Assembly (NCBI RefSeq): GCF_030540765.1
Contig: NZ_JAUOEL010000014.1
Location: 1-48,951 of the forward strand
Reading direction: 5' to 3'
Length of the DNA: 48,951 nt
Source: Flavivirga jejuensis
GTDB lineage: Bacteria; Bacteroidota; Bacteroidia; Flavobacteriales; Flavobacteriaceae
Shown: positions 1-48,951 of the stretch, one piece after another
Position numbering within the stretch: position 1 is the stretch's first letter
How the letters are laid out: the number at the start of each line of letters is the position of its first letter
Translations under genes and position numbers: made by a program
Notes under the pieces: model-generated
The model's database searches: none
Seen by the model: only the letters and a program-made list of their open reading frames with translations
What the model was told of the DNA's origin: nothing

Positions 1-120
1 GATTTTCACCCTTGCGACTTACTAATGCTTCAAGACGTTACTCCTGCGCATAAGGGACTTGCACCCTCTAGATTATTTATTTACCTTTCGGTAATTAAAA
101 GATGCCCATGCTGGGCACAC
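1..120 (-). mobile_element. Group II intron, 5' end (domain I), truncated by window edge
   Basis: Read on the minus strand, the sequence starts GTGTGCCCAGCATGGGC at about 120 (the boundary could be 120-124 because of a GT repeat). It then shows the patterns CTAGAGGGTGCAAGTCCC and GTAAGTCGCAAGGGTG typical of the first 130 bases of bacterial group II introns. The exon side is to the right (higher coordinates), so the rest of the ribozyme and any reverse transcriptase/maturase ORF lie left of base 1 and cannot be seen. The class cannot be assigned. Identification rests on recalled family consensus, not on a covariance search. Confidence 0.75.
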
Positions 121-126
121 ACACTA

Positions 127-179
127 TATATGAAATCATAGCCGCCTATCGGCAGGCTACGCTTCATATACTCAACGTT
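127..179 (-). repeat. attC-like palindrome next to the intron (copy 1, inverted)
   Basis: Nested hairpin: outer arms TATATGAA (127-134) and TTCATATA (163-170), inner arms TAGCCGCC and GGCAGGCTA around a TATC loop (139-159), followed by CAACGTT at 173-179. Read on the minus strand it begins AACGTTGAGTA and is centred on GCCGATAGGC. This matches the layout of the element at 628-680 in opposite orientation. The group II intron starts only a few bases beyond the outer arm. Confidence 0.5.
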
Positions 180-242
180 AACGAACATTTCAAAAACAAA
201 GCGTTAGAATTTAAACCGAACAGAAAACTTTAAAAAACGGAT

Positions 243-620
243 ATGAAATTTTACACTTCGATACCCAAAAGTCTAAAGCCATACTATAAAGCGGAATTGG
301 AAAAATACCGAACTGAATACTCAAATGGAAATTTAAAATGTGCGTGGAATCATTTGGAAAGAGCTCATATAATCGGACAAAAATATCCGTATACTCATAC
401 TTTTGTGCATTGGAAAATGTTCCAATTCGGAATTAAAATCAAAAGCGGAAAAGAAATAATCGGACAAATTCCACGTCTGATTTTTGGAGGTGTAAAATCC
501 TTTGTTGGAAAAATTCCAGTTGGAAATCCTGGAGGAGCGAATGTTCCGCCTTTAAAGCCATTTCCGATTGAAAAAGAATTGCAAGATATTTTTACGAAAG
601 CTGGAATTAATTTAGTCTGA
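243..620 (+). CDS. DUF3703 family protein
   Basis: The 125-aa product matches the DUF3703 family as I know it: an N-terminal AWNHLERAHIIGQ motif (about residues 34-46), a central HWKM segment and a C-terminal GKIPVGNPGGANVPPLKP signature. The molecular function is unknown. Family members are known to me from cassette-like and plasmid settings. Here the gene stands alone between two inverted palindromes (127-179 and 628-680) next to a group II intron, which fits a mobile cassette. The ATG follows an A-rich leader with no clear Shine-Dalgarno. The sequence is complete, with no frameshift seen. Confidence 0.8.
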   Translation: MKFYTSIPKSLKPYYKAELEKYRTEYSNGNLKCAWNHLERAHIIGQKYPYTHTFVHWKMFQFGIKIKSGKEIIGQIPRLIFGGVKSFVGKIPVGNPGGANVPPLKPFPIEKELQDIFTKAGINLV

Positions 621-627
621 AAATAAA

Positions 628-680
628 AACGTTGGGTAATAACTAAGCATATGGCGTGCCGATAGGCCAACGCTATATGC
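628..680 (+). repeat. attC-like palindrome downstream of DUF3703 gene (copy 2)
   Basis: Starts AACGTTGGGTA and forms a near-perfect palindrome with arms GCATATGGCGT (647-657) and AACGCTATATGC (669-680) around GCCGATAGGCC. It shares the AACGTTGRGTA start and GCCGATAGGC core with 127-179, which is in opposite orientation. It may also serve as the transcription terminator of the DUF3703 gene. Confidence 0.5.
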
Positions 681-892
681 TTTGAACACCAAGGCTCTGA
701 CTTTTGAGTGAATCTATGGTTTTTTCAATAATAATTAATAAAATATATCTAAAAATCAGTCGATTATGTTTATTTAAATACAAAAAACAAGTATTTTTGA
801 CATATTTTTAGCCTGTGAAACAGGCACATATTTAAAATTTGAATTTGCAAAACAACTCTAAAGCATTTTTTTGTCTATAGCTCCTATCAACT

Positions 893-2197
893 TTAAACAA
901 TCGCTTCGCCATAAAGATCGAAATCTTCGGCTTCAATGATTTTCACTGTAGTAAATTCTCCCGTTTTTAAATAGGTTTTAGTAGCGTCAATCAGCACTTC
1001 GTTATCAACATCTGGTGAATCATACTCAGTACGCCCAATAAAATAATTTCCTTCTTTTCTGTCGATAACTACTTTAAAAGTTTTACCTATTTTTTCTTGA
1101 TTGAGTTCCCACGAAATCTGTGATTGTATTTCCATAATCTGGTTAGCACGCTCAATCTTTACCTCTTCTGGCACATCATCTTCCAAATTGTAAGCATGTG
1201 TGTTTTCTTCATGAGAATAAGTAAAACAGCCTAAACGTTCAAAGCGCATATCTGTAACCCATTGTTTCAATGTTTGAAAATCTTCCTCAGTTTCTCCAGG
1301 ATATCCAACAATAAGCGTTGTCCTGATAGTCATATCTGGAACAGCTACTCTAAATTCTTTAAGTAATTTGGTAGTCTTCTCCTTAGTAGTACCACGACGC
1401 ATACTTTTTAATATAGAATCAGAAATATGTTGTAATGGAATATCTAAGTAATTACAAACTTTAGGTTCACGATTCATCACCTCTAATACGTCCATTGGAA
1501 AACCTGTTGGAAACGCATAATGCAATCGAATCCATTCTACACCATCAACTTTTACTAAAGCCTCAAGTAACTCCGCTAAATTTCTTTTTTTGTATAAATC
1601 TAAACCGTAATACGTTAAATCTTGAGCAATAAGTATTAATTCCTTAACGCCATTTGCTGCTAATTTTTCAGCTTCAATAACAATCTCTTCAATAGGTGTA
1701 CTTCTGTGCTTTCCTCTCATAATGGGGATCGCACAAAAACTACAAGGTCTATCGCACCCTTCTGCAATCTTTAAATAGGCATAATTCTTAGGTGTGGTTG
1801 TTAAACGTTCACCTATCAATTCATGTTTATAATCAGCTCCCAAAGCTTTTAATAATCCTGGTAACTCTGTCGTTCCAAAATACGCATCTACATTCGGAAT
1901 CTCTTTTTCCAAGTCTGGTTTATAACGCTCACTAAGGCATCCAGTGACAAAAACCTTATCAACAGCACCAGCTTCTTTTTTTTGCATGAATTCTAAGATC
2001 GTATTCACACTTTCTTCCTTGGCATTATTAATAAATCCGCAAGTATTTATAACTACAATATTGCCTTCTTCTTCATGTACAACATCTTTACCACTAGCCT
2101 TAAGTTGTCCCATTAACACTTCACTATCGTAAACATTTTTACTACAGCCAAGTGTTATTACATTAATCTTATTTTTTTTAAGCGTTTTTGTGCGCAT
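893..2197 (-). CDS. rimO: Ribosomal protein S12 methylthiotransferase RimO
   Basis: The 434-aa radical SAM methylthiotransferase adds a methylthio group to the conserved aspartate of ribosomal protein S12. Three domains are visible in the usual order. The N-terminal MTTase domain has cluster cysteines C18, C53 and C87. The radical SAM core has CDRPCSFC (C148, C152, C155), and a C-terminal TRAM domain covers roughly the last 65 residues. The phrase ITLGCSKNVYDSE favours RimO over MiaB. Length is normal for the family. It is transcribed alone from a TAnnTTTG promoter 60 bases upstream of the ATG, divergently from the beta-lactamase-family gene at 2351. Confidence 0.96.
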   Translation of the reverse strand: MRTKTLKKNKINVITLGCSKNVYDSEVLMGQLKASGKDVVHEEEGNIVVINTCGFINNAKEESVNTILEFMQKKEAGAVDKVFVTGCLSERYKPDLEKEIPNVDAYFGTTELPGLLKALGADYKHELIGERLTTTPKNYAYLKIAEGCDRPCSFCAIPIMRGKHRSTPIEEIVIEAEKLAANGVKELILIAQDLTYYGLDLYKKRNLAELLEALVKVDGVEWIRLHYAFPTGFPMDVLEVMNREPKVCNYLDIPLQHISDSILKSMRRGTTKEKTTKLLKEFRVAVPDMTIRTTLIVGYPGETEEDFQTLKQWVTDMRFERLGCFTYSHEENTHAYNLEDDVPEEVKIERANQIMEIQSQISWELNQEKIGKTFKVVIDRKEGNYFIGRTEYDSPDVDNEVLIDATKTYLKTGEFTTVKIIEAEDFDLYGEAIV

Positions 2198-2256
2198 ACT
2201 ATTTTCCCACTCTAGTGGAGCTCTTATTAATTAATAACGATACTCAATTTAGTGTG

Positions 2257-2264
2257 CAAAGATA
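2257..2264 (-). promoter_or_regulatory. rimO promoter, -7 element
   Basis: Minus-strand TATCTTTG matches the Bacteroidota -7 consensus TAnnTTTG, 60 bases before the rimO start codon. The -33 box is not clear. Confidence 0.55.
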
Positions 2265-2350
2265 CGGAATGATACACGATTTTTAATTTCGGTTTTTTGC
2301 CTTTATTAAACCTTTTATATATTTATCCGTCTTAAACAAAATTATACGTT

Positions 2351-3433
2351 ATGAAAAAGCTTCCCTATTTTTTTCCAATAGCCTTTATTTTATTTTTTAA
2401 TTGTTCTTCAAACGACGATACTTCTAATCAAGACTCTATAAGTGATGCTCTTTATTTTCCTCCGATAAATTCTAATGTTTGGGAAACAAAATCTATTACA
2501 GATTTAAGTTGGAATGAAAATCAACTGCAACCACTTTTAGACTTCTTAGAAAGTCAAAATACTAAAAGTTTTATGATACTACATGAAGGTAAAATTGTAG
2601 TTGAAAGCTATATGAATGACCATGAAGAGACTTCACTTTGGTATTGGGCAAGTGCTGGAAAAACATTAACATCAACCATTTCTGGAATTGCACAAGATGA
2701 AGGTTTATTAGATATAAATGATGAAGTATCAGATTATTTAGGAACCGGATGGACCAGTGCGTCACTCGATAAAGAAAACCTAATTACTTGCAAACATTTA
2801 TTATCTATGACTTCTGGTTTAGATGATAGCTTAGGCAACGATGTATCACCCGAAAATCTTCAATATATAGCTGATGCAGGCACCAGATGGGCTTATCATA
2901 ATGTATATGTGAAAATGCAAGATGTAGTTACTGTAGCTAGTAACCAAACTTGGAATAGCTATTTTAACACGAAACTAAGAGATAAAATTGGTATGTCTGG
3001 ATTTCCTAATGGTTGGCTCGCATCAAACAACGTAAATGTATATTGGAGTGATACAAGAAGTATGGCGCGTTTTGGCTTACTTATTTATGCTAAGGGTAAA
3101 TGGGAAAACACACAAATTATTTCTGAAAGTTTTTTAAATGATGCCACCAACACGTCTCAAGACATCAATAAATCTTATGGCTATTTATGGTGGTTAAACG
3201 GAAAAGACTCCTATCATTTACCTTCCTTACAATTTGAGTTTGATGGTGAATTAATACCAAACGCTCCATCAGACTTGTATGCCGCTTTAGGTAAAAATGA
3301 TCAAAAGATTTATGTCGTTCCTAGTAAAAAATTAGTTATTGTAAGAATGGGTAATGCTGCTAACGATTCAACCTTTGGACTCTCAACTTTTGATAATGAT
3401 TTATGGGAAAAAATAAATGCTTTGACTGATTAA
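2351..3433 (+). CDS. Serine hydrolase of the beta-lactamase (class C/PBP4-like) family, lipoprotein
   Basis: The 360-aa product begins with a lipoprotein signal ending at C18 (FFNC), so it should be exported and lipidated. The beta-lactamase fold (PF00144) is shown by the SxxK nucleophile motif SAGK (S101-K104) and by YHN (Y182, N184) as the second catalytic motif. The family phrase ITCKHLLSMTSGLDD is also present. Members act as esterases, D-aminopeptidases or carboxypeptidases as well as beta-lactamases, so the substrate is unknown and resistance should not be assumed. It stands alone, divergent from rimO, with a MITE-like element directly downstream. Confidence 0.88.
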   Translation: MKKLPYFFPIAFILFFNCSSNDDTSNQDSISDALYFPPINSNVWETKSITDLSWNENQLQPLLDFLESQNTKSFMILHEGKIVVESYMNDHEETSLWYWASAGKTLTSTISGIAQDEGLLDINDEVSDYLGTGWTSASLDKENLITCKHLLSMTSGLDDSLGNDVSPENLQYIADAGTRWAYHNVYVKMQDVVTVASNQTWNSYFNTKLRDKIGMSGFPNGWLASNNVNVYWSDTRSMARFGLLIYAKGKWENTQIISESFLNDATNTSQDINKSYGYLWWLNGKDSYHLPSLQFEFDGELIPNAPSDLYAALGKNDQKIYVVPSKKLVIVRMGNAANDSTFGLSTFDNDLWEKINALTD

Positions 3434-3450
3434 AGCCTGTTTATAAATAA

Positions 3451-3668
3451 AAGAAACTGTCTAAAAAGTAATGAACTTTGTCATTTAGAGACATCTGCTA
3501 AAATTTTAGCAAGCGGGTGAAATGACGTAATTGGGGTGTCATTCAGAAGAAGGTACGACTGAAGAATCTTTAGAGATTAATTATAAAGATTCTTCGACTC
3601 CGACAATTGTCGGAATGCTCTGAATGACCAATCTTTTACATAGAATAACACTTTTTAGACAACTTCTT
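3451..3668. repeat. MITE-like element with 20-base terminal inverted repeats (copy 1)
   Basis: The ends read AAGAAACTGTCTAAAAAGTA on the plus strand and AAGAAGTTGTCTAAAAAGTG on the minus strand. The inner part has no ORF and includes the GACTCCGACAATTGTCGGA palindrome near 3595-3613. The same ends and the adjoining ATGAACTTTGTCAT recur at 44207-44390. It lies between two convergent genes, so it can also act as a two-way terminator. Confidence 0.7.
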
Positions 3669-3688
3669 TAATATTATGACATTAATTA

Positions 3689-6600
3689 CTAATACCGATA
3701 ACGTTTTATTAAAATTTTAGATTTAGCTTTTTTTCCATTAATCTTGGTCTTTAAATAATAAAAACCACATCTTAAATCACTTAACTGTAATTTGATATTA
3801 GATTTACCTGCACTAATTTGGTGATAAGAAGCTTTTAAAAGCTGTCCATAGAAATCGTAAATCTTTAATTCTACATCTGCTTTAATAGTACTATTTAATA
3901 CAACATGAGTGTCATTAACAAAAGGGTTTGAAAATACTTTAAACGTAACTTTGGGCAATGTATTATCATCACTACAAGCCCCTAGATAAGCGCCTCTTGC
4001 TAAAAGAGCTTCGACAGCATACTGGCTTACACATAAAGTTTTCCTTTTATAACAAACTTGCGTTTTAGGTTTTTTATATTTCTGGGATCCCCCATTATAT
4101 TGGTCTGTTCTTGATTTACAAGCAACATCTACTACAGCAACTTCTATAGTCGCTATTTTTGTACAACCATTAGCATCGGTAACTGTAACACTATATGTTG
4201 TTGTCTCTTCAGGACAAACCTCTAGGGTTTCCTGAGTTTCTCCAGTGCTCCATTTATAAGTATATGGTGCCACACCTCCTGTTACGCTTGTAACTTCTAA
4301 TAAGGTACAAGCTTGTGATGCATAACCATAGTACACTATTGTATTACTGGTAGTAGTTACTTCTAATTCAGGTGATTCTAAAATATTAAATGCTTCGGTA
4401 AGGGCGTTCCCTAAAGCATCTGTTATTGTTACTATATGATTTCCACTATCTAAGCCATTAATGCTATTTGAAGAAATAGCACTATCATCCCATTTATAAC
4501 TATAAGGAGCAATACCACCAGAAACTGTTAGTGTTGCCGTACCATCTGACGCTCCAAAGCAAGTGACGTCTGTATACACAAGCTCATTTATATCTAATGA
4601 CTTTAATTGTAATCTGGCAGATACAGGAAAATGATCTGATGCAGTTCTGGTATAATCACTATCATAAAACTCATAATGAACACGCTCAGATTCATTTATA
4701 TAATTATCGTTCAACTCATTAGAAATAGCAATATGATCAATCATATTCTCTCTTGAGACAAAAGATCTGAATCCTGCGGCACTTAAAGCACTGGTTATTA
4801 TATTATAATTAGTAGTATCTGTTACATAATCATCATAACTTGTTAAGGTTGTAGTAACGTCTGCTACAGTAACATCTACATCGTCATTATAATCTCCCAA
4901 CAAAACAATATTTGCCGTTGGGTATTGAACATCCAAACTATCCTTCAATACCTCAACATCATATTTCCTCATATCGTATCTACTCTGAGGATCTGAACTA
5001 CTATTCGCTCTAGCATGCAAAGCAATAAAATTATATTGCTCAGTTTCACCATCAATATTAACATCCGCAGTCATTAAAAATGGTAAACGTCCGCTGGCAT
5101 AAAAACGATCTGTAGTACTTGGGTAATTAACAAGAGCTGAATCATCACCACCATTATACAAAGGGTGAATAGATTCTAACAATACCCTAGTATTTGTAAC
5201 ATTTACGGTAGCCGTATTATAAATAAATCCAACTTTTTGCTTAACTCCAGGATCATTAGGTCTTGATACTGCTGGTGAAAGTATATAATCATATCCTGGA
5301 ATTTCACTTACTAACTGCGCAAACAGCGCATCATCTGAAATCTCTTGAACAGCCAATACATCTGCTTTCAATTTATTAATTACCACCTTAACACTATCTT
5401 TTTGAATAGCATCAGACATCGGATTTCCTGCAGCAGGAGAATTTGCTTCATCACCAAACCATTCAATATTCCATGTTACAACATCTAAAGTTTTCTCCTT
5501 TGGAATCTCTATAGGAAGTGCAGGAGGGATATATGTTCCAGCACAACTAATATCAGCGCTCATTCTAGGAAGCAATTGATACAATTCAAAAAAACGTCCC
5601 ACAACACCTATAATTTCATCACAGCTTTCTGGTTGTTCTAAACCTACTATGGTCTCTACATCATTATCAATTCTTAACTCTCCAGATCCACTCAAATCGG
5701 TTAAAACATAATTGGAGTTTCCAAAAAGAATATCTCCTGGTTTTGGAAAACTAGGGTTTAAAATTTTAACCAATTCTGCTGGGTGATTAGACAATTCTTC
5801 TAATGTGATAACCAATGGTTCTATGGATACATTTGGAAGCCCATGATGCTCTACTTCTGTAACTGGGCTTATTTGGATCTGATCATTAAATACACTTCTT
5901 GTTCCCGTTACAGTTATTGAATCTCCAATTTTAAAAATACCATCCCCATGAACCATTTGATCAAAAATGGCGATCCCACCAGTAGTATCTTGCAAATAGG
6001 CTGATCCTGAAAACTCGTCTGCTACTGTAAGAACTCCTGTTACTTTTACTAACGTTCCTAGCTTATCTAAAGCTCTGGCATTTAGTATTGATACGAGTTC
6101 TATAGGTTCGCTTACACCGCCACCGCCATAAGTCCCAACAGGAAACGTAGTATTTACTGTTGTTCCATCTAAAGCATTAGTACCACTAAACTCCCAATTA
6201 GTTACAACAAATGTACTACCATCAGGACCTGTATCATCTTTTCTATAAGCCCAGCCATCTAGATAGTCCCACGTTTCACCAGAACCATCTGTATTTATAT
6301 CTCCAAAAACATCTATAACGTCTCCATTAAAAAATAATTCGATAGCATCATCGCCATTTATATTAGCAGTACCAGAGGTAAATGTTGGTGCAAATCCAAA
6401 GAAACTTGTGAATCCTGTTTCTTCTGAAGCCACATATATAAAATCGCCTGCGTTTGCAGAACCAGAAAACGCAAACTCTTCTCCATCTGAACCACCCCCA
6501 TTATTTGCAGATCCAAAACTATATATACTCAAATCTGGAATATTTTGTTTCGCATAAAACTCAATAGCTTTTGGCACACCTCCCGAAAGTGGTCCATCTA

Positions 6601-8038
6601 TCACACCTGTTATTATTAAATCTGGTCCATAACCACCCAAAGGAAAAGGTGTTACAGCAGATGTGTTGGACATGGCACCATCTAAAGCATTTGGTGTACT
6701 AAATGACCAATTACTAATCACAAAAGTAGTTCCATCTGGCCCTGTATCATCATTTCTATACGCCCAACCATCTACATAATCCCATGCTTGCCCCGAACCA
6801 TCAACATTAATATCTCCAAAAACATCTACCACATTATTATTGAAAAACAATTCAATGGCGTCGTCACCATTTATATTGGCAGCACTATTTGTGAAATTTG
6901 GTGCAAAACCAAAAAAGTTTGTAAATCCTGTTTCTTCTGAAGCTATGTATATAAAATCTCCAGCATTTGCAGAACCAGAAAGTGTAAATTCCTGCCCATC
7001 TGTACCACCACCATTATTGGCCGAACCAAAACCATACAGACTTAAATCTGCTATATCATTAACGACATAAAGTTCTATAGCTTTTGGCACACCTCCTGAA
7101 AGAGGTCCATCAATAACACCTGATATTATTAGATCTGATGTTGTAGGTGGTGTAGTATCTTCTAAGGTCGTTACGTTTACATCATTACTTGCTAAAGATA
7201 CATTACCAGCTGCATCAATAGCCTTTACTGTAAATGTATAATTTGTATTTGGTGTTAAATTTATAACGCTATATGTTGTTCCTACCGAAGACGCTATTAA
7301 AGTTACTCCATCAAAAATTTGATAAGCTATTACGGCAACATTGTCTGTTGAAGCAACCCAGGATAAATCTGTAGTTGTAGATGTTGTATTAGAAGCTATT
7401 AAACTTGCAGGTGTTGAAGGTCCCTCACCATCTACGGTTCCCCCTCCTCCATAACTTCTTACAGGAAAAGGAATTGCTGCACTAGCATTTGATGTTTCTC
7501 CATCTAAAGCATTAATTCCACTAAAAGACCAATTAGTTATTACAAAAGAGCTTCCGTCTGGTCCTGTTGTATTATTTCTATATGCCCAACCATCTAAATA
7601 TTCCCATAATTGACCAGTCCCATCTACATCAATAGCTCCAAAAACATCAATAACCACACCAGATTTAAATAACTCAATGGCATCATCTCCATTAATATTA
7701 GATGCAGCTGTAGTGTAATCTGGTGGAAAATTAAAAAAGTTTAAAAATTCAACTGCTTCAGATGCTACATAAATAAAATCTCCTGCATTTGCAGAAACAG
7801 CTGGGAAAGTAAATTCTTCGCCATCACTACCGCCTCCGTTATTAGCTGATCCAATACTATAAATGCTTAAATCTGATATATTCTCTGTAACATATAGCTC
7901 TACTCCTTTTGGTAAACCTCCAGGCAAAGAGCCATCGAAAACGCCAGTAATAACAACTTGTGAGTTCATAACTAAAGCGCATAAAAAGGTAATTGCTATA
8001 ACAACAATATGCTTTCTTTTAGAATAAATACGTTTCAT
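3689..8038 (-). CDS. Very large secreted endonuclease/exonuclease/phosphatase-family nuclease with T9SS sorting domain
   Basis: The 1449-aa product has an N-terminal signal peptide. Three homologous repeats of about 165 residues follow, starting near 27, 301 and 471; each has SANNGGG and NINGDDAIELF and resembles the lamin-tail-like modules of extracellular nucleases. A fibronectin III domain (about 205-290) lies between repeats 1 and 2. Then come an OB-fold-like segment (about 648-830) and an endonuclease/exonuclease/phosphatase domain (about 850-1143). The last begins with DVVTWNIEWFGDE and ends with SDHFPVSA, which holds the metal and catalytic residues. A SprB-type repeat, a second Ig-like domain and a T9SS type A sorting domain (last ~85 residues) complete it. 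The likely role is extracellular DNA degradation in nutrient scavenging or biofilm turnover (inference). Confidence 0.88.
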   Translation of the reverse strand: MKRIYSKRKHIVVIAITFLCALVMNSQVVITGVFDGSLPGGLPKGVELYVTENISDLSIYSIGSANNGGGSDGEEFTFPAVSANAGDFIYVASEAVEFLNFFNFPPDYTTAASNINGDDAIELFKSGVVIDVFGAIDVDGTGQLWEYLDGWAYRNNTTGPDGSSFVITNWSFSGINALDGETSNASAAIPFPVRSYGGGGTVDGEGPSTPASLIASNTTSTTTDLSWVASTDNVAVIAYQIFDGVTLIASSVGTTYSVINLTPNTNYTFTVKAIDAAGNVSLASNDVNVTTLEDTTPPTTSDLIISGVIDGPLSGGVPKAIELYVVNDIADLSLYGFGSANNGGGTDGQEFTLSGSANAGDFIYIASEETGFTNFFGFAPNFTNSAANINGDDAIELFFNNNVVDVFGDINVDGSGQAWDYVDGWAYRNDDTGPDGTTFVISNWSFSTPNALDGAMSNTSAVTPFPLGGYGPDLIITGVIDGPLSGGVPKAIEFYAKQNIPDLSIYSFGSANNGGGSDGEEFAFSGSANAGDFIYVASEETGFTSFFGFAPTFTSGTANINGDDAIELFFNGDVIDVFGDINTDGSGETWDYLDGWAYRKDDTGPDGSTFVVTNWEFSGTNALDGTTVNTTFPVGTYGGGGVSEPIELVSILNARALDKLGTLVKVTGVLTVADEFSGSAYLQDTTGGIAIFDQMVHGDGIFKIGDSITVTGTRSVFNDQIQISPVTEVEHHGLPNVSIEPLVITLEELSNHPAELVKILNPSFPKPGDILFGNSNYVLTDLSGSGELRIDNDVETIVGLEQPESCDEIIGVVGRFFELYQLLPRMSADISCAGTYIPPALPIEIPKEKTLDVVTWNIEWFGDEANSPAAGNPMSDAIQKDSVKVVINKLKADVLAVQEISDDALFAQLVSEIPGYDYILSPAVSRPNDPGVKQKVGFIYNTATVNVTNTRVLLESIHPLYNGGDDSALVNYPSTTDRFYASGRLPFLMTADVNIDGETEQYNFIALHARANSSSDPQSRYDMRKYDVEVLKDSLDVQYPTANIVLLGDYNDDVDVTVADVTTTLTSYDDYVTDTTNYNIITSALSAAGFRSFVSRENMIDHIAISNELNDNYINESERVHYEFYDSDYTRTASDHFPVSARLQLKSLDINELVYTDVTCFGASDGTATLTVSGGIAPYSYKWDDSAISSNSINGLDSGNHIVTITDALGNALTEAFNILESPELEVTTTSNTIVYYGYASQACTLLEVTSVTGGVAPYTYKWSTGETQETLEVCPEETTTYSVTVTDANGCTKIATIEVAVVDVACKSRTDQYNGGSQKYKKPKTQVCYKRKTLCVSQYAVEALLARGAYLGACSDDNTLPKVTFKVFSNPFVNDTHVVLNSTIKADVELKIYDFYGQLLKASYHQISAGKSNIKLQLSDLRCGFYYLKTKINGKKAKSKILIKRYRY

Positions 8039-8410
8039 ATTTTTTTGAATTTAAGGTGCTATTAAATTAAAAAAAATATAGTCAAATACAGTATAATCTG
8101 ACGGTTAATAAAACATTATATTCATGTAAAGGATTACATATATTAATAATAACCTAATTTGTTGTATGATAGCAATCACGATTTTAACTGGTAACTAACT
8201 AATAATTAGAGACCTGTATCTTTAAGCATAATTGAGGGATCCTTAAATGACTTCAAATTAAATAGGTTTCGACTGCAATCGACTTTACAATTATATAATA
8301 GTCAATACAATACAAAAAGCATCGAACTCACTTTAATAGGTTTTTTAACGAAAAAGCAGAGTGTTTAAACCCAGATTAAGTAATATAAGGCAAGGATTAA
8401 TGTTTAACGA
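8039..8410. other. Gene-free stretch
   Basis: 372 AT-rich bases upstream of the nuclease gene. I see no ORF, no strong hairpin and no clean TAnnTTTG promoter on the minus strand. It presumably carries the nuclease promoter and leader. Confidence 0.5.
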
Positions 8411-8839
8411 TTAGTTTCGTTTATCAAAAGGAATAATAATATCTTTTTCTAAGTAGTTTTTTAAACCATTAAGTAACATCGCCCAGCAAAATGAAGAATG
8501 CCTATAATGATGATTATCTACTGTCCAATTAACATGACTAAATTTAACTAAAGTACTAGTATCTTTAATTTCTAAATCAAAACCTAAAGTCGTTGAATTC
8601 CAATCTTTATCAGATTGTATCATTTTTAAGTGGAAAGACTCATTGTTTTTTACTTTGCACACTTTACCAAACCAATTGTAAGCCTCTGTAAAATTTAAAT
8701 TGTATTCGGAATCTAGTTTAGGTGATCCCGAACTTTTTAATGTCCACCAATTATTTAGATGCTCAGGCTGTGAAACGGTATCAAAAACTTCTTTTAAAGA
8801 AGCTTTAATTAAGAGGTTATGGTAGATATTAAAACTCAT
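8411..8839 (-). CDS. SRPBCC / AHSA1-type domain protein
   Basis: The 142-aa product has the helix-grip fold pattern of SRPBCC proteins: an opening HNLLIKASLKEVFDTVSQPEHLNNWW, alternating strands, and a long C-terminal helix with LLNGLKNYLEKD. Proteins of this group bind hydrophobic ligands or contact Hsp90, but the function of this one cannot be inferred. No operon partner is evident. The ATG was chosen because it opens the domain directly and no upstream start exists in frame. Confidence 0.75.
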   Translation of the reverse strand: MSFNIYHNLLIKASLKEVFDTVSQPEHLNNWWTLKSSGSPKLDSEYNLNFTEAYNWFGKVCKVKNNESFHLKMIQSDKDWNSTTLGFDLEIKDTSTLVKFSHVNWTVDNHHYRHSSFCWAMLLNGLKNYLEKDIIIPFDKRN

Positions 8840-8859
8840 ATACCTATAAATTTACAATT

Positions 8860-8967
8860 TTATTTCCGATAGGGGTTAAAAGAATGAATAAATAGTTCTA
8901 TTTCTCCCCAAAAGAAATAATATAAAACAGATAAAGAAAAGCATAAAATAATAATATATATACTCAT
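8860..8967 (-). CDS. Possible 35-aa membrane peptide
   Basis: A short frame begins MSIYIIILCFSLSVLYYFFW and ends FNPYRK. One hydrophobic helix covers about residues 3-20, followed by a polar tail. It begins 18 bases after the end of the 72-aa membrane-protein gene on the same strand, so it may be co-transcribed. Alternatively it may be the remnant of a longer gene. I do not recognise it, and the ribosome binding site is weak. Confidence 0.3.
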   Translation of the reverse strand: MSIYIIILCFSLSVLYYFFWGEIELFIHSFNPYRK

Positions 8968-8985
8968 CTTTTGAGTTTTTAATTC

Positions 8986-9204
8986 TCAATATATTAAAAT
9001 AATAATAGCAACAAAAAATGGAATTATAAAATATCCTGGAAATGCAATATACTTTACTAAATAATCTGGGATTAAAGGATTTCTATTGAAATCAAAATAA
9101 GACATGGCTATTGAAAAAAATCGATTTATAACAACCAACACAGCATAAACTAATGTAAAAACGGATAATACTCTTAAATTTCTTTGAGAGAAAATACGTT
9201 TCAC
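8986..9204 (-). CDS. Small two-helix membrane protein, unknown
   Basis: The 72-aa product has two predicted membrane segments, about residues 11-33 (VLSVFTLVYAVLVVINRFF) and 50-71 (IAFPGYFIIPFFVAIIILIY), with a basic N terminus. The start codon lies only two bases after the ftsY stop codon, so translation is probably coupled and the gene shares the ftsY transcript. No family is recognised. The position suggests a membrane-associated role, but that is inference only. Confidence 0.6.
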   Translation of the reverse strand: MKRIFSQRNLRVLSVFTLVYAVLVVINRFFSIAMSYFDFNRNPLIPDYLVKYIAFPGYFIIPFFVAIIILIY

Positions 9205-9206
9205 AT

Positions 9207-10160
9207 TTACTTAAAAAAAGAATCTACAAATTCAAACTTATTAAACACTTGAAGGTCTTCAATACCTTCACCTACGCCAATATATTTTACTGGAATTTTA
9301 AATTGATCTGAGATTCCAATTACCACGCCTCCTTTTGCTGTTCCGTCTAACTTTGTAACTGCCAATGACGTTACTTCTGTGGCTGCAGTAAACTGTTTTG
9401 CCTGCTCGAATGCATTTTGACCAGTAGATCCATCTAATACTAATAATACATCATTAGGTGTGTCGGCTACCACTTTTTGCATAACCCGTTTTACTTTAGT
9501 AAGCTCATTCATTAAGTTTACTTTATTATGTAAACGTCCAGCGGTATCTATAATCACAACATCAGCATCTTGTGTAACGGCACTTTCTAAGGTATCGAAA
9601 GCTACAGATGCAGGATCACTACCCATAGATTGTTTTACTAAAGGGATATCTACTCTATCTGCCCAAACTTGAAGTTGATCTATTGCTGCTGCTCTAAAAG
9701 TATCAGCTGCACCAAGTACCACTTTTAATCCTTGTTTTTTAAATTGATAGGCTAACTTACCAATAGTAGTTGTTTTACCTACTCCGTTAACCCCTACTAC
9801 CATCATAACATAAGGTTTTTTGTCCTGCGGAACAATAAACTCTGTTTCTTCTCCTAAATTTGTTTCACTTAATAAACCCGCAATTTCTTCGCGAAGAATA
9901 ACATTCAGCTCTTCAGTTCCAATGTACTTATCCTTTGAAACACGCGCTTCAATTCGCTCTATAACTTTAAGTGTCGTATTCACTCCCACATCACTAGAGA
10001 CTAAAATTTCTTCAAGATCATCTAAAACCTCATCATCTACCTTAGATTTTCCTGCTACAGCCTTACTCAGTTTACCAAAAAAACTGGATTTAGATTTTTC
10101 TAACCCCTTATCTAAGGTTTCCTTTTTTTCTGATGTAAATATTTTTTTAAAAAAACTCAT
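9207..10160 (-). CDS. ftsY: Signal recognition particle receptor FtsY
   Basis: The 317-aa SRP GTPase docks ribosome-SRP complexes at the inner membrane for cotranslational insertion. It has a short A region and an NG domain without the long acidic extension seen in enterobacteria. The GTPase motifs are complete: GVNGVGKT (123-130), DTFRAAA (153-159), DTAGR (205-209) and TKLDG (269-273). The C terminus, IKYIGVGEGIEDLQVFN-like, is also typical. A terminator at 10271-10301 separates it from the upstream ribosomal protein operon, so it has its own promoter. A small membrane protein follows after two bases. Confidence 0.97.
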   Translation of the reverse strand: MSFFKKIFTSEKKETLDKGLEKSKSSFFGKLSKAVAGKSKVDDEVLDDLEEILVSSDVGVNTTLKVIERIEARVSKDKYIGTEELNVILREEIAGLLSETNLGEETEFIVPQDKKPYVMMVVGVNGVGKTTTIGKLAYQFKKQGLKVVLGAADTFRAAAIDQLQVWADRVDIPLVKQSMGSDPASVAFDTLESAVTQDADVVIIDTAGRLHNKVNLMNELTKVKRVMQKVVADTPNDVLLVLDGSTGQNAFEQAKQFTAATEVTSLAVTKLDGTAKGGVVIGISDQFKIPVKYIGVGEGIEDLQVFNKFEFVDSFFK

Positions 10161-10270
10161 ATTTTAAGTTTATTCTTTTCTTGTTTATTTTAGTTATTAC
10201 TCATGTCAATTTTCGCACCACAAGTTTTTTTCTGCAATTATGTCAGAAAATCTATCAAATATAAACATAA

Positions 10271-10301
10271 AAAAGCTGCCTTCTTAAAAAGAAAGCAGCT
10301 T
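10271..10301 (-). terminator. Terminator of the rpmB-rpmG-DUF4295 operon
   Basis: Minus-strand hairpin with arms AAGCTGCTTTCTT and AAGAAGGCAGCTT, an A/T-rich loop and then a T run. It lies between the DUF4295 stop and ftsY. Confidence 0.8.
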
Positions 10302-10325
10302 ATAATATCTTGAAACGTACTTATT

Positions 10326-10478
10326 TTAGTTTTTACTAAAAAAGTCGTTAACTTGGTCTGGATTCATAATGGATTCAACAAACATGTAAGCACCAGTTTT
10401 TGGCGACTTCACCATTTTGATAGCTTTTGTTAATCTTTTAGATCCAGTTTGTAATGATGCTACTGATTTCTTTGCCAT
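10326..10478 (-). CDS. DUF4295 small basic protein (50 aa)
   Basis: The frame begins MAKKSVASLQTGSKRLTKAI and ends NPDQVNDFFSKN. I recognise it as the DUF4295 protein regularly found after L28 and L33 in Bacteroidota. Its basic character and its place in a ribosomal protein operon suggest a ribosome-associated role, but no function is established that I know of. It follows rpmG by six bases and is the last gene before the terminator at 10271. Confidence 0.88.
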   Translation of the reverse strand: MAKKSVASLQTGSKRLTKAIKMVKSPKTGAYMFVESIMNPDQVNDFFSKN

Positions 10479-10484
10479 AACTTA

Positions 10485-10667
10485 TTATTTTATCTCTTTA
10501 TGAAGTGTCATACGTTTAAGGATAGGATTAAATTTCTTAATCTCCATTCTATCTGGCGTATTCTTTTTATTTTTAGTAGTAATGTATCTTGAAGTTCCTG
10601 CTTTACCAGATTCTTTATGCTCTGTGCATTCTAAAATTACTTGTATTCTGTTACCTTTCTTTGCCAT
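10485..10667 (-). CDS. rpmG: 50S ribosomal protein L33
   Basis: The 60-aa product has the L33 phrases [35 protein letters not shown] and a basic tail. The zinc-binding CxxC pairs of the C+ form are absent: only one cysteine (C14) remains, so this is the zinc-free type. It is the middle gene of the rpmB-rpmG-DUF4295 operon, 24 bases after rpmB. Confidence 0.97.
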
Positions 10668-10691
10668 TTCTTTACTTATTAAATGCAGCTA

Positions 10692-10928
10692 TTATTTATA
10701 AAATCCTTTAGATTTTGCTTCCTTAATTGCTGCAGATATACCTATTTTATTAATCGTTTTTAAAGCAGCTGCAGAAACTTTTAAAGTTACCCAACTGTCT
10801 TCTTCTGGAATGTAAAAACGTTTCTTTAACAAGTTCGCATTAAATTTACGCTTTGTTCTGTTTAATGCATGAGAAACGTTGTTTCCAACCATTGCCTTCT
10901 TTCCTGTAAGTTCACAAACTCTTGACAT
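10692..10928 (-). CDS. rpmB: 50S ribosomal protein L28
   Basis: The 78-aa product starts [20 protein letters not shown] and continues with the [11 protein letters not shown] segment, both diagnostic of L28. It is the first gene of a three-gene operon with L33 and DUF4295, transcribed from a TAnnTTTG promoter about 42 bases upstream. Length is normal and no oddity is seen. Confidence 0.97.
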
Positions 10929-10969
10929 GATATATAACTTTAATTTTTTTGTTGCTTAAAATCGAGGTG

Positions 10970-10977
10970 CAAATATA
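10970..10977 (-). promoter_or_regulatory. rpmB operon promoter, -7 element
   Basis: Minus-strand TATATTTG fits TAnnTTTG exactly and lies 42 bases before the rpmB start. Confidence 0.65.
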
Positions 10978-11010
10978 CAAATTCTTTGACTTACAGCAAC
11001 CTAATTCTAA

Positions 11011-12261
11011 TCAATTTTTAAAAATTTCTTTTAGTAGTATTTCCAGTGCTTTATTTACTGCCTTACTAATCACTTTTACGCGATGATTTCCAAAGTTAAA
11101 TTTCTCGGAATACACGCCTGTTTTCGTAGCAATGGCTATAAAAACGGTACCTACTTCGGCATCAGAATCTCCTTTGGTTGGACCTGCATTTCCTGTTGTT
11201 GCTATTGCAAAATCTGATTGAAACAATTGTAACGCATTTTTTGCCATAGATTCTACCACTTGTGAACTTACCACCGAGTATGTTTCGATATCCTCTCTTA
11301 AAACGTTTAAAACGTTTATTTTAGATTCTGTAGAATATGTTACGACACCTCCATTAAAATAGGCAGAAGCTCCAGAATTTACAGTGAAGCGTTCTGCCAC
11401 TGTTCCTCCTGTACAACTTTCAGCAATCGCTAATGTTTTCCCAATTTTAGTTAGATGTTTAGCTATGATTATTTCAACTGAGCCTTCTTCATCTTCAAAA
11501 CCAAAAAACTCCTCTTTAATTAAAGGCAATACTTTGTCTATCTCTTTTTGAACATCTTCTTCAACTTGTTCCTTTTCGTCCCCTTTCGCAGATAATCGCA
11601 ATCTCATTTTACCTAAATTTGGTAAATATGCTAGTTTAATATGTTTTGGTAAAGCATCTTCCCAAGATGCTATTCTATCTGCTAATGCACTTTCTCCTAA
11701 GCCATATACTAATAAGGTTTTATGCAAAATAAAGGGGCAATTATACTTATCTTTTAACTTGGGTATAACTTGGTTTTCAATCAATGCATTCATTTCATAA
11801 GGCACACCAGGAAGCGATACAAAAACCTTATCATCTTTCTCTAACCACATACCAGGAGCTGTTCCTAGTTTATTCATTAATATCTGTGCTTTTGATGGTA
11901 CTAGAGCCTGATCTTTATTTGCCTGTAAAAGAGCGCCTCCAACATAATGCTTCCAGATATATTCAATATTCTTTAAAACAGAAGCATTTTTAACTAAAGT
12001 ATCATTAAAATATTCAACAATGGTTTTTTTAGTAATATCATCTTTTGTGGGACCTAAACCTCCTGTAAGAATAACAATATCTACATTGTTTTCTGCATCC
12101 CTTAAAGCTTTTAGAATATGTGATTTATCATCTTGAATAGAGGTTATTTGATAAACTGATATACCAATTTTATTAAGTTGTTTTGCTATAAATACTGAAT
12201 TGGTATCTGTTACTTGACCGATAAGAAGTTCATCGCCAATAGTAATTATTTCGGCTAGCAT
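11011..12261 (-). CDS. cinA: CinA family protein (nicotinamide-nucleotide amidohydrolase)
   Basis: The 416-aa product has two domains. The N-terminal MoCF-like domain (about 1-170) begins AEIITIGDELLIGQVTDTNS and includes LTGGLGPTKDD. The C-terminal CinA/PncC domain (about 260-410) has AIAESCTGGTVAERF, SGASAYFNGGVVTY and ATTGNAGP. The family deamidates NMN to recycle pyridine nucleotides, and the N domain can have ADP-ribose pyrophosphatase activity. Its ATG overlaps the stop of the Hpt gene by one base (TAATG), indicating translational coupling. Confidence 0.93.
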   Translation of the reverse strand: MLAEIITIGDELLIGQVTDTNSVFIAKQLNKIGISVYQITSIQDDKSHILKALRDAENNVDIVILTGGLGPTKDDITKKTIVEYFNDTLVKNASVLKNIEYIWKHYVGGALLQANKDQALVPSKAQILMNKLGTAPGMWLEKDDKVFVSLPGVPYEMNALIENQVIPKLKDKYNCPFILHKTLLVYGLGESALADRIASWEDALPKHIKLAYLPNLGKMRLRLSAKGDEKEQVEEDVQKEIDKVLPLIKEEFFGFEDEEGSVEIIIAKHLTKIGKTLAIAESCTGGTVAERFTVNSGASAYFNGGVVTYSTESKINVLNVLREDIETYSVVSSQVVESMAKNALQLFQSDFAIATTGNAGPTKGDSDAEVGTVFIAIATKTGVYSEKFNFGNHRVKVISKAVNKALEILLKEIFKN

Positions 12262-12602
12262 TATAAATTGAAATCTGATCTTATTTCAGAAATAGCATAC
12301 TCTACCGCTGAGATCACAGTGTTTAATTGAGTTGTGATATCTAAGTCTCTTTTTTCAAATTTACCCCAATCTTGAACCTCAATTAAGATGTCAAGCACAC
12401 CTAATTCGAACAAATCTATTGTTGGTTTCATTTTATGAGCTGCTTGATACGCGTTATAGTAATCTTCTTCAGCTACTGCTTTTTTTAACCGCTCCACATC
12501 TTCTGGTACTTCTACTAAAAAAGTTTCGGCCAAAGCTTTTATAAAATCCTCATCATTATCGGCTAATTCTCGTACTCTAAATAATTTATAATGTTGCTCC
12601 AT
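12261..12602 (-). CDS. Hpt (histidine phosphotransfer) domain protein
   Basis: The 113-aa single-domain four-helix protein carries AAHKMKPTIDLFEL, in which H56 is the predicted phosphorylated histidine. As a stand-alone Hpt it would relay phosphate between a hybrid kinase and a response regulator, neither of which is nearby. The gene abuts the stop of the upstream hydrolase gene directly and overlaps cinA by one base, so the three form one tight operon. The functional link between the three products is unclear. Confidence 0.8.
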   Translation of the reverse strand: MEQHYKLFRVRELADNDEDFIKALAETFLVEVPEDVERLKKAVAEEDYYNAYQAAHKMKPTIDLFELGVLDILIEVQDWGKFEKRDLDITTQLNTVISAVEYAISEIRSDFNL

Positions 12603-13214
12603 TTATTTTACTATTATTGAAAACATTTCTTTGTCTTCTATAAAACCTTTTAATTTATCGTTTGCAAATACTTTGCCAACTCCTGCTGGCGTGCCTGTAA
12701 ATATAATATCTCCAATCTTTAAAGTAAAATATTTTGACACATATTCTATTAATTCATCCATTTTCCATAACATAAGACCTGTATTACCACTTTGAACAGT
12801 GTTTTCATTTTGCAATAATGAGAAATTAATATTATTAACATCCTCAAATTCGCTCACTGCTAGCCATTTTCCTACTACTGCGGCTCCGTCAAAAGCTTTA
12901 GCTTTTTCCCATGGCAGACCTTTTGTTTTTAATTCACTTTGTAAATCGCGTGCTGTAAAATCGATCCCCAACCCAATTTCTTTATAGTATTTATGGGCAA
13001 ATTTTCTATCAATATGCTTCCCTACTCTATTGATCTTTATTAAAACCTCAACCTCATAATGTACATCATTTGAAAAATCTGGAATAAAAAAAGGTTGTTT
13101 TTTTAATAAGATTGAAGTATCAGGTTTCAAAAAAACAACAGGATCTGTCGGTTTTTCGTTTTCTAATTCTTTTATGTGTTCGGTATAATTTCTACCAATG
13201 CATATAAGCTTCAT
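12603..13214 (-). CDS. Fumarylacetoacetate hydrolase family protein
   Basis: The 203-aa FAH-fold enzyme has metal ligands visible in VHYEVEVLI (two glutamates) and DFTARDLQ (aspartate). It also has the KAFDGAAVVG segment and the C-terminal GDIIFTGTPAGVG. Members are acylpyruvate hydrolases or oxaloacetate decarboxylases/tautomerases, and the short, single-domain form fits these rather than true FAH. It is first in an operon with the Hpt gene and cinA, with zero spacing to the next gene. Confidence 0.88.
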   Translation of the reverse strand: MKLICIGRNYTEHIKELENEKPTDPVVFLKPDTSILLKKQPFFIPDFSNDVHYEVEVLIKINRVGKHIDRKFAHKYYKEIGLGIDFTARDLQSELKTKGLPWEKAKAFDGAAVVGKWLAVSEFEDVNNINFSLLQNENTVQSGNTGLMLWKMDELIEYVSKYFTLKIGDIIFTGTPAGVGKVFANDKLKGFIEDKEMFSIIVK

Positions 13215-13320
13215 TTTCTTTTATATTAAGAGAATACAGACCATTTCATTTCTAGAAACAAGACTTACAAAAAGAGCCTTTTGCCTTTATTCTTGGTTCT
13301 TTTTTCTTCCCCTCTTCCTT

Positions 13321-14094
13321 TTAAAGTTTATTATTCAAACTTCTAAGTTTAATACTTGTTAGTACTTTTTTTGTGTACAAAGGAAAATCAGCATTTAGTA
13401 ACCACCCAAAGTATCCAGGTTCTTTTTCTAAGACCTCTGTAACTAGCTTACCTTTATGTTTTCCGAAAGAAAAACATTCTGCGCCTTCTTTATTATATGC
13501 TATAAAGCCTGCGAAATCTGCAAACTTTTTTCTTGAACTAAACTCAGCTAAAAATTTAGTATTATTTTCTACCTCGTCATATTTAGCAATCTGCGCTTTT
13601 AAAACCTCGTAAGTAGCATTAGTATCTGCTTCTGCACCATGCGCACCTTCAAGATTTTTATTGCAATAAAATTTATATGCTGCGCTTAATGTGCGTTGTT
13701 CCATTTTATGAAAAATAGTCTGTACATCAACTGCTAAACAGTTTTTCATGTCGAAATCAATATCTGCACGCAACATTTCCTCTGCTAATAAAGGAATATC
13801 AAATCTATTAGAATTAAATCCTCCTAAATCGGAATCTTTAATCATATTATAAATCTCTTTAGCGAGCGCTTTAAACGTTGGTTCGTTTGCAACTTTTTCA
13901 TTGCTAATACCATGAATTTCTATAACATCTTCTGGAATAGTCATTTCTGGATTTACCAACCACGTTTTACTTTCTTCTTTTCCATTTGGAAAAACCTTAA
14001 GAATAGAGATCTCTACAATACGATCTTTTGATATATTTATACCTGTTGTTTCTAAATCGAAGAAGCAAATGGGCTTGGTAAGATTAAGCTGCAT
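13321..14094 (-). CDS. 3'-5' exonuclease (DnaQ/DEDDh) with extra C-terminal domain
   Basis: The 257-aa product opens with the ExoI motif FFDLETTGIN (D13, E15 as catalytic residues). ExoII is near FNSNRFDIPLLAEE and ExoIII is in HGAEADTNATYEVL, where the histidine marks the DEDDh subtype. After residue about 190 a small domain, FSFGKHKGKLVTEVLEKEPGYFGWLL, resembles the DUF3820-type module found after exonuclease domains. This is likely a proofreading-type or RNA/DNA trimming nuclease separate from the DNA polymerase III epsilon subunit. Confidence 0.88.
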   Translation of the reverse strand: MQLNLTKPICFFDLETTGINISKDRIVEISILKVFPNGKEESKTWLVNPEMTIPEDVIEIHGISNEKVANEPTFKALAKEIYNMIKDSDLGGFNSNRFDIPLLAEEMLRADIDFDMKNCLAVDVQTIFHKMEQRTLSAAYKFYCNKNLEGAHGAEADTNATYEVLKAQIAKYDEVENNTKFLAEFSSRKKFADFAGFIAYNKEGAECFSFGKHKGKLVTEVLEKEPGYFGWLLNADFPLYTKKVLTSIKLRSLNNKL

Positions 14095-14152
14095 CTAATT
14101 TTATTTTTATAAAGTTGTAAAGATACTAAATTGCTAAAGTGTTGAAACAAAA

Positions 14153-14179
14153 AAACCAACTGTTTTAAAGTTGGTTTTA
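14153..14179 (-). terminator. Terminator after the E2 gene
   Basis: Minus-strand hairpin AAAACCAACTT / AGTTGGTTTT followed by further T residues, between the E2 gene (14383) and the exonuclease gene. Confidence 0.7.
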
Positions 14180-14193
14180 AATATCATTATTTC

Positions 14194-14381
14194 TTAGAGT
14201 CTGTTTAAAATTTCGTCAATTATTTTTTTATGCCTCTTTTTACGCATTATTTCGTTAAAATTTTGAACCGTAACTGGGCTATGTTTAAAAATCCCGCCTT
14301 ATACTGCATCCCTGTCTGCCGACAGGCAGAAAAAATAGCCTATAAAAATTCTAATCACAAAATCTTAAACAGATTCTTAAA
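14194..14381. repeat. MITE-like element, second family, at the 3' end of the E2 gene
   Basis: Imperfect terminal inverted repeats: TTAGAGTCTGTTTAAAATTT on the left and, read on the other strand, TTAAGAATCTGTTTAAGATT on the right. Inside is the palindrome CCTGTCTGCCGACAGGCAG (14311-14329). No ORF is present. Its right end touches the E2 stop codon. Confidence 0.6.
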
Positions 14382-14382
14382 G

Positions 14383-15702
14383 TTATATTTCTCTATCACT
14401 ATCCCAAGCTTCTAGATAATCTTTTACGGCTTTTACAAACTGTCCGCCAAGTGCCCCGTTAACAACACGATGGTCGTATGAGTGAGATAAGAACATTCTA
14501 TAACGAATTCCTATAAAATCACCTTCTGGAGTTTCTATAACTGCAGGTACTTTTCTAATGGCTCCAAGCGCCAAGATCCCTACTTGTGGTTGATTTATTA
14601 TAGGCGTTCCCATTATACTACCAAATGTACCTACATTAGTAACTGTATACGTACCATCTTGAATATCGTCTGGTTTTAATTTATTTAATCGTGCTCTATT
14701 GGCCAAATCATTAACCTGTTTCGTCATGCCTACTAAATTAAGCTGATCGGCATTTTTTATAACAGGCACAATCAAATTACCATCTGGTAAAGCCGCAGCC
14801 ATGCCTAAATTAATATTTTTCTTTTTTACAATGGTATTGCCTTGAAGCGAGATATTCATCATTGGAAAATCACGAAGTGCCTTAGCAATGGCTTCCATAA
14901 AAATCGGGGTAAAGGTTAAATTCTCTCCTTCACGTTTCATAAACCCGTCTTTAACTTTCTTTCTCCAATTCCATATTTTGGTAACATCGGCCTCAATAAA
15001 ACTTTGCACATGCGCAGATGTTTGTACAGATTCAACCATATGATGCGCAATAAGTTTGCCCATCCTAGTCATTTCTACAACCTCGTCTTCTCCGTTTAAA
15101 ATGACTGGAGCCGTTGCTATTTTTACTTGCTCTGTAGACTTAGGTTGTGCCACAGGAACCACTACGTTCTGTGTAATAACTTCCTGGTTACCTCCCGTTC
15201 TATTTTTTATATACCCTAGGATATCATTTTTAGTAACACGCCCATCTTTTCCACTTCCTGAAATAACATCCAGTTCTTCCTGGCTAACACCTTCTTGTTT
15301 TGCTATATTTTTAACAAGTGGAGAATAAAAACGTTCTCCATTTGAAGTTATAGAGGCAACCGTTTCTTTAGCTATAACAATAGTTTCTGTTACTTGTTCA
15401 ATAGCCTCTTCTTGATGCTGTTTATCTTCGCTTAGAGAATCTGATCCCGAATCTACATCGCCTTCTATTTCAATAACAGCTATAACCTGACCAACTTGAA
15501 CGACATCATCCACCTTAAAAAATGTCTCAATTAAAACACCATCTACTTCACTGGGAACCTCACTATCAACCTTATCTGTCGCTATTTCTAAAACAGGTTC
15601 ATCCATTTCAATAGTATCTCCAATCTCCTTTAACCAAGATGTAATTGTCGCTTCTGCAACACTTTCTCCCATCTTTGGTAATTTAAGCTCAAACTTTGCC
15701 AT
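14383..15702 (-). CDS. 2-oxo acid dehydrogenase E2 (lipoyl acyltransferase)
   Basis: The 439-aa E2 component transfers an acyl group from lipoamide to CoA in a pyruvate- or branched-chain-type dehydrogenase complex. Its domains are: lipoyl domain (1-75, lipoylated K44 in EIATDKVDSEV); a long Glu/Thr-rich linker; E3/E1-binding domain (about 127-163, YSPLVKNIAKQEGV to DGRVTKNDILGYI); and catalytic acetyltransferase domain (about 205-435). The active-site motif reads SYDHRVVNGALGG, so the usual aspartate of HxxxDG is asparagine. No E1 or E3 gene adjoins it. A TAATTTTG promoter lies upstream. The substrate type is not decidable from this sequence. Confidence 0.92.
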   Translation of the reverse strand: MAKFELKLPKMGESVAEATITSWLKEIGDTIEMDEPVLEIATDKVDSEVPSEVDGVLIETFFKVDDVVQVGQVIAVIEIEGDVDSGSDSLSEDKQHQEEAIEQVTETIVIAKETVASITSNGERFYSPLVKNIAKQEGVSQEELDVISGSGKDGRVTKNDILGYIKNRTGGNQEVITQNVVVPVAQPKSTEQVKIATAPVILNGEDEVVEMTRMGKLIAHHMVESVQTSAHVQSFIEADVTKIWNWRKKVKDGFMKREGENLTFTPIFMEAIAKALRDFPMMNISLQGNTIVKKKNINLGMAAALPDGNLIVPVIKNADQLNLVGMTKQVNDLANRARLNKLKPDDIQDGTYTVTNVGTFGSIMGTPIINQPQVGILALGAIRKVPAVIETPEGDFIGIRYRMFLSHSYDHRVVNGALGGQFVKAVKDYLEAWDSDREI

Positions 15703-15739
15703 ATCAATAATGTAATGCTTCTTTTTTTAATTTCGTTTG

Positions 15740-15747
15740 CAAAATTA
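15740..15747 (-). promoter_or_regulatory. E2 gene promoter, -7 element
   Basis: Minus-strand TAATTTTG matches TAnnTTTG, 38 bases before the ATG. Confidence 0.5.
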
Positions 15748-15788
15748 ATGAAAAAACATCAATTTTTTTAAATTATTTACAATAAAAA

Positions 15789-16886
15789 CTATTCAAAAAT
15801 AATAACTTCTCCTCTAGATATTGCATTATCACTTCCTAGTACAAAATTAGAATTTTTAGGCAATATTTTAAAAGTATTTGTTTGATCTTTATGATCATCA
15901 ATCATCCTAATAATATCTTTATAACTATAACTGTTGGCATCAAAGATAACTTCAGCTTGTTTTTTAACTGTATATAAGTTTTCTTTTAAGATGATATTTT
16001 TTGACAAAACGGTTTTTAGTTTTTCATTTATTGCATCAGCAATAAAAATATATTGACTAATCCTTTTTGGTTGATTGACTGCTGTTTTTCGAAACATATA
16101 AGCCAGTCTAATACCAAACCAAACGAACATATCTAATAGTATATTTTTCTTAAAATGTTTTTTATAAAATATCTGCATAGCGCCATAAAAACGACGCGCA
16201 TAATACTTATCTTTTAATGTGCTTTCTCCCTTAAAATGAATAACGCTAGAGGCACCGTAATAATAATTATTATAACCTGCTTTAAAAACTCTATAAGATA
16301 AATCGATATCCTCGCCGTACATAAAGTAGTCTTCATCAAATCCTCCAATCGCTTTATAAATATCTCGTTTTAAAAACATAAAGGCACCAACTAACACATC
16401 TACTTTACCCACTTCATTCTCTTCTAAGTGATTTGCATAATAGTCTTTAGAGTTTCCAAACATTTTTTTAAATGCGGCTTCTACATAAGGGACATTACGT
16501 TTACTTTCTGGTAAAAATGATCCAGCGCCATTAATTAATTTGCAACCAACAATACCCAATTTTTCTTTATCTTCTGAAAACTTTAAAAGTTTAGAGAATG
16601 TATCTTCGGCAACTACTGTATCTGGATTTAAAATACAAACGTACTCACCTTCGGCTTGTGAAACACCTATATTATTACCTATAGAGAAGCCTAAATTCAC
16701 CTCGTTTTCTATAAGATTAATATCTGGAAATAATTCTTTTACCATGTTACAGCTACCGTCTTCTGAATTGTTATCAACAACAATAATTTCTGCATCAATA
16801 TCCGATATAGCTGCTTGTACACTTTTTAGACAAAGTTCTAAAAAGTAGCGAACATTATAATTTAATATAACTATTGAGAGCTTCAA
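15789..16886 (-). CDS. Glycosyltransferase family 2 (rhamnosyltransferase-like)
   Basis: The 365-aa GT-A enzyme begins KLSIVILNYNVRYFLELCLKS and has EIIVVDNNSEDGS for nucleotide-sugar binding. A metal-binding NPDTVV motif and an acceptor-side DEDYFMYGEDIDLSYR also appear. A C-terminal hydrophobic stretch (about 250-265) may attach it to the membrane. It probably adds a sugar to cell-surface polysaccharide. The start is TTG, seven bases after the recR stop; no ATG is available in frame near the domain start. Thus recR and this gene form an operon. Confidence 0.88.
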   Translation of the reverse strand: MKLSIVILNYNVRYFLELCLKSVQAAISDIDAEIIVVDNNSEDGSCNMVKELFPDINLIENEVNLGFSIGNNIGVSQAEGEYVCILNPDTVVAEDTFSKLLKFSEDKEKLGIVGCKLINGAGSFLPESKRNVPYVEAAFKKMFGNSKDYYANHLEENEVGKVDVLVGAFMFLKRDIYKAIGGFDEDYFMYGEDIDLSYRVFKAGYNNYYYGASSVIHFKGESTLKDKYYARRFYGAMQIFYKKHFKKNILLDMFVWFGIRLAYMFRKTAVNQPKRISQYIFIADAINEKLKTVLSKNIILKENLYTVKKQAEVIFDANSYSYKDIIRMIDDHKDQTNTFKILPKNSNFVLGSDNAISRGEVIIFE

Positions 16887-16893
16887 ATAACTA

Positions 16894-17511
16894 TTATAAT
16901 TTTAAAGAATTTTCAAATGGTATTCTATTTACAATACTTCTTCCTAATGTAATTTCATCTGCATACTCCAACTCATCTCCAACCGCAATTCCTCTTGCAA
17001 TAGTAGATGTAAATATTTGATATTCTTGAATTTGTTTATAAATATAAAAATTAGTGGTATCCCCTTCCATTGTAGAACTTAATGCAAAAATAAGTTCTTT
17101 AACCTTGCCTTCTTTTATTTTATTTACCAAAGACTCAATATTTAAGTCGTGTGGACCGATGCCATCCATAGGTGAGATTTTACCACCTAAAACATGATAT
17201 AATCCTTTAAATGAACTGGTGTTTTCTATAGCCATCACATCTTTAATATCCTCAACTATACAAATAATACTTTCGTTTCTATTTGGATTAGCACATATTT
17301 CGCAAAGGTTTTTATCACTTATATTATGGCACGATCCACAGAATTTAACATCATTACGCATGGCTTGTAAAGCCTCAGAAAGCATCATGGTTTGTTCCTT
17401 AGGCTGTCTTAACATATGTAATACTAAACGCAAAGCAGTTCGCTTACCAATTCCTGGTAATTGAGACATTTCATTTACAGCTCGTTGTAATAGTTTAGAA
17501 GAAAATTCCAT
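16894..17511 (-). CDS. recR: Recombination protein RecR
   Basis: The 205-aa RecR acts with RecO (and RecF) in loading RecA at gaps. In order: helix-hairpin-helix [15 protein letters not shown] (15-29), four-cysteine zinc finger [16 protein letters not shown] (about 57-72), and Toprim domain with [14 protein letters not shown]. The C-terminal Walker-B-like region is present. Length is normal. The glycosyltransferase gene follows after seven bases. Confidence 0.97.
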
Positions 17512-17633
17512 TCCTGCGAATTTACTATTTTAGGCCAGAAAATCAACAATTTTCGTCAACTCTTTTAAATTCATAGACTTCATTTGGAATTTGAGATTTA
17601 ATATTTGTAATTTCAACATTTAAATTTTAGTCA

Positions 17634-19091
17634 ATGTCTGCAACACAAATCATGCTACTTATAGCAGCTTATTTTGGAGTACTTATTCTTATATCATACT
17701 TAACAGGTAAAGAAGATTCTAATGAAAATTTCTTTAAAGCCAAAAGACAGTCTCCTTGGTTTGTTGTAGCTTTTGGAATGATAGGTGCGTCGCTTTCTGG
17801 AGTCACGTTTATTTCTGTTCCAGGCTGGGTAGAAGCGTCTCAATTTAGTTATATGCAAGTTGTTTTTGGGTATTTAGCTGGGTATTTTGTTATAGCTTAT
17901 ATATTGCTTCCTATATATTATAAACTTAATGTTATTTCAATATATCAATATTTGGAAAACCGCTTTGGTATAGTTAGCTATAAAACTGGTGCTTTTTTCT
18001 TTTTTATATCAAGGGTTTTAGGGGCTTCTTTTCGATTATATCTGGTTGCTATTGTTTTACAAAAATTTGTTTTTGATGCTTATGGTTTTCCATTTTGGGG
18101 AACTGTAACTATTTCAATCTTATTAATATGGTTGTATACTTATAAGGGAGGTATTAAAACGATTGTTTGGACGGATACTTTGCAAACCTTGTTTATGCTT
18201 GTTGCTGTTATTATAGCTATTGTTTTAATTACTGATAAATTAGGTTGGAGTTTTTCAGATTTTTTAGCTTCTGATGAATTGGCAACATATAATAAAACTT
18301 TTTTTACTGAATCCTTTTTAGCAAAAAACCACCTTGTAAAGTCTTTTCTTGGTGGTATGTTTATTGCTATTTGCATGACAGGCTTAGATCAAGACATGAT
18401 GCAAAAAAACCTAACTTGTAAAACGCTTAAAGACGCTCAAAAAAACATGGTGTCTTTCAGTTTAGTTTTAGTTGTTGTCAATTTTATTTTCTTATTGCTC
18501 GGAGCGCTTCTATTTATTTATGCTGATAAATTTAATATTGCAACCCCTATGCTAGACGGAAAATTAAAAACGGATTTACTATTCCCAGAAATAGCATTAA
18601 ACGGTGGCTTAAGTGTTTCATTAGCCGTGGTATTTTTATTAGGATTAATCGCCGCTGCATATAGTAGTGCAGATAGCGCCCTAACATCTTTAACCACATC
18701 TTTTTGCGTAGATTTTTTAGGAATCGAAAAAATAGATAAATCCAAGCAAAAGGGATTACGAAAACGAATTCATGTTTTAATGAGCATTGTACTAATTTTT
18801 GTTATTGTAGCTTTTAAATACATTTTGGATAGTAATGTTATTGACAATCTTTTAAAAGTTGCTGGTTATACTTATGGACCACTACTTGGGTTATTTGCTT
18901 TTGGGATTTTCACCAAATTTAAAATTATAGACAAATACGTTTGGCTTGTTACATTAATATCTGTAATACTTTCCTTTTTAATTGGAAAAATTCCAGCAGA
19001 CCAAATTGGAGGCTATGTTATTGGCTACGAGCTTTTAATAATTAATGGGCTGATAACGTTTCTGGGGCTAATATTGATTCGTAGAAAGTAA
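17634..19091 (+). CDS. Sodium:solute symporter (SSS family)
   Basis: The 485-aa integral membrane protein has about 13 predicted helices. It carries the SSS signature features [15 protein letters not shown] near the N terminus, [14 protein letters not shown], and [20 protein letters not shown], whose serines help form the Na2 site. The substrate (sugar, proline, sialic acid or other) cannot be told. It starts divergently from recR with a short intergenic region. Its 3' end overlaps the convergent CoA-binding protein gene by 24 bases. Confidence 0.93.
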
Positions 19092-19430
19092 AACTAACGT
19101 ACAAGCTGCTTCAAAAGGAATATCATTTTCTTTTAATAGTTTATAAAATTCCGGATTCTCTGTTCCTGGATTAAAAATAACACGCTCTGGTTTTAACGAT
19201 ACTATATAATTGTAATAATCTTTCTGTCTCTTAGAGTTTAGATATAATGTTACTGTATGCAAATTTTTGTATGGCAATAACTCAGTAACAATCTCTATTC
19301 CAGAGACCACTCCTTTTTTCAAACCAAAAGCAACCACCTCAACCTTATTTGCAACTAATCTTTGTATGGCATAATTAGAATATCTATTCGGTTTTAAAGA
19401 GGCTCCAAGCACTAATGTTTTCTTTTTCAT
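19068..19430 (-). CDS. CoA-binding domain protein
   Basis: The 120-aa single Rossmann domain opens [19 protein letters not shown] and has [11 protein letters not shown] as the second strand and [15 protein letters not shown] near the end. It matches the CoA_binding_2 family as I know it. The ligand and role are unknown. Its last eight codons overlap antisense with the symporter gene end, so the two transcripts converge and can pair at their 3' ends. Confidence 0.85.
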
Positions 19431-19538
19431 ATGTTAAAAAAATGTTAATACAAAAAAATAAGGTAACAGCAATTAAATAGAAACGTCTATTAATTAATTA
19501 CATCATCAATTCATCAATCAAAAATAATCAAATCAACA

Positions 19539-22013
19539 ATGTACAAACTATTATTAGTATACCTTTTATTGTTTACAATATCGGCAAATGCATCTATAAC
19601 AGATCCCAAAAAAAATGCTGACAAAACTGGCACTATATCAGGAAAAGTTTTAGACGCTAAACTAAATCAACCCTTACCTTACGTTAACATCATTATTAAA
19701 AACACCAAAGGAGAAACCTTAACTGGAGGCATCTCGTTAGACGACGGTACTTTTAAAATCGAAAAAGTTACAGAAGGCGACATTCTTGTAAGTATCCAAT
19801 ATATAGGATACAAAACATTCAACAAAAAAGTAAATATTGGCAAAGGTAATTACAGAGTTAATTTAGGTCATATTTTTCTAGAAGAATCTACCGAAGACCT
19901 GGATGAAATTACTATAATTGCCGAAGTATCAACAATACAGCAAAAAGTAGATAGAAAAATTATAAATGTTGGAAAAGATTTAGCGGCTTTAGGAACTGCA
20001 TCGGAATTAATAACAGCGGTTCCTTCTGTAAATGTAGATGCACAAACAGGAGATATTAGCTTACGCGGAAATCAAAATGTTCGCGTTATGGTAGATGGTA
20101 AATTTTCAAACATTCCTACAGCTCAATTATTACGGCAAATACCATCTACATCCATAAAACAAGTAGAATTAATTACGAACCCCTCTGCAAAATATAATCC
20201 AGAAGGGATGAGTGGTATTATAAATATAGTCCTTCATAAAAACACTATGATTGGTTTTAATGGCGGTTTTGATATTGGCATAAAAAATCAAAGAGAAGCA
20301 AAGTTTAATAGTTCTATAAACCTGAACTATAGAAATGGAAAATTTAATATTTATGGGAATTACGGAAATAACATTCAAAAAAGACAAAACAATGGACTTA
20401 TATCTCAAATAGCAAACAATTCATTTCAAACCATCAGCATATTTGATAACAATAAATCTCACCTTTATAAAGTTGGTGTCGATTTTTATTTGAATGACAA
20501 AAACACTATTTCGGTATTTACAAACCAAAATATTTTTGATGGTAAAAATATGTCCACTTCCAATTTCATATTCAATGAGAACATGTTAAATAATCAAAAT
20601 CAAATTAATGATGGTCTTAGAGAAAATAGCTCGTCACAATACAATTTTGATTATAAACTGGATTTTGATAAAAAAGGACACCATATTGAACTAGAAATCG
20701 ATTATAATATTTTTGATAACACCATAGAAACTGATAATATATTAAGTGGTCTAAACATCAGACCAAGTTATCTTGAACTTACAAATACAGATAGAAATAA
20801 CACAACTATAAATCTTGATTATATAAACCCTATATCAGATAAGGCTAAATTAGAACTTGGGTTACAAGCAAGATTGTTTGATAATGAAATTATTTACGAA
20901 TCTGATGGTAGCGTAAGAAACCAAAGTGGTGATTATATTTCAACAATTACTGATTTTGATTACAAAAGAAATATTTTTTCGGCATACGCCAATTTCTCTA
21001 AAAAGTTTGAAAAATGGACATATCAATTAGGCTTAAGAGGTGAAAGTGTTCATGTAGATGCCATTGCCAACGAAACAGATTTAACCAATAATTTAGATAC
21101 AACCATTCCATTTAATAATGATTATTTTCAAGTCTATCCTTCTGTTTTCTTTACATACAGTCCGTCTGAAAAAAACTCGTATCAATTAAGTTATAGCAGA
21201 AGAGTTGACAGACCTGGAATTAGACAAGTAAACCCTATTCCACAATGGAACACACCGCTTATATCTGATTTTGGAAATCACGAACTAGAACCACAGTTTA
21301 CAAACTCAATAGAAGTAAATTACACAAGAAATCTTGAAAAAGGGAATATTACTGGTGGTGTATTTTATAGAATTATTGAAGATGAAATTAACAGAGCTGT
21401 TTATGTAGACAGATCTGACTTAGCATCGAATAGAATCATCTTAACCCATGATAATTTCGAAAACACTTCGGCTTACGGATTTGAATTATCAAGTAATTAC
21501 AAACCAACAAAATGGTGGAGTTTAAATACAAGCTTCGATTTATATTCACAAACTCAAAAAGGTATTGCCGAGCGCATAGACCCTACGCTTATTAACCCAA
21601 CAGAAAATGATATTATTTCTGAAAACGTTGAAGTAGATAATGTTATTTGGAACTTTAGAATATTCAATAATTTTAAAGCTAGCAAGAAATTAACTTTTAC
21701 AGCTTTTGCTATGTACCGCGGACAAGAGTCTGGGCTTAACTTTGAAGTAGACCCTATGTATTTTGTAAACCTAGGTGCTAGGTATTCGTTTTTGGAGAAC
21801 AACAAAGCCACATTTAGTTTGAGTTTTAATGACGTCTTTGATACTCAAAAAATCAATGTTGTTAGCGAAAGACCTTTTTTACAAACAGCTGAGTTTTCTC
21901 CAGAGTTTAGAACCGTTTCTGCAAATCTTTCATACAGATTTGGCGATGGAAAATATCGTGCTAAATCACGTAAACATAGAGATAATAATGAGAAATCTGG
22001 TGGTGGTTTTTAA
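19539..22013 (+). CDS. TonB-dependent receptor, outer membrane beta-barrel family
   Basis: The 824-aa product has a signal peptide (about 1-18) and a carboxypeptidase-regulatory-like domain (about 30-110, GTISGKVLDAKLNQPLPYVNI). A plug domain (about 125-225) includes LRGNQNVRVMVDGK and IKQVELITNPSAKYNPEGMSG. A long barrel of the OMP_b-brl_3 type reaches the C terminus, ending in a basic/glycine tail KSGGGF. It probably imports a metal complex, peptide or oligosaccharide. No SusD partner lies nearby, which argues against a glycan utilisation locus. Confidence 0.92.
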   Translation: MYKLLLVYLLLFTISANASITDPKKNADKTGTISGKVLDAKLNQPLPYVNIIIKNTKGETLTGGISLDDGTFKIEKVTEGDILVSIQYIGYKTFNKKVNIGKGNYRVNLGHIFLEESTEDLDEITIIAEVSTIQQKVDRKIINVGKDLAALGTASELITAVPSVNVDAQTGDISLRGNQNVRVMVDGKFSNIPTAQLLRQIPSTSIKQVELITNPSAKYNPEGMSGIINIVLHKNTMIGFNGGFDIGIKNQREAKFNSSINLNYRNGKFNIYGNYGNNIQKRQNNGLISQIANNSFQTISIFDNNKSHLYKVGVDFYLNDKNTISVFTNQNIFDGKNMSTSNFIFNENMLNNQNQINDGLRENSSSQYNFDYKLDFDKKGHHIELEIDYNIFDNTIETDNILSGLNIRPSYLELTNTDRNNTTINLDYINPISDKAKLELGLQARLFDNEIIYESDGSVRNQSGDYISTITDFDYKRNIFSAYANFSKKFEKWTYQLGLRGESVHVDAIANETDLTNNLDTTIPFNNDYFQVYPSVFFTYSPSEKNSYQLSYSRRVDRPGIRQVNPIPQWNTPLISDFGNHELEPQFTNSIEVNYTRNLEKGNITGGVFYRIIEDEINRAVYVDRSDLASNRIILTHDNFENTSAYGFELSSNYKPTKWWSLNTSFDLYSQTQKGIAERIDPTLINPTENDIISENVEVDNVIWNFRIFNNFKASKKLTFTAFAMYRGQESGLNFEVDPMYFVNLGARYSFLENNKATFSLSFNDVFDTQKINVVSERPFLQTAEFSPEFRTVSANLSYRFGDGKYRAKSRKHRDNNEKSGGGF

Positions 22014-22070
22014 AAAATTAATAACCTGTATAATAGTTGATGGTTAGTGTTATTTTAGGTTATTAAATAA

Positions 22071-22109
22071 GAAAATCCAAAGCAATAAGCTTTGGATTTT
22101 CGTTTTTTC
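22071..22109 (+). terminator. Terminator of the TonB-dependent receptor gene
   Basis: Perfect arms GAAAATCCAAAG and CTTTGGATTTTC with a short loop, then a T run. Confidence 0.85.
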
Positions 22110-22327
22110 ACCAAATAAGTAGTATTAAACTCTAGACCTTATTAAAATAGGATTAGTTTAACTTACTTCTAAAAATTGAGTTTCACTAAAAAAAATATAT
22201 CGGTTCACAATAAATACAATACCCTTGCGTTTAACGTAATATACAATCTAGCCAACACGAAAAATAATTATTTTAGAGTTAGTCGTCTACAATACACAAA
22301 AATTCGTAACAAAAGACTTGTATAATT

Positions 22328-22362
22328 AAAAACTCGTGATTTTATATTTCGAGTTTTTTTTT
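22328..22362 (+). terminator. Orphan terminator-like hairpin
   Basis: Arms AAAAACTCG and CGAGTTTTT with a 13-base loop and a long T run. No gene lies directly upstream on the plus strand. Confidence 0.55.
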
Positions 22363-22479
22363 ATATTATATGTTAAAAAAAGTTAAATATTAAAGGCTCA
22401 TGCAATTTTATAAAGTTTTACACGTCTTATATATTAACAATCTTCACATTAGTGTTAGTTGAGGTTGATTAATAGCTAG

Positions 22480-22513
22480 AAAAACCCGAAACTAATTTAG
22501 TTTCGGGTTTTTT
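22480..22513. terminator. Terminator between the receptor gene and fabH (bidirectional)
   Basis: Perfect arms AAAAACCCGAAACT and AGTTTCGGGTTTTT around a 5-base loop, with T runs on both strands. It serves the minus-strand fabH gene and may catch plus-strand transcripts. Confidence 0.85.
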
Positions 22514-22557
22514 ATGTTTAAACTATGAAATATTGAATGCGTTTTAAGATAACCTCA

Positions 22558-23562
22558 TCACCATTTAATAATAGCACTAGCCCAAGTAAATCCGCTACCA
22601 AAAGCCGCTAGCACAACATGATCTCCTTCTTTTATTTTATCTTCTTCCCAAGCTTCTGTTAAAGCAATAATAACAGATGCAGCTGTAGTATTACCATACT
22701 TCATTATATTATTAAACACTTGATCGTCCCTTAAAGCAAACTTTTTCTGAATAAATTGAGCTATTCGTAAATTGGCCTGATGCGGAATCAACAAATCTAT
22801 AGCTTCTTTTTGCAAACCATTCTTAATTAAACCTTCCATAATCACTTCACTAAAACGCACAACAGCATGTTTAAAAACAAACGTACCATCCATATAGGGA
22901 AAATAAGATGTATCTTCTTCTTCAGATGCTAAAATTTCGGGTACCCAATGTGCTATACTAGGAGAAGCTACCATTAATTTATCAGCATATTTTCCTTCGC
23001 TATGCAAGTGTGTAGACAAGATACCTTTCGTATTATCTTCTTCGCGAGACAATACACAAGCCCCTGCTCCATCTCCAAAAATAACCGACACCCCTCTACC
23101 TCTGGTTGTTTTATCTAATCCATTACTATGGTATTCTGAACCTATAACAAGAATATTTTTATACATGCCCGTTTTAATAAACTGATCGGCAACAGATATG
23201 GCATATATAAATCCAGAACATTGATTTCTCACATCTAAAGCGCCAATAGTAGGCATCTCTAACAGATCTTGAATTTGTACACCACAGCCAGGAAAATAGT
23301 AATCTGGACTTAAGGTAGCAAATACAATAAAATCAATAGCATCCTTTGTTAGTCCTGAGCGCTCAATAGCAATTCTAGCAGCCTTGGCTCCCATAATTGC
23401 AGATGTATCATTAGTACCTGCTTTAATCCATCTACGCTCCTTTATACCTGTGCGTTCTTGAATCCATTCATCGTTAGTGTCCATTAATTTAGACAAGTCA
23501 TCATTCGTCACAACGTTATTCGGAAGATACTTTCCTAAACCTATTATTTTCGAATTATACAT
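22558..23562 (-). CDS. fabH: 3-oxoacyl-ACP synthase III (KASIII)
   Basis: The 334-aa thiolase-fold enzyme starts fatty acid synthesis by condensing acyl-CoA with malonyl-ACP. The Cys-His-Asn triad is visible at C115 (DVRNQCSGF), H261 (IPHQANLRI) and N291 (YGNTTAAS). I chose the ATG at 23562, which gives MYNSKIIGLGKYLPNN, the typical family start. It has an AAAGAGA-like ribosome binding site upstream. An ATG 33 bases further up would add a tail without homology. Neighbouring fatty acid genes are absent. It may be a paralogue with a different primer or a role in secondary acyl chains. Confidence 0.9.
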   Translation of the reverse strand: MYNSKIIGLGKYLPNNVVTNDDLSKLMDTNDEWIQERTGIKERRWIKAGTNDTSAIMGAKAARIAIERSGLTKDAIDFIVFATLSPDYYFPGCGVQIQDLLEMPTIGALDVRNQCSGFIYAISVADQFIKTGMYKNILVIGSEYHSNGLDKTTRGRGVSVIFGDGAGACVLSREEDNTKGILSTHLHSEGKYADKLMVASPSIAHWVPEILASEEEDTSYFPYMDGTFVFKHAVVRFSEVIMEGLIKNGLQKEAIDLLIPHQANLRIAQFIQKKFALRDDQVFNNIMKYGNTTAASVIIALTEAWEEDKIKEGDHVVLAAFGSGFTWASAIIKW

Positions 23563-23817
23563 AAAATCATTCTCTTTAAGCAATACAAAGTACAATAAGT
23601 GCTCTTAAATTCCAATTATAAAAAAACCAAATCATAAAAGTGAATCCAACAAACACTTGAATTTTGGAGTTTAGAGCTTAATTTTTTTCAACAAAAAAAT
23701 TGTGTCAGTTTGTCACTTTTTAACTCTTGGTACTTTTTTTGTCTTAACTCCTAAAGTAAAACAAATTAAAATTAATCAGATTTCTGCTTAGCGGGAATAA
23801 CAAATAAACTATTTATT

Positions 23818-25731
23818 ATGACAAAAGGAAATATTAATGTTTCGGTAGAGAATATCTTTCCTCTCATTAAAAAATTCTTATACAGTGATCACGAAATCTT
23901 TTTACGTGAGTTAATTAGTAATGCTACTGATGCTACTTTAAAACTAAAGCACTTAACTAATGTTGGTGATGCCAAAGTCGAATATGGTAATCCGCAAATT
24001 GAAATTAAGATTGACAAAGACGGTAAAAAACTTCATATTATAGATCAAGGTTTAGGTATGACTGCTGATGAAGTTGAAAAATACATCAACCAAGTAGCCT
24101 TTTCTGGAGCTGAAGAGTTTTTAGATAAATATAAAGACTCTGCTAAAGATTCTGGAATCATAGGACATTTTGGTCTTGGTTTTTATTCTGCTTTTATGGT
24201 GGCTGAAAAAGTTGAAATCATCACAAAATCTCATACAGATGCCCCTGCTGCACATTGGACTTGCGACGGAAGTCCTGAATTCACATTAGAAGGTTCGGAT
24301 AAAACAGATAGAGGTACAGAAATCATTCTTCATATTGCCGAAGATTCTACAGAGTTTTTAGAAGATGGACGTATTACTAGCTTACTAGAAAAGTATAACA
24401 AGTTTATGCCTATTCCAATTAAATTTGGAACTAAAGAAGTTAACGATCCAGACTTTACTCCTAAAACGACAAAAGATGAAGACGGTAAAGAAACTACCGA
24501 GCCTCATAAACAAATTACTGTAGATAATATCATCAACAACCCGAATCCTGCGTGGACTAAACAGCCTGCAGAATTAGAAGATCAAAATTATAAAGACTTT
24601 TATCGCGAATTGTACCCTATGCAATTTGAAGAGCCTTTATTCAACATTCACTTAAATGTAGATTATCCGTTCAATCTAACTGGGATTTTATATTTCCCAA
24701 AAATGGGACAGGATTTAAACATTCAAAAAGATAAAATTCAACTATATCAAAATCAAGTTTTTGTAACCGATAATGTTGAAGGTATTGTTCCAGAGTTTTT
24801 AACCATGCTTCGTGGTGTTATTGATTCTCCAGACATTCCATTAAATGTATCTCGTAGTTATTTACAAGCAGATGGTGCTGTAAAAAAGATTTCATCTTAC
24901 ATTACCAGAAAAGTAGCCGATAAATTAAAATCGTTATTTAATAATAGCCGCGAAGATTTTGAAGCTAAATGGAACGATATTAAAATCGTGATTGAATACG
25001 GTATGCTTTCCGAAGAAAAATTCTTTGAAAAAGCAGATGCTTTTGCCTTATATCCAACTGTTGATGGTTCGTTTTATACATACGAAGAGTTATTCAACAA
25101 AATTAAAGCAAACCAAACCGATAAGGATGATAAGTTAGTAATCCTTTACGCTTCAGATAAAGATGCACAACACAGCTACATCGAGTCTGCAAAAGCTAAA
25201 GGTTACGAAGTATTATTGTTAGACTCTCCTATTATATCACACTTAATACAAAAACTAGAATCTACTAAAGAAAATATAACGTTTGCACGTGTTGATGGCG
25301 ATCATATTGATAATTTAATCAAGAAGGACGAAACAACAATTTCTAAATTAGACGAAGACCAGAAAAAGGTTTTAGATGAATTATTAAAAGAAGTTATTCC
25401 TTCTGAAAAATTCATGGTACAACTAGAAGCTATGGATAGCGATGCATCACCGTTTATTATTACGCAACCAGAATTTATGCGACGTATGAAAGAAATGCAA
25501 GCTACTGGCGGCGGCGGTGGTATGTTTGGTATGGGTAACATGCCAGAAATGTACAACTTGGTGGTTAATACAAATTCTGCTTTAGTAAGTGAGATTTTAG
25601 AAACCAAAACCAAAAAGAAACAAGAGCGTTTAATTAACCAAAGTTTAGATTTGGCACGTTTATCTCAAGGCCTCTTAAAAGGTGAAGAATTAACAAACTT
25701 TATTAAGCGTAGTTACGAGATGATTAAATAG
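23818..25731 (+). CDS. htpG: Molecular chaperone HtpG (Hsp90)
   Basis: The 637-aa Hsp90 has an N-terminal GHKL ATPase domain with ELISNATDA, DQGLGM and GHFGLGFYSAFMV. The middle domain contains the catalytic arginine region LNVSRSYLQ, and a C-terminal dimerisation domain follows. A glycine/methionine run (about 561-572, GGGGGMFGMG) interrupts the C-terminal domain, a feature of Bacteroidota HtpG to my knowledge. It has no operon partner. A perfect 8-base-arm hairpin lies just after the stop (25738-25757). Confidence 0.96.
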   Translation: MTKGNINVSVENIFPLIKKFLYSDHEIFLRELISNATDATLKLKHLTNVGDAKVEYGNPQIEIKIDKDGKKLHIIDQGLGMTADEVEKYINQVAFSGAEEFLDKYKDSAKDSGIIGHFGLGFYSAFMVAEKVEIITKSHTDAPAAHWTCDGSPEFTLEGSDKTDRGTEIILHIAEDSTEFLEDGRITSLLEKYNKFMPIPIKFGTKEVNDPDFTPKTTKDEDGKETTEPHKQITVDNIINNPNPAWTKQPAELEDQNYKDFYRELYPMQFEEPLFNIHLNVDYPFNLTGILYFPKMGQDLNIQKDKIQLYQNQVFVTDNVEGIVPEFLTMLRGVIDSPDIPLNVSRSYLQADGAVKKISSYITRKVADKLKSLFNNSREDFEAKWNDIKIVIEYGMLSEEKFFEKADAFALYPTVDGSFYTYEELFNKIKANQTDKDDKLVILYASDKDAQHSYIESAKAKGYEVLLLDSPIISHLIQKLESTKENITFARVDGDHIDNLIKKDETTISKLDEDQKKVLDELLKEVIPSEKFMVQLEAMDSDASPFIITQPEFMRRMKEMQATGGGGGMFGMGNMPEMYNLVVNTNSALVSEILETKTKKKQERLINQSLDLARLSQGLLKGEELTNFIKRSYEMIK

Positions 25732-25737
25732 TTCATT

Positions 25738-25757
25738 ATTCCCTCCTTCGAGGGAAT
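25738..25757 (+). terminator. Hairpin directly after htpG
   Basis: ATTCCCTC-CTTC-GAGGGAAT, a perfect stem with a stable tetraloop. It lacks a T run, so it may protect the mRNA 3' end rather than terminate transcription. Confidence 0.5.
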
Positions 25758-25792
25758 CTCATGAAACTATCTTAAATGTTAATATGGATATT

Positions 25793-25825
25793 AAAACCAC
25801 TTTGTGAAAGCAAGGTGGTTTTTTT
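25793..25825 (+). terminator. htpG terminator
   Basis: Arms AACCACTTTG and CAAGGTGGTT followed by seven T residues, about 60 bases after the htpG stop. Confidence 0.85.
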
Positions 25826-25886
25826 GTGAGAAAAACAATCTACACCTACCTAATAACTGGTATATTACAATTTGTGCTGTACCAAT

Positions 25887-26018
25887 TTATATTAAGTCAT
25901 TTTTAGCAATTAATCCTTCGTAGACAATTTTCACTCCTTTTCTGGTAAGTCTCTCACCTACATTATTGTATACTTTTGTAATACTCGCTTTTCTGTTTTT
26001 ATTGAATGAAAAATTCAA
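25887..26018 (-). pseudogene. Possible small gene or C-terminal gene remnant (43 aa)
   Basis: A minus-strand frame reads like real protein: NRKASITKVYNNVGERL followed by TRKGVKIVYEGLIAKNDLI and a stop. It has a strong mix of charged and hydrophobic residues. No ATG precedes it; TTG at 26018 is the only start before an upstream in-frame stop. It lies antisense to the leader of the protease gene. I do not recognise it. It may be the tail of a decayed gene. Confidence 0.25.
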
Positions 26019-26071
26019 AAAACCGACAGCGATATATCAGTATTATATTTTATAACCCAAAAAATACCCTC

Positions 26072-28900
26072 ATGAAAAACTATCTACTCTTTTTCAATTT
26101 ATTATTTTTTAGCGTAACGTCATTATCTGCTAATTCCAGTTCAGGATATGAAATCATATTTAAATCAGAAAAATTTACTCCAAAGGTAACTACTAATTTT
26201 GGTAAAGCCATCATACCACAATCAACAGAAAAAAATCAAGGATTCATTTATAGGCTTATTCAATTCTATACCATTCCAAATAATGCTGAAAAACAATTAA
26301 TAAAGCATGCAGGAATAGAATTATTAAGTTATATCCCAAATAAAGCTTTCATTGCTAAAATTCAAAAAAATGTTTCTGCATTACATTTTGAAGGATTAAA
26401 TATTAGAAGTTTACTTACTATAGAAGGTCGATTCAAATTATCACCCGAACTCACTAAAAGTGAACTGCCAGAATGGGCTATTAGGGGTAATGATATAATG
26501 TTAAATGTGAAGTACTATTCAAAAACGGATAAAGAAAGTCTTATTGAAAGTATTACTATGAAAAATGGAAAAGTGACATTTCAATTGGAAAAAATTAATA
26601 TGCTTACAATTCAATATAGTATTGATGGTATCAATGATTTGGCAAAAAATCAATTGATTAAATGGATAGAGCCTATTACGCCTCTAGCTACTCCAGATGG
26701 GAAAGATTCTAAAAACACCTTTCGTACTAATACTTTGAATACAAGTTATAATGGAGGTAGAAAATATGATGGATCGGGAATTGTTGTTGCCTTAAGTGAT
26801 GTAGGAATGATAGGGCCGCATATTGATACTAAAGGAAGGGTAACACAACATACTGATATAGAAGATGGTGACCATTCAGATATGACTTCTGGTATTTTAA
26901 TAGGTGCTGGTAATTTAAATCCTACAATGGGCGGGGTTGCTCCAGGCTCAGATATTCACATTTATAAACATATACCTAACTCTAGTATAGAATCTCATCA
27001 ACATATCGTAAATGCCGTAGAAAATATGGAAACCTATGGTACAGTGGTTACATCAACTTCTTATAGTCAAGGATCTGGTGGTGTTTATACTCTTTCTTCT
27101 GAATTTGGGGATCAGCAATTATATGAAAACCAAAATATAATTCATGTTTTTTCCGCAGGCAATGCAGGTACTAGTGATCATGGCTACGGTGCAGGTGCTG
27201 GATGGGGTAATATTACTGGAGGATATAAGGCTGGTAAAAATGTTATTTGTGTGGGGAATGTTGATGAAGATGATGTCATAGTTTATAATAGCGGTAGAGG
27301 ACCTGCAGCAGATGGAAGAATTAAACCTGATATGTGTGCACAAGGTAATGGTACATGGACAACAGATAAAAATAACACCTATCAAGTAGGAGGAGGTACT
27401 TCTGCTGCGGCTCCAGCAATTTCAGGTGTAGTAACCCAGCTATATCAAGCATACAAAGAAAATAATGGTGGTGTCGAACCAGAAACAGGTTTATTGAAAG
27501 CTGCGCTTATGAATACCGCTAAAGATTTAGGAAACCCTGGTCCTGACTATAAGTATGGTTGGGGGAGAATCAATGCATTAAAAGCGGTTAGAATTATTGA
27601 GGATAAAAGATACATTAGAAATAATATTGAACAAGGAGAAAATAAAAGTCATAATATTACAGTTCCTTCCAATGTTAGTGAAGTGAGGATTATGACTTAT
27701 TGGACGGATGTCAAAGGTAGTCCTAGTTCTGGTATAGGCTTAGTAAATGATATCGACATGGAAGTGGTTACTCCTAGTAACGCTACTCATAATCCTTGGG
27801 TTTTGGATCCTACGCCAAATGCAACTAATTTGGATGCTGATGCAGTTGAAGGAATAGATCATTTAAATAATGTAGAGCAAGTAACTATAGAGAACCCGCA
27901 AGCAGGTATTTACACTGTAAATTTATCTGGTTATGCGATACCAGAAGGTCCACAAACTTATTATGTACTTTACGATTTTATTTACGAAGGCGTAGAGCTT
28001 ACTTATCCTATTGGAGGAGAAGGATTTGTTCCTGGTGAATCAGAATGGATAAGATGGGATGCTTCTGCAGGTTCTGGAGATTTCGAATTGGAGTATTCGA
28101 TTAATGGAGGGAATTCATATATCAGTATTTCTGATGAAATTTCGAGTACTGCACCTGGTTATGAATGGACTGTGCCGAATATATTATCGAACGACATAAG
28201 ATTAAAGATTAGTAGAGGTAGTTATAGTAGTGAATCAGATAAGACTTTAACTATTGCAGACGTGCCACAAAATATAGAGATTTTGAGAATATGTCCTGAA
28301 TCGATTAAAATAGGATGGGATGAGATAGATCAAGCTTCAGCGTATGAAATAAGTGTGCTTGGTGAAAAATACATGGATATTGTCGGAATTACCAATACTA
28401 ATACTTTTGAAGTAACAGGATTAGATCCAGATGAGGAACATTGGTTTAGTGTTTGTGCATTGGTATCTCGAGGAAAAGGTAGAACAGGAAAAGGTAGAAG
28501 AGCTATTGCAATAAAGAAAGCTTCTGGAACACCGACTGATAGCAACTGCCCATTACCTGGACTTGCATCTAATACTAAGGTTCATCCTAATAATCCAACA
28601 ACTGATTATTTAAATATTCAATTATCTGGGATTGATGATTTACAAAGGATTGCATCTAATGTTAAGGTTTTTCCTAATCCAACAACTGATCATTTCAATA
28701 TTCAATTTCCATCGCAATTATCTAATCAAAAGGTCGGTATTAAATTGGTTGATGTTTTTGGACAATCAGTTTTAGAACTTGATAATAAAAGTACTGCTGA
28801 AAATTTATTAATTGGTCATTCTCAAATTATAAATGGCGTTTATTTCATTATGATATCTGGAGAGAACTTTAAGCTTGTCCGAAAACTTATTAAACAGTAA
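26072..28900 (+). CDS. Secreted S8 (subtilisin-family) serine peptidase with T9SS sorting domain
   Basis: The 942-aa product begins with a clear signal peptide (1-20). I prefer the ATG at 26072; an in-frame ATG 66 bases upstream would bury the signal. After a ~200-residue pro-region, the catalytic domain shows D243 (VALSDVG), H268 (DGDHSDMTSG), oxyanion N363 (SAGN) and S443 (GGGTSAAAPAISG). A P/proprotein-type beta domain (about 540-660), an Ig-like segment, a fibronectin III-like domain (about 745-820) and a C-terminal T9SS sorting domain follow. The start of the sorting domain is duplicated in tandem. Likely exported to degrade external protein. Confidence 0.92.
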   Translation: MKNYLLFFNLLFFSVTSLSANSSSGYEIIFKSEKFTPKVTTNFGKAIIPQSTEKNQGFIYRLIQFYTIPNNAEKQLIKHAGIELLSYIPNKAFIAKIQKNVSALHFEGLNIRSLLTIEGRFKLSPELTKSELPEWAIRGNDIMLNVKYYSKTDKESLIESITMKNGKVTFQLEKINMLTIQYSIDGINDLAKNQLIKWIEPITPLATPDGKDSKNTFRTNTLNTSYNGGRKYDGSGIVVALSDVGMIGPHIDTKGRVTQHTDIEDGDHSDMTSGILIGAGNLNPTMGGVAPGSDIHIYKHIPNSSIESHQHIVNAVENMETYGTVVTSTSYSQGSGGVYTLSSEFGDQQLYENQNIIHVFSAGNAGTSDHGYGAGAGWGNITGGYKAGKNVICVGNVDEDDVIVYNSGRGPAADGRIKPDMCAQGNGTWTTDKNNTYQVGGGTSAAAPAISGVVTQLYQAYKENNGGVEPETGLLKAALMNTAKDLGNPGPDYKYGWGRINALKAVRIIEDKRYIRNNIEQGENKSHNITVPSNVSEVRIMTYWTDVKGSPSSGIGLVNDIDMEVVTPSNATHNPWVLDPTPNATNLDADAVEGIDHLNNVEQVTIENPQAGIYTVNLSGYAIPEGPQTYYVLYDFIYEGVELTYPIGGEGFVPGESEWIRWDASAGSGDFELEYSINGGNSYISISDEISSTAPGYEWTVPNILSNDIRLKISRGSYSSESDKTLTIADVPQNIEILRICPESIKIGWDEIDQASAYEISVLGEKYMDIVGITNTNTFEVTGLDPDEEHWFSVCALVSRGKGRTGKGRRAIAIKKASGTPTDSNCPLPGLASNTKVHPNNPTTDYLNIQLSGIDDLQRIASNVKVFPNPTTDHFNIQFPSQLSNQKVGIKLVDVFGQSVLELDNKSTAENLLIGHSQIINGVYFIMISGENFKLVRKLIKQ

Positions 28901-29019
28901 TAACTCTTGCTTGATAATTAGTTTGGGAGATTTGAAACTAATGATACAAAGACTTTTCGGGGGCATGTTTGTAAAAGTGCTGTTTTTTTATCAATTCGAA
29001 GCTAGTCCTCAGTAACTGC
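28901..29019. other. Short spacer at the start of the accessory patchwork
   Basis: No ORF or clear hairpin is seen between the peptidase stop and the solo REP at 29020. From here to 32276 the sequence is a mix of REP units, RAYT copies, duplicated fragments and short genes. Confidence 0.5.
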
Positions 29020-29051
29020 CCCGATAGCACGGATTTAAGATACAAGTCCGC
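29020..29051 (+). repeat. Solo REP unit
   Basis: CCCGATAGCACGGATTT followed by AAGATACAAGTCCGC forms a small hairpin. It shares the CCCGATAGC head with the REP ends of the RAYT elements at 29876, 30348 and 30985. Confidence 0.65.
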
Positions 29052-29150
29052 ATATGCAAAGCTGCGAACTTAGCGCTAAAGGTAGCTAGAATAGTATAGC
29101 TCAACTATAATTTATACACATATAATAAAAAGGAAGCTTCGGTTCTATTA
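29051..29150 (+). repeat. 100-base dispersed repeat, copy A
   Basis: Matches 32143-32242 over its full length with scattered differences, including shared segments GCAAAGCTGC, CTAAAGGTAGCT, TATAGCTCAA and TATACACATATA. It follows the solo REP directly. No coding content is apparent. Confidence 0.7.
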
Positions 29151-29210
29151 AAAATCATCTGCTCCCCCCCCTAGTTGATGCGTTAAACTAATTTTAGCAT
29201 ATATAATATA

Positions 29211-29243
29211 AAAACCACACTGTTTTCACAATGTGGTTTTTTT
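29211..29243. terminator. Terminator of the small lipoprotein gene
   Basis: Arms AAAAACCACACTG and CAATGTGGTTTTT with T runs on both strands, 20 bases past the minus-strand gene's stop. Confidence 0.8.
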
Positions 29244-29262
29244 AATGAGTTTTTTAAACTAA

Positions 29263-29604
29263 CTACAATTCCTTATCAGTAACACTAACAATCTTTCCAT
29301 TTTCCCAGCAAACAATCACAATACTATTCATTAATCCATGTTGAACACTTAAGTCATAACATGTTTTAGTTCCATCTACATTAGAAGCTGTAACTGTAGC
29401 TTTACCTAGATCATAATAAGATAATGGAATTTCATCAGCCGAATATCCATACTTTTCAGCAGATTCGTCCATTGATTTTGTAGCACTAATTGCAGTTATA
29501 AATCCCTGCATTTCAGGAGAAACCTCTATAGGACTTCCACAAGAAATAAATAAAGAAATTGTTAAAATTAAACTTGAAAATACTAAGGTTTTACTTTTTT
29601 TCAT
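29263..29604 (-). CDS. Small putative lipoprotein, unknown
   Basis: The 113-aa product starts MKKSKTLVFSSLILTISLFI followed by SCGS, a lipoprotein signal with the lipid-modified cysteine near residue 22. I chose the ATG at 29604 because the 13 upstream codons to 29643 would precede the signal peptide. The mature part (EMQGFITAISATKSMDESAEKYGY, then ATVTASNVDG and CYDLSVQHGLMNSIVIVCWENGKIVSV) has two further cysteines. No family is recognised. It lies between copies of duplicated sequence, so it may be a recent arrival. Confidence 0.65.
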   Translation of the reverse strand: MKKSKTLVFSSLILTISLFISCGSPIEVSPEMQGFITAISATKSMDESAEKYGYSADEIPLSYYDLGKATVTASNVDGTKTCYDLSVQHGLMNSIVIVCWENGKIVSVTDKEL

Positions 29605-29743
29605 AATTAATGAGATTTGGTTTGAATGGTGCGAATATAGCATAAATGTTGACTTCCTATTAAAAATTTGCTTAATTTTTTTATCAAATTATGAATGGAT
29701 TTTTTATTCTGATAAAACTAGAATTAATCAAAAAAATCATCGA

Positions 29744-29875
29744 ACTTCGTTTATCTTATGATAAATATTTGATTCCCACTTCCATATAATAAATCCAAAA
29801 TACCCATTGTTTAAAAATAATGGCTATCTGCCTCCCGATTTTACTATTAAAGATTATCAAGAAAAAACTAAAGAG
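29744..29875 (+). pseudogene. Fragment duplicating the 5' end of the amidohydrolase gene at 32277
   Basis: From AACTTCGTTTA onward this stretch is nearly identical to 32264-32393: the upstream bases plus the first ~39 codons (DSHFHI, NNGYLPPDFTIKDYQEKTKE when read in the right frame). An extra base after the ATG at 29758 (ATGATAAAT against ATGAAAAT) breaks the frame. The copy stops abruptly at the CCCGATAGC end of the RAYT element at 29876. It is a dead partial copy. Confidence 0.88.
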
Positions 29876-29905
29876 CCCGATAGCGCGGATTTGTAATCCG
29901 TGCCC
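29876..29905 (+). repeat. REP unit, left end of RAYT copy 1
   Basis: 30 bases starting CCCGATAGCGCGGATTTG and ending CCGTGCCC, an imperfect palindrome. It directly interrupts the amidohydrolase fragment. Confidence 0.75.
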
Positions 29906-29947
29906 TACTTATCCAATTAATTTTATACTTTGTCGAAAAATTAAAAT

Positions 29948-30346
29948 ATGTCTACAAAATATAAAGCAACAATGACCGACGCTGGTTATTTTATAACCAT
30001 AACTACTGTAGGATGGATAGATATGTTTACCAGACTTAAACAAAAATTTGTTATTACTCAGGCCATTAGGTATTGCCAAAAACATAAAGGTCTTGAAGTT
30101 TATGCCTATTGTATAATGCCTAGTCATATACACGTGCTCTGCAAAACAAAAGAAGGTTTCTTGCTATCAAATATTATGAGGGATTTTTAAAAATTCACCT
30201 CTAAAAAAATTATAGATACCATTATTAATTACCCAGAAAGTAGAAAAGAATGGATGCTTAATTATTTCAGCAAAGCATGTGACCATCTGAAACGAAATCA
30301 ACAATATAAAGTCTGACAAGATGGTTACCATGCAGAAATATGTTCG
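29948..30346 (+). pseudogene. RAYT (REP-associated tyrosine transposase), copy 1, truncated
   Basis: The frame begins MSTKYKATMTDAGYFITITT and has the HUH motif PSHIHVL, typical of Y1 transposases of the REP-associated (IS200-like) type. It is broken by TAA at 30188 (after MRDF) and by TGA at 30314, where copy 2 has TGG. It ends without a stop at 30346, where copy 2's left REP begins one base later. Identity to copy 2 is very high: I count about a dozen differences in ~470 bases. It cannot make a functional enzyme. Confidence 0.85.
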
Positions 30347-30347
30347 A

Positions 30348-31014
30348 CCCGATAGCGTGTATTTGTAATCCGTGCCCTACTTATTCAATTAATTTTATAC
30401 TTTGTAGAAAAATTAAAATATGTCTACAAAATATAAAGCAACAATGACCGACACTGGTTATTTTATAACCATAACTACTGTAGGGTGGATAGATGTGTTT
30501 ACCAGACTTAAACAAAAATTTGTTATTACTCAAGCCATTAGGTATTGCCAAAAACATAAAGGTCTTGAAGTTTATGCCTATTGTATAATGCCTAGTCATA
30601 TACACATGCTCTGCAAAGCAAAAGAAGGTTTCTTGCTATCAAATATTATGAGGGATTTTTAAAAATTCACCTCTAAAAAAATTATAGATACCATTATTAA
30701 TTACCCAGAAAGTAGAAAAGAATGGATGCTTAATTATTTCAGCAAAGCATGTGACCATCTGAAACGAAATCAACAATATAAAGTCTGGCAAGATGGTTAC
30801 CATGCAGAAATATGTTCGTCAAATAAATTTATAAAGCAGAAATTAGATTATATTCATAACAATCCTGTGAATGACAAAATTGTTTCTAATCCGGAAGATT
30901 ATGTTTTTAGTTCGGCAAGAAATTATGCTAGTTTAGATAGCGAACTTGATATTGTCATATTACATATTTTTTGAGTTTAAAAATGGGCACGGATTGCAAA
31001 TCCGCGCTATCGGG
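30348..31014 (+). mobile_element. RAYT/REP element, copy 2 (complete ends)
   Basis: The element has 30-base inverted ends: CCCGATAGCGTG at 30348-30377 and, on the other strand, CCCGATAGCGCG at 30985-31014. Each end is itself palindromic, as in REP pairs. It contains one RAYT reading frame split by a stop codon. Its left end abuts the truncated copy 1, which suggests insertion into, or rearrangement with, the older copy. Confidence 0.75.
30420..30974 (+). pseudogene. RAYT (REP-associated tyrosine transposase), copy 2, split by one in-frame TAA
   Basis: The 184-codon frame is intact except for TAA at 30660-30662. The first part (80 aa) has the HUH motif PSHIHML. After the stop the same frame continues KFTSKKIIDTI to LDYIHNNPVNDK, whose tyrosine is the likely nucleophile, and ends HIF. 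The usual family sequence here is RDFKKFTS, so the stop looks like AAA changed to TAA. The same change is in copy 1. An ATG at 30726 could start the second half. It is either a pseudogene, two polypeptides, or a readthrough gene. Confidence 0.8.
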
Positions 31015-31044
31015 TTAACTGAAGAAAACTATGTATAACAATGA

Positions 31045-31075
31045 CCCTGCTAGTGCCAGTTTGCAACTGGTACCG
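31045..31075 (+). repeat. Second REP-like palindrome
   Basis: CCCTGCTAGTGCCAGTTTGC followed by AACTGGTACCGAG has the same layout as the nearby REPs (conserved head, then hairpin CCAGT/ACTGG) but a different stem. It sits 30 bases past the RAYT element. Confidence 0.45.
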
Positions 31076-31116
31076 AGTAAGAATAAGCTAAAAAAATATT
31101 CTATTTAAATATCTTT

Positions 31117-31344
31117 CTATAATTCAAAATCAAATAATTCTTTGGGATGGATTTCTAAGCCTTCAGCTAAAGACAAGATTGTTTTCATAGAAGCCCCATG
31201 CTCTCCTTTTAGCACACGATAAACTTGCTTAGGTTCTATTTTACCTATTGAAGCAACTGTCATAACATCTTTATTATACTTTTCAAGTAATAATTTCAGA
31301 TGCTCTCCAAACGCTTTGTAATATGCTTTGTTGGTTTTCTTCAC
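31117..31344 (-). CDS. XRE-family helix-turn-helix regulator
   Basis: The 75-aa single-domain Cro/CI-type HTH protein has the recognition region VMTVASIGKIEPKQVYRVLKGEHGASMKTILSLAEGLEI, and a terminal DFEL. The start is GTG at 31344, inside the inverted repeat TTCACTTTGTGAA (31340-31352). Upstream, a perfect palindrome at 31378-31393 is a likely operator, so autoregulation is expected. It lies divergently from the structured RNA and its downstream 110-aa gene and may control both (inference). Confidence 0.85.
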   Translation of the reverse strand: MKKTNKAYYKAFGEHLKLLLEKYNKDVMTVASIGKIEPKQVYRVLKGEHGASMKTILSLAEGLEIHPKELFDFEL

Positions 31345-31377
31345 TTTGTGAAGTTGTGGTTTTTTTCAAAATAATAA

Positions 31378-31393
31378 TTGTCAAATTTGACAA
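31378..31393. promoter_or_regulatory. Perfect palindromic operator
   Basis: TTGTCAAATTTGACAA, 16 bases with full dyad symmetry. It is 34 bases upstream of the XRE start and about 60 bases upstream of the opposite-strand promoter at 31455. The spacing fits a dimeric HTH repressor site. Confidence 0.6.
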
Positions 31394-31454
31394 TATGATA
31401 ATTATTTTTATATTTGTTTTTTAATCAGTTCTATTAGTATTGAACTGTAATTTT

Positions 31455-31462
31455 TATATTTG
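31455..31462 (+). promoter_or_regulatory. Promoter of the structured RNA, -7 element
   Basis: TATATTTG matches the Bacteroidota consensus TAnnTTTG exactly. Initiation is expected near 31469. A TTG at 31440-31442 is a possible but closely spaced -33 box. Confidence 0.6.
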
Positions 31463-31468
31463 CGATTC

Positions 31469-31640
31469 TTCGTATAGAAAATATTTGAAGTCATCGCTTT
31501 GAATCTCGTATCAGAAAACTAGTAATTTTTAAGCAACGAGAAGATAAGTAAGATGCTCACGTCTTTAGGCGTGGGCTCGCTTATTGTTGCTCGGTATACT
31601 AGTGCCTCTGATACGATAAGTTGAGTTCCACGCCTTTTTT
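31469..31640 (+). ncRNA. Highly structured RNA with nested hairpin and terminator (candidate regulator/attenuator)
   Basis: Five helices nest around one loop. From outside in they are: CGTATCAGA (31507) with TCTGATACG (31607); ACTAGTA (31518) with TACTAGT (31597); GCAAC (31533) with GTTGC (31586); ATAAG (31544) with CTTAT (31580); and GCTCACG (31555) with CGTGGGC (31570). The apical loop is TCTTTAGG. Alternatively GGCGTGG (31568-31574) can pair with CCACGCC (31628-31634), which is followed by six T residues. That makes a terminator stem that would break the apical helix. A consensus promoter lies just upstream and a small ORF begins at 31710. I cannot assign it to a known RNA family. Confidence 0.7.
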
Positions 31641-31709
31641 GTTTCCACACATTACAGGCTTTAACGAGTGTTTATCTCACTAATAAAGAAAGAAGTAAAA
31701 TCTAATTCT

Positions 31710-32042
31710 ATGAAAAAAACAGAAGCCTATACATCCCCAGACCACCACCTTATAATGCCACATTACGCTACTATAGCCACATTAATTGCATTACTAGGTA
31801 TATCTGGACTAAACAATGCCGTTATAAAACATTGCAAAACAGGATTAAAGGTTATTGCTATTATTTATAATAATCCAGACTGCAACTCCAGAAAAAATAT
31901 TTTATCAAGAAAAAAATTTGACGCGTTCTTTGCTTTGTTTCCTTCCACTTATTTTAACAATAGAGAATTAATTTCATCCAAAACAGTTCTTGAAAATATA
32001 GAAATATGTATTAAAACAAATAACGTAGCAAATGCTGCTTAG
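31710..32042 (+). CDS. Unrecognised 110-aa protein downstream of the structured RNA
   Basis: The frame starts MKKTEAYTSPDHHLIMPHYA and has a hydrophobic stretch TIATLIALLGISGL (about 18-31), possibly a membrane helix. A basic, cysteine-containing middle (KHCKTGLK, NNPDCNSRKN) and a polar tail follow. I chose ATG 31710 over 31668, which adds 14 codons lacking any clear signal; an AAGAAAGAAG stretch lies upstream. No family is recognised. It follows the RNA terminator at 31640, so its expression may depend on readthrough or antitermination. It could also be spurious. Confidence 0.45.
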   Translation: MKKTEAYTSPDHHLIMPHYATIATLIALLGISGLNNAVIKHCKTGLKVIAIIYNNPDCNSRKNILSRKKFDAFFALFPSTYFNNRELISSKTVLENIEICIKTNNVANAA

Positions 32043-32111
32043 TTGAGTAAAATCATCCGTTCTGCTACCAGGTTGTCTCTCAAAAGTAATTTAACCGCTT
32101 TTGCAAAGTTT

Positions 32112-32149
32112 GCACATGCGTTAGAATAATATAATTACAACGCATGTGC
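32112..32149. repeat. Perfect 11-base inverted repeat upstream of the amidohydrolase gene
   Basis: GCACATGCGTT (32112-32122) and AACGCATGTGC (32139-32149) around a 16-base A/T loop. The outer bases continue imperfectly (TTTGCAAAGT against CTTTGCAGC). It overlaps the start of repeat copy B. It may be a REP-like unit or a terminator without a T run. Confidence 0.5.
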
Positions 32150-32242
32150 AAAGCTGCAAACTTAGCACTAAAGGTAGCTGGAACGGTATAGCTCAATTAA
32201 AAAATATACACATATAGTAAAAAAGCAGCTTCGACCCTATTA
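32143..32242 (+). repeat. 100-base dispersed repeat, copy B
   Basis: Counterpart of 29051-29150. It ends 35 bases before the amidohydrolase start, so it forms the leader or promoter region of that gene. The partial amidohydrolase copy at 29744 also lies downstream of copy A, but with the lipoprotein gene in between. Confidence 0.7.
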
Positions 32243-32276
32243 ATTATCTTTAATAGATCTTAACTTCGTTTAACTT

Positions 32277-33023
32277 ATGAAAATATTTGATTCCCACTTC
32301 CATATAATAAACCCAAAATACCCATTGTTTAAAAATAATGGCTATCTGCCTCCCGATTTTACTATTAAGGATTATCAAGAAAAAACTAAAGAGATCGAAA
32401 TTATTGGAGGCGCTATTGTTTCTGGTTCATTTCAAAAATTTCATCAAGAATATTTAATAGACGCTCTTAGCAAACTAGGAAATAATTATTTTGGAGTGGC
32501 AAATATCCCATTAAAAATGGAAGAAAAAGATCTGGACAGATTAAACAGATCAAATATAGTTGCTGTTAGATTTAATCTTAAACGTGGTGGTTCTGAAGGT
32601 ATTGATAATTTAATCAAACTATCGAACCTTCTTTTCGACAAATATAACTGGCATACAGAATTATACGTTGATAGTAAAGACTTAAAAGAGCTGAAGCCAA
32701 TACTAATGGAAATTCCACAGTTTTCTATCGACCACCTCGGATTATCAAAAAGTGGCATAAAGGAATTATATTATTGGGCGGAAAGAGGAGTAAAAATTAA
32801 GGCTACTGGGTTTGGGAGAATTGATTTTGACCCTATTCCTATTATGAAAAAAATATACAGCATTAATCCAAGATCTTTAATGTTTGGAACAGACCTCCCC
32901 TCTACAAGAGCGCAAATTCCATTTACAATGAAAGATGTAGAACTTATAAAAAATAACTTTACAGAACCTGAACAACAAAACCTATTCTATAAGAATTCTC
33001 TAGAGTGGTACATAAAAAACTAA
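32277..33023 (+). CDS. Amidohydrolase-family TIM-barrel metal-dependent hydrolase
   Basis: The 248-aa product has metal-binding HxH in FDSHFHI (H7, H9), a further histidine in FSIDHLGLS and the late aspartate in MFGTDLPST. These are features of the amidohydrolase 2 group (PF04909; uronate/lactonase/decarboxylase-like). The length is slightly short for the group, and the substrate is unknown. A frameshifted copy of its first ~39 codons lies 2.5 kb upstream at 29758-29875. No operon partner is evident. Confidence 0.85.
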   Translation: MKIFDSHFHIINPKYPLFKNNGYLPPDFTIKDYQEKTKEIEIIGGAIVSGSFQKFHQEYLIDALSKLGNNYFGVANIPLKMEEKDLDRLNRSNIVAVRFNLKRGGSEGIDNLIKLSNLLFDKYNWHTELYVDSKDLKELKPILMEIPQFSIDHLGLSKSGIKELYYWAERGVKIKATGFGRIDFDPIPIMKKIYSINPRSLMFGTDLPSTRAQIPFTMKDVELIKNNFTEPEQQNLFYKNSLEWYIKN

Positions 33024-33150
33024 GGTAAATACAGAGTACTAAAACATGAAATCGACTCCATATCAAGCCGTTAAATAAACCGCTCAAATCAACTCCAAAA
33101 AAAATATTTAACAAAAAATCACCCCTGACATATTATGTCACTAAGCCAAA

Positions 33151-33158
33151 TATCTTTG
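33151..33158 (+). promoter_or_regulatory. VOC gene promoter, -7 element
   Basis: TATCTTTG matches TAnnTTTG, 33 bases before the ATG at 33191. Confidence 0.6.
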
Positions 33159-33190
33159 CATTAAGTTTAACAAATAAATCAATTTAAAAA

Positions 33191-33568
33191 ATGAAAAATG
33201 CAGTTAACTGGTTCGAAATTCCAGTAAAAGATTATCAAAGAGCTAAACAATTTTATGCTACTGTTATTGGTACAGAAATTACAGACCATCACATGCCAGA
33301 CGAGACTATTAAATACGGTATTTTCAACTACGATATGGAAAATAATGGTGTTGGAGGTGCTATTATTCAAGGAGAAGGACAAACCCCAACAACTGAAGGA
33401 GCTACCATATATTTAAATGGTGGAGACGATCTGGGTTTACCACTTTCTAGGGTAGAACCTAATGGTGGTAAAATACTAATGCCAAAAACCAATATTAATG
33501 AGAATGGATTTATAGCGCAGTTTATAGATACCGAAGGCAATAGAATTGCGTTACATTCTATGATGTAA
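33191..33568 (+). CDS. VOC (glyoxalase/bleomycin resistance-like) family protein
   Basis: The 125-aa product shows the two-module beta-alpha-beta-beta-beta pattern of the vicinal oxygen chelate fold. The first module is NWFEIPVKDYQRAKQFYATV; the second ends with NGFIAQFIDTEGNRIALHS, including the usual metal-site glutamate. Its chemistry cannot be told from sequence. Many VOC proteins of this size are uncharacterised dioxygenase-, lyase- or binding-type proteins. It has its own promoter and is followed by a separately promoted WYL regulator. Confidence 0.88.
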   Translation: MKNAVNWFEIPVKDYQRAKQFYATVIGTEITDHHMPDETIKYGIFNYDMENNGVGGAIIQGEGQTPTTEGATIYLNGGDDLGLPLSRVEPNGGKILMPKTNINENGFIAQFIDTEGNRIALHSMM

Positions 33569-33663
33569 TCCAATAAATTGCGGAAGTGATATATCTTTTA
33601 ATCAATCAAAAACAACGACCAGTTATTAATTTAATGTAATCAAATTCAATTGGTAAATGGTAT

Positions 33664-33698
33664 AAGATAGTGAATTGCAAAGCGGTTCACTATCTTTG
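33664..33698 (+). promoter_or_regulatory. Operator overlapping the promoter of the WYL regulator
   Basis: Inverted repeat AAGATAGTGAA (33664-33674) and TTCACTATCTT (33686-33696), 11-base perfect arms. The right arm overlaps the -7 element TATCTTTG (33691-33698). The ATG begins only five bases after this element, so the mRNA is probably leaderless. It is a likely site for autorepression. Confidence 0.65.
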
Positions 33699-33703
33699 TT
33701 ATT

Positions 33704-34396
33704 ATGTCTCAACTATCCAGACTCATAGCCATACTAACCCTGTTAAAATCGAAACGCCTTTTAACAGCCAATGAGCTTGCTAAAAAGTTTGATGTTAGCA
33801 TAAGAACCATTTATAGAGACATTAGAAAACTTGAAGAAGCTGGTGTACCTGTTACAACAATTGAAGGTAGAGGCTATTCTTTAATGGATGGTTATTCTGT
33901 GGCACCAGTACAATTTACCGAAAAACAGGCCAATGCTTTAATTACGGCAGAACTTTTAGTAAATCAATCTAAAGATGCTTCATTTGTTGAAAATTTTAAT
34001 GAAGCCCTAACCAAAATTAAATCGGTTTTTAGAACCTCTATTCAAGAAAAAAGTGAATTATTACAAAGTAAAATTCATGTTTTTAATCCAACTTACGAAA
34101 ACATTTCTAGTAATGCTCTTTCTGAAATACAATTAGCTATCACTAATTTTAATTATGTAGAAATTAATTACTGTAAGGCGAATGACACCGATGTTTCCTT
34201 CAGAAAAATAGAACCCTACGCCATGTATTCTACTCAATATAAATGGATCCTAATTGCTTGGTGCCACTTGCGACAAGATTATCGCGCTTTTAGAATTGAT
34301 AGAATCCAGCATTATAAAATTTTACAAGAAACCTTTGAAGATAGAAAATTTGATCTTCAAGCTTATTTTCAATCCTGCCCTTATAACAAAAAGTAA
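33704..34396 (+). CDS. YafY-type transcriptional regulator (HTH plus WYL domain)
   Basis: The 230-aa product has an N-terminal helix-turn-helix (about 1-60, LLTANELAKKFDVSIRTIYRDIRKLEEAGVPV). The WYL domain (about 140-210) includes EINYCKANDTDVSFRKIEPYAMY and WILIAWCHLRQDYRAFRIDRI. Such regulators bind nucleotides or nucleic acid ligands through WYL and often repress their own gene. A strong palindrome over its promoter supports autoregulation. The target may be the adjacent VOC or MOSC gene (inference). Confidence 0.9.
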   Translation: MSQLSRLIAILTLLKSKRLLTANELAKKFDVSIRTIYRDIRKLEEAGVPVTTIEGRGYSLMDGYSVAPVQFTEKQANALITAELLVNQSKDASFVENFNEALTKIKSVFRTSIQEKSELLQSKIHVFNPTYENISSNALSEIQLAITNFNYVEINYCKANDTDVSFRKIEPYAMYSTQYKWILIAWCHLRQDYRAFRIDRIQHYKILQETFEDRKFDLQAYFQSCPYNKK

Positions 34397-34421
34397 AAAC
34401 AATATATATATATAAACACCT

Positions 34422-35057
34422 ATGAAAATCCTTTCTACCAATACTGCTAAACCAACATCCATTATTTGGAATGGAAAAGAATTAACCACTGGGATCTACA
34501 AAAAACCAACAAACTCACCTATTTACTTAGAGAAAGAAAATGTAAAAGATGATGAAGTATCAGACACAAAAGTACATGGTGGTATATTTAAAGCGTGTTA
34601 TATCTTTTCAAACGAACACTACGCATATTGGAAAAACCGATATCCAAGTTTAGATTGGGATTACGGTATGTTTGGTGAAAACCTGACTGTTTCTGGGTTA
34701 AACGAAAAGGAGATCTATATTGGCGATATTTATGAGGTTGGTGATACTATAGTACAAGTAACACAGCCTCGTGAACCTTGTTTTAAATTCGGTATTAAGT
34801 TTGGAACTCAAAATGTGTTAAAAGAATTTATAGCACATGGTTTCCCAGGCACTTATGTTCGTATTTTAAAAGAAGGGTTCGTAAAAAAAGGAGATACTCT
34901 CAAACTAATCGAGCAAGCAAGAAATAGTTTAACCACATGGCAGCTTTTCGATCTACTGTATTCAAAAAACAAAAACGAGGCATTAGTCAAGTTAGCCATA
35001 GAAAATGAAGCCCTACCTTTAAGAAAACGAGAGAAAATAAAAAAGCTCATAAAATAG
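34422..35057 (+). CDS. MOSC domain protein (YiiM-like)
   Basis: The 211-aa product has a MOSC beta-barrel domain (about 15-150), with KVHGGIFKACYIFS, FGENLTVSGL and a cysteine in TQPREPCFKFG that is the expected molybdenum cofactor ligand. A C-terminal three-helix domain (about 165-210, LTTWQLFDLLYSKN) follows, as in YiiM. Relatives reduce N-hydroxylated substrates using Moco. It starts 25 bases after the WYL regulator stop, so the two are probably co-transcribed. A TA dinucleotide run lies in the spacer. Confidence 0.88.
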   Translation: MKILSTNTAKPTSIIWNGKELTTGIYKKPTNSPIYLEKENVKDDEVSDTKVHGGIFKACYIFSNEHYAYWKNRYPSLDWDYGMFGENLTVSGLNEKEIYIGDIYEVGDTIVQVTQPREPCFKFGIKFGTQNVLKEFIAHGFPGTYVRILKEGFVKKGDTLKLIEQARNSLTTWQLFDLLYSKNKNEALVKLAIENEALPLRKREKIKKLIK

Positions 35058-35074
35058 TAGAGTTAATTTTGATG

Positions 35075-35082
35075 TATCTTTG
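35075..35082 (+). promoter_or_regulatory. DEAD-box helicase gene promoter, -7 element
   Basis: TATCTTTG matches TAnnTTTG, 17 bases before the ATG at 35100, implying a leader of about ten bases. Confidence 0.65.
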
Positions 35083-35099
35083 CGACATAATATTCTTTT

Positions 35100-36341
35100 A
35101 TGTCATTTAAAGACTTACAACTTAATCGCCCTCTTTTAAGAGCAATTGCAGAAACTGGTTATGATGAACCAACGCTTGTTCAAGAAAAAACAATTCCTTT
35201 AGTTTTAAATAAAAAGGATGTTATTGTTTCTGCTCAAACAGGTACAGGAAAAACTGCTGCTTTTGCGCTGCCCATTTTGCAGTTATTATATGATAAACAA
35301 GACGCATCAAAAAAAGGAAAAAAAATTCGTGCTTTAATTGTAAGTCCAACTCGGGAATTAGCCATACAAATTGGAGAAAACTTTAAAAACTATAGCACGT
35401 ATACCAACTTAAGAAGCACAGTGGTTTATGGAGGTGCTTCTATAGAACCTCAAGTGGATGCCCTGAAAAAAGGCGTGGATATTTTAATTGCAACCCCAGG
35501 TCGTTTACTAGATTTACACAAACAAGACATTGCCAATTTAGATTATGTAGAAACTTTAGTATTAGATGAAGCAGACTTAATGTTGGATATGGGCTTTATT
35601 GATGACGTAAAAAAAATTGAACGTCTTTGTACCAAAGAAAAACAAATACTATTATTTTCTGCTACCATACCCTACAAAGTAGAGCAGTTAGCAAACACCA
35701 TTCTAAAAGCACCAAAACGTGTTGAAGTAGCTCCGAATTCATCAACATCAAAAAACATTAACCAATTACTTTATTATGTACCAAAGGCTAATAAAATTGA
35801 ACTGTGTTTACACTTATTAAGAAACACAATTAAAGGTAGTATTCTTATTTTTAGACGTACAAAGTATGGTGTTGAAAAATTAGAGCAAACACTTTTAAAA
35901 AATGGTTATAAAGTTGATAGTATTCACGGTGATAAGAGTCAGAACCTAAGACAAGAAGCTTTAATTAATTTCAAATCAAACAAGGTTAACATTTTAATTG
36001 CAACCGATGTAGCTGCCCGTGGTATCGATATTAACAATTTGGATGCTGTTATAAATTTCGATTTACCCAATGTACCAGAAACTTACGTACACAGAATAGG
36101 AAGAACTGCCAGAGCTGGAAATACAGGGGCATCTTACTCATTCTGCTCGGCAGATGAAAAAAGCTACGTAAAAACAATACAGCAACTCATTCAGATTCAA
36201 ATAGACGTTATTGACGAGCATCCCTACCCTTTAGACCCAAAAGCAAAACCAATGATTCATAAATCAAAAAAAACAGGTAGCAAACACAGAAAAGGACGTA
36301 AAAGCGAAGCTTCTAAAAAGAAAAAGAAACGTTGGTACTAA
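35100..36341 (+). CDS. DEAD-box ATP-dependent RNA helicase (RhlE-like)
   Basis: The 413-aa helicase carries the full motif set: Q motif near TGYDEPTLVQEKTIP, motif I AQTGTGKT, Ia PTRELA, II DEAD, III SAT, IV LIFRRT, V ARGIDI and VI HRIGRTARAG. A basic C-terminal tail rich in lysine (KKTGSKHRKGRKSEASKKKK) probably aids RNA binding. Its role would be in ribosome assembly or RNA turnover. It is transcribed alone from a TAnnTTTG promoter. Confidence 0.95.
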   Translation: MSFKDLQLNRPLLRAIAETGYDEPTLVQEKTIPLVLNKKDVIVSAQTGTGKTAAFALPILQLLYDKQDASKKGKKIRALIVSPTRELAIQIGENFKNYSTYTNLRSTVVYGGASIEPQVDALKKGVDILIATPGRLLDLHKQDIANLDYVETLVLDEADLMLDMGFIDDVKKIERLCTKEKQILLFSATIPYKVEQLANTILKAPKRVEVAPNSSTSKNINQLLYYVPKANKIELCLHLLRNTIKGSILIFRRTKYGVEKLEQTLLKNGYKVDSIHGDKSQNLRQEALINFKSNKVNILIATDVAARGIDINNLDAVINFDLPNVPETYVHRIGRTARAGNTGASYSFCSADEKSYVKTIQQLIQIQIDVIDEHPYPLDPKAKPMIHKSKKTGSKHRKGRKSEASKKKKKRWY

Positions 36342-36436
36342 TTTATTGAAAATTCCGTTATATAATGAATACCTTCACAAAAAATAAAGCGACACTAACT
36401 TTATAATTTTATAAACCCGTCTCTCAACATAAATAA

Positions 36437-37384
36437 ATGAATTTTACAAATCCCTTAGTTTACGGCATTCCTTGTTTTTTAGGGCTTATTTTAGTCGAAC
36501 TTACATATAGCAAAACGCACAACAAGAAAGATCTTTACAAATGGAAAGATTTAGCATCGAGCCTTACCATGGGAATTGGATCGGTAGTGTTAGCGCCTCT
36601 TATCAAAACTATTTCTGCTATTATAATTTTTAATTACCTATACGAATTGTGCAATCCAATAATTGATGGTGTACGCACCAACATTATGGGATGGGAATCT
36701 TTTGGTTACACTTGGCCCGTTTGGCTAATCTGTCAGTTTTTAGATGATTTCACCTATTATTGGTTTCACAGACAAAATCATATGGTTCGCTTTTTATGGG
36801 CAGCACATATTGTACATCACTCTTCTGAGAACTTCAATCTTGGAACCGCGGTTCGTAATGGTTGGTTCACTATTTTATATAAACCTTTATTCTATATGTG
36901 GTTACCAGTTATTGGTTTTCCTCCAGAAATGGTGATAGTTTGTTTAGGCATAGAAGCACTTTGGCAATTTCAATTACACTCGACATATGTTCCTAAATTG
37001 GGGATTATCGAAAAAATTTTTAATACCCATACAATGCATCAAGTGCATCATGCCAAAAACTTAGAATATATGGACAAAAACCATGGTGGGTTTTTAAATA
37101 TATTTGATAAAATATTTGGTACTTGGAAAGAATTAGATGATGATATTGACATAGCTTACGGGGTTACTAAACCACCAAATTCTTATAATCCCTTGATAAT
37201 ATTAACGCATGAGTATAAAGATATTTGGAATGATATGAAAAAGAGTTCCAATTTATATGATAAGTTTATGTATGCTTTTGGCCCTCCAGGATGGAGTCAT
37301 GATGGAAGCACATTAACGATTAAACAAATGCGAGAGCAAGCAAAAAAAGATAAACTAAACACCACCGCTACCTCTAATGTTTAA
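36437..37384 (+). CDS. Sterol desaturase / fatty acid hydroxylase family membrane protein
   Basis: The 315-aa di-iron membrane enzyme shows the histidine boxes HRQNH, HIVHH and HQVHH in order, between several hydrophobic helices (about 1-20, 40-75, 150-185). It probably hydroxylates or desaturates a lipid such as an acyl chain or carotenoid. The substrate is not determinable. The C-terminal ~70 residues are soluble. The cupin gene follows after three bases, implying an operon. Confidence 0.9.
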   Translation: MNFTNPLVYGIPCFLGLILVELTYSKTHNKKDLYKWKDLASSLTMGIGSVVLAPLIKTISAIIIFNYLYELCNPIIDGVRTNIMGWESFGYTWPVWLICQFLDDFTYYWFHRQNHMVRFLWAAHIVHHSSENFNLGTAVRNGWFTILYKPLFYMWLPVIGFPPEMVIVCLGIEALWQFQLHSTYVPKLGIIEKIFNTHTMHQVHHAKNLEYMDKNHGGFLNIFDKIFGTWKELDDDIDIAYGVTKPPNSYNPLIILTHEYKDIWNDMKKSSNLYDKFMYAFGPPGWSHDGSTLTIKQMREQAKKDKLNTTATSNV

Positions 37385-37387
37385 ATC

Positions 37388-37891
37388 ATGAATACTATTC
37401 AAAAAATCGTAGATAAATTAGAATTACAACCGCACCCGGAAGGCGGTTATTTTAAAGAAGTTTATAGAAGTGGCGGATTAATTAACGAAGAAAATCTTGG
37501 TGAAGGCTTTACAGGACAAAGAAACTATGCTACATCAATCTATTTTCTTTTAACTTCTGATTCTTTTTCTGCCTTTCACAGAATTAGACAAGATGAAATC
37601 TGGCATTTTTATAAAGGGGCACCAATAAAACTTCATATAATCTCTGATGCTGGTATTTATTCTAACACCATTATAGGAAATGATATCGAAAAAGGACAAA
37701 ACCCTCAATTTGTAGTAAAAGCCAAAGACTGGTTTGCTGCAGAAGTTATTGATGAAAACGCCTATGCTTTGGTAGGATGTACGGTCTCTCCTGGTTTCGA
37801 TTTTAGTGATTTTGAACTCCCTAAAAGAGATATTCTTATTTCAAGATATCCTGAACATAAAAATATCATTACTGCTCTTACAAGGCTTTAA
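37388..37891 (+). CDS. DUF985 cupin protein
   Basis: The 167-aa cupin begins with LELQPHPEGGYFKEVYRS and has FHRIRQDEIWHFYKGAPIKLHI and GCTVSPGFDFSDFEL, typical of the DUF985 family. The biochemical function is unknown. It forms a tight pair with the upstream hydroxylase gene. Its last four bases overlap the end of the convergent membrane-protein gene. Confidence 0.9.
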   Translation: MNTIQKIVDKLELQPHPEGGYFKEVYRSGGLINEENLGEGFTGQRNYATSIYFLLTSDSFSAFHRIRQDEIWHFYKGAPIKLHIISDAGIYSNTIIGNDIEKGQNPQFVVKAKDWFAAEVIDENAYALVGCTVSPGFDFSDFELPKRDILISRYPEHKNIITALTRL

Positions 37892-38304
37892 TTCTGTAGT
37901 CTTTGATTAAAGTGACTCTTTAATAACGGTATTTGGATACAAAACATCAAGCCAAAAAGTACAACGGCATAAGTAAGTGTTTTTGGTATTGAAAACCCAG
38001 ACAACACACTTGTTACCTTATTATTGTACAACACGCTAAGATCTATAGAATTTAACCAATGCGTCGACGTTTCTTGAGTATCGAAAAGCATACATGCGAT
38101 CAAAGCTAAAAAGACTATAGAGATAATACCCCATCCCATTTTAGATATTAGAGGTTTATACGCTGTAACACTATTATTACTTAACTCTTCTGTGACTTGA
38201 GACATAACAGAAGTAGTAAAATTAAAAGACGGATTCTCTAAAGGCGTTTCTTTAATTACTTTTTTAGTTAAGTCCTCTAAATACTTATCTGCGTTCTCGT
38301 TCAT
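37888..38304 (-). CDS. Two-helix membrane protein, likely partner of the ECF sigma factor
   Basis: The 138-aa product has an acidic N-terminal part (NADKYLEDLTKKVIKETPLE) and two membrane segments, about 56-74 (WGIISIVFLALIACMLF) and 108-128. Position and layout suggest an anti-sigma or regulatory partner, but it lacks the zinc HxxxCxxC motif of ZAS anti-sigma factors. The start is uncertain: ATG 38304 or 38313, both inside the sigma gene, giving an overlap of 20-29 bases and implying translational coupling. Confidence 0.6.
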   Translation of the reverse strand: MNENADKYLEDLTKKVIKETPLENPSFNFTTSVMSQVTEELSNNSVTAYKPLISKMGWGIISIVFLALIACMLFDTQETSTHWLNSIDLSVLYNNKVTSVLSGFSIPKTLTYAVVLFGLMFCIQIPLLKSHFNQRLQN

Positions 38305-38872
38305 AATGTTCAATTATTTCAGGTTCTAATCGCGCTTTTAAAATAGTCGCTAACTTTTTTCTGCTTCTAAACAGTTTAACTTTCGCATTATTAAGCGTTG
38401 ACCCAATAATTTTTGAAATTTCTTCTAGAGGTCTCTCCTCAAAGTAATATAAAGTTAATAAAAAACTATCATCACCTGGTAATAAAGCTATGCAATTTTG
38501 AATAGCTTGTTCTCTTTCTTTATTCTCCAGATTATCTAAAGCATTATCTATTGTTTTTATTTGATGCTCTGTAAATTCATCAATAGCAACATCATTAAAA
38601 TGTTTTTTGTTCTTTTTTAATCTGTCTAAACTCGTATTATAAGCAATTTTGTAAATCCAAGTTGAAAACTTAGAATCTCCTTTAAACCTATTTAATGATT
38701 TATACACTTTAATAAAGGTGTCTTGCGCTACTTCTTCGGCCTCTTCCCTATTCTTAAGCATTCGAAGCGTTAAAGTGAATACTAGATCCTTATAACGTTC
38801 TACCAATACAGCAAATGCATTCGTGTCGCCATCAATAATTAAATCGATATAGTGTTGGTCGTTGGTGGTCAT
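38285..38872 (-). CDS. RNA polymerase sigma factor, ECF family
   Basis: The 195-aa sigma factor has region 2 (about 10-80, FAVLVERYKDLVFTLTLRML, then EEVAQDTFIKVYKSLNRFKGDSKFSTWIYKIAYN). Region 4 (about 120-180) includes LTLYYFEERPLEEISKIIGSTLNNAKVKLFRSRKKL. It heads a two-gene unit with the overlapping membrane protein and lies divergently from a DUF6249 membrane protein, an arrangement that suggests a joint envelope-related regulon (inference). Confidence 0.93.
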   Translation of the reverse strand: MTTNDQHYIDLIIDGDTNAFAVLVERYKDLVFTLTLRMLKNREEAEEVAQDTFIKVYKSLNRFKGDSKFSTWIYKIAYNTSLDRLKKNKKHFNDVAIDEFTEHQIKTIDNALDNLENKEREQAIQNCIALLPGDDSFLLTLYYFEERPLEEISKIIGSTLNNAKVKLFRSRKKLATILKARLEPEIIEHYERERR

Positions 38873-39011
38873 TTTAAGTTAAGACGACCATATATTCCTT
38901 AAGGTTACATTATAATAAAAATATTTTTTTTGAAAAAAGTGTAACCAAAATTAAGAACCTATCGTCATAAGCTATGAACCGTTTAAATTAATCAATTAAA
39001 AATAAACAATT

Positions 39012-39365
39012 ATGGGATCAGAATTAATTATAGTACCAATAATATTTGGCGCGATCTTCGGAGTATTTTATTTATATTTTTCAACGCGTAACAAAGAGCG
39101 TTTAGCTCTTATAGAAAAAGGAGCTGATGCCACCATTTTTGTTAAAGGAAAAAGCAAAAGTTATACGGCTCCTATTTGGAAAGTTTTAATATTAAATCTA
39201 GCCTTATTATTAATGGGAGTAGGATTGGGAACATTCATTGCATCTATCCTAGAAAATTATACAAGCCTGGAAGAAGAACCGCTTTATGTAGGTAGTATTT
39301 TCCTAATGGCTGGCATTGGGTTATTTGTAGGATTTAATATGACTAAAAATCTAGATAAAGAATAA
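39012..39365 (+). CDS. DUF6249-type small membrane protein
   Basis: The 117-aa product has three hydrophobic segments (about 4-24, 56-80, 92-110) separated by a basic stretch with STRNKERLALIEKGADATIF. This ERLALIEKG pattern is what I associate with DUF6249 proteins next to ECF sigma factors in flavobacteria. The function is unknown. It lies divergently from the sigma factor gene and ends at a strong terminator. Confidence 0.7.
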   Translation: MGSELIIVPIIFGAIFGVFYLYFSTRNKERLALIEKGADATIFVKGKSKSYTAPIWKVLILNLALLLMGVGLGTFIASILENYTSLEEEPLYVGSIFLMAGIGLFVGFNMTKNLDKE

Positions 39366-39390
39366 TATAGTTTTCATCAATCAAAAAATG

Positions 39391-39424
39391 AAACCTGCTT
39401 TTCAAATAGGCAGGTTTTTTTTAT
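39391..39424. terminator. Bidirectional terminator between DUF6249 and dipeptidase genes
   Basis: Arms AAACCTGC and GCAGGTTT followed by eight T residues. It lies at the end of both convergent genes and overlaps the dipeptidase stop. Confidence 0.8.
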
Positions 39425-40086
39425 TTAATAGGAAAATCAAAATAAGTCTTAGGATATGGTTCTCCTCGCAACGTAAAATGCCACCATTCCTTGGAGTAGT
39501 TTCTAAAACCATGTTTTAACATCATAGTTTGTAGTAACTGCCTGTTAGCTCTTTGTTTATCTGTAATGTCTTTATAATTCACCCAAGATTGTTGTCCAAA
39601 AAAATCATAAACACTTCCCATATCTAATACCTCTCCTGTATTACCATCAATTATGGTTAAATCGACAGTACTACCTCGACTATGTCCAGACCTTGAAGCA
39701 ATATATTGCTCTTTGAATAAATGCTTCTTTTTTACTTCTGGATAAAATATGTGTTTATTTATGGTATCATTTAAATCTTTAGCCCAACGAATAAAATGAT
39801 TTACAGATTGCTGTGGTCTATAACCATCATAAACTTTTAAGCATAAATTCTGTTCTTGCAACTCCTCATGAACCAGTTTTAGCTTATTTGCAGTTTCTTC
39901 TGTTAATATAAGCTTATTTGATTGATAGCCGTTAATAGGTGTTCCCACAAAATTATTTGAAGTGTAATATCGTAACTCCACTTCTAAATCTGGAATAATA
40001 TCGCTAACATATACAAACCCTTTTTCTAGTTGCCCAAAAGAAAAAGCACAATAGAAAAGAAATAGATATATAAATAATTTTTTCAT
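39421..40086 (-). CDS. D-alanyl-D-alanine dipeptidase (M15, VanX-like)
   Basis: The 221-aa zinc peptidase has a signal peptide (1-18, ending FSFGQ), so it acts in the periplasm. The M15 motifs are present: LKVYDGYRPQQSVNHF, SRSGHSRGSTVDLTI (zinc H and D) and EWWHF (catalytic E, zinc H). It should hydrolyse D-Ala-D-Ala released from peptidoglycan. With no VanH or VanA near it, recycling rather than glycopeptide resistance is the likely role. Confidence 0.92.
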   Translation of the reverse strand: MKKLFIYLFLFYCAFSFGQLEKGFVYVSDIIPDLEVELRYYTSNNFVGTPINGYQSNKLILTEETANKLKLVHEELQEQNLCLKVYDGYRPQQSVNHFIRWAKDLNDTINKHIFYPEVKKKHLFKEQYIASRSGHSRGSTVDLTIIDGNTGEVLDMGSVYDFFGQQSWVNYKDITDKQRANRQLLQTMMLKHGFRNYSKEWWHFTLRGEPYPKTYFDFPIK

Positions 40087-40147
40087 TTTTTAAATTATAA
40101 GCTAATGTATATAAAAATCTATTATGGATTAAAAATTAGGGTACAAA

Positions 40148-40179
40148 AAAACCGAGTTCCCTCAAACTCGGTTTTCTTT
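40148..40179. terminator. Orphan terminator-like hairpin
   Basis: Arms AAAACCGAGTT and AACTCGGTTTT with a 6-base loop. It lies upstream of the dipeptidase gene with no gene ending nearby. Confidence 0.65.
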
Positions 40180-40642
40180 CAATTTGCTTTTTTTATTATG
40201 AAGTTAGATTTAGTTTCCTATTTCATACAGCATAATGCAAATATTAATTAATTAATCCATTGAACTAAAAAGTGTGTTATTTAGTACACTCCAAAAGTAA
40301 AATTATAAAACGAATAAACAAGATAAAACACACATAAAATCGATGAAATACACTAAATTTTAACATTTACTGATGAAATAACCATATATAACGTCAAAAT
40401 ACATGGTTTGAGTTTCAAATATTAGATATCTCACTAAAGTTATATGCAAATAAAATAAGCTTTAAGTTTTTACAGAAGATAATTTTGAAAAACGCCGCAG
40501 ACCTTCTTAAACTTATCATTTCCTCAACATTAGTAGCGCATTTTGATTTAGTGAAAAGGCAAAAGAAAATAAAGTTCTGTGCCTTTATTTTGTACAAAAC
40601 ACATTTTTTGAGCTTAATCTCGAGTATCACTAAATAGAAACA

Positions 40643-40673
40643 AAAAAAGCATTCCTAAAAGGAATGCTTTTTT
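40643..40673. terminator. Orphan terminator-like hairpin
   Basis: Perfect arms AAAAAAGCATTCC and GGAATGCTTTTTT around TAAAA. No annotated gene ends close by. Confidence 0.7.
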
Positions 40674-40916
40674 ACTAACTAACTAACTAACCAAAAATAT
40701 GAATTATATTTCTAAGTCTAAAGTAACCACTCAATAAACCTTTTTAAGTAAAATATAATTATTATATACTCATCAACATCCGTGCCAAACTAAAAAATAA
40801 AGCTTATTTTTTTATATAAACAGCATAAAATAAGATCCATATAAAATAATTATAAGCAATTAGTATTTAAAATATAATTATTAAGATATTTGTCCATATA
40901 CAAAACGAATCTATTC

Positions 40917-41615
40917 ATGAAAAAAATCACATACTTACTTTTAGCTCTTTTAATAATTTCTTGTACTGAAAAACAGCCAGATTTAATAGTTAAAGGACAT
41001 ATTAAAGATTTAAAAAAGGGAATTATTTATCTTAAAAAAACAAATGATACTGTTTTAGTAACAGTTGATTCTTTAGTAATAAATGGTAACTCTCAATTTG
41101 AGTTACATTCTAATTTAGAATCTCCAGAAATATTCTTCTTGTATTTAGACAAGAATAGCTCAGAAAAAGATAGAATTACATTTTTTGCAGATAAAGGCAT
41201 CACAGAAATTAATACAACATTAAAAAACTTTGTTTATGATGCAAAAATTAAAGGTTCTACTCAACAAAAAACATTAGAAGAATACAGAGCCATTATATCT
41301 AGAATAAATAATAGAAATTTAGATTTAATAAAAGAACACTTAGAGGCTCGAAAAAACAACGATACAGTAAAAATTAAAGCTATTGAAAAAGAGTCTGACA
41401 ATGCATTAAAAAGAAAATACCTACATACCGTAAATTTTGCATTAAATAATAAGGATAGCGAAGTAGCACCTTATCTTGCCCTTACAGAAATTTATAATGC
41501 CAGAATTAATTTCCTGGACACCATAAATAATAGTTTAACTCCAAAAGTTAAAAATTCTAAATATGGTAAAAAATTGCAATCGTTTATTGATGATATAAAA
41601 GCTACAGAAAAATAA
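40917..41615 (+). CDS. DUF4369-domain lipoprotein
   Basis: The 232-aa product begins MKKITYLLLALLIISCTEKQ, a lipoprotein signal with C16. The ATG at 40917 is preferred because the nine codons upstream would precede the signal. The following region (LIVKGHIKDLKKGIIYLKK, ITFFADKGITEINTTL) matches the DUF4369 beta-sandwich often found before thioredoxin domains in Bacteroidota. Here the thioredoxin part is missing, and a lysine-rich helical C terminus takes its place. It may be an envelope protein of unknown role. Confidence 0.8.
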   Translation: MKKITYLLLALLIISCTEKQPDLIVKGHIKDLKKGIIYLKKTNDTVLVTVDSLVINGNSQFELHSNLESPEIFFLYLDKNSSEKDRITFFADKGITEINTTLKNFVYDAKIKGSTQQKTLEEYRAIISRINNRNLDLIKEHLEARKNNDTVKIKAIEKESDNALKRKYLHTVNFALNNKDSEVAPYLALTEIYNARINFLDTINNSLTPKVKNSKYGKKLQSFIDDIKATEK

Positions 41616-41635
41616 AACTGAAGTATAATATAAAA

Positions 41636-41670
41636 ACAAAAAAGACCTTTCAAATGAAAGGTCTTTTTTG
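41636..41670 (+). terminator. Terminator of the DUF4369 lipoprotein gene
   Basis: Arms AAAAGACCTTTC and GAAAGGTCTTTT with an AAAT loop and a T run. Confidence 0.85.
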
Positions 41671-41680
41671 TTTTTATTAA

Positions 41681-41697
41681 GAGCCGATGGAGGGACT
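41681..41697. repeat. 17-base copy of the tRNA-Thr 3' end
   Basis: GAGCCGATGGAGGGACT is identical to 41793-41809 at the 3' end of tRNA-Thr, 112 bases away in the same orientation. The flanks differ at once on both sides. This resembles an att-site remnant left by an integrative element. Confidence 0.65.
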
Positions 41698-41793
41698 TCC
41701 TTCGACTGCGCTCAGGATAAACTTCTCATCCTTTTTCAATTAAATTGCTTTTTGTTACAAAAAAATTGAATCCTGTTTCGCTTTTATATTTTG

Positions 41794-41867
41794 AGCCGAT
41801 GGAGGGACTCGAACCCACGACCTGCTGATTACAAATCAGCTGCTCTAGCCAGCTGAGCTACATCGGC
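41794..41867 (-). tRNA. tRNA-Thr (UGU anticodon)
   Basis: The 74-base gene begins GCCGATGTAGCTCAGCTGGC on the minus strand. The acceptor stem pairs GCCGATG with CATCGGC. The D arm has AGCTCAGCTGGCTAGAGC, and the anticodon arm CTGATTTGTAATCAG gives TGT, which reads ACA. The T arm has GTGGGTTCGAGTCCC. CCA is not encoded. A TATATTTG promoter is a few bases upstream. Confidence 0.97.
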
Positions 41868-41881
41868 TTGTTTAACGGGTG

Positions 41882-41889
41882 CAAATATA
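41882..41889 (-). promoter_or_regulatory. tRNA-Thr promoter, -7 element
   Basis: Minus-strand TATATTTG (TAnnTTTG), about 15 bases upstream of the mature tRNA 5' end. Confidence 0.65.
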
Positions 41890-41927
41890 GTATCTAATTT
41901 AATACCTGCAAGAAGTCCGTTAAAAAA

Positions 41928-42194
41928 TTATCCTAAATTATTGACTTTTTCGATTAAAGCCCTACCCTTAGCTTCTAAATCTGCATTAATTGCTTTAAAA
42001 TGGGCTTTAGCATTTTCGCTTTTAGTATTTACCCTAACTATTAATTCATCAAAAGTAGCTATTGCTTCATCAATAATTGCTTCACTCTTTTTTGTGTCTT
42101 TGTCTGTGTTTGCGTATTCCCAAACGTAAACTGCTTCTATAATATCACCTAAAACATAATTAATGTCTTTTTTTAGGTCTCTAACATTTGCCAT
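41928..42194 (-). CDS. Conserved small helical protein, unknown (88 aa)
   Basis: The frame starts MANVRDLKKDINYVLGDIIE and is predicted fully alpha-helical, with a lysine/alanine-rich second half (SENAKAHFKAINADLEAKG). I recall proteins with this N terminus as common in flavobacteria but without assigned function. A TAATTTTG promoter overlaps the manA stop codon, so it may be expressed separately from the idi-queD-manA operon just upstream. Confidence 0.75.
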   Translation of the reverse strand: MANVRDLKKDINYVLGDIIEAVYVWEYANTDKDTKKSEAIIDEAIATFDELIVRVNTKSENAKAHFKAINADLEAKGRALIEKVNNLG

Positions 42195-42217
42195 AATCTG
42201 TAATTTTTATTTGATTG

Positions 42218-42225
42218 CAAAATTA
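42218..42225 (-). promoter_or_regulatory. Promoter of the 88-aa protein gene, -7 element
   Basis: Minus-strand TAATTTTG fits TAnnTTTG and overlaps the end of manA, 24 bases before the ATG. Confidence 0.45.
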
Positions 42226-43194
42226 AACATAAACTTCCAATAGTGTCGCATTTTTAGAAGCAATTTCGTAGTTTGTAATTGCTGCGGGAATTAATATGGT
42301 TTCTCCTTTTTTTATAGATTCAGAAATACCGTTAACCAAAATTTCTGCATCACCCTCTACACACATGTATATTAAAAATGAATCATAGTCATTTTTCTTT
42401 GTAAGTGTTTCGGTAACTTTTAAATAGTTTGTTGTAAAATATGGACAACTCACCATTTCATTAGGTTGGTTTTCTGTTTTAGAATATGCTACTCTAAAAT
42501 TATCAGGCATATTAAAATCGAAAGCATCAATTGCTAAATCATTATGCAAATCTCTTTCATTACCAGCATCGTCTACGCGATCCCAATCGTAAACACGATA
42601 AGTAATATCGCTTGTTTGTTGTATTTCGGCTACCATTACCCCCGCTCCTATAGCATGAATACGACCAACTTCAATAAAATAAGTATCACCTACTTTTACT
42701 TTATCAAAATTTAAAATTTTTGTAAGCGTTTTATTTTCTAAATGGCTTAAATATTTTTCTGGGGTCATGTCTTCATTAAAGCCAACAATTAAATTAGAAC
42801 CTTCATCTGCCTGTAGTGTGTACCACATTTCTGTTTTCCCAAAAGAATTGTGTCTCTTAGCTGCTAACTCATCATTAGGATGCAATTGAATAGACAAATC
42901 TTCTTTAGCATCAATAAATTTAATAAGTAATGGAAATTTGTTTCCAAATGTCTTATAGTTTTTATCTCCTATCAAATGACCTTTAAAAGTTTCTAATAAA
43001 TCTTTTAACGAATGGCCTGCTAAACTACCATTTGAAACTATAGATGTATCTCCTTCTACATCACTAACTTCCCAACTTTCACCAATATTTGGTAAATCGC
43101 TTTTTTTATTGAGAAGGGTTTTTAATTTTTGTCCGCCCCATATTTTATCTTTTAAAATAGGGTTAAATTTAATTGGGTATAATGTATTGTTCAT
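42223..43194 (-). CDS. manA: Mannose-6-phosphate isomerase, class I
   Basis: The 323-aa type I PMI interconverts mannose 6-phosphate and fructose 6-phosphate for GDP-mannose supply. The cupin zinc ligands appear in SIQLHPNDELA and KTEMWYTL. GRIHAIGAG holds the late histidine and TYRVYDWDRV follows. The short length is typical of the bacterial short form. It abuts the queD stop with no spacing, so it is the third gene of the idi-queD-manA operon. Confidence 0.93.
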   Translation of the reverse strand: MNNTLYPIKFNPILKDKIWGGQKLKTLLNKKSDLPNIGESWEVSDVEGDTSIVSNGSLAGHSLKDLLETFKGHLIGDKNYKTFGNKFPLLIKFIDAKEDLSIQLHPNDELAAKRHNSFGKTEMWYTLQADEGSNLIVGFNEDMTPEKYLSHLENKTLTKILNFDKVKVGDTYFIEVGRIHAIGAGVMVAEIQQTSDITYRVYDWDRVDDAGNERDLHNDLAIDAFDFNMPDNFRVAYSKTENQPNEMVSCPYFTTNYLKVTETLTKKNDYDSFLIYMCVEGDAEILVNGISESIKKGETILIPAAITNYEIASKNATLLEVYV

Positions 43195-43605
43195 TTATTT
43201 TCCTGAATAGGTTACAAAATTACGTGGTGTTTCAAAAAGTGTGATCTCTAGTTCTAAATGTGATGCCAATTTTGACCTCATTTTATTGTAAATTACCACA
43301 ACTATATTTTCTGCTGTTGGATTTAAGTCTTTAAACTCTGGTACTTCAACATTCAAATTTTTATGGTCAAAGGCATCTTCAACCTCTATTTTAATAATTT
43401 CTTTTAAAATTTTCATATCTATAACATAGCCTGTTTCTACATCAATCTCTCCTGTAACACTAACTATGAGTTCGTAATTGTGACCATGAAAGTTAGGATT
43501 ATTACATTTTCCAAAAACAGCATCATTTTTTTCAAAGCTCCAATCTTTTCTATACAAACGATGTGCCGCATTAAAGTGTGCTTTTCTACTAACTGTTACT
43601 TTCAT
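43195..43605 (-). CDS. queD: 6-carboxy-5,6,7,8-tetrahydropterin synthase family (QueD/PTPS)
   Basis: The 136-aa T-fold enzyme has zinc ligands in FNAAHRLYR and NFHGHNYEL, the catalytic cysteine in FGKCNNP, and DHKNLN before PTAENIVVVIY. The family makes 6-carboxytetrahydropterin for queuosine or, less often, pyruvoyl-tetrahydropterin. No other queuosine genes are nearby. It overlaps the idi stop by four bases (ATGA) and abuts manA. Confidence 0.9.
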   Translation of the reverse strand: MKVTVSRKAHFNAAHRLYRKDWSFEKNDAVFGKCNNPNFHGHNYELIVSVTGEIDVETGYVIDMKILKEIIKIEVEDAFDHKNLNVEVPEFKDLNPTAENIVVVIYNKMRSKLASHLELEITLFETPRNFVTYSGK

Positions 43606-44126
43606 TTGGAAATATTTATATGTTCGTAGAATTTATCAAAAATAACCTTAAACCACTCTGTATATAATTCTGGTTGTACTGATATATCGGTCTTAACATC
43701 CTCTATAGGCATCCATTTCCAACTAGCTACTTCGTCTGTATTAATAGTTGGTTCATCGTTATATTTACCCAATAAAACATGGTCGTACTCATACTCTGTT
43801 AAACCATTATCAAATGGCGCTTTATAGATAAAGGAAATAGATTCTTCTAAATCTACCGCAAATCCCATCTCTTCTTGTAAACGCCTTTGCCCTGCTTTAA
43901 TATTCGTTTCTCCATCACGTTGATGGCTACAACAAGTATTAGTCCAAAGTCCAGGAGAATGGTATTTATTTAAAGCCCGTTGTTGTAACATTAACTCATT
44001 TTTATCATTAAAAATAAAAACAGAAAATGCGCGATGTAACAAAGCTTTTTCATGAGCTTCCATTTTTGGCATCAAACCAATTTGTTCATCCCTTTCATTA
44101 ACAAGAATTACTTTTTCTTCTTCCAT
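43602..44126 (-). CDS. idi: Isopentenyl-diphosphate delta-isomerase, type 1
   Basis: The 174-aa Nudix-fold enzyme interconverts IPP and DMAPP for isoprenoid (quinone, carotenoid) synthesis. The catalytic cysteine is in NTCCSHQRDGE, and the Nudix-like box includes AGQRRLQEEMGF. A conserved glutamate is in EYEYDHVLLG, and SWKWMPIEDV follows. It is the first gene of the operon with queD and manA. The promoter lies so close that the transcript is nearly leaderless. Confidence 0.94.
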   Translation of the reverse strand: MEEEKVILVNERDEQIGLMPKMEAHEKALLHRAFSVFIFNDKNELMLQQRALNKYHSPGLWTNTCCSHQRDGETNIKAGQRRLQEEMGFAVDLEESISFIYKAPFDNGLTEYEYDHVLLGKYNDEPTINTDEVASWKWMPIEDVKTDISVQPELYTEWFKVIFDKFYEHINISK

Positions 44127-44133
44127 AGAAAGG

Positions 44134-44141
44134 CAAAAATA
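44134..44141 (-). promoter_or_regulatory. idi operon promoter, -7 element
   Basis: Minus-strand TATTTTTG fits TAnnTTTG, seven bases before the idi ATG. Transcription would start at or very near the start codon. Confidence 0.55.
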
Positions 44142-44206
44142 CCAAGTAAATATTAAAAAACATATTCTAATTAGAAATTTAAAATGAAAGCTTAATTATA
44201 AAACAA

Positions 44207-44390
44207 AAGAGGCTGTCTAAAAAGTGATGAACTTTGTCATCAGAGCAAAGCGAAGAACCCTATTTATCTAAAAAACAAAACATTATTATTATTTTTTTAG
44301 AGATTCTTCACAGCTTCGCTGCTACCTTCGAAACAAAATATATTTTGTTTCTCGGTAATATTCAGAATGACACTTTTTAGACAGCTTCTT
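44207..44390. repeat. MITE-like element with 20-base terminal inverted repeats (copy 2)
   Basis: Ends AAGAGGCTGTCTAAAAAGTG and, on the other strand, AAGAAGCTGTCTAAAAAGTG. It shares ends and the inner ATGAACTTTGTCAT with 3451-3668, but the core differs. The core includes the palindrome AAACAAAATATATTTTGTTT (44331-44350). No ORF. Confidence 0.7.
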
Positions 44391-44515
44391 CTTTAGTTAG
44401 ATCTGTAATAAAAAAATTCTTGAAACTGACTATCCCCGCAAGCCATAGGGGTATTTCGCCAGTTTCATTTTGCCTTTATAGAGACAAAAATCGAATTTTG
44501 TTATTTTGCCTCACC

Positions 44516-44589
44516 CAGAACTGCCTTTTTTTGCAGTTCTGACCTCTCCAAAGGAGAGGTTAATTGGAAACCCCGACCCAAGGGGTCGG
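44516..44589. repeat. Cluster of three palindromes before the OmpA gene end
   Basis: CAGAACTGC/GCAGTTCTG (44516-44541), ACCTCTCC/GGAGAGGT (44542-44560) and CCGACCC/GGGTCGG (44573-44589) follow one another. They lie between the 3' end of the minus-strand OmpA gene and the MITE-like element. They may act as REP-like units or transcript stabilisers. Confidence 0.5.
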
Positions 44590-44616
44590 AGAATTTTTAG
44601 ATTTAAATGACCTTTA

Positions 44617-46512
44617 TTAGTCTTCTACTAATATAAACTCACTTCTTCTATTAGCTTGATGTTCTTCTTCACTACATTTAACACCTGTTGTACATTTATT
44701 TATTAGGCTTTTTTCACCGTAGCCTTCTCCTGTTAATCTACTCACGTCTATACTGCCTTCTTTTACAAGATAGTCTATGGTTGATTTATTTCTTCTTTTT
44801 GATAACTCTAAGTTATATGATTTATTTCCTCTTGAGTCTGTATGAGATCGTATATCTACTTTAGTATTTGGATACGCCTTCATGTAATTTATAACCTTAG
44901 CTAACTCTAATTCTGCATCTGATCGTATAACCGACTCATCAAAATCAAAATAGATAGGGTTTAAATCTAATAATTTAAATAAATCGACTTCATTTGGCTC
45001 TAAATTTATAATTATTTGTAACTCTAGTTCATCTGTGTCGATATTAAAAGCTGTTACACCTTCTTTATAGTTTGCTTTTATTGCTTGTGATTTGTAATCA
45101 CTATGACTTCCTGATAGTTTCAAACTAAACTCACCGTTTGCATCTGACTTTAATGTTTTTACTAATTCATTTGCGTGATTATAAATTAACACATCTGCAT
45201 CAACTATAACCTGGTTTGTGTTTTTATCTACTACAGTTCCTGTTATGTATTGCAGATATGGATTTCTTGTAAAACTATAAATATCATCATCCCCTTTTCC
45301 TCCTTTTCTATTTGAAGATAAATACCCTTTATAGCTGGCTTCATTTATAATGTACTCAAAATCATCTTTCGAACTGTTGATTGGCTTCCCAATATTGATA
45401 GTCTTATTATTTGAATTAGCTATTGTTTCAATATTCTTAAAAAAGAACACATCTAAACCTCCTAAACCTGAGTGACCATCTGATGAGAAATATAAAGTCC
45501 CGTTGCTACTTATATATGGAAAGTTCTCTCTCCCTTCAGTATTTATTTTAGAACCTAAGTTTTTTGGTTCACCATAAGTACCGTCTTCATTTATTGTTAC
45601 TACATAAATATCGGATGCGCCAATAGTTCCCTCCATGTCGGATGCAAAATATAATTTTGTCTCGTCTACATTAAGGGCTGGGTGGGCTACATTATAGTCG
45701 TCACTATTAAATGGTAATGGTTCTATATTAGTCCAACCTTCTTCTTTCAATTCAGCTTTGTATATTTTTAAGCCGTGGATTCTCTTCGAATTCTTTTTGA
45801 ATTCTCCTTTATAGTAATTATTTCTTGTAAAGTATACTGTTTTGCCATCTTTTGTAAAGGCAGTCGACGATTCGTGGTATTTAGTATTTATATCACCTTT
45901 TATCTCTGTGGCTGTTCCGTTAGCATTTAATTCATAAATATCTAAAAAGGGTTGTTCGTTCCAATTATACAGTTCTTCATCTTCTCCTCTTGAGGATGCA
46001 AATATTAATTGTTCCTTATATATTGAAGTTCCAAAATCTGATAATGGGGTATTGATTTCTAGATTGTTCATCTCAAAATCATCCGAACGTTTTTCAATCG
46101 TTTCTAAATAGTCTGTTTGAAATAGTTTACTTCTGGAATCTTCTGGCTGTAATCTTATAAATTCTTCTAAGATTTTATCTGCTTTATCATAAGCTCCTAT
46201 ACCTTTTAAAGCTTGAGAGTATCTAAAGTAATTTTCAGGATTTATCGTTTCCTCTTTTTGAGCTATTAACTCTCCATACCATTGTGAGGCCTCTTCCATT
46301 TTCCCATTATAATAAAAGGAATTTGCTAAATTCTCTAATAACTCTGGATCTCTATTCCCTTCATTTGCAACTTCTAATAGTTCTTCAGTCGTTTTTACAT
46401 ATGATAAATTATTATATGTCTTCTTTGCCTTTCTAGCTACTCCCTTTTGTGCAAAGGATACATTTACAAGTAGTAATGTGAATAACGGTAGTAGTAATAT
46501 TCTTTTTTTCAT
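44617..46512 (-). CDS. OmpA-family outer membrane protein with PD40 repeats
   Basis: The 631-aa product has a signal peptide (1-21), TPR-like helices (about 35-130) and a beta-propeller of PD40/WD40-like repeats (about 150-415, with YFASDMEGTIGASDIYVV and YFSSDGHSGLGGLDVFF). A carboxypeptidase-regulatory-like domain (about 422-500) and a C-terminal OmpA peptidoglycan-binding domain (about 510-628, IRSHTDSRGNKSYNLELSKR) complete it. Such proteins accompany PorP/SprF and gliding-type adhesins and probably anchor a T9SS-related surface complex. It follows the PorP gene by 13 bases. Confidence 0.92.
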   Translation of the reverse strand: MKKRILLLPLFTLLLVNVSFAQKGVARKAKKTYNNLSYVKTTEELLEVANEGNRDPELLENLANSFYYNGKMEEASQWYGELIAQKEETINPENYFRYSQALKGIGAYDKADKILEEFIRLQPEDSRSKLFQTDYLETIEKRSDDFEMNNLEINTPLSDFGTSIYKEQLIFASSRGEDEELYNWNEQPFLDIYELNANGTATEIKGDINTKYHESSTAFTKDGKTVYFTRNNYYKGEFKKNSKRIHGLKIYKAELKEEGWTNIEPLPFNSDDYNVAHPALNVDETKLYFASDMEGTIGASDIYVVTINEDGTYGEPKNLGSKINTEGRENFPYISSNGTLYFSSDGHSGLGGLDVFFFKNIETIANSNNKTINIGKPINSSKDDFEYIINEASYKGYLSSNRKGGKGDDDIYSFTRNPYLQYITGTVVDKNTNQVIVDADVLIYNHANELVKTLKSDANGEFSLKLSGSHSDYKSQAIKANYKEGVTAFNIDTDELELQIIINLEPNEVDLFKLLDLNPIYFDFDESVIRSDAELELAKVINYMKAYPNTKVDIRSHTDSRGNKSYNLELSKRRNKSTIDYLVKEGSIDVSRLTGEGYGEKSLINKCTTGVKCSEEEHQANRRSEFILVED

Positions 46513-46525
46513 GTCCTTTATCTTT

Positions 46526-47458
46526 TTAAAAGAATCTTGGTGATAATATTCTTCCTATTTGTTGCAATTCAAATCTTAACATTATTTCGTGAGATCCGCT
46601 ATTATAATTATTCAATCCTGTCGTGGTTAAATCGTAAGCATACCCAATAAATAGACCATCGCTTATTTGAAATCCAGCTAAACCACTTATGGAATCGTCC
46701 CATCTGTAGCCAAAACCTAAGGTTAATTTCTCATTGAATAGTGCATTTATAGACAGGTCTGCTATTAATGGGGCTCCAGATACGCCTTTTACTAGGGCAG
46801 CTGGTTTTAACTTCGTGTTTTCATTTATATCGAACACATACCCTCCTATTAAAAAATAGTGTAAACGTTCGGTTGCTATCGATTCTTGAATGCCATCGTA
46901 GTGCTCTGTTGTAAAAAAATTAGGTACAGAGAGTCCTACATACCATTTTTCTGAATGTAAATATAAACCTGCTCCTATGGTTGGAGAAAACAAATTTAGA
47001 TTGTCATTAAAAACACGATCTGGGTATTGAAAAACGCCTTTACTCCAATCGGTGTCTAGTATATGAAATCCGCCTTTAAGACCAAACGATAACTCGGTAT
47101 CGGTAATTTCATTTATAGGAATAGTATACGAAAAATTAATATCTAAGTTTGTTTCACTCGAAGGGCCTAATTGATCGCTTACAATATTTAATCCCAATCC
47201 TAATCGTTTGTTTCTTAATGGGGTATGTGCACCAAATGTTATGGTTTTTGGTGCGCCTTCAATCCCTACCCATTGCGTCCTATATAAACCTGTGATACTT
47301 AACACGTCTCGTTGTCCTGCATAAGCAGAGTTAACACTCATCGTATTATACATATACTGTGTATACTGAGGATCTTGTTGGGCGTTTGCCCCTAATGATA
47401 ATAGTGCAGCAAACACTACTAAAATCAAACTTCTTGTTAATGATGATTGTCCTATCAT
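46526..47458 (-). CDS. T9SS membrane protein, PorP/SprF family
   Basis: The 310-aa outer membrane beta-barrel has a signal peptide (1-26, SLGANAQQ) followed by the family hallmark QDPQYTQYMYNTMSVNSAYAG. FSYTIPINEI and regular amphipathic strands run to the C-terminal phenylalanine. Family members help place gliding motility or T9SS cargo adhesins on the surface. It sits between the surface protein gene (47493) and the OmpA gene on one strand, the usual order of these three. Confidence 0.94.
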   Translation of the reverse strand: MIGQSSLTRSLILVVFAALLSLGANAQQDPQYTQYMYNTMSVNSAYAGQRDVLSITGLYRTQWVGIEGAPKTITFGAHTPLRNKRLGLGLNIVSDQLGPSSETNLDINFSYTIPINEITDTELSFGLKGGFHILDTDWSKGVFQYPDRVFNDNLNLFSPTIGAGLYLHSEKWYVGLSVPNFFTTEHYDGIQESIATERLHYFLIGGYVFDINENTKLKPAALVKGVSGAPLIADLSINALFNEKLTLGFGYRWDDSISGLAGFQISDGLFIGYAYDLTTTGLNNYNSGSHEIMLRFELQQIGRILSPRFF

Positions 47459-47492
47459 TTTTAATTTCTTTAGTTATTTGTTTACTTACTTT

Positions 47493-48951
47493 TTATCTGT
47501 TTATATATATCCAACCTACTTTTGGCTTAGAGCCTTCACCTAGATCTAATACGTAATAATAAGTTCCAACTGGTAATTTATCTGTCCCTTGTATGGTCGT
47601 TCTACCATTGGAAGTTCCATCAAATTCATTGTTATACCCTGTCTTCTTATAGACAATGTTACCCCAACGGTTATAGATTTCTAATCTATTATTTGAATAG
47701 TTCTCTATACAGTTTATGATTAAGAAATCATTAACGCCATCGCCATTTGGTGAGAATTCATTTAGAACGATTAAACATCCTAAGGCTGTTTCCGTTGGAT
47801 CGTCTAGCGTGTTACCATCTACATCATCCCCATCATCACTTGTATCTGTTATAGTCTCAAAGCTTGGACTAATTCCTGAGGCTTCTACACTATTACGAAC
47901 TCCTCCAGAATTGATAGCTTGTTGTGTGATTTCAAAAGTCGCCGTATAAGTGGCTATCTCTCCTACTAACAAGGTACCTTCTTCGCTTCCTAAATCGGCA
48001 TCATCAAACACAGGTTCTTCTGTTAAGGTTAATGGACTACCATTAATATCTGTGAAGGTGTCTACTAGGTTTATACTTGTTAGAGTCACGTTTCCTGTAT
48101 TTTCTACTTCTATTGTATATCTAATTTCATCACCTAATTTTATATCTGGTGCATCTGCTAATTTAGTTACCTCCAGTTCAGCTGTACAATCTGTTGTAGT
48201 TGTTACTGCTATGGTAATATCTGAAGGTCTGTATGAACATGGGTCATGTGGATCGGTTGCACTCTCTCCATCTGGTGGTGTTAATTCATCGCCGTTTGTT
48301 ACACCATCACCATCACAGTCTGCATTATTCCATGCAATGCTTGGCACTTGAGTAACATCAGCTGGATTATAGCTACAAAAATCATTTGAATTGGTTGGTG
48401 TTCCACCATTTAAAGGAGTTGCCTCATCACAATCAATTACACCATCTCCATCAGTGTCAATTGAACTGATTACTATAGTTTCACTAATTGATAGACTTAA
48501 ATTACAGTTAGGGTTTGTTATATCTACTAAATTTATTGTAACAGCTGCAGTAATATTATTAATAGTAATAGTAACCGTTCCTAAAGCTCCAATAGTAACA
48601 TTTCCTGCACTTGAGCCATTATATGTAACTATATCGTTTGGAGTTCCTGTAATTGTGAAAACTGCATCACTACCCGAACATACAGGACTATTAGTAGTCA
48701 TTACTGGTATATTTGGTAAAGCATTAATCGTAACATTAGCGGTACTAGTGTTTGAACAGATACCTGCTGTGGTATAAGTTACTGTATATGTTCCAGGTGT
48801 ACTTGCCGATACATCGATTAGTCCAGTGCCTGCGGTAATCGACAAACCTACTGTACTTGAGAAAGTTCCGCCTGTTAAACCTGTTATAGTTGGGATTGGA
48901 TCTATAGCATCTGCACAATATGCGGCAGCGCTATAATTAAAACTCGCATCA
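47493..48951 (-). CDS. Gliding motility-associated C-terminal domain (CHU_C) surface protein, 5' part missing
   Basis: The frame stays open to the right edge, so at least 485 codons are present and the N terminus lies outside; the TTG at 48845 is not a credible start. Visible parts: Ig-like/SprB-type repeats ([17 protein letters not shown] region); a calcium-binding thrombospondin-3-like segment ([30 protein letters not shown]); a DUF11-like domain ([20 protein letters not shown]); and the T9SS type B sorting domain ([18 protein letters not shown] to [14 protein letters not shown] and [10 protein letters not shown]). It is a large secreted adhesin-type protein paired with PorP/SprF. Confidence 0.93.

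Follow-up and report, generated by a model that had tools for sequence, protein, structure and literature searches.

The window, a stretch of 48,951 nucleotides from Flavivirga jejuensis, carries at 31462-31640 an RNA element that can take up two competing folds, because one of its strands (M) is complementary to two similar strands, F upstream and T downstream. On balance, the element is probably a cis-acting leader RNA that works as a strand-exchange transcription attenuator and that dCas12f-sigma can bypass in relatives. The prospects are about even for a two-level address, in which the RNA is the strand-exchange attenuator and the M DNA serves permanently as a target for RNA-guided transcription. 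Both attenuation and dCas12f-sigma are established kinds of system; what appears to be new is the RNA family, with the double role proposed for it.

Two exclusive folds of the element

The element and its surroundings comprise the following features (window coordinates, strand, description and basis).

31117-31344, minus strand: divergent XRE/Cro-C1-like HTH gene, 75 aa; open reading frame with Pfam HTH matches below cut-off
31377-31394, no strand: perfect 18-bp palindrome ATTGTCAAATTTGACAAT, candidate operator; sequence
31455-31462, plus strand: promoter -7-like element TATATTTG; sequence
31462-31497, plus strand: 5' hairpin GCGATTCTTC...GAAGTCATCGC; helix 1 of the model
31505-31615, plus strand: nested long stem, state 1 (proposed read-through); fold energy and covariation
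31543-31563, plus strand: strand F, GATAAGTAAGATGCTCACGTC, upstream partner of M; complementarity and partner shuffles
31568-31584, plus strand: strand M, GGCGTGGGCTCGCTTAT, common to both helices; matched by dCas12f guides of relatives
31593-31606, plus strand: inner element GGTATACTAGTGCC; fold of 31565-31642
31615-31634, plus strand: strand T, GATAAGTTGAGTTCCACGCC, downstream partner of M; complementarity and partner shuffles
31635-31640, plus strand: six T directly after strand T, a terminator-like tail; sequence
31710-32042, plus strand: small gene, 110 aa; open reading frame

TAnnTTTG is the -7 element of Bacteroidota promoters, and a promoter-like sequence of this type, claimed as a promoter in an earlier note on this DNA, is present at 31455-31462, with its TTTG constant in the ten copies of the own genome. 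The nested stem of about 110 bases described in the same note was likewise recovered: the segment 31505-31615 has a folding energy of -45 kcal/mol (z -6.35, equalled by 0/200 shuffles), covaries in the aligned copies and is kept when the whole of 31469-31640 (172 nt) is folded (-52.1 kcal/mol, z -4.38, 0/200). On its own, 31565-31642 folds into a single long hairpin ending at the six T (-34.8 kcal/mol, z -6.21, 0/200). The double pairing pointed out earlier for GGCGTGG is real and longer than noted, since the 17-nt strand M is complementary to F and to T. In state 1, the TACTAGT of GGTATACTAGTGCC pairs with ACTAGTA (31518-31524), and in state 2, as seen in the fold of 31565-31642, the ends of GGTATACTAGTGCC can pair together; the dinucleotides flanking this inner element are complementary in 89 of the 102 aligned copies, mostly as identical TA/TA.

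Conservation of both pairings

Both of the helices named earlier, apical and terminator, are conserved. Partner-shuffle and fold tests were run on 99 of the 102 alignment rows, three being left out (two partial, one weak). The mean native value for F:M was -16.59 against -13.38 with shuffled partners (sd 0.24), and that for M:T was -16.10 against -12.47 (sd 0.23); none of the 5000 shuffles was as good in either case, a significance that ignores kinship, as partner shuffles leave shared ancestry in. The control pairing F:T was much weaker (-8.69 against -8.25, 67/5000), and shorter F, M and T strands gave the same outcome. Distant copies such as L086 keep both pairings with different letters. 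All 99 copies have z below -3 for the nested fold, and 85 have z below -2 for the terminator fold. The 3' tail held at least five T in 73 copies and at least four in 85, so that by the five-T test the run is absent or short in 26.

Column-wise covariation was assessed separately. In the alignment of 102 rows, which was fitted to the nested structure, 94.0% of cells pair, against 74.3% after shuffling and at most 38.6% when slid, and two-sided changes occur at all 44 model pairs, including all five pairs of helix 1 (85.3% of cells paired). For the M:T columns in 36 closer copies, 98.2% of cells are paired, against 97.3% shuffled and at most 68.2% slid, and five cells are changed on both sides, against 1.2 shuffled. 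The two M:T pairs with a two-sided change give weaker support, such a number being reached by 78 of 500 shuffles; F:M has one pair of this kind in the same copies.

Distribution of the RNA family

The genome from which the window comes holds ten full-length copies and one weak partial match. By DNA similarity, a match was obtained in 22 of 99 related genomes, the own genome included (the match in G085 covers just 28 bases). A covariance-model search, a check put forward in the earlier note for flavobacterial genomes and run here over the phylum, found homologues whose base pairs covary: the model, built from the 36 closer copies, located the element in 32 of 296 phylum-wide genomes and 17 of 140 genera, again with the own genome counted. 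An exact pattern gave at least 119 stretches in named genomes; among the matches listed, 78 of 80 titles are Bacteroidota (Flavobacterium, Chryseobacterium, Pedobacter, Mucilaginibacter, Bacteroides, Parabacteroides and others) and the other two, with the labels Lentisphaerae and Pelotomaculum, belong to metagenome bins that may contain mis-binned sequence. The pattern also occurs in four viral contigs, and blastn against plasmid and phage records yielded no match to the element.

A scan of the window with Rfam 15 at gathering scores returned only a tRNA elsewhere and nothing for the element, and permissive scans of the element region returned weak sub-threshold matches only. The flavo-1 RNA, singled out in the earlier note, was absent from the gathering scan of the window and from the permissive scans of the element region; in PMC9723704, it is described as a motif widespread in Flavobacteriaceae and lying in 5' regions, as the element does. 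The window copy aligns end to end with the Prevotella-2 RNA (RF03043), with AAGUUGAGU common to both, at 20.9 bits versus a gathering score of 72.1 (E 0.87); relatedness to Prevotella-2 is unsupported, the match being sub-threshold and not listed for 12 other loci scanned whole. A search of open-access articles other than preprints found no description of the RNA family, nor any paper on dCas12f-sigma. The family is apparently undescribed and spread over Bacteroidota, and it adds to that phylum a widespread RNA standing ahead of genes for outer-membrane nutrient receptors and sigma factors.

Gene neighbourhood

Gene layout was compared in a sample of 123 loci (119 genomic and four viral), with protein clusters named by reading and with neighbour counts that are lower bounds, because the loci are cut at different distances. 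An HTH protein lies on the opposite strand just upstream of the RNA in at least 60 of these loci, and downstream of it are SusC-type receptors (at least 48), SusD proteins (at least 25) and sigma-70-like proteins (at least 12), a Cas12f-like protein following at least five of the last. For the copy at locus L108, Pfam matches bear out the downstream receptor and SusD protein. Of the 97 loci with room for a downstream open reading frame of 100 aa or more, 85 have the nearest one on the strand of the RNA, 11 have it on the opposite strand and one has none; in some loci the same-strand gene starts about 15-50 bases after the RNA. Upstream, the nearest frame (minimum 60 aa) runs divergently in 66 of 96 loci. 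The common order is a divergent XRE-type gene, the RNA and then same-strand receptor, sigma or secreted-protein genes, and this conserved layout contains no transposase. More distant genomes have other kinds of downstream gene, and their HTH gene is often missing. Of the conserved downstream gene looked for in the earlier note, the arrangement was found to be conserved, but with several kinds of gene rather than one.

At the window copy, the divergent repressor with a palindromic operator proposed earlier is represented by the 75-aa HTH-like gene and the 18-bp palindrome; the HTH assignment is weak (19.5 bits against PF13443, a Cro/C1-type HTH family, below the cut-off of 22), and the palindrome is a putative operator. 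Divergent HTH genes occupy the same place at other copies. The small gene at 31710-32042, already described as unrecognised, was not matched by anything in Pfam, PADLOC or PHROGs within the limits applied, and its single NCBIfam match was insignificant (E 0.12). A relative of it (110-138 aa) follows seven of the nine other copies in the own genome, and an ECF sigma gene also follows seven of the nine; these sigma genes include two short ones (91 aa), one that starts after an in-frame stop and one about 2 kb off. At the window copy, the small gene is present and a sigma gene is not. A comparison of the small protein with the protein of about 175 aa encoded behind the RNA in Chryseobacterium gave no support for homology (hhalign probability 0.8).

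Guide RNAs of dCas12f-sigma in relatives

In relatives, a sigma gene and a Cas12f-like gene lie behind the RNA at loci L101, L102, L112, L166, L176, L208, L209, L240 and L241. The Cas12f-like family matches PDB 9n9c, 'Nuclease-deactivated Cas12f' (E 9.9e-198), and is presumed nuclease-dead from this match; the sigma protein of L101 matches chain C, 'RpoE', of PDB 9n9q (E 3.9e-84). Behind the Cas12f-like gene lies a conserved scaffold, which carries a guide except at L112, where it seems to be cut short. The likeness to dCas12f-sigmaE (PDB 9n9c, 9n9m, 9n9o and 9n9q) consists in the RNA preceding the matching proteins and in guides that match M; the difference is that the element would serve as target and leader instead of as guide RNA.

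Among 12 guides from eight loci, seven fit M of their own element so well that at most 17 of 5000 shuffles equal or exceed them, and five do not. When the best guide per locus was taken (22 loci tried, 19 scored, three elements being missed by the pattern), the match fell at M in all 19 scored loci and beat all but at most 52 of 2000 shuffles in 18 of them; the best guide of L241 was no better than shuffles (452/2000). Guides match the element of their own locus at 13.58 of 17 positions, against 13.09 when swapped (sd 0.16, 12/5000). This Cas12f reportedly prefers a G before its target; before the 19 matched sites the base is G in seven, C in nine and A in three.

A search for the scaffold only, in 395 genomes of the order, found it in 22 genomes. 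Loci from 19 of these gave 33 distinct scaffolds, 23 of them with an M-like guide by a motif that was picked after earlier guides had been seen and was applied without a shuffle control. The element is present in all 22 scaffold-found genomes; this co-occurrence is weak evidence, because 31 of 40 scaffold-less controls of one family carry the element too. In nine genomes, sites within one mismatch of GCGTGGGCTCNCTTAT fall in elements, half elements or guides. It was also considered whether the M-like guide is a mere constant part of the scaffold. This seems improbable, given that other guides are found on tandem scaffolds, that guides fit the element of their own locus better than a swapped one, and that the guide and element of L166 share the unusual GTGTGGG. 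Tandem guide RNAs, one of three being M-like, occur at L298, L299 and L300 (G695, G470 and G663); among their other guides, forms such as TGAGCGGTTTTC or GGGGCGGTTTTC recur, which may be directed at a second family of targets.

Most of the searched genomes with the element lack this scaffold. A set of 49 element-bearing genomes included 45 without a convincing scaffold (44 with no match, and G005 with a two-mismatch match devoid of scaffold features). Within the own genome, there was no dCas12f protein match (in a search run without a positive control), no scaffold within two mismatches and no extra M-like site within one mismatch. The dCas12f-sigmaE system is thus absent there as far as searched, and the RNA must therefore act in that genome without dCas12f.

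Proposed mechanism and alternatives

The attenuator reading is favoured because two exclusive folds, one of them with a T run, precede a same-strand gene. In this respect, the element resembles terminator/anti-terminator leaders (attenuators and riboswitch-type expression platforms), which also have a strand shared by exclusive helices and a second helix beside a T run ahead of a same-strand gene; it differs from them in matching no Rfam family at gathering score, in its very long upstream competitor stem and in a shared strand that guide RNAs match in relatives. The attenuator- or riboswitch-like layout recognised in the earlier note is thereby borne out in its exclusive helices, T run and same-strand gene, while switching and regulation are, as then, what we infer from them; the earlier interpretation of the element as a switch-type regulator is supported.

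Pairing of M with F in the nested stem would be the read-through state, and pairing of M with T beside the T run the terminator. Read-through is the likely default, since the nested stem is the stabler fold and its strands have all been transcribed by the time T is made. The full-length energy favours the nested fold, so termination would need a trigger; capture of the near-invariant 5' strand GAAAACUGGUAAUUUU would free M and bring about termination. Control of initiation would fall to the divergent XRE-type repressor, and the attenuator would determine how much transcription reaches the genes behind, namely those for SusC/SusD receptors, ECF sigma factors and secreted proteins, or, at the window copy, for the small protein of 110 aa.

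In relatives with sigma and nuclease-dead Cas12f, the M-like guide would direct the complex to the M DNA, and the bound complex would start transcription downstream of M. The start is said to lie about 46 bases downstream of the site bound by dCas12f-sigma, which, counted from M, would fall near the start of T. A transcript started past M lacks M and would therefore form no terminator, escaping the switch. If this is true, a dCas12f-sigma operon behind an element would activate both itself and other element-bearing receptor loci, and an RNA-guided regulon would have been built on a repeated RNA switch. Transcription by dCas12f-sigma would thereby gain a concrete, repeated natural target, and with it a regulon, and a rationale for its existence, that can both be tested.

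Other readings account for part of these observations. A small RNA of some 170 nt, acting in trans and ending with the T run, the downstream genes having their own promoters, would agree with the promoter-like element, the terminator-like end and the many copies per genome; we regard it as unlikely, as a same-strand gene follows in 85 of 97 loci, at times at the short distances given above, and a stable small RNA has no need of mutually exclusive M:T and F:M pairings. A metabolite riboswitch, with the near-invariant internal strands as aptamer, is a decidedly doubtful proposition. Helix 6 of the model, with 99.3% pairing, hardly varies in sequence, beyond what pairing by itself would require, and receptor genes are often downstream; against this, one ligand hardly explains such widely differing downstream genes, and an Rfam riboswitch match is absent.

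The occurrence of M-like guides in several lineages would also be expected of a site that matters at the DNA level only, as a landing site for dCas12f-sigma with the RNA fold as a by-product. This is very improbable in view of the covariation of F and T with M and of the 45 in 49 element-bearing genomes without a convincing scaffold. Nor does the position of the element ahead of sigma-dCas12f operons make its RNA the guide RNA of dCas12f, a reading to which we attach next to no probability and which is rejected: a different conserved scaffold, with guides, sits behind dCas12f and is missing from most of the element-bearing genomes searched. That the element is a mobile-element end or MITE is hardly credible either. 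The ten dispersed copies in the own genome and an IS110-family element inside some copies of relatives speak for it; its fixed position between regulator and gene and the compensatory changes across the phylum speak against it, and the IS110 element is an insertion into the RNA element.

Insertions, recombination and nearby features

At L048 (G007:C8, about 3005-4325), an IS110-family element (PF02371, PF01548) is situated within the RNA's apical loop. In G011, five half copies (L049, L050, L052, L053 and L057) end in the same kind of IS110 element, and three of them share the left junction GCTCACGTA/TTCTATG; the apical loop looks like a recurrent IS110 target. At L051 (G001, 2100-3300), a left half element is followed by an HTH coding sequence and then by a complete element, as if regulator and element had recombined at the apex. 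The copies at L137, L164, L184 and L246 stand behind paired HTH genes resembling those of conjugative transposons, and L137 also has an rteR sRNA match. Near another element copy of the own genome (L014, contig C1, about 4719-6001) is an open reading frame cut by the end of the stretch, which we take to be Cas9-like from its N-terminal motif.

In the window itself, 29876-31015 holds a gene named by reading as RAYT/Y1-transposase-like, which is broken and partly duplicated and has REP-like inverted repeats. Direct repeats flank the element region, 29049-29156 with 32141-32248 (83%) and 29763-29880 with 32281-32398 (97%), the latter pair copying the start of the gene at 32277, a sign of what may be an old duplication.
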